64,000 nucleotides of DNA from Myxococcales bacterium. Lineage in GTDB: Bacteria; Myxococcota_A; Polyangia; Polyangiales; Polyangiaceae. Location of the stretch: positions 1 through 64,000 of the forward strand of contig CAHJWM010000009.1 of the NCBI GenBank assembly GCA_903642325.1. The letters are read 5' to 3'. The notes under the pieces are model-generated. The model had not been told where the DNA came from and did no database searches. It saw only the letters and a program-made list of their open reading frames with translations. Numbering within the stretch: the first letter of the stretch is position 1; each line of letters starts with the position of its first letter. Made by a program: the position numbers and the translations under genes. Below, in pieces: positions 1-64,000 of the stretch.

Positions 1-171
1 CCCGCAGCACGCGGCGCCGTCGGGCCGTCGGTTACCCAGGGCGCTGCTACGCAGCACGCTGCCGTACGGTTGCCGTCGGTGGTCGCGCCGTCACCAGCAA
101 CCACCCAGAGCCTCGCCGACGAGGACGAGCTCACCGTCGATGAGGACGAGCTGATCGACGATAAGCCGTGA
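1..171 (+). CDS. C-terminal fragment of an unknown protein with acidic tail (partial)
   Basis: An open frame runs in from the left edge and ends at the TGA at 169-171. The visible 56 residues are Ala/Pro/Val/Thr-rich and then become strongly acidic, ending in repeated Asp-Glu-Asp-Glu-Leu units and LIDDKP. There is no recognisable domain, and most of the gene lies outside the window. It ends only 4 bases before the convergent carboxypeptidase gene, which fits a real gene end. Low-complexity C-termini of this kind are common on myxobacterial regulatory or envelope proteins, but no function can be assigned. Confidence 0.5.
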   Translation, partial: PAARGAVGPSVTQGAATQHAAVRLPSVVAPSPATTQSLADEDELTVDEDELIDDKP

Positions 172-175
172 CGAA

Positions 176-1075
176 CTAGGTCGAACGGAGCGAAAGACGA
201 CCGGCGGTGGCGTCGAGCTCCGCGAACGAGCCGAGCTGCACGAACTCGTTGTAACGCTCGTGCCCAAAACGAAATCCGCACACGACGGGCACGCCCAGCG
301 CGCCGAGCCGCTCCTGGAGCACCGTGCGCAGCGGGACACGGTGTGCCCCCTCCGGGCAGTCGCTGAAATCGCCAAGTACGACGCCGGCGACGTGGTCCAA
401 GGCGCCGCTGGCGAGCAGCGCGCTCAGCATGCGGTCAACGCGATACGAGGCTTCGGTGACGTCTTCCAGCACCAAAATCGAGCTTGCTGGCAGCCGAAGC
501 CGGCCTGCGGCTTGGCACGTGAACAGCAGCGTCAAGTTGCCGCCGGCGAGCACGCCCGACGCAAACCCAGGCCGCATCACTTCGAGCTCTTCGAAGCTGA
601 CCGCAGCGCTTGGCTGCTCGAGCGCGCGGATGAACCGCTGGCGCGTCCAATCGTCGCTGCGGCCGAGCGCTGCGGCGTTCGGCCCATGCACGGACGCGAC
701 GCCAAGCCTCATCGCCTCTACGTGCAGCGCAGTGATGTCCGAGAAGCCGACGATCCACTTCGGGTGACGAAGGAGCGCATCGTGCTCGGCGAGGTGCGCG
801 ATGCGCGTCAAGCCGTAGCCGCCGCGCGCGGCGATGATCGCTCCCAACGTCGTGTCTGCCAGTGCGCGATTCAGCTCCTCCAAGCGCCGGGCATCGCTCC
901 CCGCGAGGTAGCCAGCGCGCTCGAAGATCGACCAGTCGAATTCGACGCGGTAACGCTCGCTCAGCCAGCCCATGCCCCGAAGCACCAGCGTTCGGTCGAA
1001 CGGGCTCGATGGCGCGATCACGCGAACCCGCGAGCCCGGCTCGAGCGGGGCTGGAGTGACGCGACGCGGGTCCAT
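176..1075 (-). CDS. ldcA: Muramoyltetrapeptide (L,D-) carboxypeptidase, family S66
   Basis: A 299-residue serine peptidase of the LD-carboxypeptidase A family, which trims the terminal D-Ala from murein tetrapeptides during cell-wall recycling in the cytoplasm. The N-terminal LEPGSRVRVIAPSSP motif and the RGGYG motif (about 85-88) are typical. The Ser-Glu-His triad can be placed at Ser112 (in GFSDITAL), Glu204 (in LVLEDV) and His272 (in FGHE). No signal peptide is seen, as expected for a cytoplasmic LdcA. The length matches the family. It stands alone on the minus strand, divergent from the acyltransferase gene. The recognition is secure from family motifs. Confidence 0.93.
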   Translation of the reverse strand: MDPRRVTPAPLEPGSRVRVIAPSSPFDRTLVLRGMGWLSERYRVEFDWSIFERAGYLAGSDARRLEELNRALADTTLGAIIAARGGYGLTRIAHLAEHDALLRHPKWIVGFSDITALHVEAMRLGVASVHGPNAAALGRSDDWTRQRFIRALEQPSAAVSFEELEVMRPGFASGVLAGGNLTLLFTCQAAGRLRLPASSILVLEDVTEASYRVDRMLSALLASGALDHVAGVVLGDFSDCPEGAHRVPLRTVLQERLGALGVPVVCGFRFGHERYNEFVQLGSFAELDATAGRLSLRST

Positions 1076-1190
1076 AGCCGAGCCTAACGCGGTTTTCGCG
1101 GTTTTGGCCTTCAGCTACCCGATTCGCGCACGGCGCAAGCTCCGAAAGCGATTGCGGTAAGAGCGGAGGGCGGCAAGACTCCAACCGTCG

Positions 1191-2114
1191 ATGGAACCTC
1201 GCAATGCACTGGCCCGGCTCGCGGACGTGGCAAGCCATGCCATGCCCCTTGCCGAGCGCTTGCGTGCGATCGCGCGACGGGCGACGGACGAGCTGAAAAC
1301 GCGCCTATTGGGCCGCGACTTCGAGCAACGCACGGCGATCCTGAAGGAGCGCTACCTAGACCTGGGCGGAGATCCGTTTGGCTTCGACGCTGATACTGCG
1401 CGCCACGCGGCGATGGTGATCGCCTTCTTCCACCGCATGTACTTTCGCACCGAGGTCTTCGGCATCGAAAATGTGCCGGCAGGCCGAGCGCTGCTCGTCG
1501 CCAACCACTCGGGGCAAGTCCCGATCGACGCCGCCATCGTGGGCTCCTCCATGTTCTTCGATGCGAACCCGCCGCGCGTGGTCCGCGCGATGGTCGATCG
1601 CTGGGCCGCAACGCTGCCCTTCGTGTCGGCGTTCTTTACGCGCATTGGCCAAGTCGTCGGTGTGCCTGAAAATGCGCGCCGCTTGCTGGAGATGGGTGAA
1701 GTGCTCCTGGCCTTTCCGGAGGGGATCCGGGGGGTTTCGAAGCCCTTCGACCGCCGCTACCAGCTCGAGCCATTCGGCTTGGGGTTCATGCGTCTCGCGA
1801 TCGAGACCAAAACGCCGATCGTGCCAGTTGCCATCATCGGCGCCGAGGAGCAATACGTCAGCCTGGGCAACATCAAGTGGGCGGCGCGTCTGCTGGATAT
1901 CCCGGTTTTTCCGCTAGTCCCGCAACTATTCGTGCCGGGGGCGCAGATGCCCTTGCCGACGCGCTACCGAGTCCATTTCGGTGAGCCAATGTCTTTTCAG
2001 GGTGACCCGGACGACGACGACACCGTAGTCGCGGAGAAGGTATGGCTCGTTCGGCAGACCATCTCGGACATGTTACGCCGCGGACTTTCGAGTCGTCGGA
2101 GCGTGTTTCTTTGA
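1191..2114 (+). CDS. 1-acylglycerol-3-phosphate acyltransferase-like protein (PlsC family)
   Basis: A 307-residue lysophospholipid acyltransferase-fold protein, probably acylating a glycerophospholipid or related lipid at the membrane face. The catalytic His/Asp box is NHSGQVPID (His106, Asp113); the spacing is HX6D rather than the classical HX4D, as in the NHSG...D subgroup. The substrate-binding FPEG motif is at 175-178. The first 90 residues are an extra N-terminal part not found in short PlsC proteins. The gene overlaps the epimerase by 4 bases (start TTG 2111, stop TGA 2112-2114), so the two are probably co-translated. The acyl acceptor cannot be told from sequence. Confidence 0.85.
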   Translation: MEPRNALARLADVASHAMPLAERLRAIARRATDELKTRLLGRDFEQRTAILKERYLDLGGDPFGFDADTARHAAMVIAFFHRMYFRTEVFGIENVPAGRALLVANHSGQVPIDAAIVGSSMFFDANPPRVVRAMVDRWAATLPFVSAFFTRIGQVVGVPENARRLLEMGEVLLAFPEGIRGVSKPFDRRYQLEPFGLGFMRLAIETKTPIVPVAIIGAEEQYVSLGNIKWAARLLDIPVFPLVPQLFVPGAQMPLPTRYRVHFGEPMSFQGDPDDDDTVVAEKVWLVRQTISDMLRRGLSSRRSVFL

Positions 2115-3064
2115 CCGACGCGAGCGACGCAGGGGACGATCGTGCCATCGTCATTACGGGGATATGCGGCAGGCTCGGGCGCCGACTCACGCGTCTTTTG
2201 CATCGCGAGGCGCGCGTCATCGGTCTCGACCGGCGTGCGTTCCCCGACCGCCCCCGCGACATCGAGCACCATGAAATTGATTTGCGGAGCAAGCGCGCCC
2301 AAGACATTTTTCGGAGTGGCGAAGTGCGCGCGCTCGTGCACTTGGGCGTCATGCACAACCCGCGCGATAGCGCGGAGGAACATCATGCCTGGAACGTCGT
2401 CGCATTCCAGCATTTGCTCGAGTATGCCGAGCGCTACAAGGTGCCCAAGGTAATCTTGCTCTCGAGCGCAAATGTTTACGGCCCGAGACCCGACAATGCG
2501 CAGTTCTTGCATGAGGAAGCTCCGCTATTGGGCGCTGGTCCATTCAGCGAGATCCGCGATCTAGTGGGACTCGATATGTGCGCGCAGTCTTATTTGTGGC
2601 GCTATCCCGAGACGGAGGCGGTGATTTTGCGCCCGTCGCACATCTTGGGAACGGTGCACAACGCACCCAGCAACTACCTGCGGCTCAAGCTCGTGCCGAC
2701 GCTGCTCGGCTTCGATCCCATGATGCAAGTCGTGCATCAAGACGACGTCGTGTGGGCGCTGCGCGCCGCCCTCGCTCCCGGCGTGCGCGGGATCTTCAAC
2801 ATCGGTGGTCCGCCCCCCGTGCCCTTGTCTCGCGCGCTTCAGCTGCTGGAACGTAGCGTGCTGAAGGTCCCGCACAGCGTGGCGCGGGTCGCCGTCGATC
2901 GGCTGTTTCGTTGGCGCGTGACGGACTTTCCTGCGCCCGAGCTGGATTTCATCCGTTACGTTTGCATGGTGGACGACGCGCGCGCACGGGCGGTGTTTGG
3001 GTATCGGCCCCAGCATGCGCTGCTCGAGACGCTGCGAGCGGTCGACGAGGAACGCTGGCAATGA
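2111..3064 (+). CDS. NAD(P)-dependent epimerase/dehydratase (extended SDR)
   Basis: A Rossmann-fold extended short-chain dehydrogenase of about 317 residues. The N-terminus has the dinucleotide motif IVITGICGRLG; further on are DLR (acidic residue near the ribose), a SSANVYG catalytic serine region, and a weakly preserved YxxxK region (the SEIRDLVGLD/MCAQSYLW stretch lacks an obvious YxxxK). I chose the TTG at 2111 because it overlaps the upstream stop in TTGA, has GGAG 9 bases upstream, and keeps only the residues just ahead of the Rossmann strand; an in-frame ATG at 2042 lies deep inside the acyltransferase gene. Likely works with the acyltransferase on a lipid or sugar-lipid substrate, which is inference from linkage. 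Confidence 0.82.
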   Translation: MTDASDAGDDRAIVITGICGRLGRRLTRLLHREARVIGLDRRAFPDRPRDIEHHEIDLRSKRAQDIFRSGEVRALVHLGVMHNPRDSAEEHHAWNVVAFQHLLEYAERYKVPKVILLSSANVYGPRPDNAQFLHEEAPLLGAGPFSEIRDLVGLDMCAQSYLWRYPETEAVILRPSHILGTVHNAPSNYLRLKLVPTLLGFDPMMQVVHQDDVVWALRAALAPGVRGIFNIGGPPPVPLSRALQLLERSVLKVPHSVARVAVDRLFRWRVTDFPAPELDFIRYVCMVDDARARAVFGYRPQHALLETLRAVDEERWQ

Positions 3065-3351
3065 CACATCATGTCCCATGTCTCGGGTTCGTGTTGCTGG
3101 CGACGCTCGCGGCCTGCCACTCGCGGGCAGAGGATCCTGCCCCGCCCGTCACCACTTACGGCATCGTGCCTGCCGCGCCGGGGGCACGCGGTGCCCGCGC
3201 TGCAGGCACCGACGCCGCGCCGCCGCCGCCCTCCGACCAAGATCTCGCTGACCCAAGTGCGGCGGGGCCGAGCGAGGTCAGCGACGCGGGCTCGCCCAAC
3301 GATGCTGGGCCGGCCCTACCGCCCGACTCAGGAGCCGGCGTCGCGCTATGA
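3061..3351 (+). CDS. Small putative lipoprotein, proline/alanine-rich
   Basis: A 96-residue protein whose ATG overlaps the epimerase stop (ATGA). It opens with a short signal sequence ending in a lipobox LAAC (Cys19), followed by a disordered tail rich in Ala, Pro, Gly and Asp, with SDAGS and NDAG units typical of myxobacterial envelope linkers. There is no globular domain. Probably an outer-membrane or periplasmic lipoprotein; function unknown. The in-frame upstream ATG at 2911 is rejected because it would place the signal sequence internally and run through the epimerase gene. Confidence 0.62.
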   Translation: MTHHVPCLGFVLLATLAACHSRAEDPAPPVTTYGIVPAAPGARGARAAGTDAAPPPPSDQDLADPSAAGPSEVSDAGSPNDAGPALPPDSGAGVAL

Positions 3352-3611
3352 GGACTCGAGGCCATCTCCGAAGTCTGCTTCTGGCTGGAGCAACTGGACT
3401 GCCCGGGGTAGCGCTTGGGGCTTGCTCGACCCCTCGGTTAGCGCCGGGCACACCGGCTCCCCAATATGAAGAACCGGTGCTGGCGCCCTGGGTCGCTGAA
3501 AAAGCTGAAGCCGGCGCGCCGCCAGTGGCTCCGAGCACTACCCCAAGTGACGCTAGCGGCGGAAATTCATCATCGGCCGCCGAGCTTCCGCCCGATCCCC
3601 GCGTAAGATAG
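3348..3611 (+). CDS. Small putative lipoprotein
   Basis: An 87-residue protein translationally coupled to the previous one (ATGA overlap at 3348-3351). The N-terminus MRTRGHLRSLLLAG starts a signal sequence that ends in lipobox LGAC (Cys26), followed by a Pro/Ala/Ser-rich tail without domains. The pairing of two tiny lipoproteins ahead of rsfS-rlmH has no obvious link with ribosome functions, so they may simply share the operon. Function unknown. Confidence 0.6.
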   Translation: MRTRGHLRSLLLAGATGLPGVALGACSTPRLAPGTPAPQYEEPVLAPWVAEKAEAGAPPVAPSTTPSDASGGNSSSAAELPPDPRVR

Positions 3612-3643
3612 CCTGTGGCAACGAGCACGAGGAAAATTCATCT

Positions 3644-4096
3644 GTGACGAAAAAGGCGAGCAAGCTTTTCAAGAAGCCAGTGCGGGCGACGCACCCCCCG
3701 CGCGAAAAATTACGAGTACCCGCGGGGCCATCGCAAGACGCACAGAAGATGGCGCTCGCTGCGGCGGCGGCGGGCCTCGATAAGAAAGCCATCGACGTCG
3801 AGATCATCGACGTGACCGGAAAGGTCGACTACGCCGATTACCTGGTTTTGATGACCGGCCAGAGCGATCGGCATGTCGCGAGCATCGCGGACGCCGTGGA
3901 TGGTGCGCTCGCCAAAGTGGGCTGGCAGGCGATCTCGGTAGAGGGCTTACCGCGTGGCCACTGGGTGCTCATCGATTTCGTCGATATCGTGGTGCATGTC
4001 TTTTCAGCGGAAACGCGCACGCTTTACGATATCGACGGGCTTTGGATGGATGCCCGTCGGCTGAGCGTGCCCGATTCGGCGCCCGAAGTCGGGTGA
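3644..4096 (+). CDS. rsfS: Ribosome silencing factor RsfS
   Basis: A 150-residue RsfS/YbeB/Iojap protein. It binds ribosomal protein L14 (uL14) and blocks 30S-50S joining under starvation. Core family features are AAAAGLDKKAIDVEIIDV, YADYLVLMTGQSDRHVASIADAV, the GLPRGHWVLIDFVDIVVHVF segment (family usual E..W.L.D.GD.VVH.F) and the C-terminal YDIDGLWMDA. The start is GTG with a GAGGA-like site 11 bases upstream. The N-terminal ~30 basic residues extend beyond the usual ~105-120 residue proteins. The classical rsfS-rlmH pairing follows directly, with a GTGA overlap. Confidence 0.93.
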   Translation: MTKKASKLFKKPVRATHPPREKLRVPAGPSQDAQKMALAAAAAGLDKKAIDVEIIDVTGKVDYADYLVLMTGQSDRHVASIADAVDGALAKVGWQAISVEGLPRGHWVLIDFVDIVVHVFSAETRTLYDIDGLWMDARRLSVPDSAPEVG

Positions 4097-4521
4097 AGCT
4101 ATTGATCATTGCCGAAGGGCGCATCAAGGAGCGTGAGCTGCGCGCAGTGGCCAACGAATACCTCGGGCGTCTTGCTCGTTACGTTCGCTGTGAAGAGATC
4201 GAGACGCGCGATGCCGCAGGGCTGGCCAAAGCGGTTCCGGCGGGCGCATTCGTCGTCGCACTCGAGGTCGACGGCGAGTCGATGAATAGCGTGGAGCTCT
4301 CGAAGCGCCTCGAGCGCTGGGGCGCCCGCGGCAAAGGGCTAGTTGCGTTTTTGATCGGCGGCGCTGAAGGCATTCCGCAGGCTTTGTCGGCATGCGCGGA
4401 CCTAAGGTTGAGCCTTTCGACATTTACGCTTCCCCACCGTTTGGCTCGCGTACTGCTCTTCGAGCAGCTGTATCGCTCGATGACGCTGCTCCGCGGCGAG
4501 CCGTACGCACGCGAAGATTAG
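4093..4521 (+). CDS. rlmH: 23S rRNA (pseudouridine-1915-N3)-methyltransferase RlmH
   Basis: A 142-residue SPOUT methyltransferase that methylates pseudouridine 1915 in helix 69 of 23S rRNA. The start GTG at 4093 overlaps the rsfS stop and gives the expected N-terminus (V/M)KLLIIAEGRIKERELR. The SAM-binding knot motif LIGGAEGIP and the C-terminal FTLPHRLARVLLFEQLYRS with LLRGEPYARE match the family closely. It is slightly shorter than the usual ~155 residues. An ATG at 4042 lies inside rsfS and is rejected. Confidence 0.93.
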   Translation: MKLLIIAEGRIKERELRAVANEYLGRLARYVRCEEIETRDAAGLAKAVPAGAFVVALEVDGESMNSVELSKRLERWGARGKGLVAFLIGGAEGIPQALSACADLRLSLSTFTLPHRLARVLLFEQLYRSMTLLRGEPYARED

Positions 4522-4531
4522 CGGCGCGAGC

Positions 4532-5305
4532 TCAAGATTCCAAGAGGGGCTTACGCGCGAAGATCCAGGCTACGATGATCGAAACGCCGTATAGGCCACA
4601 GAGCGGAATGGCGAGCAGTAGCTGGCTCATTGGATCAGGCGGCGTCAAGACCGCCGAAATGATGAAGGCGAGGACTACGAAGTAACGAAAGAACTTGATC
4701 AGGGTCTTGTGAGTAATGAGGCCGGCAAAGGACAGAAAGAAGGCCAGTACCGGCAGCTCGAATGCAACCCCGAAAGCGACCAGCATGTGAGTCACGAAAT
4801 CGATGTAGTCGCTCACCATGACCGTCGGCTTCACGTCGAGCCCGTCGCTCAGCGGGCCGCTGAAACTCAGTAAATACTTGAAGGCGACCGGAAACGCGAC
4901 GCGCCAGCCAAAGTAACCGCCAGCCGCGAATAAGCCGCAGGACGAGACCACGAACGGTACCGCGAAGCGCTTTTCCCTCGAGTACAAGCCGGGCGCGATG
5001 AACGCCCAAATTTGATACAGCACGAAGGGCAGCGCAAAGACGGCGCCCCCCGTCGCGGCCAGTCGCACGTAAGATAAAAAGAGCGCTGCAGGCGCCGGGA
5101 AGTGAAGCGCGGCCGTGCCCTGGTTGTGGCCGTCCTTCCAGGCGCGTACGAAAGGTAAGGTCAGCCAAACCAGCAGGTTCTTTTTGAAGTACCAGGCAAC
5201 GGCCCCGCCCACGACGAACGCCACGATCATGCGCACGAGGCGAGCGCGGAGCTCCTCCAAGTGCTCCCAGAACGACATCACGTTGTCCTCGGGATTGGCG
5301 CTCAT
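4532..5305 (-). CDS. tatC: Sec-independent protein translocase TatC
   Basis: A 257-residue inner-membrane protein with six predicted transmembrane segments, the twin-arginine signal receptor of the Tat pathway. The N-terminal signature FWEHLEELRARLVR is clear, and the last helices run up to the C-terminal FARKPLLES. Its ATG overlaps the tatB stop by 4 bases, so tatB-tatC are co-translated. It is convergent with rlmH with only 10 bases between. No tatA is present next to it, so TatA must be encoded elsewhere or supplied by this TatB. Confidence 0.95.
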   Translation of the reverse strand: MSANPEDNVMSFWEHLEELRARLVRMIVAFVVGGAVAWYFKKNLLVWLTLPFVRAWKDGHNQGTAALHFPAPAALFLSYVRLAATGGAVFALPFVLYQIWAFIAPGLYSREKRFAVPFVVSSCGLFAAGGYFGWRVAFPVAFKYLLSFSGPLSDGLDVKPTVMVSDYIDFVTHMLVAFGVAFELPVLAFFLSFAGLITHKTLIKFFRYFVVLAFIISAVLTPPDPMSQLLLAIPLCGLYGVSIIVAWIFARKPLLES

Positions 5306-5778
5306 CCGTGTTGGGCCGGGTCAGTGACCAAAGACGTGTCTATTGCCGGCGATTCTGCGACCAGGGCCGGGAGGTCTGGTTTCGGGGCTTCCTCGTCGAT
5401 CAGGTCGTCGGGCAGTGCCCCGTACGAGTCCGCGCCCTCGTGCGGGTACTCGCGCGATACGTCGATTTCTACGTGGGCGTATGGGTCTTCGATTGTCGCG
5501 TGCGGCGTCGGTTGCGGTTGCGGTTGCGCTTGTGCTTCGAAGCTCACGCCGTGATGGCCGCGCAGCAACCCGCGCAGCTCGCTCAGGCCGCCGGTCATGC
5601 CTTCTGATCGGAGCAGGTCGTCGATGCCGGTCTGATGGCGCACTTCGACGGTCAAGTTTCGAATTTTGCGCAGCCATTGGCCAAGGGTCTGAAGCATCGC
5701 GGGCAGCTTCTTGGGACCGACCGCGATCAGCGCGACCACGCAGATCACGAGTAGCTCACCAAACGAGAATCCAAACAC
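5302..5778 (-). CDS. tatB: Sec-independent protein translocase TatB
   Basis: A 158-residue protein with one N-terminal helix (about 3-20), the typical FGFSFGELLVICVVALIAVGPKKLP start (here split: hinge GPKKLP at ~22-27) and an amphipathic helix LGQWLRKIRNLTVEVRHQ. The long C-terminal part, with a Gln-Pro repeat (QPQPQPQP about residue 88) and acidic ends, fits TatB rather than TatA. It is immediately upstream of tatC. The Gln-Pro repeat comes from a short GGTTGC repeat in the DNA at about 5507-5530 and is probably a flexible linker. Confidence 0.88.
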   Translation of the reverse strand: MFGFSFGELLVICVVALIAVGPKKLPAMLQTLGQWLRKIRNLTVEVRHQTGIDDLLRSEGMTGGLSELRGLLRGHHGVSFEAQAQPQPQPTPHATIEDPYAHVEIDVSREYPHEGADSYGALPDDLIDEEAPKPDLPALVAESPAIDTSLVTDPAQHG

Positions 5779-5882
5779 GCGCTGGAACTTAGCGCATCGC
5801 CCCCAAAGCTCAAACGGGTAGCGTGCCCGCCTGCCCGGATTTGTGCAGTAATTTGGCTCGAGGCAAATGGTACCCTGGCCGC

Positions 5883-6911
5883 GTGCTGATTTCGTGGTTC
5901 TTGGCGTTTTTAGTGATCGCGCCGACCGTGTTCGTCTACTTCCTCATCATCAAGGGGATGGACCGTTACGAGCCGGAGCCCTTCTGGCTTCTGTCCATGG
6001 CTTTTTTTTGGGGGGCGATTGTCGCCACGCTCATGGCCGTGGTGCTGAATCAGGTGGGTGAGGGCGTGATCAGCGCCGCTTTAGGCGCTCCAACCGCCAG
6101 CTCGATCGTGCAGTCCTCGACCGCTTCCTTCGTCGCGCCCTGGGTCGAAGAATCGTGCAAAGGCTCCGGTCTATTAGTGCTTTGGCTGATTTCCGCGTTC
6201 TGGATGCACGAGGTGGACGGGGCATTGGACGGGGCTATCTACGGCGGCGTGATCGGCCTCGGCTTCACCCTAACCGAGGACGTGTTGTACGTCGGTGGTG
6301 CAGGAGCGAGCAGCGGCGCGGCGGCGTTTACTGCACTTTACTTAGTGCGAACGGTCGCTGCCGGGCTGAGCCATGCCTCTTTTACCGCCCTGAGCGGGCT
6401 CGGTGTGGGCGTCGCGTCGGAGACGTCTAGTCGCGCCCTCAAGCTTTGCGCGCCGGTCGCGGGTTGGCTCGCGGCGGTCGGCTTGCACTTCATTCACAAC
6501 TTTTTAGTCACTTTCTTGTACGAGGGCGGCGTCGGCCTAGTGCTGAAATTCTTGGCTTTTTGGACCTTCGACCTGGTGTTTTTTGCGCTCGTGGTTGCGC
6601 TCGCGGTCCGTGATCGCGCGATCGTGTTGCGCGGTTTGATCGACGAAGCCCGTTTGCTGCACCCCAAGGAGCTCACCCGCACGGCGAGCTACTGGATGCT
6701 CGTCCCGTTGTGGAACTTCATGAGCCTGGCGGCGAGCCCCGGGGGTTACGCCGCTAGCCGAAGGAAGCAACTTGCCCTGATCGAGCTGGCGTTCCTCAAG
6801 CAGCGTCGCGCGCGTGGCCAAAGCGGCGCACGTATCGACCGCAGCGAGGCCCACTTACGTGGTCTGGTCAGCCGCGCCAGCGCGGCTGGCGTGTTCATCG
6901 GCGCTCGCTGA
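5883..6911 (+). CDS. PrsW-like intramembrane protease family protein
   Basis: A polytopic membrane protein of about 342 residues with eight or so hydrophobic segments and the motif set of the PrsW/CPBP glutamyl intramembrane proteases: EPEPFW near the start, VEESCK (EExxK), GFTLTED, LSHASFTALSG and a late GLHFIHNF. In Bacillus, PrsW cleaves an anti-sigma factor; here the substrate is unknown. I prefer the GTG at 5883, where a hydrophobic helix starts at once; a GTG at 5823 would add 20 polar residues. A T8G6 homopolymer run lies in the coding sequence (6002-6015). It is convergent with the acyl-CoA dehydrogenase gene. Confidence 0.8.
   Translation: MLISWFLAFLVIAPTVFVYFLIIKGMDRYEPEPFWLLSMAFFWGAIVATLMAVVLNQVGEGVISAALGAPTASSIVQSSTASFVAPWVEESCKGSGLLVLWLISAFWMHEVDGALDGAIYGGVIGLGFTLTEDVLYVGGAGASSGAAAFTALYLVRTVAAGLSHASFTALSGLGVGVASETSSRALKLCAPVAGWLAAVGLHFIHNFLVTFLYEGGVGLVLKFLAFWTFDLVFFALVVALAVRDRAIVLRGLIDEARLLHPKELTRTASYWMLVPLWNFMSLAASPGGYAASRRKQLALIELAFLKQRRARGQSGARIDRSEAHLRGLVSRASAAGVFIGAR
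6002..6015 (+). repeat. T8-G6 double homopolymer tract in the PrsW-like gene
   Basis: Eight T followed by six G inside codons for Ala-Phe-Phe-Trp-Gly-Ala. Such adjacent runs are rare in GC-rich coding DNA and are prone to slippage; the frame is intact here. Confidence 0.9.
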
Positions 6912-6920
6912 GAGTGCTCG

Positions 6921-8060
6921 TCACTTGACCAGCGCGCGCGCAATCACCAGACGCTGAATCTGGCTCGTGCCTTCGTAAATTTGCAACACTTTGGCGTCTC
7001 GCATCAGCTTTTCGGGCGGGTAGTCCTTGACGTAGCCATTGCCGCCGAAGACCTGTACGGCGTCGATCGCGGACTGCATGGCCTTGTCCGCACCGAAGGC
7101 CTTGGCGAAGCTCGAGACGATCGGATCTCTTACCCCGTTGTCCAGGTTCCAGGCGGCTTTTTGATAGAGCAGGCGAGTAGCCTCGGCGCCGATTGCCATC
7201 TCCGCGAGCATGGCTTGAACGAGCTGATGCTCCGATATCGGGACGCCAAAGGTCTTGCGTTCTTTCGCGTACGCGACCGAGATGTCGAGGCAACGCTGCA
7301 TCAGGCCGGTAGCCATGGCACCGATGTCCGGTCGCGTCTGGTTGAACGTCTCCATGGCGAGCTTGAAGCCTTCACCCTCGACGGCCAAAAGATTTGCTTT
7401 TGGCACCTTCACTTCCTCGAAGTGGACCGCCGCGGTGTCGCTCGCCCGTTGACCGAGCTTGTCTTCGTGCTTCCCAACGCGCAGCCCAGGCGACTCACGA
7501 TCGACGATGAAGGCGCCGATGCCCCGGTGACGCTTGGACGGATCGGAGGTGGCGAAAACGACGTAGAAGCTCGCGAAGCTCGCGTTGGTGATCCAGGATT
7601 TTTCGCCGTTCAGCACGTACTCGTCGCCGTGTGCTTTGAAAGTCGTCTTGAGGCCGGCCACGTCGCTGCCGCCGCTCGGCTCGGTCGTGCAATAGCTGGC
7701 GAAAAGCGGCTCGGCTGTGAGCATGCCCAAGTACTTTTTCTTCTGTTCCTCGTTACCGCCGAGCTTGATTGGGGTAAGGGCCAGAGAATTTGCCAACAAG
7801 CTGGTCTGGATCCCAGTGCAAGCATATGCCAGCTGTTCGGCGATCAACGCGTTGTCTAGCTCGCCCATGCCGGCGCCGCCGTAAGCGGCGGGAACGGTCA
7901 TGTTGACAAGCCCCAGCTCGTGCGCCGCCACGAAGATCTCCTTGGGAAAGCGGCTTTCGCGATCGCATTCGGCGGCAATGGGGATGATGCGTTCACGAGC
8001 AAAGCGCTTGGCGACGTCGACCAAGGCTCGTTGCTCGTCCGAGAGTCCGAAATTCAACAT
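6921..8060 (-). CDS. Acyl-CoA dehydrogenase
   Basis: A 379-residue flavoprotein of the short/medium-chain acyl-CoA dehydrogenase family, catalysing FAD-dependent alpha,beta-desaturation of acyl-CoA thioesters. The N-terminal helical domain, the ASYCTTEPSGGSDVAGL flavin-contact segment, GEKSWITNA, and the C-terminal VLQIYEGTSQIQR are textbook; Glu363 in YEGT is the usual catalytic base. The full length matches the family. It sits 3 bases behind a 41-residue peptide gene and is in line with ccmC and the CcmD-like gene, so it may be co-transcribed with cytochrome c biogenesis functions. Butyryl-CoA dehydrogenase is a likely alternative name; substrate is not decidable. Confidence 0.93.
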   Translation of the reverse strand: MLNFGLSDEQRALVDVAKRFARERIIPIAAECDRESRFPKEIFVAAHELGLVNMTVPAAYGGAGMGELDNALIAEQLAYACTGIQTSLLANSLALTPIKLGGNEEQKKKYLGMLTAEPLFASYCTTEPSGGSDVAGLKTTFKAHGDEYVLNGEKSWITNASFASFYVVFATSDPSKRHRGIGAFIVDRESPGLRVGKHEDKLGQRASDTAAVHFEEVKVPKANLLAVEGEGFKLAMETFNQTRPDIGAMATGLMQRCLDISVAYAKERKTFGVPISEHQLVQAMLAEMAIGAEATRLLYQKAAWNLDNGVRDPIVSSFAKAFGADKAMQSAIDAVQVFGGNGYVKDYPPEKLMRDAKVLQIYEGTSQIQRLVIARALVK

Positions 8061-8063
8061 TGG

Positions 8064-8189
8064 TTACTCTTTCGTGCGGCGGCGCATTCGGTTCATTTCG
8101 GCGCGCACCGCCTTGGCGCCGAACGAGTAACCCAGCGCGAATCCTACCAGCAAGATCCCCGGGATGAAGACGATGTGCGCAGCCGTCAT
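8064..8189 (-). CDS. 41-residue single-span membrane peptide
   Basis: A short reading frame not usually called by gene finders: ATG at 8187-8189 to TAA at 8064-8066. It encodes a hydrophobic helix (residues 5-22, IVFIPGILLVGFALGYSF) followed by a strongly basic tail ending RMRRRTKE. This layout (one N-terminal span, arginine-rich cytoplasmic tail) resembles CcmD-like heme-exporter subunits. It lies between the CcmD-like gene (12 bases upstream) and the acyl-CoA dehydrogenase gene (3 bases downstream), on the same strand. The tight spacing and clear membrane topology support a real gene; function is inferred only. Confidence 0.6.
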   Translation of the reverse strand: MTAAHIVFIPGILLVGFALGYSFGAKAVRAEMNRMRRRTKE

Positions 8190-8201
8190 CCGTCGCTCGA
8201 C

Positions 8202-8456
8202 TCAGTCTCCCGCACCGAGCTTGGAGATGCCGGTCGAGAGTGCCTTTTCGAGCTCCGCGATCCGAGTTTCGACGCGGCCCTGTCGCCGCCAGCTGAGAAA
8301 AACGAACCCCAAGAGCAGTGCCCACATCACCACGTACGCGGTAATCAAGAGGCTCGCGGCGCTGGTCGTTTCGTTGCCACCTTGGACGGGGACGAATTCG
8401 GTGGAGCGTGCGCTCGGGTCGGCGAGAGTGGCTGAATCAGAGGGCGTTTGCTTCAT
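8202..8456 (-). CDS. CcmD-like heme exporter subunit
   Basis: An 84-residue protein with a polar N-terminal half, one transmembrane helix (AYVVMWALLLGFVFLSW, about 40-56) and a charged helical tail RRQGRVETRIAELEKAL. This is the architecture of CcmD, the small subunit that stabilises release of holo-CcmE from the CcmABC heme export complex. It directly follows ccmC (42 bases apart). CcmD family sequences are poorly conserved, so the call depends on topology plus neighbourhood. Confidence 0.68.
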   Translation of the reverse strand: MKQTPSDSATLADPSARSTEFVPVQGGNETTSAASLLITAYVVMWALLLGFVFLSWRRQGRVETRIAELEKALSTGISKLGAGD

Positions 8457-8498
8457 GAGGTGTCTTCGAACCAGCCGCGAGCGTAGCCCGGATTGCGT

Positions 8499-9245
8499 TT
8501 AGTAATCCAGCTGGCCGCTGGCAATGGCTTGCTCTTCCAGGCGTGCCACGCGCGAGACGGAAAGCGCTAAGCGTGCGCGCGCCCAAAGCAAAATTGCTGC
8601 GAGCAAAGTCATGGCCACGAACCCCATGATGAGCGCGTGGGTCATGGCCGGATGGCGCAATCCGCCGCCGCCCTGCCCGATCACGGTCGGGTGGTTGCCG
8701 CCCCACTTCAGCACCGAGTAATGGATGATGGGTAAGTTGATCGTGCCGAGCACGCCGAGCGCGGATGCGAACTTGCGCTCCGCCTCCCCATTGCCCGCGA
8801 ACGCGCGCAGCACGACCACTGATACGTACACGAGCACACTGAGGAGCGTCGTCGTCAGCCGCGGGTCCCAAGTCCAGTACACGCCCCACGCCTTCTTCGC
8901 CCAAAGCGGCCCACTGGCAAGCATCATGAAACCAAACACCACGGCGCACTCCGCCGCGGCGCGGCCGACCGCGTCGCGAATATCGGACGGATTCAGCAGG
9001 TACATGGCGCTCGACACGCAGCAAACGGTGCCGCACAGGTACATCGCGTACGCGGCTGGCACATGAAAGTAAAAGATCTTTTGAGCGAGCCCGCCCGCTT
9101 GCAGCTGGGCTACCGGAGCAATCAAAAACACATAACCGATGAGGTACACGAAGACGGCGGTGGTAGTCGCGAGCAGGGCGTAAAACAGCGGGTCTTTCGA
9201 TCGGGGCACGGGCCTCAACGTAGTGCCAGGCCCGCAGGGTTGCAA
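8499..9245 (-). CDS. ccmC: Heme exporter protein CcmC / cytochrome c assembly protein
   Basis: A 248-residue inner-membrane protein with about six spans and the CcmC/CcsA tryptophan-rich heme-handling motif, here WGVYWTWDPRLTTTLL (about residues 117-132). A conserved His lies near residue 50 (FYFHVPAAY) and another in IIHYSVLKWGGNHP, in keeping with the two axial His of CcmC. The frame opens with TTG at 9245; a GTG at 9209 (VPRSKDPLF) is an alternative that starts nearer the first helix. No ccmA, ccmB, ccmE or ccmF is adjacent, so the remainder of the system is elsewhere. Confidence 0.88.
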   Translation of the reverse strand: MQPCGPGTTLRPVPRSKDPLFYALLATTTAVFVYLIGYVFLIAPVAQLQAGGLAQKIFYFHVPAAYAMYLCGTVCCVSSAMYLLNPSDIRDAVGRAAAECAVVFGFMMLASGPLWAKKAWGVYWTWDPRLTTTLLSVLVYVSVVVLRAFAGNGEAERKFASALGVLGTINLPIIHYSVLKWGGNHPTVIGQGGGGLRHPAMTHALIMGFVAMTLLAAILLWARARLALSVSRVARLEEQAIASGQLDY

Positions 9246-9343
9246 ACCGCCGAGTGCTGTCGGTCGCGGCCTCGGGGTTCACCTCGTTGAAAGGCAAGTA
9301 ACCGACCGGACGGCAAAAGAGTACAAGGGGTGGACGGGAACCC

Positions 9344-10759
9344 TTACAGCTGACAGGTGGACATCGCCAAAATAGCGGCGATTTTGGCCTCAGTCACGTT
9401 GAACTCCTTCACGGCTAAGTCAGCCTCGGCCACGCGCAGCGCAGATTCGGTCAACACCAAGTCGAAGCTCGTGCCGCTACCGTTCAGGAACGAAATCTTG
9501 GACAAACGCGCCGTTTCGGCGTCGATTTCCCGAGTCTTTGCCGAGACGGCCAGGTTCGCTTCCGCCACCTGCACATTGCGCAGAGTTTGTCGCACCTGCA
9601 GCCTTGCGCTGCGCCGAGTCTCGAACAAATCAGCGCGAGCGACGTCGGCCTCGGCCCGGGCGGCGGTGCGCTGGCCACCGCGCAGCCCGCCGTCGTAGAT
9701 CTCCCACGTCAATACGCCGGACACGGTCCAGTTTTCGTGGCGATTGGTTTGCGGGAAGCGTGGGTCCTGAACGGAAAACGTCGATTGCGCGTCGACCGTA
9801 GGCAGGTAGCGGTAGTCCACCGCTTTCACATTTCGTTCAGCGACACCGAGGGTCGCGTTGGCGGCTCGGATGTCACTGCGGTCTTGTAAATCCGTCTCCA
9901 GGTGACAATTCCTCTGGGCCTCGGCGGCCAGTGAGTCGAGGCGAATGTCGGGAGTCACGTCCCAGGACTCGGACGAGCCGAGCGCCGACCCGAGCGCCTC
10001 GCGGGCCAAAATCAAAGACTCCGTCGTTGACACGACTTGCGATCGCGACAGCGACGCTTCGCTTTCGACTCGCAATACGTCGAGCGTGTTGGATGCGCCG
10101 AGTGCGGCGCGGCGCTTGGTTAAATCCACCGTGGAGAGTGCCGCTCGTAGCGAGGAGCGGCTCACCTCCGCCAAGCGTTCGGCGGTCACGACACCCACGA
10201 TTCGATCGGCCACGAGGGCCACGACCTGGCGTTCTGTCTCCTGGGTCGACAGCCTGTTTGCGTCGACATTGTCTTTGGCGCTACCGTAATCGTACCAAGC
10301 CGCGGGCCGAAATAGAGGCACCGTAAGCGTCACCCCCGCATTCCAAATGGTGGGGGGGACGGGGATCTTGATCGTGCCGCCGGCACCATTGGGCACCTCA
10401 CCCCGAAGCAAGTACCGATTGACGCTTCCGCTCCCGGCCAATTGAGGAAGCGCGGGCGCTAACGCAATCTTGACGTCCGCTTGCGCCCTCAAGATATTGG
10501 CGCGCGCTACGCGAATCGTGACGGATTGATCACGCACGAGCTGCACCCCCTGTTGCCAGGATGCGAGCACGTGAGCCGGCGGCGGCGGCGGCTCCAGGAG
10601 GGGATCGGATACATCCGGCATCTGGGGCTCCGTTTGCACTGCCGGTGTCGCCGTGGCAGCGGGTCGCGCCCCGGCCGCTGGTTTGGTCTGCGCGCTGGCG
10701 ACCTGCGCGAAGAACGAAACGGTTAGCCCAATGACGGAAAGCGAGCGGCGGTTAGGCAT
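9344..10759 (-). CDS. TolC family outer-membrane channel protein
   Basis: About 471 residues with a Sec signal (MPNRRSLSVIGLTVSFFAQVASA) and two homologous helical-hairpin/strand halves typical of TolC, here with the SYGSAKDNVDANRLSTQETERQVV and NATLGVAERNVKAVDYRYLPTVDA stretches and a Gly-rich loop before WEIYDGGLRGGQR. TolC proteins form trimeric outer-membrane exit ducts for RND or ABC exporters or type I secretion. No membrane-fusion protein or pump lies beside it, so its partner is unknown. The start at 10759 is preferred to an in-frame codon at 10795 because it puts the signal peptide at the very N-terminus. Confidence 0.86.
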   Translation of the reverse strand: MPNRRSLSVIGLTVSFFAQVASAQTKPAAGARPAATATPAVQTEPQMPDVSDPLLEPPPPPAHVLASWQQGVQLVRDQSVTIRVARANILRAQADVKIALAPALPQLAGSGSVNRYLLRGEVPNGAGGTIKIPVPPTIWNAGVTLTVPLFRPAAWYDYGSAKDNVDANRLSTQETERQVVALVADRIVGVVTAERLAEVSRSSLRAALSTVDLTKRRAALGASNTLDVLRVESEASLSRSQVVSTTESLILAREALGSALGSSESWDVTPDIRLDSLAAEAQRNCHLETDLQDRSDIRAANATLGVAERNVKAVDYRYLPTVDAQSTFSVQDPRFPQTNRHENWTVSGVLTWEIYDGGLRGGQRTAARAEADVARADLFETRRSARLQVRQTLRNVQVAEANLAVSAKTREIDAETARLSKISFLNGSGTSFDLVLTESALRVAEADLAVKEFNVTEAKIAAILAMSTCQL

Positions 10760-10844
10760 GCGCGAATCAGATAGTTCCGGACGCCGCCCACGCAAAGTGC
10801 CGAAACGTAAGGGGTGTGCTTTTTTGAACGATTGGCGTAGAAAA

Positions 10845-11540
10845 TCAGAGCCCGCCGCCGCCCGGTGACGAGTTTCCGTTCGCGACCTGCCAGGCCTTCA
10901 TGATTTCGGCGGCCTGCTCAGGAGACTTGACCGCGCTTGCTAACATGCGCCGGGCTTTTTCCAACTGACCGCTGCGCAACAGCGCGTGCGCGTAGGAGCT
11001 CGCGATCTCGCCCTCTCGAGGCAACAAGCGATGCGCGCGATCGAGATGCGAGAGGGCATCGTGCGGGCGGTTCAGCGCCACATCCAGCACGTGCCCCAGG
11101 TTGTGCTCGTATATGGCGCACTCAGGGGCCAAGGCTAGGGCTCGACGGTAGGAGCGCGCGGCCACCACGTAATTGCCGAGCAACGTGTGAGCCAAACCCA
11201 GCACCGCCCAGGCGCGATCGCTCTCGCCGCTCTCGAGGACGTCGCGCGCGAGGCGCGCGGCGCGGAACGGTGCATCGCCCACGATCAGCTCGGACAGGCG
11301 CAATTTGGCAAAATAGGATGCCTCTGACGCGCTGGGGGCCGCCCTAACCAAGTTCTCGAGCATCGGCACGAGGTCTCGGGCCGCGAATTGCTTCGAGATG
11401 GCCCACTCCAGATCAGTGAGCATTCGCTCGAGGTCGGGAGAGGGTCGTTCGGGCACGCTCAAGATGTGACCAAATCTGCCCGCGCTTGCAAGCTCAATCA
11501 CGCTGCCGAGCCGGTTCGGCGAACGCCGGCTTGCCGGCAA
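10845..11540 (-). CDS. TPR repeat protein
   Basis: Up to 231 residues, alpha-helical, with at least three tetratricopeptide units: RAWAVLGLAHTLLGNYVVAARSYRRALALAP, AIYEHNLGHVLDVALNRPHDALSHLDRAHRLLP (shown here only in part as motifs) and SYAHALLRSGQLEKARRML. No signal peptide is apparent. The longest frame overlaps the helicase gene by 47 bases; starts at 11501 (GTG), 11456 (GTG) or 11423 (ATG) are equally credible, so the N-terminus is uncertain. It probably acts as a protein-protein interaction scaffold; partner unknown. C-terminus is a Gly/Pro-rich tail. Confidence 0.7.
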   Translation of the reverse strand: MPASRRSPNRLGSVIELASAGRFGHILSVPERPSPDLERMLTDLEWAISKQFAARDLVPMLENLVRAAPSASEASYFAKLRLSELIVGDAPFRAARLARDVLESGESDRAWAVLGLAHTLLGNYVVAARSYRRALALAPECAIYEHNLGHVLDVALNRPHDALSHLDRAHRLLPREGEIASSYAHALLRSGQLEKARRMLASAVKSPEQAAEIMKAWQVANGNSSPGGGGL

Positions 11541-13488
11541 TGGCCGCGCCGTTCAATGCGGAGACCGCCTTTTCCAAATACTCCGTCTTGACTCCTACAA
11601 AAGAGTTTCGCTGACGAACGCGGATGTAGTCGGTCTGCTCCGCGTTCAAGCCGTGCTGTTCGAGGATGGTCTGGATATCGCTCGGGCGAGCGCCGTCGCG
11701 CCGCCCGATGCTCACGTAAATTTCGGCGACGCCGTCGCGCATTGGCGCAAGGTCACCCTCGTCACTCCGTTCACGGAGCGGGGTCGATTCGAGCACGCGC
11801 GCAGCAGATTGCGGGGTCGGTGCGCTGGCGTCCGAGATGCTGGCGACGTCGGCTACGCTTGCTTCACTCAGGGTGTAGCGGGGTAAATCGTCGATCTCGC
11901 TCGAGTGCCCGCGCCCGTTACTCCGCGTCGGCGAGTCCCGTCGCTGACGCGGGCGGTCGGCGCGGACGCGGTCATGATCTCGATCGAGGGCTGGAGTTGC
12001 AGGTTCGCGCGGCACGGGGGGGACTGGCCTTGCAGCAAGTGCGGGCTGCGGCGAGCGAGGACTGGGCCCCGCCTGCGCCGCCCGCACGGCGAGCGCCGGC
12101 TCGGGTGCGGAGACCTCCGCCGCCCGCGGCGGCTTTGCCCGCCGAGCCGCGGTTGCCTCTTCGGGCGCTTCCGGGCGCGCGCCCAAGTGATCCCGAAGGA
12201 GGCCTGCGATCACGGTCTCCGCCTGCTCATGATGAAGGAGCCGCCGCGCTAGTGCCAAATCGTCAGGGTGCGCCTTTCGCTTCTCGAAGGCCTCCAAAAA
12301 GAGCCTCAATAAATCGACTTCAGCCCGCGTTTTCATCTCGCGAGCCGAGGGCAGTTGGCGCTCGACCGGCTTCACCTTGTAGGTGAGCCGCATCAAGTAC
12401 AGATTGCCAATGTCCGCCGGCTCGATCAGCGCGATGGCCTTGCCCGTTCGACCCGCGCGACCGGTGCGCCCGGTGCGGTGCACGTAATTTTCCGCGGATT
12501 CCGGGAAGTCGAAATTGATGACGTGGGTCAGGTGCGAGATGTCGATGCCCCGTGCGGCCACGTCCGTGCACACCAAAAAGCGCAGCTCGCTATTGCGCGT
12601 GGCCGCCATCACTTTCTCGCGATCGTTCTGCGAGAGGTCTGCATTCAGCCAGCCCGCGGCGAAGCCTTGGTTCTGTAAGGCTTCGGCCACGCGCTTGGTC
12701 TCGTCCCGCGTGTTGCAAAATACGATCGCGCTCTCCGGGTTCTCTACCTCGATCACCTGCATCAACTCGCTCAGCTTGTCGCCGCGGCTCAGATAGATGG
12801 TGTGCTCGATCGACAACGCGCCGATGTGATCGCCGCTCAGGGTGATGAACTGCGGGCTCTTGAGGTGCCGTTCGGCGTAGCGGCGAATGTCGGGCGGAAG
12901 CGTGGCGCTGAACAGCAGGGTCTGCAGCGTCTTCGGCATGAAGCCGAGGATCTCGGTGATCTGAGGCAAAAACCCCATCGAGAGCATCTCGTCGCTCTCA
13001 TCCAAAATGAAAGTGCGAATGCTGGTCGAGTCCAGCGTGCCGCGGCGCAAGTGGTCGAGGACTCGACCGGGCGTGCCCACAACGACCTGCGCACCGCCTT
13101 GGATTGCTTCGACCTGACGCGGCATGGGCGCGCCACCGTAAACCGCCGTACACCTTACGTTGCGATGCTTGCCGAGCGCTTCCAGCTCTCGGTTGACCTG
13201 GAGCGCAAGCTCACGCGTGGGACACAGCACGAGCGCCTGCACCGCGCTGACGCTGCGCTTGACGAGCGAGTCGACCAGCGGCATCGCGAACGACGCGGTC
13301 TTGCCGGTGCCCGTCTGCGCCTGAACCACCAAGTCCGCGCCGCGGACGGCCGGCTCGAACACCGCGCGCTGCACCGGAGTCGGATGGGTGTAGCCCAGCT
13401 CGTCGATCGCCCGCCGCAACTCGCTGGACAGCGGTAAAATGTCGAATGTCGGGGGGGGGGCTTCGGCTTCTGTGGACTCAGTGCTCAT
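11494..13488 (-). CDS. DEAD-box ATP-dependent RNA helicase with C-terminal RNA-binding domain
   Basis: About 664 residues, DeaD/CsdA-like. Helicase core: Q-motif, Walker A AQTGTGKT (57-64), PTRELA, TPGRVLDHL, motif II DESD (163-166, instead of DEAD), SAT, and the HRTGRTGRAG motif VI. After a ~110-residue Arg/Pro/Ala-rich disordered linker comes a C-terminal RRM-like DbpA-type domain (YVSIGRRDGARPSDI ... SFVGVKTEYLEKAV). Such enzymes help ribosome assembly and cold-shock RNA remodelling. The start ATG 13488 has GAGG 9 bases upstream. Codons 10-13 lie in a run of ten C, a possible slippage site. It probably shares a transcript with the upstream membrane protein gene. Confidence 0.92.
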   Translation of the reverse strand: MSTESTEAEAPPPTFDILPLSSELRRAIDELGYTHPTPVQRAVFEPAVRGADLVVQAQTGTGKTASFAMPLVDSLVKRSVSAVQALVLCPTRELALQVNRELEALGKHRNVRCTAVYGGAPMPRQVEAIQGGAQVVVGTPGRVLDHLRRGTLDSTSIRTFILDESDEMLSMGFLPQITEILGFMPKTLQTLLFSATLPPDIRRYAERHLKSPQFITLSGDHIGALSIEHTIYLSRGDKLSELMQVIEVENPESAIVFCNTRDETKRVAEALQNQGFAAGWLNADLSQNDREKVMAATRNSELRFLVCTDVAARGIDISHLTHVINFDFPESAENYVHRTGRTGRAGRTGKAIALIEPADIGNLYLMRLTYKVKPVERQLPSAREMKTRAEVDLLRLFLEAFEKRKAHPDDLALARRLLHHEQAETVIAGLLRDHLGARPEAPEEATAARRAKPPRAAEVSAPEPALAVRAAQAGPSPRSPQPALAARPVPPVPREPATPALDRDHDRVRADRPRQRRDSPTRSNGRGHSSEIDDLPRYTLSEASVADVASISDASAPTPQSAARVLESTPLRERSDEGDLAPMRDGVAEIYVSIGRRDGARPSDIQTILEQHGLNAEQTDYIRVRQRNSFVGVKTEYLEKAVSALNGAAIAGKPAFAEPARQRD
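13451..13460 (-). repeat. C10 tract in the 5' coding region of the helicase gene
   Basis: Ten consecutive G on the plus strand, i.e. ten C in codons 10-13 (Ala-Pro-Pro-Pro) of the DEAD-box helicase. Loss or gain of one base would shift the frame before the helicase core. Confidence 0.95.
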
Positions 13489-13499
13489 CGAGCAAAACC

Positions 13500-13985
13500 T
13501 CAAGGAAGGGCAGGACTTGGCAGCCCATCGCTTTCGAACAGGGTTTCATAAAGGGCTTGAACTCGTCGTCTTTGGGGAGCGAGCCCCACTGCCTCATAGC
13601 GCACAGCGTGCTCTTCCGCATAGCGGAGGGCGTCGATCTCGGTCAGCGCAGCTTGGGCTTTGGGGTCCGGTTGGCAAATCGCGTTCAAGCTGGTGCGTGT
13701 GCTCCATTCCGGCTCGAGCACGGCGCGGAACCGAGCCAACGCCGCGCGCTCGTCCCCCGTCTCGGTGGCGGCGGCCATGCGCGCGCGACGGACGGCCATT
13801 AGCAGCCGTCGAGTGCCGGCATGACAATCCGCCGCCACCGCCACTACCGGCGGCGCAAACACCGCGAATAAAATCTCGCCCGTCCAGATCGCGGTCACGG
13901 CCACGACGATCAGGGCGTACACAGCGATTCCGACCCGCCGCCCCGTGCGGCGCACGCGGCCAAGGTTGGCTTTATCCGCGACCAT
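13500..13985 (-). CDS. Hypothetical membrane protein
   Basis: A 161-residue protein with a basic N-terminus followed by a long hydrophobic stretch (about 17-52, one or two spans) and then a helical, charged domain with two cysteines (Cys54 and Cys105). No family is recognised. It ends 11 bases before the preferred helicase start, so the two are probably one operon. The soluble part after the membrane segment, with regular Ala/Arg/Glu spacing, is presumably periplasmic or cytoplasmic helical bundle; orientation cannot be fixed. Confidence 0.55.
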   Translation of the reverse strand: MVADKANLGRVRRTGRRVGIAVYALIVVAVTAIWTGEILFAVFAPPVVAVAADCHAGTRRLLMAVRRARMAAATETGDERAALARFRAVLEPEWSTRTSLNAICQPDPKAQAALTEIDALRYAEEHAVRYEAVGLAPQRRRVQALYETLFESDGLPSPALP

Positions 13986-14095
13986 TTTGAGGGACGAAAG
14001 TGCATGCGCACGCGGGCCACGTCAATTGGCGCACTCGGGCGATTCCCCGGCGTAATCGGCCGGACGGCCGCTCTTCCGCACATTGACCCGCGGCG

Positions 14096-15184
14096 GTGGG
14101 TGCCACATATTGGTTTCACAAGCATTTGAAAACTCAGAAACTCGAAGAGGTTCCTGGACTGCCCGTAGCCTCCGCGGCGCAGATCCTCGGTCGCGCAGCC
14201 GAAGCTCAAGGCAGCGAGCGACGCGTCGCGGACCGGATCGCATCGGTCCAGGATCTCTTGGCGGACGATCTCACCTGGATCGAGTCGGCGCTTTCATCGA
14301 CCGTGAACGACGGCGAGGCCCCCGGTACGCTCGCGGCGCGCCACCTCGTCACCCGCGGCGGCAAGCGGGTTCGCCCGATCGCATTGCTGCTAAGCGCTGC
14401 CTGTTTTGGTAGGATCACGCCGGCCGCGCGCGAAATGGCCACTGTCGCGGAGCTCGTTCATTCCGCGACCTTGCTTCACGACGACGTCGTGGACGAGGGC
14501 ATGGAGCGGCGCGGGGTGCCGACCTCCCGGCTGGCTTGGGGCAACGCGATCAGTGTGCTCGGCGGCGATTTGCTGCTCGTGAACGCTCTGTCCCGCGCGC
14601 AGGAACACGCGCCGGAAGTGATGCCGGATTTGATCGCGACTCTGCGCCGCTTGGTCGATGGCGAAATCGTTCAGCTGCGTGGTCGGAGCGAGCTCGACGT
14701 TTCGGAGGCCACTTACGAGCGCATCTTGCGGGATAAAACCGCGTCCTTGTTTGCTTGGTCGACCCGCACCGGCGCGCGCTTGGCGGGCGCGAGCGTGGAA
14801 GATCAGGAGCGCCTGGCCGGGTTCGGTGAGCGGCTGGGCATTGCGTTCCAGCTGGTCGACGATGTGCTCGATTATTCCGGCGCAGACACGGGCAAAACAT
14901 TGCTGAACGATCTGCGCGAGGGAAAGCTCACCTTGCCATTGGTGCTCGCGGTGGCGCGTATGCCCGAGCTGGTACAGCCGTTGAAACGCATTTACGCCGG
15001 CGATCGTGAGCCAGTGACCTTGGTTAGCCGCGCGGTCGTAGAGAGCGGCGTGTGTGACGAAGTCCGGCGGCGAGCCAGCGCACACACGCGCTCAGCCGTA
15101 GACGCCCTGCGCAGCGTCAAGCCGGGCCCTGCCCGCGTTCTACTGGAGGGCGTGGCGCAGCAACTGGCCGCGCGCGCGGCCTAA
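14096..15184 (+). CDS. Polyprenyl diphosphate synthase (octaprenyl/heptaprenyl type)
   Basis: A 362-residue trans-isoprenyl diphosphate synthase. The two aspartate-rich Mg-binding motifs are LLHDDVVDEGMERRG (Asp129-Asp133) and FQLVDDVLDY (Asp255-Asp259); GGKRVRP (88-94) binds isopentenyl diphosphate and KTASLF (about 214-219) is the usual K-T/S motif. It lengthens farnesyl or geranylgeranyl diphosphate with IPP, giving the side chain of the respiratory quinone. The chosen start is GTG; the first ~45 residues are extra compared with short homologues, and a later start is possible. It stands alone, convergent with a TPR gene. Confidence 0.92.
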   Translation: MGATYWFHKHLKTQKLEEVPGLPVASAAQILGRAAEAQGSERRVADRIASVQDLLADDLTWIESALSSTVNDGEAPGTLAARHLVTRGGKRVRPIALLLSAACFGRITPAAREMATVAELVHSATLLHDDVVDEGMERRGVPTSRLAWGNAISVLGGDLLLVNALSRAQEHAPEVMPDLIATLRRLVDGEIVQLRGRSELDVSEATYERILRDKTASLFAWSTRTGARLAGASVEDQERLAGFGERLGIAFQLVDDVLDYSGADTGKTLLNDLREGKLTLPLVLAVARMPELVQPLKRIYAGDREPVTLVSRAVVESGVCDEVRRRASAHTRSAVDALRSVKPGPARVLLEGVAQQLAARAA

Positions 15185-15188
15185 CTAT

Positions 15189-16190
15189 TCAGTTGAGGGT
15201 CTTTTCCGGCACGGCGAGGGGGCCATCAGCTTCCAGAAAAGTGGCGCTGATCTCGCGCTCAAGAGCCGCGCGGATTTCAGCCGCGACGTGCTCGACGGAG
15301 CCCGCCAAACGCTCGACGTTGCGCTGATATACGAATACGCGAGCCGTCATCGTAGAGACGGCCCCGGGGTTCACGCCATCGAGCAGCAGAAGTGCGCGCG
15401 GATCCACGCCATCGACCACGACCTCGACTCCCGGGACATCGGCGGCGTAAACCTCGTCCTCCCGCACGAAGCGGCGCAGCTCTTCCGGCAGTGACGCGAG
15501 CGCGCCACGCGCGGTCATCTCGAACGTTTCACGCGACAAGGACCAGGGGGGCGTACCTAGCTCGAGATCGAGGTCGCGCGAGGCCAGGAACGCAGAGGTT
15601 GCGCCGTGCGAGTCCCCACGTTCGTCTCGCAACAGGCCCAAGTAGTACCAGGCCTCGGCGTTCTTCACGCTTCGCTTCACCGCGTCGTCAATCAATGGAA
15701 AGGCGCGCTCCAAATCGCCAATCTCGTACAGCGCGCGGCCGACGAGGAAGGTGTGGTTTGGATTTTCGAACGGGCCTTCCGGAAATTTGCGGCACAGCTC
15801 GCCGGCTTGTTCGGCCTCGCCCTTGCCCAGCAAGGCATCGAACTTCAGGAGCAGCGCATCGACGACTTCGTCATCGGTCTCTGCTAGGTCGAGCGCTTGG
15901 TCGCACAGCGACAGGGCTTCCTCGAAATCACCTAGGGGGTGCACGTACACCTCCGCCGCGTTCAGCATGGCTTCCAAGTAGGTGTCGTCGAGCGCGATCG
16001 CTTGCCGATAGTGCTCGGTGGCCTCGTCGAATTCCCCTTTGAGAGCAGCTACGTAGCCAAGTAGGTTGTAGGCTTCCGGCGACTGGCTGTCGATTTCCAG
16101 CGCGCGCCGCGCCGAAAGCTCGGCGCCTCGTGGGTCACCGCGCTGTACGAGGTCCCATCCGCGATCGAGGTGAGCCGAAAACTGGTCCAT
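15189..16190 (-). CDS. TPR protein with a degenerate zincin-like C-terminal domain
   Basis: A 333-residue soluble protein. Residues ~1-215 form tetratricopeptide repeats (e.g. AYNLLGYVAALKGEFDEATEHY, AWYYLGLLRDERGDSHGA). Residues ~235-330 resemble the small zincin-like metallopeptidase domain of Pfam PF06262: LPEELRRFVRE, a VEVVVDGVDP strand, VFVYQRNVERLAGSVEHVAAEI. Where the active family has HExxH, this protein reads LEREISATF, so both zinc His are missing. I therefore call the domain catalytically dead; it may retain peptide binding. Active or not, TPR-zincin fusions are seen in myxobacteria; this is from general recall. No operon partner is obvious. Confidence 0.68.
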   Translation of the reverse strand: MDQFSAHLDRGWDLVQRGDPRGAELSARRALEIDSQSPEAYNLLGYVAALKGEFDEATEHYRQAIALDDTYLEAMLNAAEVYVHPLGDFEEALSLCDQALDLAETDDEVVDALLLKFDALLGKGEAEQAGELCRKFPEGPFENPNHTFLVGRALYEIGDLERAFPLIDDAVKRSVKNAEAWYYLGLLRDERGDSHGATSAFLASRDLDLELGTPPWSLSRETFEMTARGALASLPEELRRFVREDEVYAADVPGVEVVVDGVDPRALLLLDGVNPGAVSTMTARVFVYQRNVERLAGSVEHVAAEIRAALEREISATFLEADGPLAVPEKTLN

Positions 16191-16327
16191 TGCCGCGTGT
16201 TGATGGTCCTGTCACAGGGACGCGTCAATTCCATCCGACCGCTTTCCGGGAAAGTTTAGGCTCATGGCCTTGCCTCGGCGATTACGCGTACAAGTTGAGC
16301 GCTTCTGCCCGTGCCGTCCCTCAGGTT

Positions 16328-18049
16328 TCACATGTGAACGACGACGCGGCTACCCGGGCTAGCGTCGGTCGCGTGCACACCGTGCCACCCACTAGGTAGT
16401 GGCGGGTCAGCGAAAAAGAACAGGTATTTCGCGTCCAGGGGCGCAAGATTGACGCAGCCATGACTCATTTGCGCGCCGAAATTAGCGTGCCAGAACGCGC
16501 CGTGAAGCGCGTATGACCGAAAAAAATACATGACGTAAGGCACGTCCTCGATGCTGTACGGGAGGTCTCCGGCGGCCGTCCCGTCACCGTCCATCGTCGT
16601 CGTGATGTGTTTTTCGCGGATGCGCCACTCCCCGGTGGGGGTGCGATGATCTTTGTCCTTGATTTTCGATTCGCGTCCGCTCGAGATCATGGTTGCGTAA
16701 ACCGGCCTTTCGCCCTCGAACGCGACGACGGTTTGGGTGCTCAAGTTGACGTCTATCCAGCGCTCGTTCGGCTGCAGATCAAGCGGCATGGCGCCGGGCT
16801 TGGTGCTTCGGATCTGGGAACGCTTGATCCAGCTGCCGTCGGCCGTCTCGGCGTACGTCGTACCGCGGAACTCGCGGTCCTTCCCCGTCAGCTGAATGGG
16901 CGCGAAGTGCTCATAAGTTTTGGCGGGCGCGATCGAATCGTTCGCGGCCCCAATGCTGTATGTCGAGATGCTCTTATTTCCCCCGAATACGAAGCCCATC
17001 GGCAGCTTCCAATCCGCCGCGAGCTCCACGCCTTTGAATTTCGAGCCCGCGGTCTGCCAGAAGCGGTCGCTCGGCGTGACCAAGCCGCGCGTGGTCTTGT
17101 ACCAGGAGCGGCCGTTCCATTTGAAGGTCTTGTCAACCGCCACGTAGAAGCCACTCACCATGCGCTTGGCCAAAATCGCGTCAGAATCTTCGGACAGCTG
17201 ATCGAGCTTCAACTCGTTCATGTGATCCTTGATGTCGTCGCGCTGCCACCACGGTTTTTCCGGTTCCGGGTCCGGCGTCTGCTGGGCCGTCGGCAAAGCG
17301 ACGCCAGCGTCGGCCAGCGCGGCATCCAACCGCGCGGGCACGGCGGCCGTGCCCGCATCCGGATCGTTCTGCTTATGCGTCTTTTTGCTGTCCGCTTCGC
17401 TGTCGTCGTCCTCTTTCAGCGCGTGCAGATAGGGCTCGTAGCGATCCATCTGCTCCCGAGAGGGCACCGATTTGTAAAGTGGAGTGCCGTTTTTGGCGTT
17501 TCGCGCGTACGGGTAGGGCAGTACGTCGTCCAGGTTGGGCGCCTGAGTGGCGAACTTAACGTCTGGGTGATTGAGATCGGTGGTGCCCAAATTGCCGCAC
17601 ACGAAGCCGCCGTTCACGAGCTTGTACCAACCCGCGGTGCAGTTTTTGCGGCTCACAGGTGGAGCCTCGACGGGGACGCGGCCCCCGTTCCGCAGGTACC
17701 CCAATTTCTTACCCTCGAACGAGGGCTCCCCATACACGCCCGCCGCGCTAGAAGTGATGGCGAGCCAAGGGCCCTTGTATGCCGCGGCCGGGGCTGGCGG
17801 AGGGCTCGCCAGCCCGGGGGCGCCCTCGCTGCCGGCGGAGAGTGCTCCAGCTGCGCCCGCGCTACCGGCCTTTGGCACTTGCAGCTCCCTCGGCAGAATA
17901 GGCGACCCCGCTTGCGGTAGGGTGGGTGCGGCGCTCGGCGCAGCCGAGGCACCCGGGGGGGGGCTGCGGTCACAAGCAGCTGCGACAATCAGCCATAAGA
18001 GCGGCGCAAGCGAGCGCAAAGGGGCTGAGCGGAAGCGCGGGCGGGGCAT
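16328..18049 (-). CDS. L,D-transpeptidase (YkuD) lipoprotein with SH3-like region
   Basis: A 573-residue lipoprotein. The signal sequence MPRPRFRSAPLRSLAPLLWL ends in lipobox VAAAC; the next residues are Asp-Arg, then a proline run encoded by nine C. A SH3b-like stretch (ITSSAAGVYGEPSFEGKKLGYLRNGGRV) is followed by an acidic/Lys linker, and a C-terminal YkuD domain with HGAFWHANFG and the catalytic MSHGCVNL motif (Cys near residue 548). Such enzymes make 3-3 peptidoglycan crosslinks or anchor lipoproteins to murein. Asp at +2 of the lipidated Cys would favour inner-membrane retention by the E. coli rule, which may not hold here. ATG at 18049 is chosen because it starts the signal peptide; upstream ATGs add a non-signal extension. 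Confidence 0.88.
   Translation of the reverse strand: MPRPRFRSAPLRSLAPLLWLIVAAACDRSPPPGASAAPSAAPTLPQAGSPILPRELQVPKAGSAGAAGALSAGSEGAPGLASPPPAPAAAYKGPWLAITSSAAGVYGEPSFEGKKLGYLRNGGRVPVEAPPVSRKNCTAGWYKLVNGGFVCGNLGTTDLNHPDVKFATQAPNLDDVLPYPYARNAKNGTPLYKSVPSREQMDRYEPYLHALKEDDDSEADSKKTHKQNDPDAGTAAVPARLDAALADAGVALPTAQQTPDPEPEKPWWQRDDIKDHMNELKLDQLSEDSDAILAKRMVSGFYVAVDKTFKWNGRSWYKTTRGLVTPSDRFWQTAGSKFKGVELAADWKLPMGFVFGGNKSISTYSIGAANDSIAPAKTYEHFAPIQLTGKDREFRGTTYAETADGSWIKRSQIRSTKPGAMPLDLQPNERWIDVNLSTQTVVAFEGERPVYATMISSGRESKIKDKDHRTPTGEWRIREKHITTTMDGDGTAAGDLPYSIEDVPYVMYFFRSYALHGAFWHANFGAQMSHGCVNLAPLDAKYLFFFADPPLPSGWHGVHATDASPGSRVVVHM
17955..17963 (-). repeat. C9 tract just after the lipobox of the L,D-transpeptidase
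   Basis: Nine G on the plus strand, nine C on the coding strand, in codons Pro-Pro-Pro-Gly directly after the Cys-Asp-Arg-Ser that follows signal-peptide cleavage. Slippage would truncate the mature enzyme. Confidence 0.9.
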
Positions 18050-18207
18050 CTCGGACAAGGCTTTGCACTGGTTCTTTCCACAGCTGGCCGTTTCGATCCA
18101 CTTCTCGGTCTTTGTCATTTGCTCTGCAGGCTGCCGCTGCGAGCTTCGTGCCACGATAAAACTACGGCTCATTCGCCGCAGGCGCGCACTTTCGGTATGT
18201 TTCGCGC

Positions 18208-19593
18208 GTGGATACGATGACGCACCGGCGCGGCTCGATCGACACGAGCAGAAGCCGCTTCGTGAAGGTGTTGGCGGCTTCGGTGTTGCTTCACGTGCCG
18301 TTCACGCCGTGGGCCGCGCTCGTGGGCCTGCTTAGTTTATGGTCGCCGCAAGCGCCGGAAGCGCCTTCGCCAGACATCACTGGCATTCCGATCGACGTGA
18401 TCGACGAGCAGGCGCCGGTCGGGCCGAGGCAAACCGATACGGTCAGCGCTCCGGACCCGGGCGTCCCAGCGGAGCCGGTGACCCCGCGCTCAAGAAAGAC
18501 ATCGCCGGCTCCCAAGCTCACGGATGCGGGTGTGCCCGACTCCGGCCCGGACGCAGGGGAAGCGGACGGGGCAAGCGACGCCGGTGCCGACGCGGGCGCT
18601 GCTTTAGCGGCGGATCGACGGCTAAACGCGAAGGAGAGCGATGCCGGCGCGATCAGCGACGCCGGCGCCGCCGATGCGGCCGCGAAGCCCTTGGTGGATC
18701 CCACTTTAGTCGCCGGCGTGAAGCAGATCGCCGATCCAAACGCCAACGTGCGTATCAGCATATATACCGAAAAAATCCGCGAAAACCCGCTTGGTGCGCG
18801 TATCGGCCCTCTGCTCCGCTCGCTCTATCAATGGCGCGACTTTTTCGGTCCGACGGCAATCGATCCGATCCGCGATATCGATCAGATTTACGTCGTTGGC
18901 TCGCAGCTGCGCGATTCGAGCAACGTCGTAGCGATACTCCGCCATCACTTGCCCGCGGCGCGGATGCGCGCCGCTCTCGAAGCTTTGGTGCACGCCGACG
19001 CCACGGGCGAGTGGCTCGACGCGGGGTTACCCGTGGCGGTCGCCCACGCGGACGGCGCCGAGCGCCGCTTCATTCTGCCCAACGCACAAACGGTGATCGT
19101 GACGCCGCCGAGCGCCTACAAGAGCGCGCTAGGGGCCGGAAAAGCCATTCGATTGACGAAAAGCTCCGGGCCGGAGGCGGCCATGATTTACCTGGCCACC
19201 CCTTGGCGCGCGTTCATCGGCTTTCCGATCAAAGTGCCGCAGACGATCAAGTGGGCGCGCGTTCGGATTACGGCGACGGCCGACGGCGGAGCCAGTGTAG
19301 AAATCGACGCGGAAGACGAAGATGACACCACCGCCGGTGAGGACGCGGTTTACCTCACGCGCACCGCGACCGCGCTTTCCCAGCTCAACTTAGGCTTTTT
19401 GGGATCACTCCTCGGTCAGCAATCGCACAAATTCATCGAGCATGTCGGCTTCAGCGCGCAGGGCAGCAAGATCCATGGCGATGCGCAGATCACCGCAGAT
19501 CAACTGACCACCGCGCTGGACATGGCGGGCGCGTTTCTGTCTGATCGCGCCACGCGGCGCGGGTTGCCGCGGGCCGTCCCGTCCGCCCGTTGA
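18208..19593 (+). CDS. Unknown membrane-anchored protein with TonB-like N-terminus and Asp-Ala-Gly linker
   Basis: A 461-residue protein starting at GTG 18208. The N-terminus has a basic stretch and one hydrophobic anchor, VLAASVLLHVPFTPWAALVG, where the SxLLH pattern is like that of TonB anchors. Then comes a ~120-residue linker with many DAG units (DAGVPDSGPDAGEADG and similar), and a globular domain of about 290 residues with strands IRFIL-type, no cysteines and no motif I recognise. I infer a periplasmic domain tethered to the inner membrane. It is divergent from the L,D-transpeptidase gene, 158 bases apart, so both could share a regulatory region. Function unknown. Confidence 0.72.
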   Translation: MDTMTHRRGSIDTSRSRFVKVLAASVLLHVPFTPWAALVGLLSLWSPQAPEAPSPDITGIPIDVIDEQAPVGPRQTDTVSAPDPGVPAEPVTPRSRKTSPAPKLTDAGVPDSGPDAGEADGASDAGADAGAALAADRRLNAKESDAGAISDAGAADAAAKPLVDPTLVAGVKQIADPNANVRISIYTEKIRENPLGARIGPLLRSLYQWRDFFGPTAIDPIRDIDQIYVVGSQLRDSSNVVAILRHHLPAARMRAALEALVHADATGEWLDAGLPVAVAHADGAERRFILPNAQTVIVTPPSAYKSALGAGKAIRLTKSSGPEAAMIYLATPWRAFIGFPIKVPQTIKWARVRITATADGGASVEIDAEDEDDTTAGEDAVYLTRTATALSQLNLGFLGSLLGQQSHKFIEHVGFSAQGSKIHGDAQITADQLTTALDMAGAFLSDRATRRGLPRAVPSAR

Positions 19594-19686
19594 GGCCGGC
19601 AGACGCTCTAGGACAGACCGCTCGCCGAGCACCGTGCTTCGCGAGGCCCAAGCTCGAGTCGCGGCTCGTTTCGTCCGGTCGCTTAC

Positions 19687-20868
19687 TCAGGCGTGAGCGT
19701 GCTCGGCGATGCTGGTCAGCATCGCATCAGCGCTCACTGGGTCGAGCGAGCCTACGCACAGCCGACGCCCCATCTGAGGAACGATCACGATCCGGCATTT
19801 GCCGCGCGCGCTGTCGGCGGCGGTCGAGAGCAAAAAGTCCAGACCGAGGCCCACGATGATGCACGTTACCGCCATGCCTAGAAGCGGTGGCGAACCGCCC
19901 GGCACGCGCACCCCGTCCACGATCAGCCCGACCCCGAAATAGGTGCCGATGATCAGCGCGCACAGCCCAGCGTACAGTCCGAGGCGCGCGTAGCGCACCT
20001 CGCGTGTTACACGCGACAGATTCGCGAGCGGTACGAGCGTTGCGCGATCACGCAAGACTTTACCCATCAGCTCGATTCGATGCGTGAGCTCGAGCCCTTT
20101 TGGACCGATGCGCAGCGTGGCCGGTCTTCGGTACGCAAGCGCGAAACGCGCGAGCAGCGACAGCGCGCGGCCCACGAACAACAGCAGGGTGAGGGCCAAG
20201 AAAGTGGTGGCAACGGGCCCCAGCGGGGCGCTTCGAAGCTCTCCGGACAGCTCATTGCGGCTGCCGCCGCCGGCAAGCAGCGCCCGTAGCACGGGGTCAT
20301 TGATGTTTTGCGACAGGTGCAGGCGCGCGCGGTGAGACACCTCCGATCCACTGCGACACAGCGCAGCGGCGGCGACTAGCGCTTCCGTATTGCCGAAGTC
20401 GGGCGAGCTCAAGCCGGGGGCGCGCGCGATACGTGCAACCGCTTCCCAGATCACGCCCGAGCGTTCACCGAGCGCGTCGTCCAGAAATTCAAGCGCGCTG
20501 CATGGGGTGTGGGCCGCCAACCAAACCAGGTTTGCGGCCATCGCCTGCAGGGCATCCGGACTGCTCGGCAAGGCGCGAGCGACACCCAGTGCCAAGAGCG
20601 CGCCCAGCAAATTCTGCTCGTCGGGGTTTTCGATACCGCGCTCCAGGGCCGCGAGCACGTTGCCGAGCGGGGTTTCTGCTTGCTCTCGAGTCACTTCGAC
20701 CGTGCTGCCCGCGGCCGGTGGCGCGGTGTGGAAGCGCGAGGCGAAATCGGTGCGACGAGAAGCCGCGGCATCGAACGCAACCGAGCGTACCAGCTCAGCC
20801 AGCACGTCGACGTGGGGGTGCGCGGAGAGCGTGGTGACGGCGTTGGGGTGGCTCGGCGCGTCTGGCAT
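19687..20868 (-). CDS. Hypothetical membrane protein
   Basis: A 393-residue protein. The N-terminal ~210 residues are soluble, Ala-rich and helical without recognised motifs. A first hydrophobic segment (VATTFLALTLLLFVGRALSLL) is followed by a PH-like or cytoplasmic stretch (IGPKGLELTHRIELMGKVL), then two more spans (LGLYAGLCALIIGTYFGVGLI and LGMAVTCIIVGLGLDFLL), ending in a short soluble tail. This layout could be a bacterial PH-domain membrane protein, but I cannot confirm it. It is convergent with the preceding gene and stands alone. Confidence 0.62.
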   Translation of the reverse strand: MPDAPSHPNAVTTLSAHPHVDVLAELVRSVAFDAAASRRTDFASRFHTAPPAAGSTVEVTREQAETPLGNVLAALERGIENPDEQNLLGALLALGVARALPSSPDALQAMAANLVWLAAHTPCSALEFLDDALGERSGVIWEAVARIARAPGLSSPDFGNTEALVAAAALCRSGSEVSHRARLHLSQNINDPVLRALLAGGGSRNELSGELRSAPLGPVATTFLALTLLLFVGRALSLLARFALAYRRPATLRIGPKGLELTHRIELMGKVLRDRATLVPLANLSRVTREVRYARLGLYAGLCALIIGTYFGVGLIVDGVRVPGGSPPLLGMAVTCIIVGLGLDFLLSTAADSARGKCRIVIVPQMGRRLCVGSLDPVSADAMLTSIAEHAHA

Positions 20869-20978
20869 TGGGGCTTCGAAGAGGCTCTTTTAGTCGAATG
20901 CCCGGCGTAAAGCCAAACAAGCAACGCGCTCCGCGCCGGCTCGCGCACGGCGCGGAGGAAGCGTGGGCGGTCGGCGCC

Positions 20979-21392
20979 CTACAGCATGGCTCGGGAAAAG
21001 CCGAGCGAATTGAGAATCGGACCTGGCTTCTCTTCGCTCTTGTCTGACAGCTGCCGATTCCGATGGTCAACGCGCACCACGACCGGCTTGTGCAGACGCG
21101 CCTCTTCCGGGGTCATTTCGGCGAAGGTTGCGAGGATCACGAGATCACCGGGGGCGTTCAAGTGAGCTGCTGCACCGTTCACACAGATCGCCCCACTCCC
21201 ACGGGGCCCTTCTAGGGCGTACGTGGTGAGGCGCGTGCCCTGCGTGGCGTTCCAGATGTGGACCGCCTCGTACGGAAGAATGCCGGCTGCGTCCAGCAAG
21301 TCGGCGTCAATGGTCACGCTGCCTTCGTACGCCAAATCCGCGTGCGTGACGGTGGCACGATGGATCTTCGCCTTGAACATGGACAGCTTCAT
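20979..21392 (-). CDS. panD: Aspartate 1-decarboxylase proenzyme
   Basis: A 137-residue pyruvoyl-dependent enzyme that converts L-aspartate to beta-alanine for pantothenate and CoA. The self-cleavage site Gly24-Ser25 in YEGSVTID is intact, so Ser25 becomes the pyruvoyl group. Other family features: [56 protein letters not shown]. The length is typical. No other pan gene is adjacent. Confidence 0.96.
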
Positions 21393-21569
21393 CGCGAGCT
21401 CCTAATGCGTCGCGTCATGGAGGCCCACGGTTTGCGGGTCCTCCTGTCGGACACACTGAGCATAATGCTGGGAAACGCGGTCGACAAGTTGGCCGTGCTT
21501 GTCGAACTCCGATAGCCGTAGCGAATGCTCGACGCCGAACGGGGCGAGCGAGCCCAAGGAGTATTGCTC

Positions 21570-21860
21570 ATGGTTAGCGCGTCGAAGACCGAGATGCTCG
21601 AAAATATCCGCGGGATGTTGCGTGACGTGTTGCGTCTGCGCACCGAAGGCGTGGCCTACGCGAAGTTGTCGCGGGCACACGGGTACCTGGATGGCTACAT
21701 GCGGGTGCTGCTCGAAACCGGCCTGTTCAGCCAAAAAGAGCTGTTGCAGCTGATCTCGGCGGAGCGCGCGCTCCACGACGGCCCGGCCACGGCAGTGGTT
21801 ACGGACGATGCTTCGGTTGCCCCCAAGCAGTCGGGCCCGGGCCGCGCCGTCGCAGCCTGA
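21570..21860 (+). CDS. Small hypothetical protein
   Basis: A 96-residue protein with a helical N-terminal part (ASKTEMLENIRGMLRDVLRLRTEGVAYAKLSRAHGYLDGYMRVLLETG) and a disordered Ala/Pro tail. The ATG at 21570 is preferred over an in-frame GTG/ATG at 21525 because AAGGAG lies 9 bases ahead of it. Charged helices with Tyr/Leu spacing suggest a small dimerising protein, possibly a regulator. It lies between panD (divergent) and the sugar kinase gene (convergent). No family assigned. Confidence 0.6.
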   Translation: MVSASKTEMLENIRGMLRDVLRLRTEGVAYAKLSRAHGYLDGYMRVLLETGLFSQKELLQLISAERALHDGPATAVVTDDASVAPKQSGPGRAVAA

Positions 21861-21883
21861 GCGCGGCGGGTGCTTGCCACCGC

Positions 21884-22813
21884 TCAGCCGAGCTGGACCA
21901 AGCGGCTGAGCTCCGCGAGCCGAGCGAAAGCGCCGTGTTGAGTGAGCTTGGAGGTCACCCGCGTGCCCACGCCTTCGACGCAGAATGACGCGATGCAGCC
22001 CGCCATCATCAGGGCGCGTCGGAACGTGCCGGCGTCGAGCTCGCCGACGTTGGCCAGGTAACCCATGAGGGCGCCGGCAAAGGTGTCGCCCGCGCCCGTT
22101 GGATCGACCTCGTTATCGAGCGGGAAAGCCGGCGCAAAAAAACAGCCGTGGTCATCGAATAGCATCGCGCCGAACTCGCCACGTTTGACGACCAGCCGCT
22201 TGGGTCCCATGCCAAGCACTTTGGTCGCGGCGCGTTTCACATTGTGATCTTCGGCCAGCTGCCGCAGCTCTTCGTCGTTGATGATCAGGAGATCGATTTT
22301 CGATAGCAGCTCGAGCAAGGTCTTTCGTTCACCCTCGATCCAAAAGTTCATGGTGTCCGCGGCAACCAAGCGCGGCTTTTGGGCTTGGTCGAGCACCTCT
22401 AGTTGCAAAGCGGGGTGAATATTGCCGAGCAGTACGAACGGCGTCGAGGTGTACGCCGCCGGCAACTTCGGCCGAAAATCTGCGAATACATTGAGTTGCG
22501 TGTCGAGCGTCATCCGGCCGGTCAGATTTTCGGCGTAGCGCCCGGCCCATCGAAACGTTTTACCGGCGGCTCGCTCGACCCCCGCGATATCGATGCCGTG
22601 GTTTTTCAGATCTGCCAACGTCGCTTCGGGAAAGTCCGCGCCGACGACGGCTACGATTTGCACGGGTGCGAACAATGCGGCGGAGTAGGCGGCGTACGTG
22701 GCAGATCCGCCCACGACGTCTTTCTCGGCTCCGCTGGGCAATTCGAGGTCGTCGAAGGCAACGGAGCCGACAATCAATACGGGGGACGCTTGTTCTCGAG
22801 GCTTGCTGATCAT
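21884..22813 (-). CDS. PfkB family sugar/nucleoside kinase
   Basis: About 309 residues. PfkB signatures are both present: the N-terminal VVGGSATYAAYSAALF (sugar-binding Gly-Gly region) and the C-terminal DPTGAGDTFAGALMG with the catalytic Asp in GAGD. LIINDEELRQLAED is the usual middle motif. Substrates of this subgroup include ribose, adenosine or sugar derivatives; I cannot choose. The ATG at 22813 overlaps the gmk stop in ATGA, so it is translated from the gmk message; this pairing with a guanylate kinase hints at nucleoside or ribose salvage. Confidence 0.88.
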   Translation of the reverse strand: MISKPREQASPVLIVGSVAFDDLELPSGAEKDVVGGSATYAAYSAALFAPVQIVAVVGADFPEATLADLKNHGIDIAGVERAAGKTFRWAGRYAENLTGRMTLDTQLNVFADFRPKLPAAYTSTPFVLLGNIHPALQLEVLDQAQKPRLVAADTMNFWIEGERKTLLELLSKIDLLIINDEELRQLAEDHNVKRAATKVLGMGPKRLVVKRGEFGAMLFDDHGCFFAPAFPLDNEVDPTGAGDTFAGALMGYLANVGELDAGTFRRALMMAGCIASFCVEGVGTRVTSKLTQHGAFARLAELSRLVQLG

Positions 22814-23499
22814 CCTGATTTCTCTCTTGCTGATGGCGCGGAAGATGACCCTGGCGCGGCCGATGGCGGCTTCGAACCGCCAAAGCCCCGGCCTTCGGCG
22901 AGCAGCCGTTCCGCGTGGCGCGCTGCGCGGTGGCGCCGGCATTCTTCGGCTCTAAAGATGGAGACGAGTTGCTTCGTCGCTTCCTCGAGCTCCTCGTTCA
23001 CGAGCACGTAGTCGAAGAGCCCGTAGTGCTCGATTTCTCCGAGCGCAACGCCGAAGCGGCGCCGAACCGTCTCTTCGTCCTCGCTGGCTCGGCCCCGCAA
23101 GCGCTGCTCGAGGATCGCCATCGTGGGTGGGAGGATGAAGACCGCGACGGCGTGGGGCGCAGCGCTCTTGATCTGGCGGGCGCCCTGATGATCGATATCG
23201 AAGATGATGCCCCGGTTCTGCTCGCCGCGCTCGAGCTCGGCTTTGCCCGTGCCGTACAGGTTGCCGTGCACCTCGGCCCATTCCAAAAATGCGCCCGCGG
23301 CGATCAAGCGCAAAAACTCGGCCCGGTCCACGAAATGATACTCGCGCCCGTTCCGTTCGTTCTGGCGGGGCTTGCGCGTGGTGTGAGACACGCTGAAGCG
23401 TAGCTCCGGGACGTCCTGCAAAAGCCGCGCGGTCAAGGTCGTCTTTCCGGCGCCGGAGGGCGAAGACACGATCAGCGGTAAGGGGCCGTCATTCGACAT
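22810..23499 (-). CDS. gmk: Guanylate kinase
   Basis: A 229-residue P-loop kinase that phosphorylates GMP to GDP with ATP. The P-loop is SSPSGAGKTTL (residues 12-22); the GMP-binding parts SVSHTTRKPRQNERNG (split here from YHFVDRAEF) and FLEWAEVHGNLYGT are canonical, as is IIFDIDHQGARQIK. The C-terminal ~40 residues (Gly/Ser/Ala-rich) exceed E. coli Gmk. It overlaps yicC by 11 bases upstream and pfkB by 4 downstream. Because it makes GDP, it lies on the same metabolic path as (p)ppGpp, relevant to the gene at 24992-26005. Confidence 0.95.
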   Translation of the reverse strand: MSNDGPLPLIVSSPSGAGKTTLTARLLQDVPELRFSVSHTTRKPRQNERNGREYHFVDRAEFLRLIAAGAFLEWAEVHGNLYGTGKAELERGEQNRGIIFDIDHQGARQIKSAAPHAVAVFILPPTMAILEQRLRGRASEDEETVRRRFGVALGEIEHYGLFDYVLVNEELEEATKQLVSIFRAEECRRHRAARHAERLLAEGRGFGGSKPPSAAPGSSSAPSAREKSG

Positions 23500-24361
23500 T
23501 CTGGACCTGCTCTCGAATGCGCTCGATCTCCGCCTTCATTTCCACGACCAAATGTGCAGTTCTCGCATCTTGGGTCTTCGCACCAATCGTATTCGATTCC
23601 CGTCCGATTTCCTGCAGTAGAAAGTCTAGGCGACGGCCTACGGGGCCCTCTGCTTCGAGCAAGTGGGCGAACTGGTCGAAGTGGCACTCGAGCCGCACCA
23701 GCTCTTCGGTCACGTCACTGCGGTCGGCCAAAATCGCCAATTCGGCCTCCAAGCGACCGGCGTCGAGCTGCAGCCCAGTGTCGGACAGCAAGCGGTCGAG
23801 GCGCTCGCGAAGTCGCGCGCGGGCGGCCTCGAGCAGCTCGGGACCTCGCACTGAAATGTGGGCTCGCAACTGGCGAGCAGACAAAAGCCGAGCGCTCAGC
23901 TCGCGGCTCAGAGCTTTGCCCTCGTGGCTGCGCATGTCGGTGAGCCGCCGAAGGGCGTCACCGAAGGCGGATTGGAGCGCTACCTGCGCTGCCCCACGTT
24001 CGGCAGTCGCGGGCCTAGTCATCAGGTCCGGCATGGCCGCAAGCGCGGTCATGGGCAGCGCGCTGCCCGGCGCGAGCTCATCGCGGAGCTCCTGTAACCC
24101 GCGGTATAGCGCCCGCGCGCGCTCGATTGAAAACCTGGCGGGCGGCAGCGCCGAGCCTTCCAACCGCGCGGCCACTTCGAATCGGCCACGTGCCAAACGT
24201 TCGCGCGCCAGCTGCTCCAGGAAAAACGCCTGGTCAACGAGCTCCTCCGGCAAACGCACTCGCACGTCTAGATAGCGGTGGTTTAGCGCACGAAGCTCGA
24301 GCACGACCCGCCCATCGCCGAGCGGAGCGTCCCCGGTGCCGAACCCCGTCATGCTCCTCAC
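23489..24361 (-). CDS. yicC: YicC family endoribonuclease-like protein
   Basis: A 290-residue YicC protein. The N-terminal MRSMTGFGTG and ELRALNHRYLDVRVRLPEEL, the middle AELAILADRSDVTEELVRLECHF (given in part) and the C-terminal LDFLLQEIGRESNTIGAK and MKAEIERIREQVQNVE are the family hallmarks. E. coli YicC acts in sRNA (RyhB) decay. The common genomic order yicC-gmk is preserved here. Confidence 0.95.
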   Translation of the reverse strand: MRSMTGFGTGDAPLGDGRVVLELRALNHRYLDVRVRLPEELVDQAFFLEQLARERLARGRFEVAARLEGSALPPARFSIERARALYRGLQELRDELAPGSALPMTALAAMPDLMTRPATAERGAAQVALQSAFGDALRRLTDMRSHEGKALSRELSARLLSARQLRAHISVRGPELLEAARARLRERLDRLLSDTGLQLDAGRLEAELAILADRSDVTEELVRLECHFDQFAHLLEAEGPVGRRLDFLLQEIGRESNTIGAKTQDARTAHLVVEMKAEIERIREQVQNVE

Positions 24362-24367
24362 CGGGAC

Positions 24368-24877
24368 TCACAGCCCTTTTCGACGCTTGATTTCCTCCAT
24401 CATGCGCCGATATTCGACTTCCCAAACGGCGGTGCCTTCCTGAACGTGCTTCAGTTGCCCGCGCACCTGGGTCTCGATCTCTTCGTCCTCCACGAACTGA
24501 CGTCGCAGTGGGTCCCTCATCTTCCGGCGCAGCACGAAGTCTTCGGCGAAAATCTCGTCGACATTGGCCGAGTGCATCAGCATCTCGATCAGCTGATCCA
24601 GAAGGTAGTCGATGGCATCTTCGTTCAGCTTGATCTTGCGCTCTTCGGCGACCAGCTTCCGGATGCGGTTGTAATCCGTCTGCGGCAAGTTGCGCGCGGC
24701 GAGCATGGATTTGGCTTGCTCGCTGACTTCTTGCTCGTCGCGGATGTATTGGTTGAGCACGGACGCGATGTCGAGACCGACCTCTTTCGGGGATTCGCTC
24801 TCGACGTCGCCCCCCGATAGGAGCGCACCGACCATTTCGGCCGCAATCTGGGGCACCTTCGCGCTGTGAAGCCGCAT
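24368..24877 (-). CDS. DUF507 family protein, tandem-domain form
   Basis: A 169-residue helical protein with the DUF507 look twice: residues ~1-55 (KVPQIAAEMVGALLSGGDVE, EVGLDIASVLNQYI) and ~80-140 (RKIKLNEDAIDYLLDQLIEML, EIFAEDFVLRRKMRDPLRR). The family is found mainly in Deltaproteobacteria/Myxococcota and Aquificae and has no known function; single-domain versions are ~90 residues and often come as neighbouring pairs, so this seems to be a fused pair. It lies 6 bases upstream of yicC and so heads the operon DUF507-yicC-gmk-pfkB. Confidence 0.82.
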   Translation of the reverse strand: MRLHSAKVPQIAAEMVGALLSGGDVESESPKEVGLDIASVLNQYIRDEQEVSEQAKSMLAARNLPQTDYNRIRKLVAEERKIKLNEDAIDYLLDQLIEMLMHSANVDEIFAEDFVLRRKMRDPLRRQFVEDEEIETQVRGQLKHVQEGTAVWEVEYRRMMEEIKRRKGL

Positions 24878-24991
24878 GCGCCCTCGTATCCTATTTCGAG
24901 CGCGATCTCAGCCGGTTTCGAATGCCGAAGTCGGGCAAGGCGTCGAATTTTCGCCGGGCCGCGGCGCGGCTCACGTACCCCGGTGAGCCAT

Positions 24992-26005
24992 TCAGGGCTT
25001 TTGCGCAGCGCGCGAACCGCGGCGCAGCCGGCGGAAAACCGCCTGTCGCTGGCGCTGCTTATAGGCGTCGTGACTAGCTTCGCCTGTCTCGTTGGCGGCC
25101 TCGCTCTCGGCGTCGAGGACCTGAAACTCGCAGAGCATGTACACGATCGGTCCTAAGCTCTCCGAGCCGGGCGGGGCGAGCTCCATCAAGTGAGTGGGAA
25201 CCCGGACGGGGACGTCCGTGACGAACTGGATCACGCGGTATGTTGGAGCGCTGAAGCGGTTGTCCGTAGGCAGCAGCGTGTCGTCCAGTTGGCCCTGGAA
25301 GTCCGGAACCATCTTTGCAAGGTGCGGATTCTGATCGCAGTAGCTGCGAAAGTGAAAAATCGTGTTCGTGCTTTGCTTTGGCACGACATAGTTGAAGGGA
25401 AAAAGCTGCTCGGTCAGGTAGTGCAGTACCGGTAGCACGTGCTCCCGGGTCTTGGTCACGATTCGAAACCGAAGCTTGTCGTACAGAGCGGCGGCCGTCG
25501 CTTCCGGCTTCGATAAGAGCTTAGTATAGGTCGAGTCCAGATTCTTCCGGCCTCCGATGAACTCCGTGATCGGAAAGCCCTCACTCAGCATCGTGCCTAC
25601 GACGCGGTACACTTTCTCCTCGACCAAGTGGAAGAGATCCCGATCGCTCACGGGCAGACGAAAGAGCAGCTCCCGCCCGGCCATGTGATTGATGATCTGA
25701 ACGGTTTTCAAGATCGTGCAGGCACACAGCTGACGATGTCCCGTACCGGAGGCCAAGAGCATCAGCTCTTCGATTCCCATGGCCTCGACTGGCTTTGGGA
25801 TGGCGAACTTGAAGTGACGCCGGAGGTAGCTGACTGCGTCGCGCTTCACGTGCGCGATGAAGGCGCGGTCGCCAGGCGCGCTCAGGTTCAGCTCGTGATT
25901 TTCCAGAAATTGGCGCGCGGCGTCCGGGCCAGTCAGGTTCAACCGGTGCCAATCGATCACGGAGGTGCCGCTCAAGATCAGACGCAGCGCCTCTACGTCG
26001 TGCAT
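24992..26005 (-). CDS. Putative RelA/SpoT-type nucleotidyltransferase (conserved myxobacterial family of unknown function)
   Basis: A 337-residue soluble protein. From recall it belongs to a conserved hypothetical family (TIGR04552/TIGR04562-like); no function is attached to it. What I see is a full set of (p)ppGpp-synthetase motifs in the right order: GGRKNLDSTYTKLL (Arg153, Lys154, Ser158, Lys162; compare RxKxxxSxxxK), ALYDKLRFRIV (Asp176 and Arg181; compare DxxGxRI), FNYVVPK (compare DYIxxPK), PTYRVIQFV (Tyr256; compare GYRSxHxxV), CEFQVLDAE (Glu293, Gln295; compare ExQIRT) and ASHDAYKQ (His312; compare AAHWxYK). The two acidic residues that bind Mg in Rel enzymes, Asp and the Glu of ExQ, are both present. 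There is a ~40-residue insertion between PK and YR, and an N-terminal helical part of ~145 residues. No HD hydrolase. Activity (GTP, ATP, ADP or another acceptor) is inference. Confidence 0.72.
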   Translation of the reverse strand: MHDVEALRLILSGTSVIDWHRLNLTGPDAARQFLENHELNLSAPGDRAFIAHVKRDAVSYLRRHFKFAIPKPVEAMGIEELMLLASGTGHRQLCACTILKTVQIINHMAGRELLFRLPVSDRDLFHLVEEKVYRVVGTMLSEGFPITEFIGGRKNLDSTYTKLLSKPEATAAALYDKLRFRIVTKTREHVLPVLHYLTEQLFPFNYVVPKQSTNTIFHFRSYCDQNPHLAKMVPDFQGQLDDTLLPTDNRFSAPTYRVIQFVTDVPVRVPTHLMELAPPGSESLGPIVYMLCEFQVLDAESEAANETGEASHDAYKQRQRQAVFRRLRRGSRAAQKP

Positions 26006-26076
26006 CGATAGATCTTCGACGCCTTTGAGCCGAGCGGGGCGCTCCCCCGAGCGCGGCGGTTCGCTATCGGGCTGAG

Positions 26077-26247
26077 TCAGTGGTTCGTCGTCGTCGCGTT
26101 ACCCGGCGTCGGGCGGCCTAGAGCCAGGGTGCCGAAGAAGATGCCGATCGTAACGCCAAGCACGAGAACTTGCGCGCCGAAGCGACCGTTTGCAGCCATC
26201 AGAGCGACAGGGATCGGGGCGACGAGGTACCACGGGTTCAACTTCAT
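26077..26247 (-). CDS. Small two-span membrane protein
   Basis: A 56-residue protein, ATG at 26247 with GGAG about 10 bases upstream. It starts MKLNPWYLVAPIPVALMAANG, has a second hydrophobic span GAQVLVLGVTIGIFFGTLAL, and ends in a short Thr-rich tail. No family recognised. It lies 71 bases upstream of the RelA/SpoT-like gene on the same strand, so co-transcription is possible, which would make a small membrane partner conceivable but unproven. Confidence 0.55.
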   Translation of the reverse strand: MKLNPWYLVAPIPVALMAANGRFGAQVLVLGVTIGIFFGTLALGRPTPGNATTTNH

Positions 26248-26527
26248 GCTCGGGTCTCCGGGACTGGGATGGGCGCGGGGCGCGTTTACGAAGGCAGGGT
26301 TGAATAACGAAGTTAAGCTCGGGTATGTCGCTGTAAGATGATGTAGGTTAGAGTGCCACAATGAGTCGCGCGGGGGCAAACTGTTACCGAGGCCCGGCTT
26401 CGCATTCAAGCCTTTACGACACCGCGTAGTTATTTATGTGGGTGCGAGGCTCCCAAAAATGTCGGCCGACTGAGTGGCCTGCGGGGATCCATGCCCGCGC
26501 ACGCACGAGTTTTGTTAGCGTCATGCT

Positions 26528-27046
26528 GTGGAAAGTCGCTATGGCCGAGCCACTGCACGTAGGCTCGCGGGGTGGTTCGGCTCGGCCGCTCTGTGCTTGA
26601 GCGGCTGCGGTGATCACGGCTTTTTTCCCGGCACGGTGGAGCAGGGCGCAGACTTCGCTGTCGCGGACGTCGTGTTCCAACCGACGTATTACTATTGCAA
26701 GGTCGAGCCAGTCTTATTTGAAAGCAGCTGTGGGAGCGGCGACCCCGCGAAGGGCGACCCGGTTGGCGGCTGCCACTTCAGCGCCACACCCTATCGACTG
26801 ACCGACTACGTGCCGCATGTGAGCGACAGCTGCAACGCCACGCTCCTGCCCGCCTCAGTCAATATCCCAGACGCGGCCCTGCACAACTACGAGGTATCGC
26901 AAGCACGCATGAAACGGAACGCGGAGCTTGCGCCACTTTTGCAACGGCCGACCGGAAATCAGTTCCATCCGCGCAAAATCTTCGAGCTCGATTCGAGCGA
27001 CGCGGATGCCATCCGCCAGTGGGCGACCCAGTTTTCGAATCAATGA
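26528..27046 (+). CDS. Lipoprotein with cytochrome-c-like CX13CH motif
   Basis: A 172-residue lipoprotein (GTG start; signal ending in lipobox LSGC, Cys27). The mature part has YYYCKVEPVLFESSC...GGCHFSAT: Cys57, Cys68, Cys82 and His83. The lead-in xxVEPVLF-x-xxC and the distal FHPRKIFELDSSDADAIRQWATQF look like the c-type domain (VxPIL..C..CH ... LxxWI) of planctomycete-style cytochromes, but the cysteines flanking the CH are 13 residues apart instead of 2. It may bind heme through a wide motif or have been disulfide-stabilised; unproven. It overlaps the next gene by ATGA. Confidence 0.65.
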   Translation: MESRYGRATARRLAGWFGSAALCLSGCGDHGFFPGTVEQGADFAVADVVFQPTYYYCKVEPVLFESSCGSGDPAKGDPVGGCHFSATPYRLTDYVPHVSDSCNATLLPASVNIPDAALHNYEVSQARMKRNAELAPLLQRPTGNQFHPRKIFELDSSDADAIRQWATQFSNQ

Positions 27047-27795
27047 GGGCCACGCTCACCGCGTTGCTGCTGCTCGCTGCCTGGGCGCCGAAGCGTGCGA
27101 CGGCGTCCGAGAGCGACGATGTCTTCGCGCGCGTGGTCGTCGCGGATACGGATTTACGCGCCGGCCCCGGCATCTCTCATCTCATCATTTATCACGCTCA
27201 TCGCGGGGAGTCGTTCTTGATCCAGAGCCGCGAGACGGCTGGATTTTGGCTGCAAGTCGTATTGGATGACGGCCGCATCGCTTATCTGCTCGGTGACACG
27301 GCGGAGACCATGGCGGTCGAGGGGGCGGTCGACGCTCCGCCGAGCCCTGGCTTTTTTGCACCGCCCGCATTGCAGCACGCTCGCGGGGGCTTCGCGCTAC
27401 TCGGCGGAGTGTACGACCGCGATGGCTACGTGGAGCTGAAGCCTGCTTACGTCTTGGCGCCGGCCGTTGCATTTGAGCCCTTCGTCGGCTTAGCGCTCAA
27501 AAGCGATAGTCGACGGGTCACGTATGGTTTGGCCGGTACGCTGAATCTGGCGCCGGATTGGGCGATCGCGCCGTTCGTAACGCTCGGTGCGGGCGGCATG
27601 CGCGAAACGCCGAAAGACGAGGCCGGAGTACAGCATCCGCGTAACTGGTTCCAAGCACGCGCGGGTGGGGGAATCTTGATCTCGCTTCGCTTTCGGGTCC
27701 TTTTTCGGCTCGAGGCGTCGAACATGGTGCTGTACACCGCGGATGCCTATCAGAACGTGCAGACCTACATCGGCGGACTTGGAACGTATTTCTGA
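27043..27795 (+). CDS. SH3-domain protein with outer-membrane beta-barrel
   Basis: A 250-residue secreted protein with signal peptide (MRATLTALLLLAAWAPKRATA). Residues ~30-90 form a bacterial SH3 fold (VVVADTDLRAGPGISHLIIYHAHRGE ... FWLQVVLDDGRIAYLLGD, seen in pieces). Residues ~105-250 are amphipathic strands with a terminal aromatic (GGLGTYF), typical of an 8-10-stranded barrel. The start is the ATG at 27043, which overlaps the stop of the lipoprotein gene; an upstream ATG at 27019 is inside it. Probably outer-membrane, tied to peptidoglycan by SH3. Confidence 0.74.
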   Translation: MRATLTALLLLAAWAPKRATASESDDVFARVVVADTDLRAGPGISHLIIYHAHRGESFLIQSRETAGFWLQVVLDDGRIAYLLGDTAETMAVEGAVDAPPSPGFFAPPALQHARGGFALLGGVYDRDGYVELKPAYVLAPAVAFEPFVGLALKSDSRRVTYGLAGTLNLAPDWAIAPFVTLGAGGMRETPKDEAGVQHPRNWFQARAGGGILISLRFRVLFRLEASNMVLYTADAYQNVQTYIGGLGTYF

Positions 27796-27826
27796 GTCTT
27801 GAACGCGTTTGCAAAAGGATCCTTCG

Positions 27827-28078
27827 ATGCGCATCAGCAAGCTCTTCCGGCTAGGTCACCCGTTGCGGGGCTTTCTCTCGTTGCCGATCGCGTGCGCCGC
27901 GCTGACCAGCGCCGGCTGCGCGACGGTCCGGCCGGAGCAACGTGCGGTGTTGGCAGACCCGAGCATGCAGTTCGACGCCCAAACCGCAGATCAAACCGCC
28001 CTCGAGCATGCGCTCGACAATCGAGAGGGCTCGACCGGTGGCGGTTCGGTGCGTGGAGGCGGCTGCGGCTGCAATTGA
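27827..28078 (+). CDS. DUF4266 small lipoprotein
   Basis: An 83-residue lipoprotein; ATG 27827 has AAAGGA 8 bases ahead. The signal ends at TSAGC. The mature part holds the DUF4266 signature: VRPEQRAVLADPSMQFD, then a polar stretch and a Gly-rich C-terminus ending GGGCGCN with two cysteines. In other genomes DUF4266 is nearly always beside DUF3570 (the next gene here), and often ApbE and thioredoxin-like genes, none of which is present in this window. The C-terminal Cys-Gly-Cys could carry a metal or a modification; that is speculation. Confidence 0.85.
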   Translation: MRISKLFRLGHPLRGFLSLPIACAALTSAGCATVRPEQRAVLADPSMQFDAQTADQTALEHALDNREGSTGGGSVRGGGCGCN

Positions 28079-28104
28079 GCGTGCACCGAGCCAGGCTTCT
28101 GACG

Positions 28105-29358
28105 ATGAGAGCCGCGCGCCGCGCAGGAGCCCCGATTTGGCTCGTGCTAACGTGGCTGTTCGCGCTCGTTATCGCGATGCCGGCACGCGCCCAAGTGGCA
28201 TCGTTGGAGGTGAGCTCGGCGCTGTTCGTGGAGCCCTCCGCGACCAGTCAGCTCACCGTGATCAATCCGACCGCCACGCTCGCGGCATCACCCGCGAGCT
28301 GGTTGACGCTGCGAGGCAATTACGAGGCGGACATCGTGTCCGGCGCCAGTGAGTCACTCAAGGGCGGCCGGCTGAGCAATGTCGACGTGGTGACCTCGGC
28401 GACCAAGTTCGCCGACACCCGACAGGCGGTGACAGGGGGCTTCACCGTGACGCGGGCCGCTACGCACCTCGGCGCAAGCTACACTTACGGCACCGAGCAC
28501 GACTACCGTTCGAACGCGTTTGCCGTGAATGCGGGGGCGGACTTCCTGCAGAAAAATACCCAGATCGAGCTGTCCTACGGCCGGGGTTTCGATCAAGTGT
28601 GCACGACGGCGTACCGGGCGGCGGACGCGCCCTCCAGTCGTCTGGCACTCGATAATTCCCATGGCTGTTTCACTTCGGACGTGAGGCGCGCAGCTCGCGA
28701 CATCAGCCTCGACAATTTGCAAGTAGCTTGGACGCAGACGTGGACACCGGTGTTTGCCACGCAGATGGTCGTCAGCGCGGCCCTGCAGCATGGTTTTTTG
28801 GGCAATCCCTATCGCTCGGTGGTGATTGCGCCGGCCGGCGACCAAGCGCTCGAGAATCATCCGGACAATCGCGGCCGCGGGGCGCTTGGAGGGCGTGGCA
28901 AGTACTACGCTCGCGGCCTTCGAACGACGTTCTCCGCGAATGTACGGCTGTACCGAGATACATGGGCCATTTGGGGCCAGACCTACGAGCTCGATGGCGA
29001 GCGTTACCTGTTGCCCTGGCTGCGCGTGCTGCTCCGCGGTCGATATTATACCCAAACCGGTGCCTTATTCTGGAGCGACGATTACACCGGCGGGGAGCCA
29101 GCGACCGGCCCTCGCGGTCAGTACTGGAGTGGTGACCGAGAGCTCTCGCCGCTGTCCAGCTATCTAGTGGGTATGCGGGGCTTGGCCACGTGTGAAGGCC
29201 ACCCAGGGGCGCGTGTAGCGAGCTTGTTCACGAGCCTCGACGTGTCGCTCGGGTTCGACCTTTTGAAGACCGATCTTCACGACTTCACACTTGGCGGTCG
29301 AAAGCCGGACGACACTCTTGCGCTACTGTGGTCGCTCGCGGTAAGCGGCGGGTTTTAA
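28105..29358 (+). CDS. DUF3570 family outer-membrane protein
   Basis: About 417 residues. After a signal peptide (MRAARRAGAPIWLVLTWLFA..., cleaved after ARA) it is a long series of amphipathic strands with tight turns and ends in a terminal Phe (LAVSGGF), i.e. an outer-membrane barrel. The opening EVSSALFVEPSATSQLTVINPTA-type region and ASWLTLRGNYEADIVSGAS are DUF3570-like. I prefer the ATG at 28105 (AGG 9 bases upstream) to a GTG at 28081. It follows DUF4266 and converges on the FHA regulator gene with a 4-base stop overlap. Confidence 0.84.
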   Translation: MRAARRAGAPIWLVLTWLFALVIAMPARAQVASLEVSSALFVEPSATSQLTVINPTATLAASPASWLTLRGNYEADIVSGASESLKGGRLSNVDVVTSATKFADTRQAVTGGFTVTRAATHLGASYTYGTEHDYRSNAFAVNAGADFLQKNTQIELSYGRGFDQVCTTAYRAADAPSSRLALDNSHGCFTSDVRRAARDISLDNLQVAWTQTWTPVFATQMVVSAALQHGFLGNPYRSVVIAPAGDQALENHPDNRGRGALGGRGKYYARGLRTTFSANVRLYRDTWAIWGQTYELDGERYLLPWLRVLLRGRYYTQTGALFWSDDYTGGEPATGPRGQYWSGDRELSPLSSYLVGMRGLATCEGHPGARVASLFTSLDVSLGFDLLKTDLHDFTLGGRKPDDTLALLWSLAVSGGF

Positions 29359-30734
29359 CGATCACCGCGTAAGCCGCGCTTGCGAGCCAAGTCGTATAAG
29401 TGCTTGCGGTCCATCTTCGCCTCGCGCGCGGCAGCGCTGATGTTGCCGCCATGCCGATCCAATAGCCACGCGACGTAGCGGTGCTCGAACTCGGATTCGA
29501 AATCCGAGCGGATTTCACGGTAGCTCTTTTCGGAGTCGAACGCCGGATAGGCGCTACCCCCAGGCGGCGGAGTAACGCCCATCGAGCCTGACGACACCGG
29601 CAAATCAACCGGGCGGATCTCCCGCTCACCCGCCGCCGCGGCGATGTAGATGGCCCGATCGAGCACGTTTCTTAGCTCGCGCACGTTGCCCGGCCAATCA
29701 TGCGCGGCCAGGGCAGTCACTGTCTCGCGCGTTAGGCTGATCGCCGAGGCCGTTGGGTCACGTTTGCGAGCGAGTGCCAAAAATTGATCGACCAGAGCCG
29801 GCACGTCCTCGCGCCGCGTGCGGAGCGGCGGAACCGTGATCGGCACCACCGAAAGCCGGAAGTATAAATCCTCGCGGAACTTTCCCCGCTCGACTTCCTC
29901 CTTCAAGTTGCGCTTGGTGGCCGCCACGATCCGAGCCTCTGCATGAAGTGGTTTATTGCCAGCCATGCGACGGAACTCACCCGACTCTAAAACGCGCACG
30001 AGCTTCGGCTGAACATCGAGCGGCAGCTCGCCCACCTCATCCAGGAACACCGTCCCGCGCCCGGCGAGCTCGAACGCACCTTGACGCGCTGCGGCCGCCC
30101 CGGTGAACGCGCCCCGTTCGTGTCCGAAGAGCTCACTTTCGATCAAATTGTAACTCACCGCCCTGCAGTCCACGACCACGAACGGCTGATCTTTGCGGGT
30201 ACTGATTTGATGGATCGAGCGCGCCAATACGTCTTTGCCGGTACCGGTTTCGCCTTCCAACAGCACGCAGGCGTCGGTGGGCGCAATGCGCTCGAGCACG
30301 CCGAAAATCTGACGCATGGACAAGCTCGTACCGAGGGCCTCCCCGAAGCTCGTGGACTCGCTAGGCAAGACTTTCGTGCGGTTGGGTTCGCCACGCAGCA
30401 CGAGCTCGACATTGCCCACGACTATCATCGACCCAGACTCGATGACCGCTTCGCGCACCGCGGTTGTGCCAACGCGGGTGTGGTTCGTGGACCCTAGGTC
30501 GCGCACGATGATGCCGAGCGGCGTCCGCTCGAGCTCACAGTGATGACGCGACACCGTGTCGTCGGACAAGACCAAGTCGTTGTCAGGAGCCTTTCCCACG
30601 GTTAGGCGTACGCCTAGCTTGACGCGCTTGCCCCGCGCGCTCCCCGACACCACCACCAGCAAAAGCTCTTCGGATTGCGCGCCCGGCGCGGGCTGCGCAC
30701 GGGTCGCTACCTCGGAAGATGGAACGGGAGTCAA
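29355..30734 (-). CDS. FHA-domain sigma-54-dependent transcriptional activator
   Basis: A 459-residue enhancer-binding protein. N-terminal FHA domain (about 40-110; SRHHCEL at 62-68 and GSTN for phosphopeptide binding), AAA+ domain with Walker A GETGTGKD (161-168), the sigma-54 contact loop GAFTGA (208-213), Walker [10 protein letters not shown], and a C-terminal Fis-type helix-turn-helix ([21 protein letters not shown]). FHA-EBPs are a hallmark of myxobacteria and answer to Ser/Thr kinases instead of histidine kinases. It leads directly into the two genes upstream (30735-31726), making a probable three-gene operon; target promoters are unknown. Confidence 0.94.
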
Positions 30735-31169
30735 TCAGAAGCCACCTGCGGACAGCTCGATCCGCGTCTCGCCACCCGAGAGGGTAACGCGTCGCTCGAT
30801 GCTTGTCTCCACTCGTTCATGGCCGGCGCTAGGCCCCAATGTAGGTTCGGCAAATGGAGAAATTTCCGTGATGTTCGAAGTCACGACATAGTCGCCATCC
30901 GGAAGCTTCGCGTGCTGCGCAATTTGGAGCGGCGGAGCCTTGCCGAACGACAGCGAGACGCCGCCGCTCGGCTCGCTGTCGCCGGTGCGCTTCCAAGATG
31001 CATCGAAGCGGACTGCATCAGGAAACACCGACCCAACGGGGAAGAGCAAGACCTGCTCGCGAGGCAGGGCGCGCATTACGTGGCCGCCGAGCCACACGGC
31101 GCCGCCAACCAATGCAGCTCGGGTCACTACTCGGCGCGCTGAGCTTCCAGCGGCGAAGGCGCCGATCAA
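30735..31169 (-). CDS. Hypothetical membrane-anchored protein
   Basis: A 144-residue protein with one N-terminal hydrophobic segment (RAALVGGAVWLGGHVMRAL) and a beta-rich periplasmic part (strands around VLLFPVGSVFPDAV, VTSNITEI, RVTLSGGETRIEL). No family recognised. It overlaps the cytochrome gene by 4 bases upstream and abuts the FHA activator downstream, so all three are one operon. Confidence 0.6.
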   Translation of the reverse strand: MIGAFAAGSSARRVVTRAALVGGAVWLGGHVMRALPREQVLLFPVGSVFPDAVRFDASWKRTGDSEPSGGVSLSFGKAPPLQIAQHAKLPDGDYVVTSNITEISPFAEPTLGPSAGHERVETSIERRVTLSGGETRIELSAGGF

Positions 31170-31726
31170 CGATCAACCTGTTTGGGCGCGGTGACCGGCT
31201 TGCCAGCGGAGCTCGAGGTTGCGGGGTGTGCCGGCGCAGCGCTTGGCGTGGGCGCGGCGCCTGGCGCGCCAGCGTGCTGCATGCGGCTCGCGTCGAGCAA
31301 GCGGATGAGCTGCACTAGGCGAGCTATAGTGGCTTCGGGCAAGGGGAATGCCGGCATTTTTCCGCGACCTTGGCGAATCGTCGCGGCGATTGCCTCATCC
31401 GTCGTGGCCGCTTGCCACTCCGAGCGCGAAAGATCGGCCGCGTGCAACATCGGGCCTTGCGGGCCGTCTCCACGACCGAGCGCACCGTGACAGCTAGTAC
31501 AATTTTGCTGCCACGCGACAATCGTCACGTCGTCGAGGCCATGACCGGGCTCGGCAGAGCCAGCGTCGGTGACCTGTACCTGGTCGGCGTTCGGGTTGGC
31601 GGTGTGGTCGTGATCGCTCGGCCGCCATGGCCTCAGATCGGCGGGAGCATCGTTACACGCACTGCACGATAGCCAGACTAAGCTCAGCACCAAGCGCAGC
31701 GCACGATTTCCGATCCGGGCAGGCAT
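31166..31726 (-). CDS. c-type cytochrome domain lipoprotein
   Basis: About 186 residues. The start at ATG 31726 gives a signal (MPARIGNRALRLVLSLVWLS) ending near SCSAC. The mature part has a single heme motif NCTSCHGALGRGDGP (CXXCH) and the distal axial ligand region GRGKMPAFPLPEATIARLVQLIRLL (Met in GKMPAF), a standard class-I cytochrome c fold, followed by a Pro/Ala/Ser-rich tail. It likely transfers electrons at the outer face. Its operon with a FHA-sigma-54 activator is unusual. Confidence 0.83.
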   Translation of the reverse strand: MPARIGNRALRLVLSLVWLSCSACNDAPADLRPWRPSDHDHTANPNADQVQVTDAGSAEPGHGLDDVTIVAWQQNCTSCHGALGRGDGPQGPMLHAADLSRSEWQAATTDEAIAATIRQGRGKMPAFPLPEATIARLVQLIRLLDASRMQHAGAPGAAPTPSAAPAHPATSSSAGKPVTAPKQVDR

Positions 31727-31864
31727 TGGTTCCTGCCATAGCATGCAGGCACGCGGGCGGCAGCGCTTCGAGGAGCTCCGGACGCTGGCACTCACTAAAT
31801 AAAAGTCACCAGCGCTCGCCTTTAAACGCCGCGTGCGTGCCGTCGGCGGCCCGGGGTGCGGTGC

Positions 31865-32479
31865 TCACTCGAAAAGCTGACCGTCCGCTGGAACCTGCGG
31901 CAAGCCGAGATACTTCTTCTTGCCGATCTCAGCGATGCTGAACTCGGTGCGACGATTCTTTGCGCGCCCTTCCTCGGTCGCGTTGTTGGCGATAGGCACG
32001 TTCTGCCCAAAACCCACCGCGATCAAACGATCCTTGCTCACGCCCTTGGCGATGGCCGCATTTTTCACGGTCAGTGCACGCTGACCGGAGAGGGTCATGT
32101 TGCTCTCTGGGGTACCGGCGTTGTCCGTGTGCCCTTCGATGCGCAACAGTGTAACGGTCGCGTGCTTATCCATGTAGGCTTTGAGCTGGTCAATGACGGC
32201 GTCACTGCCGGCGCCAGCCTTGAAGCTCGACGAATTGGTATCGAACACGATCTCGCCGGGGATCTGCACGCTGTCGCCCCTGGCCGCGGTTGGCGCCGGC
32301 GCGCTGACGATTGGCGCAGGCGTCGCCGCGGTGGGCGGTGGCGGAGGAGGAGGGGGAGGAGTGGCTGGAGCTGCGGCCGCATCGGAGCCCGCCTTGAACG
32401 ACGCGGTGCAGCCACTGAGCGCGGGCGCCCCGACCACGGTGGCCACGAAGCCAAACACGAGCGCAGATTTACCAAACAT
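31865..32479 (-). CDS. OmpA/Pal family lipoprotein
   Basis: About 204 residues. Lipoprotein signal ends at ALSGC; then a Pro/Ala-rich linker with a long proline run (encoded by GGAGG repeats at about 32338-32360), and a C-terminal OmpA domain that binds diaminopimelate: IEGHTDNAGTPESNMTLSGQRA and VGFGQNVPI, AKNRRTEF. It links outer membrane and peptidoglycan. The ATG 32479 has GGAGA 9 bases ahead; an in-frame GTG at 32494 is a possible earlier start. It stands alone, divergent from dnaE. Confidence 0.9.
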   Translation of the reverse strand: MFGKSALVFGFVATVVGAPALSGCTASFKAGSDAAAAPATPPPPPPPPPTAATPAPIVSAPAPTAARGDSVQIPGEIVFDTNSSSFKAGAGSDAVIDQLKAYMDKHATVTLLRIEGHTDNAGTPESNMTLSGQRALTVKNAAIAKGVSKDRLIAVGFGQNVPIANNATEEGRAKNRRTEFSIAEIGKKKYLGLPQVPADGQLFE

Positions 32480-32710
32480 TGAGCTTTTCTCCACTGAATC
32501 TAGGTGTTGTGCTGAGCCGAGGCTCGGTCAGCCCCGGCCACCGGTAGTCCAAGTCCGCGCCGCGACGCAAGCACAGAGGCCGGGGTCGTTTCATCCTAGT
32601 CGATAGACGAGCCCCCACCCAGTTTGTTCACCTGGCGACTAATCGTTCGACGACGATTTCAGGTCCGATGGCCGGGATGTCGCGCGTGGGCAGCGCGCAG
32701 CTCGCGAGGA

Positions 32711-36310
<3,600 letters not shown>

Positions 36311-36529
36311 TGGGCGGCGCAGCGACAAGCTTCGCGTTTTATAGGGCGGCGCTCGGCTCCGCGCCGTGCTCGGTTTCGAAGCCGGTCGCACCCGCCTGGC
36401 GCGCTCAGGCCACAGGGCTGATTCATTCCGCCGTGCTCGCGTGGCTGCACCGCCGACTATAAGAAACACTGGGCAAGCGCCAAGCTTCGCGGTAATAAGC
36501 CGCCCACGAGCGTCTCCTCGGGAGTCGCC

Positions 36530-36602
36530 GGGTCGATAGCTCAGCCGGTAGAGCAGTGGATTTTTAATCCATTGGTCCAGGGTTCGAATCCCTGTCGACC
36601 CA
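36530..36602 (+). tRNA. tRNA-Lys (anticodon TTT)
   Basis: A 73-base cloverleaf: acceptor GGGTCGA pairs with TCGACCC, D-stem GCTC/GAGC, anticodon stem GTGGA/TCCAT with loop TTTTTAA (anticodon TTT), T-stem around GGTTCGAATCC. The 3' end lacks an encoded CCA (ACTG follows). It follows dnaE by 219 bases. Confidence 0.97.
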
Positions 36603-37033
36603 CTGCAGATTAACACTTCGTGCATTGAAGCCCTGGGGCTTGCGTTCGAGGCTGGTGTTCAAAGCCCAGCTCTCGTGCTGTAAGCACCTCTGATATCCGC
36701 GAAGGTTCGTCCGCGCACGGAACAGGCCTTCCCGGAGCATTCGAGGCCGCGGCCACGGCACTCTTGGCGCTCCGTCGTATTGCGATCCCGTAGAGCGAGA
36801 TGTTTCCGTTTCGGAAACATTAGCGGGAGCTGACGCGGGCAGCGCGAGCAGTATCGCCTCGGTTCGAAGAGTTCGCCGGACATTCACGAGCCACTGATAA
36901 TAACTGACTCGGATTGATGGGCCTGCCGCGCGCATCTCGCGACTTTAAGCCTTGCGCTGCTCGCCCGATCGGGTGGAGTCTGACCTAGCAATATTGCCCT
37001 TTGCCGCACGGCGGCGTTCGTTAGGAGGCTTCG
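36603..37033 (+). other. Gene-free stretch with a perfect palindrome
   Basis: About 430 bases without a supportable gene. It contains a perfect 9-base inverted repeat at 36800-36820. A minus-strand frame across the region (36564-36935) overlaps the tRNA and is not supported. Confidence 0.6.
36800..36820. promoter_or_regulatory. Perfect 9-base inverted repeat with 3-base loop
   Basis: ATGTTTCCG, spacer TTT, CGGAAACAT. The two arms are exact reverse complements and the sequence is AT-richer than its surroundings. It could be an operator for a dimeric regulator or a weak hairpin; no T-tract follows, so it is not a classical terminator. It is 214 bases ahead of the lipoprotein gene at 37034. Confidence 0.5.
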
Positions 37034-38200
37034 GTGATCAAAGCACGCACCTGGTTAACACTGCTCACGCTGTCGGTCGGGACAGTCGCTGCAACGGCAA
37101 GCTGCGGCAGCGATGAAGCGACCGGAGGCGGCAGCGGTGGTGGATCGCTGATCACCGCCGGCGCGGCGGGCAAGGGCGGGACGGGTAGGGCGGGTGCGGC
37201 CGGTCGCGCTGGCGCTAACGGCACTGGTAGTGGCGGCGATTCGGGTGCGTCGCCAACGGCCTCTGCCCCGGGGTCGGTTGGTGACGTCTGCACGGCAAAC
37301 GCCGACTGCGCCGACGGCCTCACGTGTTTGACGCCGGCCAGCACGGCCCTCGGCACTGGCGGACCCGGCAACGGCCTCTGCACTCTGAAGTGCGACGTGA
37401 AGGGCACGACTGACGTCTGTAACGCTGTCTCCCCGGGTTCTGCGTGCATCGGTTTTGGCGACGCTGGTTATTGTCTCGAAGCTTGTGAGCTCGGCGAACC
37501 CGACGACCTCGGCTCGAAGTGCCACGGTCGCCCTGACACGGCCTGCGAAGATTTAGCCGCAGATTCGACACAGGGCATGGCGCCCTTCTGTGTGCCGCTA
37601 TGTCGCGCGGACCTCGACTGCGGCAAGGGCCTTTACTGTCAGCCGAGCACTGGTCTGTGTAGCAAGACAAAGGCGACTGGGAGCGCGGCAGGTACGGTCT
37701 GCGATCCCGCAGCGACGGATGACCCATGCAAAGGCTTCTGCATCCAGACCAGCGCCACCGGCGTGACACCCGTCACAGGTAACTGCGTGGAAGTATGCTC
37801 TGGAGGGTCGCCCTGCATGTACACGTCCGGTGATACCCCCGTCCCAGGCGGTCTATGCATCTTTCCCTTGTCGACTCCTTTCGGAAGTTTGGACCTCGGG
37901 ATTTGTCAGCCGAATTGTGCATGCAACAGCGATTGTAAACTCCCCGGCGACCTGTGTCGCGCTTGGGCGAGTACCGCCGCGGAGGCGCAATACAAGACCG
38001 AGCTCGGTGCCAGTGGCTTGTGCTATCCGAATGTCACGGGCAGCGTCGCACTGACCTGTGGCGGTGCCGGGGGCGGTGGAACTGGCGGAGCGGGCGGCGG
38101 GGCCGGCGCAGGCGGAAGCGGCGGCAGTATGGCAGGCGCCGGCGTTGCGGGTAGCGGTGGAAGCAGCGGAGGCATCGGCGGAACGGGTGGGGCGATGTGA
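37034..38200 (+). CDS. Cysteine-rich lipoprotein with glycine-rich tail
   Basis: A 388-residue lipoprotein; GTG start with AGGAGG 6 bases upstream. The signal ends at ATASC. A Gly/Ala/Arg-rich stretch follows, then ~250 residues with about 25 cysteines in repeated CxxxxDCxxxxxC spacings (CTANADCADGLTC, CRADLDCGKGLYC, CNSDCKLPGDLC), and finally a Gly/Ser-rich C-terminus ending GGTGGAM. Similar multi-Cys modules occur in many Polyangiales surface lipoproteins. Probably a disulfide-rich surface protein; binding partner unknown. It is convergent with the AgmX-type gene. Confidence 0.78.
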   Translation: MIKARTWLTLLTLSVGTVAATASCGSDEATGGGSGGGSLITAGAAGKGGTGRAGAAGRAGANGTGSGGDSGASPTASAPGSVGDVCTANADCADGLTCLTPASTALGTGGPGNGLCTLKCDVKGTTDVCNAVSPGSACIGFGDAGYCLEACELGEPDDLGSKCHGRPDTACEDLAADSTQGMAPFCVPLCRADLDCGKGLYCQPSTGLCSKTKATGSAAGTVCDPAATDDPCKGFCIQTSATGVTPVTGNCVEVCSGGSPCMYTSGDTPVPGGLCIFPLSTPFGSLDLGICQPNCACNSDCKLPGDLCRAWASTAAEAQYKTELGASGLCYPNVTGSVALTCGGAGGGGTGGAGGGAGAGGSGGSMAGAGVAGSGGSSGGIGGTGGAM

Positions 38201-38242
38201 TCAGTGCTCGGCGCTGCCTGCTGGGCTATCGCGCGCGAATGG

Positions 38243-39358
38243 CTATTCCGGGCCCGGGGTTGTCCTCGGGCTCGCGGGAGACGAGCTCAAGCTCGGCAGC
38301 AACCTGACGGGCAGGACGAGCGAAAACGGCTTGCCGTTGACACTCGGGAATGAGATGTCGGCGACCACTGCCTGAACACAACGCACCGCGGCCGCGTTCG
38401 GGAATCGGCTTTCGACCTCGCTCACGCGGTGCACGGTGCCGTCCACTTCCAAGATCGTCGCTAGAGCTAACCGGCCCCAAAGCGCGGCGTCGGTAGTTCT
38501 CGCGTGGGCGAAGCAGGTGATTAGCGCGCCGAGCCTTTCCGCGAGACGCGCGCGCACCGCTTCCGGATCGAAGTCAGCGCCCACGACCCGCGGGGCTTCC
38601 GCGGCAGGTAGCGCGGGACGCTCCTCGTCCCCAGGCCAAACCCCGATTGAAAGCACTATCTGTATCGGGTGTGACCGTCGCGCGAAGTCCAATTTGGCCG
38701 CCTCACGAACGAGACAAGCCGACGTCGCGAAATCATCGAGCTTCGAATCGAGCAAGCGGGCGTGGCTGACCTGACCTCGTGCATCAATCATGAAAGCGAC
38801 CCGTGTCTCTCCGCCGGTGCTCGGTTTCTGCCGATGCGCCGCTTCGAAGCAAAATCGAAACGGCCAATAGCCATGGCTGCGCGCCTGTGCTTGCACGCGA
38901 TCGATTGTCAGGGCTTGTTGGTGCGTCGTCCCCTGCGTCGCGACGCCCGGCCGGTGCCTGGCCAGCCGCGCATACACCTCGACGCGGGTGCCTGGATGAT
39001 AAGTGGATCGGCTCGGCACATAGCTCGAGTCGCTGCTGCCCCCGACGTTCCAGCGAGCCAATGCTTCGTCGTCGCCAGAGGGCAGTTCTGGACTTATGGC
39101 GCGCGGACGGTCATCGGTGGGATAGGGCAGCTCGAGCTCGACCTCGGGAGCCGAGCGATGCGCGGGCACGGCCGCAGACGAGGCAGTCTCGGGTTGCGGG
39201 TCGGCCGCGGCGTCGCTCGGGTACGCAACAGCTTTGGGCGCTGATCCGAGCTCAGCAGTGTGCAGCGCAGTATCTACGGGCGGCGGGCGCTCCAAGCTGT
39301 GGCAAGGGCGCTGACTCGCGCAGCTTTCGAGAACGACGGCACAAACCGCAAGCCTCAT
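38243..39358 (-). CDS. Lipoprotein-like protein with two AgmX/PglI-type C-terminal domains
   Basis: About 371 residues from ATG 39358 (TAAAGG 8 bases upstream). The signal region MRLAVCAVVLESC may be a lipobox (LESC). A polar linker is followed by two copies of the myxobacterial AgmX/PglI C-terminal fold: one with PFRFCFEAAHRQ, AFMIDARGQVSHARLLDSKLDD and TSACLVREA, the second with ITCFAHARTTD, TILEVDGTVHRVSEVESRFPN and VRCVQAVVADISFP. The paired Cys at start and end of each module suit the family. Its role in gliding (AgmX) is known for Myxococcus only; here it is divergent from a Ser/Thr kinase gene, 187 bases apart. Confidence 0.72.
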   Translation of the reverse strand: MRLAVCAVVLESCASQRPCHSLERPPPVDTALHTAELGSAPKAVAYPSDAAADPQPETASSAAVPAHRSAPEVELELPYPTDDRPRAISPELPSGDDEALARWNVGGSSDSSYVPSRSTYHPGTRVEVYARLARHRPGVATQGTTHQQALTIDRVQAQARSHGYWPFRFCFEAAHRQKPSTGGETRVAFMIDARGQVSHARLLDSKLDDFATSACLVREAAKLDFARRSHPIQIVLSIGVWPGDEERPALPAAEAPRVVGADFDPEAVRARLAERLGALITCFAHARTTDAALWGRLALATILEVDGTVHRVSEVESRFPNAAAVRCVQAVVADISFPSVNGKPFSLVLPVRLLPSLSSSPASPRTTPGPE

Positions 39359-39545
39359 CGCGCGCGCCTTTACCGCGTGAGAAAAGGGGAGGAAGGTGCG
39401 CACTCGGACCGAGGTAATGAAATGAGTAACAGCGGCTTGACGCCCGGCTTCGAGCACGGCGCAGGTTTCGTAGCCGGTGACGCCCATTTGAGCGTGACTA
39501 CGAGTTGCGTCGCCAGCTAGGGATCGCGAACGGTCAAAACTCGCC

Positions 39546-41327
39546 ATGGTAGAGGATGTCTTCGGAATCGTCGGCAGCGTCATCGCTGGCACTTATCACG
39601 TGGAAAAGGTCGTGGCCGAAGGCGGCTTTGGCGTCGTGTACCGCGCGCACCACGGCGGCTTCGGTGCCCCGGTGGCTCTCAAGTTGCTCAAGATTGCGCA
39701 ACAGAATAAAGCGCAGCGCGCCGATTTTTTAGAGCTCTTTCGAGCCGAAGCGCAGCTCTTGTTCCGCCTCTCGGCAAGTTTGCCTACGGTAGTTCGCCCA
39801 CTGCACGTGGATGCGTTTTCGGACGCCGCGGGCCGTTTCGTGCCGTACATGGTGATGGAATGGCTGGAGGGTATGACGCTGGACGCGCTGATCAAAGAGC
39901 GGAACCGCAAAGGTCAGCCGTCGGTTCCGTTACGGAAGCTCGTGCGCTTACTGACACCCGTAGCGCGGGCCCTCGAGCGCGCGCACAACTTCAGTGGGCC
40001 CGAAGGCGCAATTTCGATCGTGCATCGAGATTTGAAGCCGGAAAATATTTTCATCGCGCAAGTTGCCGGAGAAGAGGTCGTGAAGCTCCTCGACTTCGGC
40101 ATCGGCAAGGTGCGCAACGCCGCCAGTCAGGTCGCAGGGCGCTTGAGCCATGATGGCCAGGCGCCCAGGGCGTTCACACCGGCTTATGGCGCGCCGGAGC
40201 AATGGGCGCCACGGCACTACGGCCAAACCGGACCATGGACGGATGTGTGGGGCCTCGCTCTCTGCATCGTCGAAACGCTCGCCGGAAGGCCTATCATCGC
40301 CGGCGATTCGGCGACTATGATGGGGATCGCGCTGGACGCTTCACGGAGGCCCACGCCACGCAACGAGGGAGTAGACGTGGCCGACGACGTCGAGGCCGTC
40401 TTCGCGCAGGCCTTGGCGCTCGACCCGCGCGTTCGGCAGGGCGATGCGGGCATATTTTGGAACGCGCTCACGGGGGCCTTGCAGATGTCCGAGGCCGAGA
40501 GCGGCCGCGCGTCATCACGCGACCCGCGCGCGGAAGACGGCCGCGCTCCACGCATCGAATTGGTCGAGAGGCCGTCGCGACCGATCAGCGGACAGTCCGC
40601 GGCCATCCGCGCCGTGGCGCCCGCGACCGACCTCGAGTTCGATCCGCTGAGCGCGCCCGGCAGCCGACGCGCGGAGGAAGCTCACGCGCGTGCCTTGGCG
40701 GCGCTCTTCGTCCCCGACCTCGAGCTTGCGCCTCCCTCGGTGCAGCGGCGTGCTAGCGGCGCGCAGCCGCCCGCGCAACTGAGTAGCGGGCCGCGCGCTT
40801 CGCTCGATCTGGACGAAACGGCCGCCTCGTCCCCATCGCTGGATCTCGATTTGCCTTCGGGCGAGCCATTTTTGCGGCGTGCCGCGAGCTCGCCGCGTTT
40901 TGCTGCCGTGCAGCCGTCGGGGCAACCACAGAGTGAGCCGTCGCCGCACAGTAGTCGTGCCGGTGCCATGCCCGCCTTGCCGGACTCGATTCCGCCCGTG
41001 AGCTCGAGGAGAGGCGGCACATCACCGCGCGCGCCGGGGCGTCCGTCTACGCCAGAGGCGTCCCCCTCGGGCTCTGACGCGCAATTCTCGAGGCAGTTCC
41101 AGTTGCCGCTTGCGGTCGCCGCGGATGATCGCCCGCTCATCCGGCGCTTGCGGCTGGCATTCGCGCTACTCACGGCGGCCATCCTGCTGGCGAGCATGGA
41201 CCCCATTTATGCTGCAGCAACCGGCACACAACTGGAGATATTCGGACTGCGCCCGAGCCTGTTGGGTGGCGGTTTCTTGCTCCTCGCGCTTGCGGTCGCC
41301 GCGCGCGAGACGTTACGGGAAGCCTGA
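39546..41327 (+). CDS. Ser/Thr protein kinase with C-terminal membrane anchor
   Basis: A 593-residue eukaryote-like kinase. Kinase domain ~15-300: EGGFGVVYRAHH, VALKLL (Lys46), catalytic HRDLKPENIF (Asp near 162), DFGIGK, and a substrate loop GAPEQW. It is followed by a ~230-residue Ser/Pro/Arg-rich linker with many possible phospho sites and two membrane spans near the end (RLAFALLTAAILLASM and LLGGGFLLLALAVAA). FHA-containing regulators such as the one at 29355-30734 are the usual readers of such kinases, though linkage here is only regional. Start ATG at 39546. Confidence 0.94.
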   Translation: MVEDVFGIVGSVIAGTYHVEKVVAEGGFGVVYRAHHGGFGAPVALKLLKIAQQNKAQRADFLELFRAEAQLLFRLSASLPTVVRPLHVDAFSDAAGRFVPYMVMEWLEGMTLDALIKERNRKGQPSVPLRKLVRLLTPVARALERAHNFSGPEGAISIVHRDLKPENIFIAQVAGEEVVKLLDFGIGKVRNAASQVAGRLSHDGQAPRAFTPAYGAPEQWAPRHYGQTGPWTDVWGLALCIVETLAGRPIIAGDSATMMGIALDASRRPTPRNEGVDVADDVEAVFAQALALDPRVRQGDAGIFWNALTGALQMSEAESGRASSRDPRAEDGRAPRIELVERPSRPISGQSAAIRAVAPATDLEFDPLSAPGSRRAEEAHARALAALFVPDLELAPPSVQRRASGAQPPAQLSSGPRASLDLDETAASSPSLDLDLPSGEPFLRRAASSPRFAAVQPSGQPQSEPSPHSSRAGAMPALPDSIPPVSSRRGGTSPRAPGRPSTPEASPSGSDAQFSRQFQLPLAVAADDRPLIRRLRLAFALLTAAILLASMDPIYAAATGTQLEIFGLRPSLLGGGFLLLALAVAARETLREA

Positions 41328-41465
41328 AGGCCTCTCAGCGACACCTCACTGACGTCGGCGTGCAGCTAGCGTCACGAACTGGCGCCGCCAAATGTTTCGG
41401 AGTCATCGCGAGAGGGTGGCGGGGCTCGTCCGAAGTGGCGACCAGCGTCACTTTGAGCCGCGGCC

Positions 41466-41729
41466 TCAGCCCGCAGTTGGTTCGCCGGCGGCTTCGCGGA
41501 ATGTCAACGCCGAGCCTGTGAACGAACGCAACGTGTTGCGTGTACAGAACGGGCAAGCCCAACCCACGTCGAAGCGCTCGCGCTCCGAGCCAATAGTGTT
41601 GGCGGGAGCAGGCAACTTCAGCTTGCGCGTGTCCACCGCCCAGCCCTGAAGCGCAACCCGCTGCTCATCGAGCTCTGCGCTCAAATGAGCTTGGCACTCA
41701 CACCTCGAATGGACCGTGGTAACCTTCAT
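41466..41729 (-). CDS. Small zinc-ribbon-like protein
   Basis: An 87-residue protein, ATG 41729 with a GAAGGT site 6 bases upstream. Cys10-x-Cys12 (CECQ) and a later CPFC pair (about 58-61) make a plausible four-Cys zinc site. The C-terminus is polar. No family recognised; the Cys arrangement and good start signal argue for a real gene in an otherwise empty stretch between the kinase and tRNA-Gly. Confidence 0.55.
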   Translation of the reverse strand: MKVTTVHSRCECQAHLSAELDEQRVALQGWAVDTRKLKLPAPANTIGSERERFDVGWACPFCTRNTLRSFTGSALTFREAAGEPTAG

Positions 41730-41903
41730 GACTGACCTTCTCGCACCTTCGTGCCGCTGAATCCACTAGTGGCACGCGCCGATCAGGTCAAGCGCCCGGT
41801 CCGGCATGGCCCGCCTTTTTCGGCGAATACGGGCCAATTGCTCGACCGCGGCCGCATTTTTCGCTCGCATCGTTCGTTGGAGCGACTAGTATGACCTTGT
41901 CAC

Positions 41904-41976
41904 GCGGGACTAGCTCAGTTGGTAGAGCACGAGCTTCCCAAGCTTGAGGTCGTCGGTTCGAACCCGATGTCCCGCT
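41904..41976 (+). tRNA. tRNA-Gly (anticodon CCC)
   Basis: A 73-base cloverleaf: acceptor GCGGGAC pairs with GTCCCGC, D-arm GCTC AGTTGGTA GAGC, anticodon stem CGAGC/GCTTG with loop TTCCCAA (anticodon CCC), T-arm GTCGG TTCGAAC CCGAT. Discriminator T; CCA is not encoded (CCG follows). Confidence 0.97.
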
Positions 41977-41998
41977 CCGAGAAAACGAGGGACGGCCA

Positions 41999-42031
41999 AA
42001 GGTCGGCTAGGCGCAAGCGCTAGCCGGCCTT
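41999..42031. terminator. Bidirectional intrinsic-type hairpin between tRNA-Gly and the His-rich gene
   Basis: Arms AAGGTCGGCTAGGCGC and GCGCTAGCCGGCCTT pair over about 15 bases with one bulged G, one G-T pair and a 2-base AA loop, flanked by A on the left and TTATT on the right. It sits 22 bases past the tRNA and 21 bases past the stop of the convergent His-rich gene, where a shared terminator is expected. Confidence 0.7.
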
Positions 42032-42052
42032 ATTGTCAGGCTGTCGCGAACC

Positions 42053-42331
42053 TCAGTGGCTGAGTGGCTCGGCGGGGACGGACTTGGAGGCGACCGGGGC
42101 CGGGTCTTTGTGCGAGCGGTGGCTAGCGATGGCGTTGGCTTTTTCGGGCGTGCTGGTTTTTGCCGTCTTGTGCGCGTGATGGTGGTGCTTGGTGACTTTT
42201 GCGGCCGGGGCCTCGTCACTGGGCGCGGTAGTGTGATGATGAGCGGCTTTGGCCTTCGACCCAGTGAGCGCGCTGGCTGGTAGTGAGACGAGGCTCAGGG
42301 CGACGACGGCACGTGCAAAAACGGTCTTCAT
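42053..42331 (-). CDS. Secreted histidine-rich small protein
   Basis: A 92-residue protein with ATG 42331 and AAGGAG 6 bases ahead. A Sec signal (MKTVFARAVVALSLVSLPASA) is followed by a mature part of about 70 residues with ~15 His (AAHHHTT, TKHHHHAHK, SHRSHK), many Lys and Ala, and no Cys. Such peptides bind Ni, Zn or Cu in the periplasm or act as buffers; here this is inference. It is divergent from the phosphoesterase gene, 125 bases apart, which might share its promoter region. Confidence 0.68.
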   Translation of the reverse strand: MKTVFARAVVALSLVSLPASALTGSKAKAAHHHTTAPSDEAPAAKVTKHHHHAHKTAKTSTPEKANAIASHRSHKDPAPVASKSVPAEPLSH

Positions 42332-42456
42332 GGGAGCTCCTTGAGGCTGAACCTGACACAGCAGCTGCGACCAGCGCAAATAATAGGCGCCGGCGCCCAG
42401 TCGGCTTAGAGTGGGGCGTTCCTGTTGCGGCCCAATCCAGCCGTAAAGCTAGCTGA

Positions 42457-43977
42457 ATGGCCCGCTCTCTCTCATTGTCTTGGTTGTGCTTGGCTCTGCT
42501 GTTCGGCGTCGGGTGCCGGCGCCCGGTAGCGGGCCAGAAAACGACGACTAAAGTCATGCTCGCTTACGGGAGGCTGCACGCGCCGCCGTTCCCTCCGCCG
42601 GCTCCGGGCGCAATTCCTTCACCGCGCTCGGCTGCGCTGCGACGCGGCGATTGCGAATTCAAGGCTGGCGCTCTTCCCGAGGAAACGTCGGAGCCAGGTG
42701 AGCCAATTGGCGAGCGCATCCCAATTGATCACTTCGTCATGGTGATGCAGGAAAATCGCTCATTCGATCAGTATTTCCAAGGGTTGCCCGCGTTCGGGCA
42801 ACCGGACGCGGACGTCGCGCCGCTCGACTATCACAATGTAGATGCCAAAAAGCATCGCGACGTGAAACCATTTCACAGTCTCGCCTTGTGCGGCAAGGAC
42901 ACGCGTCACGATTGGAACTCTGCGCATGCACAATACGACGACGGCAGGATGGACGGCTTCGTTTCGACCAGCAATCCACGCGGTGAACGAGCCCTCGGCT
43001 ACTACGACTCGACCGACCTCGGTTACTACTATGCGCTCGCCAGCACGTTTGCGATCGGCGACCGTTATTTCGCGTCGATCTTGGGTCCAACCTGGCCGAA
43101 TCGGATGTTTTACCATTCCGCTTCGACGTTCGGCCACATCGGCAACACCGCGCCGCCGCCCGGCGTCGACCCGCCTTCGTTATTTCATCAACTGCAACAA
43201 AAGGGTGTGGAGTGGGTGGTGTATTCCGGCGGCATGACCTTCGAAGAGAAGATCTTTCGCCACTTACACGAAGAGAAAGGCGACCATTTCAAAGGGCTCG
43301 GTAGCTTCTTCGAAGACGCCAAGAACGACAGTTTACCCGCTTACGTATGGCTCGAGTCCACGTACGGCGGGCCTGATGCGACCGACGAGCACCCGCCAGC
43401 CGACATTCAACTCGGGCAAGCCTTCGTGTCGCGCGTGGTCGACGCGCTCTTGAAAAGCCCCGCGTGGGCGCGCTCGGCGTTGTTCGTGATGTATGACGAA
43501 CCGGGCGGCTTCTTCGATCACGTCGCGCCGCCCGCGGCCTGTCCGCCCGACGCCATCGACCCCCTGCTCGAAAAACGACATGTTCCGGGGCACTTCGACC
43601 GTCTGGGCATGCGCGTTCCGCTCATGGTCGTATCGCCATTTGCGAAGGCACACTACGTGTCCCACCACGTGTACAGTCACACCTCGTTGACGCGTCTCGT
43701 TCAGGTCCGGTTCGGCTTGCCGGCACTTAGCGCGCGCGACGCGAACTCGGCGGTGCCCTACGACTTATTCGATTTCGTGCACCCGCCGTTTGCGACCCCG
43801 CCCGTCCTGCCAACGGCAAAGGTCGACGAGCTTGCGCATCGCGTGTGTCGCGCCAGATTCCCGAAAAAGAAGACCGCTGGTAAGACGGTAGACGTTCCGG
43901 ATTACGGCTCGGCACGGGCGGGCGATCCCGAGGGCCCAGCTGACGAGCCGGAGGAAGAACCGCCCACGTCTGAATGA
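42457..43977 (+). CDS. Phosphoesterase family lipoprotein (acid phosphatase/phospholipase C type)
   Basis: A 506-residue lipoprotein (signal MARSLSLSWLCLALLF ending at GVGC). The catalytic domain belongs to the alkaline-phosphatase-like phosphoesterase family of PLC and AcpA: FVMVMQENRSFDQYFQGLP at about 92-110 (ENRSFD holds the metal ligand), DTRHDWNSAH, DGRMDGFV, LGYYDSTDL, FAIGDRYFASILGPTWPNR, and MYDEPGGFFDHV. It hydrolyses phosphomonoesters or phospholipids outside the inner membrane. The C-terminus is Pro/Glu-rich. Closest function cannot be chosen between phosphatase and phospholipase C. Confidence 0.89.
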   Translation: MARSLSLSWLCLALLFGVGCRRPVAGQKTTTKVMLAYGRLHAPPFPPPAPGAIPSPRSAALRRGDCEFKAGALPEETSEPGEPIGERIPIDHFVMVMQENRSFDQYFQGLPAFGQPDADVAPLDYHNVDAKKHRDVKPFHSLALCGKDTRHDWNSAHAQYDDGRMDGFVSTSNPRGERALGYYDSTDLGYYYALASTFAIGDRYFASILGPTWPNRMFYHSASTFGHIGNTAPPPGVDPPSLFHQLQQKGVEWVVYSGGMTFEEKIFRHLHEEKGDHFKGLGSFFEDAKNDSLPAYVWLESTYGGPDATDEHPPADIQLGQAFVSRVVDALLKSPAWARSALFVMYDEPGGFFDHVAPPAACPPDAIDPLLEKRHVPGHFDRLGMRVPLMVVSPFAKAHYVSHHVYSHTSLTRLVQVRFGLPALSARDANSAVPYDLFDFVHPPFATPPVLPTAKVDELAHRVCRARFPKKKTAGKTVDVPDYGSARAGDPEGPADEPEEEPPTSE

Positions 43978-43989
43978 GCGGGCCTGCAG

Positions 43990-44445
43990 TTAAGAGGCGC
44001 GCCGGTCTTGCCGATGCAAGGTTTCGTGAACGGCCGCACGCAGGTCGTCGCAATCGAAGGGCTTGTCGAACACGCGGGTCGCGCCGAGACGCAACGCCCG
44101 CAGGTGCGTGGTTTGGTCGCCGAATGCCGTGATCAAGATCACTGGCGTGTCGGCGAGCCGGCGCTTCAGCTTCGTCAACACATCGAATGCCGTGAGCCCG
44201 GGCATGCGAACGTCCGAAACTACTAGCGCAAACGGAGGCTCGTCAGCGCTGGACGACTCTGTTCCGGCGAGCATTGCCCATAGCTCGTTACCGTCCCGGG
44301 CCTCGATCACTTCATGGCCATCCGCGCGCAAAACGTAGGCCAGCAGCTCGCGCAACTCGAAATCATCCTCGGCCAGCAACAAACGCGCTTTCGACGACAC
44401 ATCAGGCTCGAGAGCCGCCAATTCGATCGCCTCGGTCAGGGTCAT
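43990..44445 (-). CDS. Single-domain response regulator
   Basis: A 151-residue receiver-only protein. ATG 44445 has GAGG 7 bases ahead; an upstream frame to 44553 is rejected. Receiver motifs: LLLAEDDFELRE (acidic pair), VVSDVRMPG (phosphoacceptor Asp), VILITAFGD (Thr) and FDKPFD (Lys). A ~17-residue N-terminal extension precedes it. It is the third gene of the kinase-regulator operon and could act as a phosphate sink or connector. Confidence 0.86.
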   Translation of the reverse strand: MTLTEAIELAALEPDVSSKARLLLAEDDFELRELLAYVLRADGHEVIEARDGNELWAMLAGTESSSADEPPFALVVSDVRMPGLTAFDVLTKLKRRLADTPVILITAFGDQTTHLRALRLGATRVFDKPFDCDDLRAAVHETLHRQDRRAS

Positions 44446-44565
44446 GTCGGTGCCTCGCGGACTGGAGGCTAAGCTAGCCACGTTTCGTAGAATGCTTCGG
44501 CCGTGCTTCGGGAGCGAAGCCATCTCATCACGAAGAGAGCAGCTGCGGGGCAAAAGGCTCCGCGG

Positions 44566-45936
44566 TTAGCTGGGGGAGCGCTCCGATCCGTAACGGTCGA
44601 GCTTCCGGTAGAGTGTTTTGCGGTCCAGCCCGAGCACTTGCGCGGCGAGGGTCTTGTTTCCGCCGACCGCTTCCAGAACCCGCAAGATGTAGCGCTTCTC
44701 GACTTCCTCGAGTGGGACCAGCTCGGTCGGATCAGTGGCCGCGACGAGCACGTGCGAAGTGCGATAATTACGAATCTTGTCCGGTAGATCTGCGACCCCG
44801 ACGGCCTCACCACGGGTTAGCGCGACCGCGCGCTCCATGCAGTTGGCGAGCTCACGCACGTTGCCAGGCCAGGCATAAGACGACAATTTTTCGGCCGCCT
44901 CGGGGTCGAGTGACTGCACGTCCTTCTGCGACTGAACGGCGAAATGCTGAAGGTAGTGCTTAGCGAGGAGCAGCACGTCGGCGCCGCGAGCGCGCAGCGG
45001 TGGCAGCTCCACGTGAATCACGTTAATCCGATAGTACAGGTCCTCCCGGAACTTACGTTCCTCGATGGCTGTCTCTAGGTCGCGATTGCTGGCGGCCACG
45101 ACCCGCACGTCGATGGGTATTTCCACGTCCCCCCCGACGGGGCGCACGGTCCGTTCTTGCAAGGCGCGCAGTAACTTGGGCTGTAGCCCGAGGGGCATGT
45201 CTCCAATCTCATCCAAAAAAATCGTGCCGCCCTTGGCTTGCACGAACAGACCCGGCCGCGCCGTACGAGCGTCGGTGAAGGCGCCCTTAGTGTGCCCAAA
45301 GAGCTCGCTTTCCAGCAAGTGCTCCGGCATCGCGGCGCAGTTGATGGCTACGAACGATCCGCCCGTGCGCTTGCTTCGCCGGTGCAGAGCGCGGGCGACC
45401 AACTCTTTGCCCGTGCCGCTTTCTCCGCTCACGAGCACGGTCGACTCCGATTCGGCAACCCGCTCCAGCAAGTCATACACTTCCTTCATGGCAGGGCTTG
45501 CGCCGAGCAGCTCGTCGAAGCGCCGCGATTCGTCGACGGCCTTTTGCAGGCGCTGAACCTCACGGGTGAGAACGCTATGCTTGACGGCGCGTTCGATGGC
45601 AATCGCAACCACGTCGATGTCGAAAGGTTTGGTAATGAAGTCGTAAGCACCGACGCGGATGGCCTGTACGGCGGTTTCCAGACTGCCAAACGCCGTGATC
45701 ACAATCACGGGCAAGTCGGGGTGAAGCTCGGTCGCCTTTTGGCAAAGCTCGAGGCCATTCATGTCGCGCATGTTGATATCGGTCAGCAGCACGTCGAAGT
45801 TGTGGAGCGCGATTTCGGTCAACGCTTCGTGGGGCGAGGCGCGAAAGGTGGTTTCGTAGCCATGTTCGGTGAGGCCATCGGCGAGCAGCTCGCACATGCT
45901 CGTGTCATCATCGACGATCAATACTTTGGGTTTCAT
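44566..45936 (-). CDS. NtrC-type sigma-54-dependent response regulator
   Basis: A 456-residue regulator. Receiver 4-118 (Asp10-Asp11, phosphoacceptor Asp53 in LLTDINM, Lys103 in TKPF), AAA+ domain with Walker A GESGTGKE (171-178), loop GAFTDA (218-223, a recurrent variant of GAFTGA), Walker B IFLDEIGDM, and a C-terminal Fis-type HTH (NKTLAAQVLGLDRKTLYRKLDRYG). Cognate kinase is the next gene, with which it overlaps by 4 bases. Confidence 0.94.
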   Translation of the reverse strand: MKPKVLIVDDDTSMCELLADGLTEHGYETTFRASPHEALTEIALHNFDVLLTDINMRDMNGLELCQKATELHPDLPVIVITAFGSLETAVQAIRVGAYDFITKPFDIDVVAIAIERAVKHSVLTREVQRLQKAVDESRRFDELLGASPAMKEVYDLLERVAESESTVLVSGESGTGKELVARALHRRSKRTGGSFVAINCAAMPEHLLESELFGHTKGAFTDARTARPGLFVQAKGGTIFLDEIGDMPLGLQPKLLRALQERTVRPVGGDVEIPIDVRVVAASNRDLETAIEERKFREDLYYRINVIHVELPPLRARGADVLLLAKHYLQHFAVQSQKDVQSLDPEAAEKLSSYAWPGNVRELANCMERAVALTRGEAVGVADLPDKIRNYRTSHVLVAATDPTELVPLEEVEKRYILRVLEAVGGNKTLAAQVLGLDRKTLYRKLDRYGSERSPS

Positions 45937-47396
45937 TGAGGATCCGGGATCGGGAGGTACACTTCGAATCGACTGCCTTCGGCGAGCTTGCTTTCGACGG
46001 TGATGAAGCCGCCGTGCTCTTGGACGATGCCATAAGCTACGGCGAGGCCGAGGCCGGTGCCGTCCCCAACGTCTTTAGTCGTGAAGAACGGCTCGAAAAT
46101 GCGTTCCATGGTCACGTCGTTCATACCGACCCCGTGGTCGCTGATGGTGACGCAAACGAAGCCTCGCTCGAGATCCGAATCGAGCCCACCCGCGACGCGC
46201 TGGCGCTGTTGAGACATGCGAAGCCCGACTTCGACGGTGCTACCTTCGGGGCTTGCTTGCACGGCGTTCACCACCAGGTTCGTCACTACCTGCTGCAATT
46301 GTGCAGCGTCCGCGACCACCTCCGAGACCGATTCACGCGCCTCGAAGTGCAGCGTAACCCGACGCTTCTCGGCGATCGGCCGGAGTAGCGTGAGCGTGCT
46401 CGCAGCAAGGGTTCTGAGATCGATCGACGACTTGTTTGGCTTTCCCGCGCGCGCAAAATCCAAAAGCTGACGAATGATTTGCGCCATGCGTTCGCTTTGC
46501 TCCATCACAATCCGCGCATTGTTGCGGGTGATCTCGTCGGAAGTTTGATTTTGAAAGATCATCTTGGCGCGGCCAGAGACGACGTTCAGAGGCGTGCCCA
46601 GCTCATGGGCGATGCCGGAAGCGAGCTTGCCGACCGTCACGAGCCGATCGGCGTGCCGGAGTTGCTCTAGCGCGTGCACTCGTGCAGCCGTTTCCGCAAC
46701 CAACCTCAGATTGGCGTCGGATAGCTTGCTGCTCATGGCATTCATTTCTCGACCGAGCTCGGCGAGCTCGTCGTGCTGCCGCAGGTCGAGCCGCATGCCC
46801 AGATCTCCCGCGCCAATGCGGCGGGCTTGGTCGACGAGGGCACGCACGGGCCGGCCAACGATACTGCTGCCCAGAGCGAAGGTGAGCGCAGCGCAGACGA
46901 GCGCCAAGCACAGCGCGGTGAGCGCAGCACGGAGCACTGTAGAGCGCACGTAGGCATCGCGGGGCTCGAGAGACTCGGAGACCTCGAGCACCCCCGGCGT
47001 TTCTTCGCCCAGATGCAGGGCGGCGTAGCTATAGAGCTTGGGAAGTGGCTTTTCCAGTTTGTCGTGCAAAGAGGGTCCGCCCTGACGGACACGAGCCAAA
47101 GAGCTCTGGTCGATGCGTGGGTCGGCGGGGATCGCGTCTTTCGGGACGAAATGGACGCGCACTGAGCCTTGCCCCGCCTCGAACTGCTGCAGCAGCCCGA
47201 GCGCGCGCGCCCGGCCATCGAGGCGCCAAACGCGTGCCATCGAAGCTGAAACGGCTTGCGCGAACAGCTCGTGGTCGCGCGCCATGTCGGTCTCGAACAG
47301 CTGCACCTCACGGTTCACCGTCAAATAGCCGGATATCGCGAGAATGGCCACGATGCCGGCGATCATGCCCAGCGTCAGTTTTGCAGAGATTCGCAT
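45933..47396 (-). CDS. Membrane-bound sensor histidine kinase
   Basis: A 487-residue histidine kinase. Two membrane helices (about 8-28 and 157-180) border a ~125-residue periplasmic sensor, followed by a HAMP domain ([25 protein letters not shown]), the H-box [16 protein letters not shown] (His in AHELG), N-box LVVNAVQAS, and the G-boxes SDHGVGMND and [15 protein letters not shown]. The AHELGTPL motif is that of NtrB/AtoS-like kinases. Probably phosphorylates the following NtrC-type regulator; ligand unknown. Upstream is a possible -24/-12 element (see findings). Confidence 0.94.
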
Positions 47397-47590
47397 GCGC
47401 CTCGCGGCACCGAGGCAAGCCCCCCGCGTGCCATTTCATTCCCTCGAAGGTCTAAATTAAGGCGATGGCTCGTCGCGGCGCGCGGCTACTCGGTTTCAAA
47501 GTGTGCCGACGCCGAGTGACGCGCGCCGAATGACCGGCCTTTCGGCCCATCCCCCGTGCACGCCGAACCCGCGGTGACGCTTGCCTTCTA

Positions 47591-48712
47591 TCAGTTGGAG
47601 TTCCGTACGACCTTGCGACCGTTCTCACCGGCTTCGAAGAAGTGCACGCGTGCCATGTCGAAAAATATGGGCATGACCTCGCCCGGGTGTACACGCACGT
47701 ACGAGTCGACCTGCGCCACCGAGCGCGGGTGAATCGTAGTGGCAAGGGACACGTCCATCCTGTGACCCAGAGGCTGCACGAGTGTGACTTTCATCTCGAG
47801 CTGATTGTCTTCGGTTGTAAAGCGGGCGTTGGTTTTGTCGGACATGGCTTCTGGGCGCACCCCCATCACGATCTCTTGTCCGACGCGCGCCTGCAGCTCC
47901 GCCCCCGCCCAGCCGGCGATGGGAAGCTTGCCCGTGCCTTCGTCGAAGAACAGCCGACCTCCGCTTTGCGTCAGCACGCCCTTGAAAAAATTCATGGGCG
48001 GGCTGCCGAGAAAGCTTGCGACGAAGCGATTGACGGGATGGTTGTAGATCTCGAGCGCGGAACCGACCTGCTGTGTAATGCCGTCCTTCATCACCACGAC
48101 GCGGTCGCCCAGCGTCATTGCTTCTTCCTGATCGTGGGTGACATACACGGTCGTAGCGTTCAAGCTCATGGTGATCTGTTTTATTTCTGCTCGCATCTCG
48201 ACGCGCAACTTGGCGTCCAAGTTGGAGAGGGGCTCATCGAACAAGAAACATTTGGGATCACGGACGATGGCTCGCCCGAGGGCGACGCGCTGGCGTTGCC
48301 CGCCCGAGAGCGCCTTGGGTTTGCGCTCGAGCAGGTGCGTGATCATCAGTACTTTGGCGGCGCGCTGCACCTTCTCGGAGATGATGGGCTTGGGCACGTT
48401 CCGCAACTTGAGTGCAAAGGCCATGTTCTCATACACGGTCATGTGTGGATAAAGCGCATAGCTCTGGAACACCATGGCGATGTCGCGGTCCTTGGGGGCC
48501 ACGTCGTTCACGACGCGCTCTCCGATGGAGATGGTCCCCGAGCTCACCTCTTCGAGGCCGGCTATCATGCGCAAGGTCGTTGATTTACCGCACCCCGACG
48601 GTCCCACGAGCACGACGAACTCGCGATCGGCGATGTCCAGATTGAAGCGATCGACGACCTTGAGGCCATTTTCGTACACTTTCACGACGTCCTTGAGGAC
48701 CACGCCTGCCAT
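47591..48712 (-). CDS. ABC transporter ATP-binding protein, MalK/UgpC family
   Basis: About 373 residues, ATG 48712 with AGAGG 6 bases upstream. Walker A VGPSGCGKSTT (~35-45), Q-loop VFQSYALYPHMTVYENM, signature LSGGQRQRVALGRAIVRDP, Walker B CFLFDEPLSNLDAKLR and a C-terminal TOBE-type regulatory domain (VGVRPEAMS). Such ATPases power sugar, maltose or glycerol-3-phosphate import, often shared by several permeases. No permease or binding protein is nearby, so it is an orphan, multi-purpose ATPase. 194 bases separate it from the histidine kinase. Confidence 0.93.
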   Translation of the reverse strand: MAGVVLKDVVKVYENGLKVVDRFNLDIADREFVVLVGPSGCGKSTTLRMIAGLEEVSSGTISIGERVVNDVAPKDRDIAMVFQSYALYPHMTVYENMAFALKLRNVPKPIISEKVQRAAKVLMITHLLERKPKALSGGQRQRVALGRAIVRDPKCFLFDEPLSNLDAKLRVEMRAEIKQITMSLNATTVYVTHDQEEAMTLGDRVVVMKDGITQQVGSALEIYNHPVNRFVASFLGSPPMNFFKGVLTQSGGRLFFDEGTGKLPIAGWAGAELQARVGQEIVMGVRPEAMSDKTNARFTTEDNQLEMKVTLVQPLGHRMDVSLATTIHPRSVAQVDSYVRVHPGEVMPIFFDMARVHFFEAGENGRKVVRNSN

Positions 48713-49040
48713 TGATCGCCTCTTCACGCGCTGCGTTGTGCCGTTCGGGTGACTCCTCGGGGTACCCGAGTGGTCCAGTGACTCGCTCGCATCTTACTCA
48801 GTAGATCCAATTGTTCTAGCAAGAACGTGGTCCGGTCGCCGGCTTGGCAAGCGGCCTCAGTGACAAAACCCGTGGAACCTCCCGGAGTAATCGCGTTCTG
48901 GGGCCCCGAGACATGGAAAAAACGTCCACCGGAATGACGAAAAATGCCACCACGATGCGCCCGGCCATCTTCTATGCTGTGACTCGTGCGGAGCGCTTCG
49001 CAGTCCAAACACGCGCGCGCTAACCGGAGAAAAATTCGAG
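48713..49040. other. Gene-free upstream region of the barrel/CBM-like locus
   Basis: About 330 bases between the divergent MalK-type gene and the first lipoprotein of the next locus. I see no credible gene; it must hold promoters for both sides. A GGAGA site 10 bases before 49041 sets the start of the lipoprotein. Confidence 0.5.
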
Positions 49041-50273
49041 ATGCGCCATGCCAACACCGGTTTGTTGATTTTGGGCTTGCTGCCGTTCGCCGCTTGCATC
49101 ACGGCGGCGCGCCCCGACGACGGCGCCAGCATTAGGCGAGCCAAGGGTTATCCCCTCGATGACTTCGAAGGCACCACGGCCTCGAACGGCGTCGGCTGGT
49201 GGGCGTCGGCGGATTCGAACAACCTTGGCAGTATCGCGTCGTTTGCGATCGAGCCGAGCGTCGCGGGTACGACGGGAGGGGCCGGGCATCTCTCGGGGCA
49301 CCTCGGTCGGAGTGAGGGCAAAACCTATTCATGGGCGAGCCTTGGGCTTGCCACTAAGCCCGACAGCTCAGCAACTGACTTCACCGGCGTGCGCTTGGTG
49401 CGCTTCCGTGTGAAGGGCGACGGGGGTCACTATCGACTCGCAATGCCGCGCGAATCCGTAAAAGACTACGGCAATTTCTCTGCGCCGTTTACCGCCCCCA
49501 AGGTCTGGACGGAGATCGAGATCCGCGTCGATAGCCTGGCTCAACCCGGCTGGGCCCAAGCGGTGCCGCGCGTGTTCAATGACGTGAAGTCGATCGAAAT
49601 CGCGCCGCTCGACGAAGGTAAAGACTTCGACCTGTATCTAGACGACGTCCAGTTAGTGCTCACCCCGACCAAGCCAAACCCCTTCGAGGCCCCGGACGAG
49701 CCGCCGGCGAAGCTCGACGGGAAGGCCATCGTGCTGGACGACTTCGAAGGCAAAGGCGCGGTCAACGGCGGCGTTTGGGGCGCAGAAATGGACACCAACA
49801 ATCTCGGCACGGTAGCGAGCTACCGCGCGGAGGACAGCGAGGATGCGACGCATAAAATCGCGGGCCACCTGAGCGGCAAGTTGGGCAAAAACATCGACAA
49901 GCTGTGGCCGTGGGCCTCGCTTGCGATAAACATCGAGCCCAACGCAACGCCCACGGACCTCTCGGCGGTGAAAGGGATTCGCTTCTGGGCCAAGGGCAGC
50001 GGCGTGTACCGGGCTGTCATCACCCGCAAGGCCGTGACCGATTACGGAAACTTCGGCTACACCTTTGGCGGTCCGAAAGAGTGGAAGCAAATCGTCGTGC
50101 CGCTCGAAAAGATGAAGCAGGCCACATGGGCTCAGAAGGTACCTGACGGCTTTAGCGATGCCATCTCCCTCGAATTTCAGCCCACTACAGCGGCAGCGCC
50201 CTTCGAGCTCTGGATCGACGACGTGGAATTCGTCGTCGACCCAAGCAAACCGTCGCCGTTCAAGGCGAGATGA
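49041..50273 (+). CDS. Lipoprotein with two carbohydrate-binding-like modules
   Basis: A 410-residue lipoprotein (signal ends at PFAAC). It holds two homologous modules of ~175 residues. Module 1 begins YPLDDFEGTTASNG, module 2 IVLDDFEGKGAVNGG; both share ADSNNLGS/MDTNNLGT, GHLSGxLG, xWASL, VRFRVKG/IRFWAKG, the KDYGNF/TDYGNF pair and a closing DLYLDDVQLV/LWIDDVEFVV. The fold resembles CBM11/CIA30 jelly rolls that bind beta-glucans. No catalytic residues. It overlaps the next gene by ATGA. Presumably surface glycan binding, inferred from the fold. Confidence 0.72.
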   Translation: MRHANTGLLILGLLPFAACITAARPDDGASIRRAKGYPLDDFEGTTASNGVGWWASADSNNLGSIASFAIEPSVAGTTGGAGHLSGHLGRSEGKTYSWASLGLATKPDSSATDFTGVRLVRFRVKGDGGHYRLAMPRESVKDYGNFSAPFTAPKVWTEIEIRVDSLAQPGWAQAVPRVFNDVKSIEIAPLDEGKDFDLYLDDVQLVLTPTKPNPFEAPDEPPAKLDGKAIVLDDFEGKGAVNGGVWGAEMDTNNLGTVASYRAEDSEDATHKIAGHLSGKLGKNIDKLWPWASLAINIEPNATPTDLSAVKGIRFWAKGSGVYRAVITRKAVTDYGNFGYTFGGPKEWKQIVVPLEKMKQATWAQKVPDGFSDAISLEFQPTTAAAPFELWIDDVEFVVDPSKPSPFKAR

Positions 50274-51733
50274 GCGGACGGATGCAAGCTTCAGTAAGAC
50301 GGGTGGTCGCCGCCTCAATCCTCTCAGCCACGCTGATGAGCTGTGGCAACGGCACGAACGTTTCCCCGGTACCGGTCGAGCCGTTCGTAGCAGGGGTCGC
50401 CGGCGCAGGTGGCGGCACGTCTGCTAGCCAATTTTTCATCATGCCCGCTGACCCGCGGGATGGCTCCGGTCTCCCGCCCGCGATCAATGATCCCGGCCCC
50501 GGCAAGGTGGACGAAGGTCAATGCGCGCCGCCGGGGTACGAGTTCGCTCTCGTCGATACCTTCGAAGCCAGCAAGGCCAGCAAGACGTACTCGTACAACG
50601 ATTCTACTTCTGAAGTCTTCCCATTGGTGAGCAAGGACTGGGAGCCTCCGTCTACGACTTATCCGGCGGAGTGGACGCAGAAATGGGGCGTGCCTTCGTG
50701 CGGACCCGGCAGTGCCAAAGACACGCAGGTGTTGCATATCGCTGGGGCTTTCAGCGACTTCGGGGCCGGGCTCGGTACTGCTCTATTCAATCACGCCGAT
50801 ACGTTGATGCCGCAGATCCCGTTTGCTGCGCTGTTTTCCGATTCGAAGGGCAGCAAGCGCGTGTCCGATACCGGCGTCGTTCCCCCGGTTGACGCGCCCG
50901 CGCGCCCCATCGTCTTTTTCGCGGGAGACCAGTCCTACGTCCCAGGCCTGGCGAGCGCCGACCTACGGGCTTGGGACGGGATCACTTTCTGGGCGCGGCG
51001 CGGGCCGTTCGCGGGCCCGGGTTTTCGCCCTGGTCTGCTCGATCGCACGACCTCGGACGATTTCAACAAGCAGCTTCCCGCTGAAAAGGCCGCCTGCCGT
51101 AGCATTTACACCAAATGCAGCTGCTCGAACGAGAGGCCTTGCACGCACTGGTCGAAAGCCACCGATCCGCACCCAACTGAGGCCCAGGTCGACGCTTCGA
51201 TCGAGCCCTTGATGCCGGACATTGCGGACGGCTACTTCTGTTGGGATCCCAAGCTCGACGCGTGGCCGGCGTGGGATCCTACGCTGCGTTGCGGACAGAC
51301 GGCGTGCGATTACTACAGCAATACGCCGATCCCATCGATGATCTACAACCCGGTCAATGCTCAGGCCGCCAACTTGTGGAGCACGGTCACTCCCGCCGGC
51401 CAAGGCATCGGCACTATGACCTGCTCTCCCAAGCCGTACGTCTTTCAAGACAGCACGACTCCGGCGGCAAATTACTGCTATCGCCCTGGCATCGACCTCG
51501 ACCCACCAGAAAAAATGGAGCGCTGCAATGACGGCTTCCTCGGCAGCGTACTTCTCGATCCAATCTGGCGAAGATATTTCGTGCCGTTCGCCGACCTACG
51601 TCAGGGCTCGATCGACAAGCATTCGTCGTCGGGTATTGATTTAGGCATGGTCGAAACGCTCATCTTCGCGTTCCCTGGAGGCAACATGGACGTGTGGCTG
51701 GACGACGTCGCCCTTTATCGAAAGACGAAATGA
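50270..51733 (+). CDS. Lipoprotein with one CBM-like module and a Cys-rich insert
   Basis: A 487-residue lipoprotein (signal ending at TLMSC). It has the same DTFEASKASKTYSYND, GITFWARRGP and MDVWLDDVALY landmarks as its neighbours but one module only, enlarged by a ~200-residue insert with about 12 cysteines (KCSCSNERPCTH, RCGQTACDYY, CSPKPYV, NYCYRPG). It begins at an ATG overlapping the previous stop, so the two lipoproteins are translated together. The insert is probably disulfide-bonded and may widen ligand specificity. Function inferred only. Confidence 0.68.
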   Translation: MSGRMQASVRRVVAASILSATLMSCGNGTNVSPVPVEPFVAGVAGAGGGTSASQFFIMPADPRDGSGLPPAINDPGPGKVDEGQCAPPGYEFALVDTFEASKASKTYSYNDSTSEVFPLVSKDWEPPSTTYPAEWTQKWGVPSCGPGSAKDTQVLHIAGAFSDFGAGLGTALFNHADTLMPQIPFAALFSDSKGSKRVSDTGVVPPVDAPARPIVFFAGDQSYVPGLASADLRAWDGITFWARRGPFAGPGFRPGLLDRTTSDDFNKQLPAEKAACRSIYTKCSCSNERPCTHWSKATDPHPTEAQVDASIEPLMPDIADGYFCWDPKLDAWPAWDPTLRCGQTACDYYSNTPIPSMIYNPVNAQAANLWSTVTPAGQGIGTMTCSPKPYVFQDSTTPAANYCYRPGIDLDPPEKMERCNDGFLGSVLLDPIWRRYFVPFADLRQGSIDKHSSSGIDLGMVETLIFAFPGGNMDVWLDDVALYRKTK

Positions 51734-52048
51734 GCGAATCGCTTTCGGTGCACCCCTCCGGTGTCCATTGCGGTTGGTCTAAAACGTCCAGGCGAGCGAG
51801 CTGAAACGACAATCGCCGATTCGTAAACCCGCATACTCTATGCCGGTTTGCTCGAGCACACGATGCCCTGTAGCCCCGCGGTACAATTCCAGTTTCAGCT
51901 ATGCCGGCGCTTGGCGAGCGGTCGGCAGAGGGCCGCTTTAGTGCAAGAACGTGGCGCTTTCACGCGGTTAACCTCGGCGAACCAGAGCGGAGCCTGGGCG
52001 CGCCTGCGCGACGTTCCACGGTTCAGCGATCGAAGGGAGCCGAGCTGA
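51734..52048 (+). other. Intergenic region within the locus
   Basis: About 315 bases separate the second lipoprotein and the first barrel gene. A 66-residue frame (51848-52048) is weakly coded and ends in the next gene's ribosome-binding site region, so I do not call it. The stretch may contain a second promoter; no terminator-like hairpin stands out. Confidence 0.4.
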
Positions 52049-53839
52049 ATGGCCCGCCGACTGAGGCGCCTTGCTCAGACTGCGCTGCTCGTCAGTGCCA
52101 CGTTGAGCACGCTACCTCGCGCCGTCCATGCGCAAGGCGCCGCGCTCCCGGCTGCGCCGGCGAGCCCGGCCAACGACGACGACGCTCAGCCGAGCCAGGA
52201 ACAGCGCTCCGCGAACGAAGAGCGCTCGAAGCCGAGCGAGCCTGAGACGAACAAGGACACCGTGAAGCCGAGCAACGCGGCAGCAAGTCCGGCTGCCGCC
52301 CCCGAATTGCCCGTGCCTGCGCCACCTACTTCGCAGGTAAGAGATGAGCTCGATCCGGCAGGTTACGTCCCGGGCTACCGCAAGAGCATGGGTCTCGGCA
52401 TCGCGCCCTGGGTGCCGCGAGTGGGCAGTGTCCCCGGCGGCTTCACGCCATCCTTTGCTGCGCCCTCGCCGACGAGTGACTGGAGCTTCAACTTCACGGG
52501 CTACATGAGTGCGGCGCTGCGGACGAGTTGGAGCCCGCGCAAAAACGACGCCTCGCCGGATCAGCACACGACCGGCTACCACTCTCCTCCGCAAACCGCC
52601 GACCAATACGGGACATTTACTGGCACGAATACGGTACCTGGCAGCTGGGCCGACATGACGTTCCAGTATGGCAATAGGTACGTCACGGGCTACGTGAGCA
52701 TCGCCACTTATGACCCCTCGCGAGCTGCGAGTTACACGAACCCCGGTAGCCAGTACCTGCTGAACAACGTGTACATGACGGTCCGCGTCCCGCCTCTCGA
52801 TCACGCGCGGCTCGCGTTCACGGTCGGCGCGGTGCCGAACTTTTACGGCGCGCTCGAACAGTACGGTGTCGGAGCGTACGCGCCGTACGTGATTGGCTAC
52901 GTGCCAGGCGTCGGTGAGACGGCGAATTTCGAATACGACTTGAGCCAAAGCTTGACCCTGCAGGTCGAGCAAGGTGTCCGCGGGGTCATCTCGAGCCCAC
53001 CCAAGGGCATCGTCAACAACAACTCAACGGGCTTCGCGAACCAGAACTGGCCCGCGTCGTGGGTGCACCACGAGCATATCGGTTTTCTGCACCGAGGAGA
53101 GATCCAGGTCCAGGGCGCGCTTCACTACTTTTACAACTGGAGCATGGACGACCGAACGGCGCAGCCCGTCGATGACACGATGACGATCGGCGTCGACGAA
53201 GCCCACCCAAAGGACGGGCATATCTCGGAGCTCGGCGCGGATTTTCGCGTTTTGGGCGGCCGTTTTGGCTACCTTGCGGCGGCTGGCGCGTATGTGCGGG
53301 GCAGGGACTCGGCGCTGCTCACCGGGCTGAATACCTACGGTGGTACCGGCGTCCGATTGTTCAAGGACTGGTGGGGACAGAACTCGCACGGAAACGGCAC
53401 GCTCGCCGTGGTCGGCGCCGAGTACAACCTGAGCATCGGAACGCTAGCCCGGTACCCGCTGGCTTTTTACGGCGAAGGCCCAGACCTGATCGCCATGGTC
53501 GCGTTTCAACACGCGCAAACTACCAGCGACGACGCAGCGTTCGACGGCCGCGCACGGAACAAGTTCGGTACCGAATGGACCTATCGAATGTTGTCCTGGT
53601 TCGGCATTGGCGCGCGCTTCGACCACGTGCGACCCAATTCCAAGGATCCGGACGAGAGCTTTTCGGTCATCACGCCGAAGCTCTACTTCAAGAGCAACTG
53701 GACGAGTCATGACCTCGTCACGGTGCAGTACGCGCGTTGGTTCTACGGCTCGCACACCGCGGCGCAAGGGACGGACCCAGTAGCGCACGAAAATTTGGAC
53801 AACCAGATGCTGTCTGTCGCTTTCGGAATGTGGTGGTGA
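52049..53839 (+). CDS. Outer-membrane beta-barrel protein, paralogue 1
   Basis: A 596-residue secreted protein; ATG has AAGGGAG 9 bases upstream. Signal peptide (QTALLVSATLSTLPRAVHA), ~100-residue Pro/Glu/Asn-rich linker, then a barrel of about 430 residues with alternating strands, many Tyr/Trp/Gly, ending in WW (LSVAFGMWW), the terminal aromatic recognised by BAM. Shares with the next gene GNRYVTGYVSIATYDPSRAASY-type strands, a YPLAFYGEGPDLI motif, HDLVTVQYARWFYGS and the double-Trp end. Likely outer-membrane channel or receptor; family name not recognised. Confidence 0.72.
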   Translation: MARRLRRLAQTALLVSATLSTLPRAVHAQGAALPAAPASPANDDDAQPSQEQRSANEERSKPSEPETNKDTVKPSNAAASPAAAPELPVPAPPTSQVRDELDPAGYVPGYRKSMGLGIAPWVPRVGSVPGGFTPSFAAPSPTSDWSFNFTGYMSAALRTSWSPRKNDASPDQHTTGYHSPPQTADQYGTFTGTNTVPGSWADMTFQYGNRYVTGYVSIATYDPSRAASYTNPGSQYLLNNVYMTVRVPPLDHARLAFTVGAVPNFYGALEQYGVGAYAPYVIGYVPGVGETANFEYDLSQSLTLQVEQGVRGVISSPPKGIVNNNSTGFANQNWPASWVHHEHIGFLHRGEIQVQGALHYFYNWSMDDRTAQPVDDTMTIGVDEAHPKDGHISELGADFRVLGGRFGYLAAAGAYVRGRDSALLTGLNTYGGTGVRLFKDWWGQNSHGNGTLAVVGAEYNLSIGTLARYPLAFYGEGPDLIAMVAFQHAQTTSDDAAFDGRARNKFGTEWTYRMLSWFGIGARFDHVRPNSKDPDESFSVITPKLYFKSNWTSHDLVTVQYARWFYGSHTAAQGTDPVAHENLDNQMLSVAFGMWW

Positions 53840-53910
53840 ATATGGCCAATACCCGCCGAAACTCGCGTTCGACCGTGAAAATACTCGTGATTAGAGAAAG
53901 CAGGTCTCGA

Positions 53911-55431
53911 ATGAAACGCAGCCTCCAATGCGCGGCGCTGCTGCTGGCGGCGACCCTTTCGCGGCCTGCGTTGGCGGACGATACCGACGACACCACAGAC
54001 CCTTCTTTGGGGCTGAGCCCGGGTACACCGAGCAGCACCGTGATCCCGGGCGGCATGGCGCCGGCGTTTGGCCAGCATCCAAAGGACGACCAGGACTGGC
54101 GTTTCGACTTTCACGGTTTCTTCAACATGCCCTTTCGCGTGGGCATTCGCTCACGACAAAGTCCGGGCCCGGGTGAGAGCTCGACCGTGCTCCACGCGCC
54201 GCCGGTGGTGCCCGATGACCTACGAACGTTCTCACACACGGGCGTCGTCCCGTTGCCGTACGCGCAGCTCAACCTCAGTTACGGCAATTCAGTCGTTACG
54301 GGGAACGTAATCTTGCTCGCGCGAAACGCGACGAGCGCTGCGTCGTACTTCGATCCTCCCTCGCAGGCCGGCATCAACGACGTATTTCTGAGCTTCAACG
54401 TGCCGAATCTGGCTAAAAACGTGCACTTCGAGGCCAACGTCGGCGCGTTCAGCAATCGCTACGGGATTATGGGTGAGTACGACGAAGGTCGTTATGCGAC
54501 GCCGATTTTCGCGCGCACGAACGGCGCGGGCGAAAATATCCTGGCCAAGCTCGCTCTGGGCGACGTGAGCATCTCATTGGAGCAAGGCATCCAAGGGCAA
54601 AACGACAAATCACCTCCGCAGATCATCCCCGACGCCTGGAACGACTACTCGCTCGCGACCGTAGGCACCACGTTCGTCAATCACGCTCACGTCGGTCTGG
54701 GCTACAAGCACTTCGTCACGCTCGGCGGGCACTACATGACCGCTTGGAGTCAAGACGACCGCGCCAGCGTCGGCGCGCTGAATCCGGACGGGCGCATCAA
54801 TTTGGTCGGGGGAGAGCTCCGCTTCACCATGGGCCGCTTCGGCCACCTATTCGTCGGGGCGGCTCACGTAAACGCCGATAAGTCAGCCTCGGTCGGGCGC
54901 ACCGTAGAAATCCTGAATACGCGCGGTGGGCAGGGGCTAATCGACTTTTATCTGGGTCCGAATTCGAACGGTACCGGCAAGCTAACGACGTTCGCCGCAC
55001 AGTACGATTTGAGCCTCGCGCGGCTGCTCCGCTACCCAGACCTCTTCGAGGGTGACGGCCCCGACATCTTCATCAGCTTGTTCGGGATTCAAACGCTTGT
55101 GAAGAGTAACGATCCAGCCTTTGATGGAGTCACCAAGCGTAAATTCGGTGCCATGGGCTCGTACAGCCTTTTGCCCTGGCTAGCCGCGACGGTGCGCTAT
55201 GACCGTGTGCAACCGGACACGGGCGACGACAGCAAAACCTTCTCAACCGTGTCGCCGGCGTTGCTATTTCGGACCGGTTGGCAAGCGCACGATCAAATCG
55301 CGCTCCAGTATTCGCACTGGTTTTACGGCGCCAATACGAACGTGCTCCGCGCGGGCTATCCGGCGGTCGAGGATCACTCGATTGTCCCTGACAAAGACAT
55401 GGTCTCACTGACGGCAAGCTTTTGGTGGTGA
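53911..55431 (+). CDS. Outer-membrane beta-barrel protein, paralogue 2
   Basis: A ~506-residue secreted barrel, paralogous to the gene before it. From ATG 53911 (AGG 7 bases ahead) there is a signal peptide MKRSLQCAALLLAATLSRPALA, an acidic linker (DDTDDTTDPS) and the barrel: YGNSVVTGNVILLARNATSAASYF, GINDVFLSFNVPN, LLRYPDLFEGDGPDIFI, HDQIALQYSHWFYGANTN and the end SLTASFWW. A start at 53737 is rejected since it lies within the previous gene. Paralogy with 52049-53839 extends along the whole barrel. Confidence 0.74.
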   Translation: MKRSLQCAALLLAATLSRPALADDTDDTTDPSLGLSPGTPSSTVIPGGMAPAFGQHPKDDQDWRFDFHGFFNMPFRVGIRSRQSPGPGESSTVLHAPPVVPDDLRTFSHTGVVPLPYAQLNLSYGNSVVTGNVILLARNATSAASYFDPPSQAGINDVFLSFNVPNLAKNVHFEANVGAFSNRYGIMGEYDEGRYATPIFARTNGAGENILAKLALGDVSISLEQGIQGQNDKSPPQIIPDAWNDYSLATVGTTFVNHAHVGLGYKHFVTLGGHYMTAWSQDDRASVGALNPDGRINLVGGELRFTMGRFGHLFVGAAHVNADKSASVGRTVEILNTRGGQGLIDFYLGPNSNGTGKLTTFAAQYDLSLARLLRYPDLFEGDGPDIFISLFGIQTLVKSNDPAFDGVTKRKFGAMGSYSLLPWLAATVRYDRVQPDTGDDSKTFSTVSPALLFRTGWQAHDQIALQYSHWFYGANTNVLRAGYPAVEDHSIVPDKDMVSLTASFWW

Positions 55432-55684
55432 GCGGCCCGGAGATCTGCATCGGGAACTGCCCCCGGGCCGATGACCCGGATCTGGAAATTTCTGTCCGGC
55501 GTGGCCGCCGAGCCCAGCCCATACCGCGGCGCACGGGGATTGTAGACTATTCGGTCGCCGTCGCGTTTGCGTTGCATTGCATACCCGGATTAGGGTGCCT
55601 CACTGCGCGTCTGAAGTGAGGGCGTTGCCGACGCAGATCATGTTCGAACCTCTTCGCTCCACTCATCACGTTCGCCGTTCGAAG

Positions 55685-56809
55685 ATGCAGTTCGTGGCCG
55701 CCATGTTGCTGGTGGCCGGGGCGGCGCACAGCGCACCAAAAAGCGCCTCGGCAACCGCGCTCGACCGCCAAGCGATGGACACCGACTACGTCGGCAAGGC
55801 CTTCGGTAAGGCGGAGCAAAAGCTGAAAAGGGCGCTCGTTCAGTGCGGCCGTGCCGCTTGCTCGCAGCAGCTACTCGGCCAGCTGCATCGCGATTTGGCG
55901 ACGGTCTACATCAGCGGCACGAATCAACCTGCGAAAGGCAAGAGCGAGCTGAAGTTAGCGCTCGCCGCCGATCCAGATTTGACACTCGATAACGATCTGA
56001 CCACGCCCGAGCTGCGACGGGCGTTCGTGGAGGCTGGCGGTCACCTGCCGAAGTCGGACGACAAGGGCCCCGCCGAAGACGTGCCGCCGGAAGGGAGCGC
56101 GTCGAGTGAAAACGTCGTAACCAGCGATGCGCATCCCCCGCCCATCGAGACGGCAAGCGTCGGTCAGAAAAACTGGCTCAGCGTGCACTTCGAACAGGAT
56201 TTTTTGATCTACTCTGCGCAGAGCGGGGTCTGTGCCTCGAACTTCAACGCCAGGGCGGAGGCGGCCAATTACGACTGCTTCCAAAGGGGCTCCCCGTTCG
56301 GATACACCGCAGGTCAAGACATTCAGCCTGGCGCCGGCAACCAAGTCTCGAGCGGGGTCGGCCGCGCCACCTCACGCATCTTGCTTGGCTTCGACCGCAG
56401 GCTAAGCTCGAACTTCAGCGTTGGGCTGAGGCTCGGGGTGGCCTTCTTCGGAGGCCCCAAGTCGAACGTGGGCAGCGGTTTTTTACCGTTTCATGGGGAG
56501 GTACGGGCTAATTATTGGTTCGGCGCGGACCCATTCGCTAGCTCGAGCTTACGGCCCTACGTTTCGATCTCGGGGGGCGTCGCGGAGGTCGATGGTCACG
56601 TGCTGGTCCAATATTACGCCCTGAACAGGGGCGAAGGGACACTGGACGCGTGGAAAAAAACCGGCAAAAGCTTCGCTGGCCTGGCGCTCGGCACGATGAT
56701 TCCGTTCGCAGGAAACTCGGGTATAGTTCCGGAGCTGCGAGCCATGGAGCTGTTTGGCCCGTCGAGTTTGGCGTTCGACGTGGCGCTGGGCTACGCATAT
56801 GGCTTCTGA
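55685..56809 (+). CDS. Periplasmic helical/outer-membrane barrel protein
   Basis: About 374 residues. The ATG 55685 opens a signal peptide (MQFVAAMLLVAGAAHS); ATG 55640 and TTG 55577 are other in-frame starts. Residues ~20-110 look like a helical repeat domain (FGKAEQKLKRALVQCG, QLHRDLATVYISG, KGKSELKLALAADPDLTLDNDL) with two Cys; after a Ser/Pro linker the last ~200 residues form barrel strands ending YAYGF. Similar helical-plus-barrel proteins occur in Polyangiales. It follows the paralogous barrel pair in the same direction. Confidence 0.66.
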   Translation: MQFVAAMLLVAGAAHSAPKSASATALDRQAMDTDYVGKAFGKAEQKLKRALVQCGRAACSQQLLGQLHRDLATVYISGTNQPAKGKSELKLALAADPDLTLDNDLTTPELRRAFVEAGGHLPKSDDKGPAEDVPPEGSASSENVVTSDAHPPPIETASVGQKNWLSVHFEQDFLIYSAQSGVCASNFNARAEAANYDCFQRGSPFGYTAGQDIQPGAGNQVSSGVGRATSRILLGFDRRLSSNFSVGLRLGVAFFGGPKSNVGSGFLPFHGEVRANYWFGADPFASSSLRPYVSISGGVAEVDGHVLVQYYALNRGEGTLDAWKKTGKSFAGLALGTMIPFAGNSGIVPELRAMELFGPSSLAFDVALGYAYGF

Positions 56810-56864
56810 ACCGCTCCCGCCCAGTTAGACGGGGTGCGCTTTGGTCCCCGAGGCGGCGAATAGG

Positions 56865-57611
56865 ATGAAGCGAACGACCATGGACGGCTGGGTGCTCGGC
56901 TTGCAGGTCTGGGCGTTGCTCATCGGCGGCGGATGCAGCAAGGGCACATCGGCCACTGCCGAGAACGTAAAGTCCTCTGGCGCGGGCCAGCCCTGTCCCG
57001 CCAGCGAAGCCATGGTCTCTGATGGGGAGAGCAGCGGCAATCAGCTCAATCTGATCAAGGGCCGCAACGGTCGTTGGTACACGTTCGTCGACGGTGCCGG
57101 TTCGACCGTCACGCCCACGGCAGGCTCGCAGGGCGGGACCTTCACCATGGCACCGGGGGGCGTGAACGGCAGTCTGTTTGCCGCACACATGACGGGCCAG
57201 ATCGGCCATTCGGGCGCGGCGCACGCCGGGATGGGCTTTGATTTCGCCGATCGCGAGGCGAGCTACGACGCGTTGGGGTACCAGGGCCTTTCGTTTTGGG
57301 CGAAAAAAGGCCCCGGGTCGAGCCCTCATGTGCGGTTGAACGTGCCGGATCGCAACACGGACCCGCGCGGCAAAGTGTGCACGGTTTGCTTCAACGACTT
57401 TGGTCTGGATCTGACGCTCACCGACGATTGGGCGCGGTACGTCGTCTCGTTCAGTGGCATCAAGCCGATTGAGGGCTGGGGGTCGCCACGCCCGGCCGTT
57501 GTGGATTCGTCGAAGATCTACGGCCTCAAGTTTCAAGTGAACGAACCAGGAGCGGCCTACGACGTGTGGGTCGACGAGGTAGAGTTCACGGGTTGCGCGG
57601 GGCCTCGCTAG
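56865..57611 (+). CDS. Lipoprotein with CBM-like module (third copy)
   Basis: A ~248-residue lipoprotein (ATG 56865; signal MKRTTMDGWVLGLQVWALL ends near IGGGC). It has YQGLSFWAKKGPGSSP (compare GIRFWAKG and GITFWARRGP in the first two lipoproteins), a PDRNTDPRG loop, a CTVCF pair and closing YDVWVDEVEF. So the same fold appears in three lipoproteins of this locus. An earlier in-frame GTG at 56841 is possible. Likely surface glycan binding, inferred. Confidence 0.7.
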   Translation: MKRTTMDGWVLGLQVWALLIGGGCSKGTSATAENVKSSGAGQPCPASEAMVSDGESSGNQLNLIKGRNGRWYTFVDGAGSTVTPTAGSQGGTFTMAPGGVNGSLFAAHMTGQIGHSGAAHAGMGFDFADREASYDALGYQGLSFWAKKGPGSSPHVRLNVPDRNTDPRGKVCTVCFNDFGLDLTLTDDWARYVVSFSGIKPIEGWGSPRPAVVDSSKIYGLKFQVNEPGAAYDVWVDEVEFTGCAGPR

Positions 57612-57795
57612 TCGGGCTCGAGCGCGGCCGGGGCCGCGGGCCGGCGCATTTTTAGGCGCATTGCGTTCGACCCGTTAACAGCGACCAGTCTACCGCCTCA
57701 CTGTTCTCGAGTGACTGATTTCAGGGAAACGCGAAAGGCGACCGGCGTTACTTCGGCCTCCGGTGGCGGGGCAAAAATGCTAGCGTGAAGAGTCG

Positions 57796-58644
57796 ATGTG
57801 CCGCCTCTTCGGCTTTCGCAGCGTGATACCGAGCCAGGTGCATCGTTCGCTGCTCGCCGCCGAAAATGCGCTCGGGGTGCAGAGCAACGAGCATCCTGAT
57901 GGTTGGGGAGTGGCGTTTTATGTCGACGGGGCGCCGCACGTCACGCGCAGCCCCACGACCGCGCTGGGCGATGCATTGTTCCATCGTCTGAGCGGGGTCG
58001 TATCGTCCGAGACGGTGCTCGCGCACGTGCGTAAGGCGACGCAAGGCTCGCGCACCATCTTCAATTGTCACCCGTTCCAATTCGGGCGCTGGGTCTTCGC
58101 GCACAACGGCGATATTCCGAATTTCGACGTCAAGCGCGAACGGCTGCTGATGGAGGTCTCGCCGCGCTTCCGGCGTTACATCCTGGGCGAGACGGATAGT
58201 GAAGTCTTGTTCTTCGTCTTTCTCAGCGCCCTGGAGGCGTTCGGGCCTCTCGGAGCCGATCGAGGGCTCGAAGCGATCAACGACGCGCTGCGCGAAGCCG
58301 TCAATCGCACCCGCGAGCTGTGCGACACGGACGGCACGCGCGCGTTGCTCACCGTGGTGGCGACGAACGGGGAGTCCTTGGTCGCCGTGCAGGGGGGCAA
58401 AGAGTTATACTTTTCTACCCACAAAACGCGGTGCGCGGATCGCAGCACATGCTCTAGCCTCTCGGCGGCTTGTGAAGCGCCGTCGAGCACGGGGCGGGTC
58501 AATCACTTCATCGTGTCCAGCGAGCCGCTACAGGGCGAAAACGTGTGGGAGCCGCTCGCGGCGGGAGACATCATTGGCGTGGATGGGCGCATGCTCGTGC
58601 GACGGTCGCGCCTCGACCACGTCGCCCTGCCCGTCGTTGCTTGA
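57796..58644 (+). CDS. Class II glutamine amidotransferase (YafJ-like)
   Basis: A 282-residue N-terminal nucleophile amidohydrolase. After Met removal Cys2 (MCRLFGFRS) is the glutaminase nucleophile; HPDGWGVAFYV (33-43), VLAHVRKAT, FNCHPFQFGRWVFAHNGDI and LGETDSEVLF complete the glutamine site. No synthase domain follows, so the acceptor is unknown; relatives act in ergothioneine or related pathways (EgtC) or are YafJ. A Cys-rich C-terminal loop (CADRSTCSSL) is unusual. Confidence 0.9.
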   Translation: MCRLFGFRSVIPSQVHRSLLAAENALGVQSNEHPDGWGVAFYVDGAPHVTRSPTTALGDALFHRLSGVVSSETVLAHVRKATQGSRTIFNCHPFQFGRWVFAHNGDIPNFDVKRERLLMEVSPRFRRYILGETDSEVLFFVFLSALEAFGPLGADRGLEAINDALREAVNRTRELCDTDGTRALLTVVATNGESLVAVQGGKELYFSTHKTRCADRSTCSSLSAACEAPSSTGRVNHFIVSSEPLQGENVWEPLAAGDIIGVDGRMLVRRSRLDHVALPVVA

Positions 58645-58656
58645 GGCGGGCGCGGC

Positions 58657-59613
58657 TTAGCCCGCATCGAAGATCAAGGTGTACGCGAAGCCGTCGCTGT
58701 CGGCCGCGCTACTTTCGCTCAAGCGAACGTTCGCGACGCGCAGCATCTTACGCCGCTCGATACGCGCCGGAATGGCTTCACGCCGGCAGTGGGCGCTGCC
58801 CGCGAGCACGACTAACTGGCGGCTGGGTGCGCGCGCGACGACCCAACTCGCGGCATTGTCGGCCATGGTCTCGTCCCAGACCACTTGCGCCGCATAGAAG
58901 TTGTCTAGAACCGTGGCCGCGCCGTGGGGGTGATTCGCCATCAATCGATCGAACGCAGCCCGATGCGCGGTGTTGTCCAAGTCCAGCTCGGGGAGGGCGC
59001 GGCGCTCTCTTGGCGAGAGGCCGGCGAGACCCTTCTCGGCCACGGCGTGGGTGAGCTCGCGGGGCGCGTTGAGCGCTTTCAAAGGTAAGCCGCGCGCGCG
59101 ACCCAAAGCCAACACCGGCTGATAATAAGCGTACGGAAAACCCCACAGCTCGTCGTAATGGGTGCGCTTGCGGAGTCCGGCATCGTCCACGCGTCCGATG
59201 CCGTAGTCGTACAGCGCCGGCCCGTAGGGCTCCTGAAACATCTCGAAGCCGACGCCCAAGGCGCGCCCAGAAAAGCGCGCGCGCTGCGAAAGGCCGTCGG
59301 TGATGGCCAGCTCGGCAAAGTGATCACGCGCGGCGTCGTGCGCCTCCCCCAGGCAAAGCACGTCGTACTTCGCCAGCTCATCGAGCAGTTGCGCTTCGTC
59401 CAGCAATTCACCGTCGGAATTGCGCTGGGCGCGAAAGAGCTGCGCAGCTCGCGCGACGACGTCGTCGGGAACGGCCTGCCGCTCTCGCGTCGCGCTCGGA
59501 CGTTCGATCTCGGCGGCGACCGCAGTGTCAGTGTCTCGAGCGCGATGCGCGGGCGCTGCCGCACCGCACGCGCAGAGCGCGCCAGAGAGCACACATAGAC
59601 GGAACCGCAACAT
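58657..59613 (-). CDS. ChaN/Tiki-like lipoprotein
   Basis: About 318 residues, ATG 59613 with lipobox LCAC (signal MLRFRLCVLSGA). The fold is the ChaN/Tiki superfamily: YDVLCLGEAHDAARDHFAELAI at ~90, ALGVGFEMFQEPYGP, RELTHAVAEKGLAGLSPRERRALP, VVLAGSAHCRREAIPARI. Members bind heme (ChaN) or cleave peptides (Tiki) in the periplasm. The gene follows the helicase by 7 bases on the same strand and may be transcribed with it. Confidence 0.82.
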   Translation of the reverse strand: MLRFRLCVLSGALCACGAAAPAHRARDTDTAVAAEIERPSATRERQAVPDDVVARAAQLFRAQRNSDGELLDEAQLLDELAKYDVLCLGEAHDAARDHFAELAITDGLSQRARFSGRALGVGFEMFQEPYGPALYDYGIGRVDDAGLRKRTHYDELWGFPYAYYQPVLALGRARGLPLKALNAPRELTHAVAEKGLAGLSPRERRALPELDLDNTAHRAAFDRLMANHPHGAATVLDNFYAAQVVWDETMADNAASWVVARAPSRQLVVLAGSAHCRREAIPARIERRKMLRVANVRLSESSAADSDGFAYTLIFDAG

Positions 59614-59620
59614 GGCTTTT

Positions 59621-62065
59621 CTAGAACGCGCGCTCACGCAAGTCGGCTGGGATCAGCGGGCTCGGGCGAGCGCTGGTGAGGACCCAGAGCTGGTGAGCCG
59701 CGCGCGTGGCCGCGATGTGCAGCAGATGTCGCGCCTCGTCCTCCGCCGGATAGGCAGCGTCCGACACTTCGACCGCGATCACATAGTCGAATTCGAGGCC
59801 CTTCACTTGCCGAACGTCTGTCACGTCGATGCCGGGCTTGAAGGGAAAATCTTGATCGGCGATGCGCCGGAGGTAAGGTACTTCGCCGCGCTTCAAGCCT
59901 TCATAGTAAACGTCCGCTTGCTCGGGGTAACGAGTGACAACGGCCACGGATGCCGAAGGCTCCCCTTGGAGCAGCTCCCGGAGTGCTTCGGAAAGGAACG
60001 CGAGGGCGTCCCCCGTATGACCGAAGGTGAAGAGCTCGACGGGGGCGCCACTGCGCACCGCGACGGGCTCGTCTCTACTCGCCAGAGGCCCGAGCACGCT
60101 TCGAGAGAACTCGATGATTTCGGACGTCGAGCGGTAACTCAGCTTGAGCGGCTCGATCTCGACGTGGCTTAGGCCAAGCTCGCCGAGCACGGTCTTCCAG
60201 TCGCTGAAGCCGTTGTCCATGAGCAACCGCTGTTGTACGTCACCGGACAGGGTGATGCTGCGTGCTTTGCTCGAAGTTCCGAGCACGACGGCCAGCTCGA
60301 CAGGGCTCAGGTCCTGCGCCTCGTCGACCAGAATGTGCTCGTACACGAGCGGATCCTTGTTCGTTCCGCCGCGGGTCAGAGGGCCGCGTAACCTTTGGCT
60401 CAAACACAAGAGCAGCGTGTCGTCTTCGGGATCGAGCTTGGCGCCTTCGTTGAGCTCAGCGCCATCGACGCCGCGGCGGCGTTCGCGTTCGTCGTCCTCG
60501 GCCTCCGGGTCCTGTTCTACGTCGTCATACAGGTTTTTACGCGGGGCATCTTCGCTTTCCCTCTTCGCTTCGCGACGCTGCGTTCGCTCGTCGTTGCGGG
60601 TGTCGATGTCCGCCACCGCTTCCGCGGTACGGGCGGAGCACCAAGCGTGCGCGCGGTCCAAATCACCCGCGCTGAATGCGCCGGGCGCAAATCGCTCGAA
60701 AAAGCCGCCGAGTCGGGTTCTATCGGACAGTAGCTCGGCCCAATTTGCAGTGACATCGCGGGCGTCACGCAGGCCTGAGCGCGCCACGCGCTCGACGCCC
60801 ACCCGCGCATCTCGCCCGAGCTTGGAGTCGGATGCGGCGAGCGCGATCATGGCGTGCAGACGGTGGGCGAGCGGCCGATCGGGCTCTGACTGCCAAGCCG
60901 CGAGCACACGTGGCGCTTCTGGATCGCGGCCGAGGGCACTCGCGAATTCGCCCTCGAACTGAGCGGCGAGCGCGGCCACGTGCGCGTCGATCGCGCGCAG
61001 CATGGCTGGGTGCTTCTTCAGTCGCGTGACAACGCTGGGCGTATCGTCGTGGTAGCGCGAAGGCAAACGCGGAATCAGACTTTGGCGCAGCTTCTGCACC
61101 CAATTTTCGTAGGTGCGAATGGCGACGCCCGCGATGCCCAGCGCGGGCAGGACCTCGGAAATGTAGCGCGCCAGCGCATTGTTGAAGACCACCACCAGCA
61201 TACGATCCGGACGAAAACGCCGCGCATCGTGAAACGCGAGGTAAGCCAAGCGGTGCAGCCCGATCGTCGTCTTGCCGCTGCCCGCGCCACCTTGAATCAC
61301 GACCAGCCCGGAGTCGGGGCTCGTGATGAGCTCGAACTGCCGGCGATCGATCAACGGCGTGATCTCCTTCAAGTGCTTATCGTCGCCGCCCTCTTGCCCG
61401 GTTCCGAGCTTTCCGGGCCGGTGATGCTGCGCGGCGCGCGTCGCCGTGCCCGCGCCGCCGGACAGCTTGGTCGCGTTGCCTTCCAGCCGCCGCCAGTCGC
61501 CGCTGGCTCGCCGCACAAAGGCACCTTGGGGAGCGCTGATGCGACGGAGGGTGGCGTCCACGATGGTCAGGCTGCGGCGCGTGACGACGGTGCCCGACAC
61601 TTCGCGTTCGCCGAAGACCTCGTCGTAATCGTTGCCCTCTTCGTAGCGGTAGAAGAGCCGGCTCACAGGCGCGTCGCGCCAATCGACGATGCGCACTCCG
61701 GACTTCGTGTCCAAGTACGTCCCGCGGCCGATCAGCACTTCCCGCCGCTTGCCGTTCTCTTCCAATGCCAAGTGACCGAAGTAGGGCGACTTGCTGTCGA
61801 TATGCACCTCAGTTGCTTCGCGCCGGCGCGTGGACAGAATGTGCAGGCGCTCCATCTGCTCGAGCAGCGGAGGAACGTCCTCCATGCGCGCGGTCGAGAT
61901 CTGATCGCGTAAGTCGAGCAGCTGCGCGTCGTAATCGGTGGCTGGGCGAGGCACCTGCTCGCGGCTTCGGGTTTCGAGGTGCTCGACGACTTTCGCAAGC
62001 CCACGCTCCTCCTCGCCGGTAATGCGGTCCAGTTCGGGGTCGGCGGGGTGGGGGAGATCGGCCAT
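59621..62065 (-). CDS. HelD-like superfamily 1 helicase
   Basis: An 814-residue UvrD/HelD (COG3973-like) ATPase. N-terminal helical part, then SPYFGHLAL, IGRGTYLDTKSGVRIVDWR and the P-loop VIQGGAGSGKTTIGLHRL near residue 258; Walker B VDEAQDLSPVE near 578; motif GDVQQRLL and LSYRSTSEI; C-terminal VRQVKGLEFDYVIAVEV and ATRAAHQLWVL. A highly charged insert (~500-565, DEREQRREAKRESEDAPRK-like) interrupts the core. HelD in Bacillus recycles RNA polymerase; a comparable role here is possible but unproven. An A8 run lies upstream (62088-62095 region). Confidence 0.87.
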   Translation of the reverse strand: MADLPHPADPELDRITGEEERGLAKVVEHLETRSREQVPRPATDYDAQLLDLRDQISTARMEDVPPLLEQMERLHILSTRRREATEVHIDSKSPYFGHLALEENGKRREVLIGRGTYLDTKSGVRIVDWRDAPVSRLFYRYEEGNDYDEVFGEREVSGTVVTRRSLTIVDATLRRISAPQGAFVRRASGDWRRLEGNATKLSGGAGTATRAAQHHRPGKLGTGQEGGDDKHLKEITPLIDRRQFELITSPDSGLVVIQGGAGSGKTTIGLHRLAYLAFHDARRFRPDRMLVVVFNNALARYISEVLPALGIAGVAIRTYENWVQKLRQSLIPRLPSRYHDDTPSVVTRLKKHPAMLRAIDAHVAALAAQFEGEFASALGRDPEAPRVLAAWQSEPDRPLAHRLHAMIALAASDSKLGRDARVGVERVARSGLRDARDVTANWAELLSDRTRLGGFFERFAPGAFSAGDLDRAHAWCSARTAEAVADIDTRNDERTQRREAKRESEDAPRKNLYDDVEQDPEAEDDERERRRGVDGAELNEGAKLDPEDDTLLLCLSQRLRGPLTRGGTNKDPLVYEHILVDEAQDLSPVELAVVLGTSSKARSITLSGDVQQRLLMDNGFSDWKTVLGELGLSHVEIEPLKLSYRSTSEIIEFSRSVLGPLASRDEPVAVRSGAPVELFTFGHTGDALAFLSEALRELLQGEPSASVAVVTRYPEQADVYYEGLKRGEVPYLRRIADQDFPFKPGIDVTDVRQVKGLEFDYVIAVEVSDAAYPAEDEARHLLHIAATRAAHQLWVLTSARPSPLIPADLRERAF

Positions 62066-62323
62066 CGGGCGGGGGGCGCGTAGTGCGAAAAAAAAGGGCT
62101 AGGGCGCGTACCACGCGCAGCGCGTGGAGTCGACGGCGGAGGGCCCAGCAATTGCTCGTCACGTAAAAGTTCGCCCGGCCGCCGAGGTGCGCGCATTGCG
62201 GAGAACATTCGACAACTTACGCTTCCACGGTCGGCGCGCGACTTCCGGGCACGAGGGGCCGGTGCCATGATGCCGTCGGCGCGTCCATCCCGCGTCAGAG
62301 GGAGCCCCGATTTGGACAACTCG

Positions 62324-63307
62324 ATGCGCGCCATGCTCCTCACGGCACCACGCGAGCCCCTGGTCGAGGAGCGCGTGCCGATTCCGGCGGTCGGGCACGG
62401 CCAGCTGTTGATCCGAGTGCGCGCTTGCGGGGTGTGCCGAACCGACTTGCACGTTCGCGATGGCGAGCTCGGCGAGCCTAAGCTCCCGCTTATTTTGGGC
62501 CATCAGATCGTCGGCACCGTGGCGGCCATCGGCGACGGCGTGGATGGTTTCAGAGAGGGGCAACGGGTCGGGGTGCCATGGCTTGGGCGCGCGTGCGGCG
62601 AGTGTCGATATTGCTTGAGCGAGCGCGAGAACCTGTGCGACCGCGCGCGATTTACCGGCTATCAGGTCGACGGTGGCTACGCGGAGTATGCGCTGGCCGA
62701 GCCACGATTTGCGCTGCCCTTGCCCGGCTCTTTTTCGGACGTGCAGGTGGCGCCACTGTTGTGCGCGGGACTCATCGGCTACCGAGCTCTCAGCATGACC
62801 TACGACGCCGAGCGCTTGGGCCTATACGGCTTCGGTTCGGCCGCCCACATCATCGCGCAAGTTGCCGCATTCCAGGGCCGCAAAGTGTTTGCGTTCACGC
62901 GCCCGGGCGACCTGAAAAATCAAGACTTTGCCCGAAGCGTGGGCGCAGTCTGGGCCGGGGGCTCCGATCTCGCACCGCCGGAAGAGTTGGACGCGGCGAT
63001 CATCTTCGCGTCTGCGGGCAGCCTCGTGCCGCGAGCCCTGCGCGCGGTAGGCAAGGGCGGCATCGTGGTCTGCGCGGGTATTCACATGAGTGACATCCCG
63101 TCCTTTCCTTACGAGACGCTTTGGGGCGAACGCTGCTTGCGCTCGGTCGCGAACCTGACCCGTCGCGATGGTCTCGAGTTCCTCGAGCTTGCCCCGCGGG
63201 TGCCCGTGCACACCGAGGTGCGGACGTACTCGCTAGCCGAAGCGAACGACGCCTTGCTCGATCTTCGCAATGGTGCAGTCAAGGGCGCCCTCGTGCTCAC
63301 GATCTGA
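62324..63307 (+). CDS. Zinc-dependent alcohol dehydrogenase family protein
   Basis: About 327 residues. Catalytic zinc site CGVCRTDLH (Cys, first ligand) and GHQIVG; structural zinc GRACGECRYCLSERENLC (four Cys); Rossmann motif LYGFGSAAHIIAQVA near 168; end NGAVKGALVLTI. It matches the NAD(P)-dependent medium-chain AdhA-type group. The start at ATG 62324 (MRAMLLTAP) is preferred to ATG 62267, which adds 19 polar residues. It is divergent from the helicase. Confidence 0.93.
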   Translation: MRAMLLTAPREPLVEERVPIPAVGHGQLLIRVRACGVCRTDLHVRDGELGEPKLPLILGHQIVGTVAAIGDGVDGFREGQRVGVPWLGRACGECRYCLSERENLCDRARFTGYQVDGGYAEYALAEPRFALPLPGSFSDVQVAPLLCAGLIGYRALSMTYDAERLGLYGFGSAAHIIAQVAAFQGRKVFAFTRPGDLKNQDFARSVGAVWAGGSDLAPPEELDAAIIFASAGSLVPRALRAVGKGGIVVCAGIHMSDIPSFPYETLWGERCLRSVANLTRRDGLEFLELAPRVPVHTEVRTYSLAEANDALLDLRNGAVKGALVLTI

Positions 63308-63423
63308 ACGCGCCGATCTTCTTGATGGTCACGCGGCGTCTTGCAGGTCGGCATAACCTTCGGCGTCCCGGGTCGGCTCGTCCCATCTGAGCCTTCGCAC
63401 TCAGCTCATCGGCCGATGAAAGG

Positions 63424-64000
63424 CTAGCCGCGTATGGCTTCGCCGGCGGTATAGGGAGCGGCCCGCTCGATGCTCAGCTCGCGTTTTAGGGCTCGAGCCA
63501 GCGGCTCCAGCTTGTCGCGGGCGGCCAGCAGCTCGAGCTCGAGATCGCCGGGCCCGTCGATCACCACGTCCACCCGGTCGGGAAAGACATAGCAACGCAG
63601 GCGTTTGACGAGCTGGCTATGACCGCGGTCGAGCGCCACCGCCAGGCGCAGTGTGCCTGACAGGACTTTGACTAGGCGCTGTTGCTCGCAGGTGAGGTGC
63701 GAAAGCCGGTCGTGGCTGTTCTTCGGTCGCTCTTGACGGTGATAAAAGACCAGCAAGCCTAGCAAGTCGATCTCTTCGTCCGTGAAGCCGCGCAACGTCG
63801 CATTTCGCACGATATAGCGTGAATGCCGGTGGCGATCGGCGTAACCGATCTGTCGCCCCACACCGTGTACGAGGGCCGAAAACTCCAAGAGCTCCCGCTC
63901 GTACGCGCCGAAACCGTGCATCTCCACGGTCTGGTCGAACAACTCCAATGCAAGCCGGGCAATGTGCTGCTCGCGCGGATCGTCGCGCTCGTACTTGCGC
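63424..64000 (-). CDS. Ppx/GppA phosphatase C-terminal part (partial)
   Basis: The gene runs off the right edge. The visible ~191 residues are the C-terminal HD-like part of an exopolyphosphatase/pppGpp phosphatase: RKYERDDPREQHIARLALELFDQTVEM, then LEFSALVHGVGRQIGYADRHRHSRYIVRN (family usual AAxLHDIGxxI...HHKHSxYLI), LRGFTDEEIDLLGLLVFYHRQ and a C-terminal region with VIDGPGDLELELLAARDKLE. The HD aspartate is replaced by Gly in LVHGVG, as is common in this enzyme family. Its partner reactions involve polyphosphate or pppGpp. Confidence 0.85.
   Translation of the reverse strand, partial: RKYERDDPREQHIARLALELFDQTVEMHGFGAYERELLEFSALVHGVGRQIGYADRHRHSRYIVRNATLRGFTDEEIDLLGLLVFYHRQERPKNSHDRLSHLTCEQQRLVKVLSGTLRLAVALDRGHSQLVKRLRCYVFPDRVDVVIDGPGDLELELLAARDKLEPLARALKRELSIERAAPYTAGEAIRG

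Follow-up and report, generated by a model that had tools for sequence, protein, structure and literature searches.

Enzymes with the RelA/SpoT-type synthetase fold have been described as long RSH proteins (Rel, RelA and SpoT), as SAS proteins (RelP, RelQ/SAS1 and RelV), which consist of a single synthetase domain without a hydrolase, and as toxSAS proteins (FaRel2, CapRel and Tas1/Apk1). The spacing between the ExQ and YK motifs of the SAS differs from that of the long RSH type. The distributions of the SAS are scattered, which suggests horizontal transfer (PMC3153485). A beta/delta-proteobacterial group, bdRel, is among those listed in Atkinson 2011. The toxSAS have the fold and the donor residues R/K/S/K, D, R, E and Q in common with the family analysed below, and in the structure of FaRel2 K66, S70 and K74 bind the ATP phosphates, D90 binds Mg, and R95, Q147 and E145 contact the adenine (PMC11782079).

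Here we analyse a gene in a window of 64,000 nucleotides, by which we mean the whole stretch of DNA studied. The open reading frame runs from 26005 to 24992 on the minus strand, the plus strand being interrupted by stops; a preliminary description of the locus had given its exact coordinates, to which the strand is now added. The 337-residue product belongs to the NCBIfam family TIGR04552 (E = 4.8e-95, 318.8 bits over residues 2-328, the curated cut-off being 125 bits), and the sister model TIGR04562 also matches it (E = 6.4e-92). Both models are without assigned function in NCBIfam, but the label of a conserved hypothetical of Myxococcota used in the preliminary description overlooked the fact that the family was already catalogued. 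The only paper that we found to name it does so as a mutated gene (PMC9888234). The family name, the fold, and a Pfam match to a few members are already known; the novelty lies in the firm placement of the family as a whole in the RSH superfamily (by comparison with a Rel profile and with Rel, SAS and toxSAS structures), in the apparent rebuilding of the acceptor site, and in a linked small membrane protein. Our preferred reading, to which we would give a probability of about two in three, is that of an RSH pyrophosphotransferase with an intact donor site and most likely a guanine acceptor, which works with the membrane protein encoded upstream. The features of the locus are collected in Table 1.

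Table 1. Coordinates of the enzyme gene, its predicted domains and motifs, and its neighbours in the window.
Feature	Coordinates	Strand	Remarks
TIGR04552 family protein, 337 aa	24992..26005	-	helical N-terminal domain 1-117 and RelA/SpoT-type synthetase domain ~118-321
N-terminal helical domain, residues 1-117	25655..26005	-	invariant D18 and C96
R153-K154...S158...K162, ATP-phosphate-binding Lys/Ser/Lys, predicted donor site	25520..25549	-	K154, S158, K162 invariant in 113 members; R153 in 100
D176-KLRF-R181, predicted Mg ligand and adenine-contacting Arg	25463..25480	-	113/113
Apparently remodelled acceptor region, residues 212-256: S212, N214, insertion, N249, F251, Y256	25238..25372	-	Y256 is Y in 106 and F in 7 of 113
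E293-F-Q295, then ExGxASHxxYKxRQ	25049..25129	-	gapless alignment to EIQIRT...AExGIAAHWxYKERQ of Rel
DUF507 protein (PF04368, 1e-33)	24368..24877	-	downstream of enzyme; found beside it only in the host's family
YicC/YloC family endoribonuclease	23489..24361	-	
Guanylate kinase (gmk)	22810..23499	-	
Unannotated 56-aa membrane protein (MKLNPWYLVAPIPVALMAANGRFGAQVLVLGVTIGIFFGTLALGRPTPGNATTTNH)	26077..26247	-	conserved partner, directly upstream of enzyme

Assignment to the RelA/SpoT superfamily

The Pfam RelA_SpoT profile gives only a weak score with the 337-residue protein (19.5 bits, for a gathering cut-off of 27 bits). However, it matches 34 of the 35 aligned family members (best E = 1.6e-8), and two of ten members scanned, L103 (29.1 bits) and L021 (28.3 bits), exceed the cut-off, so that the resemblance is not due to chance. 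Searches of the PDB by sequence, with either the single sequence or a profile, found no relative (one chance match at E = 0.34). The family alignment was also compared by hhalign with one of long Rel proteins drawn from the same class. The synthetase part of this own-clade Rel matched with 96.0% probability (E = 4.6e-9), whereas eight column-shuffled controls gave 0.0-0.5%, a reversed profile 1.8%, and the HD part of Rel 0.1%. In this alignment K154/S158/K162, D176, R181, N249, Y256, H/Q260, E293 and Q295 fall on the RSH motifs, and no gap interrupts the stretch from E293 to the end, which lies along EIQIRT...AEHGIAAHWKYKERQ of Rel.

The predicted structure leads to the same assignment. An AlphaFold2 model was built from 35 family members (pLDDT 81.2, pTM 0.79), and all 40 PDB matches that Foldseek returned for it at E<0.001 are RSH or SAS synthetases. 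In VIA-align the matches span residues 118-321 of the model, with Z = 10.7-11.0 for the long RSH structures (RelSeq 11.0, rmsd 3.0 over 123 residues; RelA 10.9), 9.5-10.4 for RelP and SAS1 (the latter 10.4), and 6.7 for CapRel. The low TM-scores that Foldseek gives over the whole chain (about 0.3 by query length) are partly explained by the lack of a counterpart to the N-terminal part. When residues 1-117 were predicted alone (pLDDT 85), a fold search of the PDB with this domain gave nothing significant (best Foldseek E = 2.5, best VIA Z = 3.4). No HD, TGS or ACT domain was matched by Pfam in the protein, and the HD profile does not match the N-terminal domain (0.1%).

By profile comparison and predicted fold, then, the 337-residue protein is a divergent member of the RSH synthetase superfamily. 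The preliminary description had anticipated this fold, the lack of HD, TGS and ACT parts, and a helical N-terminal part, which we delimit at residues 1-117; the structural comparison that it proposed matched the model, at E<0.001, to synthetases only. With the long RSH proteins the family shares K..S..K, DxxxxR, the Tyr loop, ExQ, and the ungapped ExGxAxHxxYK tail, but only about 20% identity, and it differs from them in lacking HD, TGS and ACT, in having another helical domain at the N-terminus, and in its seemingly rebuilt acceptor loop. It is like the SAS in its single synthetase domain, but differs in its 117-residue N-terminal domain, in an insertion of about 40 residues, in the absence of a conserved basic PK motif, and in an ExQ-to-YK spacing that is of the long RSH type.

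Conservation of the predicted active site

Conservation was assessed in 113 non-identical members with 22-83% identity to the 337-residue protein. Twelve columns of this alignment are invariant (D18, C96, L99, K154, S158, K162, D176, R181, N214, N249, E293 and Q295), and seven of them are donor or metal residues: the two Mg-binding acids, D176 and E293, and the ATP donor-site residues K154, S158, K162, R181 and Q295, each found in 113/113 members, with equivalence to the FaRel2 residues taken from our own alignment. The hypergeometric probability that seven named positions all fall among the twelve invariant ones is 9e-12. In thirteen divergent members R179 is replaced by G, so that DxxGxR takes its canonical form, and the Tyr loop of most of these reads YxSIQ.

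The acceptor side is different. The Lys of the PK motif is replaced in most members (G66, S15, K12), the His of YxSxH is Gln in the 337-residue protein and varies in the family (H67/Q27/N18), and the basic acceptor motif RFKDY/FKDY is not recognisable. The acceptor loop retains its Tyr, and N214 and N249, the latter paired by hhalign with the Asn of PKPNxY, flank the ~40-residue insertion. We read this pattern as a site whose donor half appears intact and whose acceptor half appears to have been rebuilt.

The motifs quoted in the preliminary description were all located (S158, K162, YDKLRFRIV, NYVVPK at 205-210, TYRVIQFV with Y256, E293-F-Q295 and ASHDAYK), and its Mg-binding Asp176 and Glu293, the invariance of these two residues, Arg181 and Gln295 for which it proposed a check, and its insertion between PK and the Tyr loop all hold in the family alignment. 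Of the two outcomes that it named as refuting, another fold and a lack of conservation of Asp176/Glu293, neither was observed. Its motif RxKxxxSxxxK must be amended, as the actual letters are RKxxxSxxxK: K154 does align with the RSH Lys, but R153 is not invariant. The set of synthetase motifs cannot be called complete, since the PK Lys is not conserved and the YxSxH His is variable.

The same features bear on the nature of the acceptor. An active pyrophosphokinase could use a non-guanine acceptor, either adenine nucleotides, giving (p)ppApp, or the 3' end of RNA; an intact donor site beside a lost PK Lys and an unrecognisable FKDY would fit such an enzyme, as would an insertion with its own invariant Asn residues, and the tRNA-modifying FaRel2 is marked by reduced positive charge on the acceptor side (PMC11782079). 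On the other hand the acceptor-loop Tyr is kept, RelSeq, RelA and SAS1 are closer to the predicted structure (Z 10-11) than CapRel is, and most known relatives with adenine specificity are toxins that have antitoxins, while no defence family of PADLOC was matched here. We regard a non-guanine acceptor as rather unlikely. A guanine acceptor is our default because the Tyr is kept and because of the closeness to Rel and SAS.

The small membrane protein encoded upstream

The most informative neighbour of the enzyme, overlooked in the preliminary description, is a small gene with a GGAG ribosome-binding-like sequence before its ATG. Its stop ends 71 nt before the ATG of the enzyme, with no terminator-like site in the gap. 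The same hydrophobic motif was first spotted among small ORFs upstream of the enzyme in three distant loci, and a scan followed by an iterated profile then located it ahead of most members. A typical partner reads MKxTPWYLAALAP...GCSGAxxGHxAVLxVTxGIFxGTLSLGR followed by a short Pro/Ser/Thr-rich tail; by inspection, two segments are hydrophobic and both ends carry basic residues. A lipobox-like Cys, present in 34 of 75 partner sequences, is absent from the protein of the window. No Pfam or NCBIfam family describes this membrane protein of about 56 residues. In L106 and L107, which carry divergent members, a strongly reduced motif, ALFWATISLGR, is found upstream of the enzyme (at -79/-80); these reduced versions suggest that the second predicted membrane segment is the conserved core.

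Among 112 non-redundant loci the partner lies within 700 nt upstream of the enzyme and on the same strand in 81, downstream in none, and antisense in one, a genuine flipped copy; since the upstream set was itself used to iterate the profile, the weight rests on the downstream and antisense controls. Nonsynonymous change is lower than synonymous change in 28 of 28 independent pairs, and the partner is thus under purifying selection at the protein level. In the 39 genomes of the host's own kin there is one strong partner match in 36; G008 and G024, which are without the enzyme, have none, and G035 has only the enzyme. Across the sample of the phylum, 36 genomes have a partner at E<1e-5 and every one of them also has the enzyme, side by side in 33 and elsewhere in three (the partner is relocated in G011, G045 and G094), and no sampled genome without the enzyme gave a strong match. 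The partner was not detected in the TIGR04562-like clade and in several other families that keep the enzyme, so that not every family member needs it. A different small membrane gene in these partner-less clades was seen only in isolated cases, L163, L166 and L112, where other ORFs with membrane segments lie directly upstream of the enzyme.

It could be argued that the enzyme is as we propose and that the small gene merely shares its locus without any functional relation, given that its strand is opposite to that of the enzyme in L019 and L092 and that several families lack it. We find this unlikely, because of the single strong copy per genome, its position beside the enzyme in 33/36 genomes, its retention even when detached, and the lack of a strong match in enzyme-less genomes, which include two close relatives. 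We read the enzyme and the small protein together as a putative membrane-coupled enzyme of the RelA/SpoT type.

Distribution, gene context and proposed function

The enzyme, whose family occurs in predatory and soil-dwelling Myxococcota, is found in 119 of 189 genomes of the phylum and in none of 14 control genomes. It is single-copy in 37/39 genomes of the host's own kin, and its identity falls from 75-83% within the genus to 49-60% within the order, as expected of vertical descent; in being nearly universal in its order it contrasts with the scattered SAS. Two full-length members with different TIGR04552 scores occur in G177 (C127, C97) and in G194 (C170, C30), possibly one copy per sub-clade. 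A family member is also present in Bdellovibrio sp. NC01; its gene acquired a small indel in one experimentally evolved population (PMC9888234) and so may be dispensable there. A canonical Rel, carrying HD, RelA_SpoT, TGS and ACT domains, is encoded in the genome of the window as well, and is the only protein there that exceeds the RelA_SpoT cut-off.

In most loci of the host's family the enzyme gene is followed by DUF507-yicC-gmk, and to this extent the preliminary description was right to place it near guanylate metabolism. Outside this family the neighbours, named by eye, resemble lon, rpoN-hpf-rapZ, rsgA, recD2 and others, and clustering of gene neighbours revealed no common annotated one; the guanylate-kinase context was thus rejected as a general clue, the gmk linkage being confined to the host's family. 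Two genes divergent from the module (26528-27046 and 27019-27795, both on the plus strand) recur at this position in many loci from the host's family; the product of the former has no Pfam match, and that of the latter has only a weak match to SH3_3. In L153, L155, L156, L104 and L170, from several other families, a gene that by eye resembles a Lon protease is divergent from the enzyme; Lon is linked to stringent-response physiology. In L162 and L167, from another family, the divergent neighbours resemble, again by eye, rpoN, hpf and rapZ; Hpf is a ribosome hibernation factor.

A catalytically dead relative, binding ATP or an alarmone as a sensor or scaffold, might account for Gln or Asn at the YxSxH His in 45/113 members and for the poor conservation of PK and of the Arg of RxK, but full invariance of the metal acids and of five other donor residues at identities down to 22% is not as expected after loss of catalysis, and we consider this reading quite improbable. 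A toxin-antitoxin pair, in which the enzyme would be a toxSAS and the membrane protein its antitoxin, is very improbable: the tiny gene upstream in a two-gene order and the fold in common with toxSAS (CapRel, Z = 6.7) are outweighed by the nearly universal, single-copy and vertical occurrence of the enzyme in the order, by the absence of family members from plasmid, phage and viral contig collections and of matches to the known defence families of PADLOC or to PHROGs, and by a partner that can be relocated or be absent from whole clades keeping the enzyme.

Returning to a pyrophosphotransferase with a membrane partner, the fold, the ATP/Mg residues and the gene pairing suggest a membrane-linked enzyme of the alarmone type. 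Pyrophosphate transfer is likely on the basis of the alignments and the predicted model. ATP-Mg would be held by K154/S158/K162, D176, R181, E293 and Q295, and an acceptor stacking on Y256 would receive the beta-gamma pyrophosphate at its 3'-OH. This acceptor would most likely be a guanine nucleotide, yielding a (p)ppGpp-type alarmone; it is the least certain step, because the acceptor loop is rebuilt. The N-terminal helical domain, in the place of the HD hydrolase, is probably regulatory, and the canonical Rel, through its HD domain, would remove the product. As to the membrane protein, we infer a physical interaction by which it would either tether the enzyme to the inner membrane or switch it. 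Against this reading stand the non-conserved RFKDY/PK, the Gln in place of the loop His, and an RxK Arg that is offset by one and lost in 13/113 members. More tentatively, and with some doubt, we envisage that the two genes form a module, almost universal within one order of Myxococcota and passed on vertically alongside canonical Rel, in which a membrane protein of about 56 residues controls, at the inner membrane, a RelA/SpoT-type pyrophosphotransferase whose acceptor pocket is rebuilt.

Myxococcota are models of starvation-driven development and predation, in which (p)ppGpp is a key signal. If such a module exists, there would be in these bacteria a membrane-linked pathway for an alarmone, or for a new pyrophosphorylated product, that is separate from the ribosome-linked stringent response. 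The assignment gives a family without a function a testable chemistry and uncovers an unannotated family of small proteins; (p)ppGpp signalling would gain a further input or product from a second conserved enzyme of the RelA/SpoT type that has a membrane partner.
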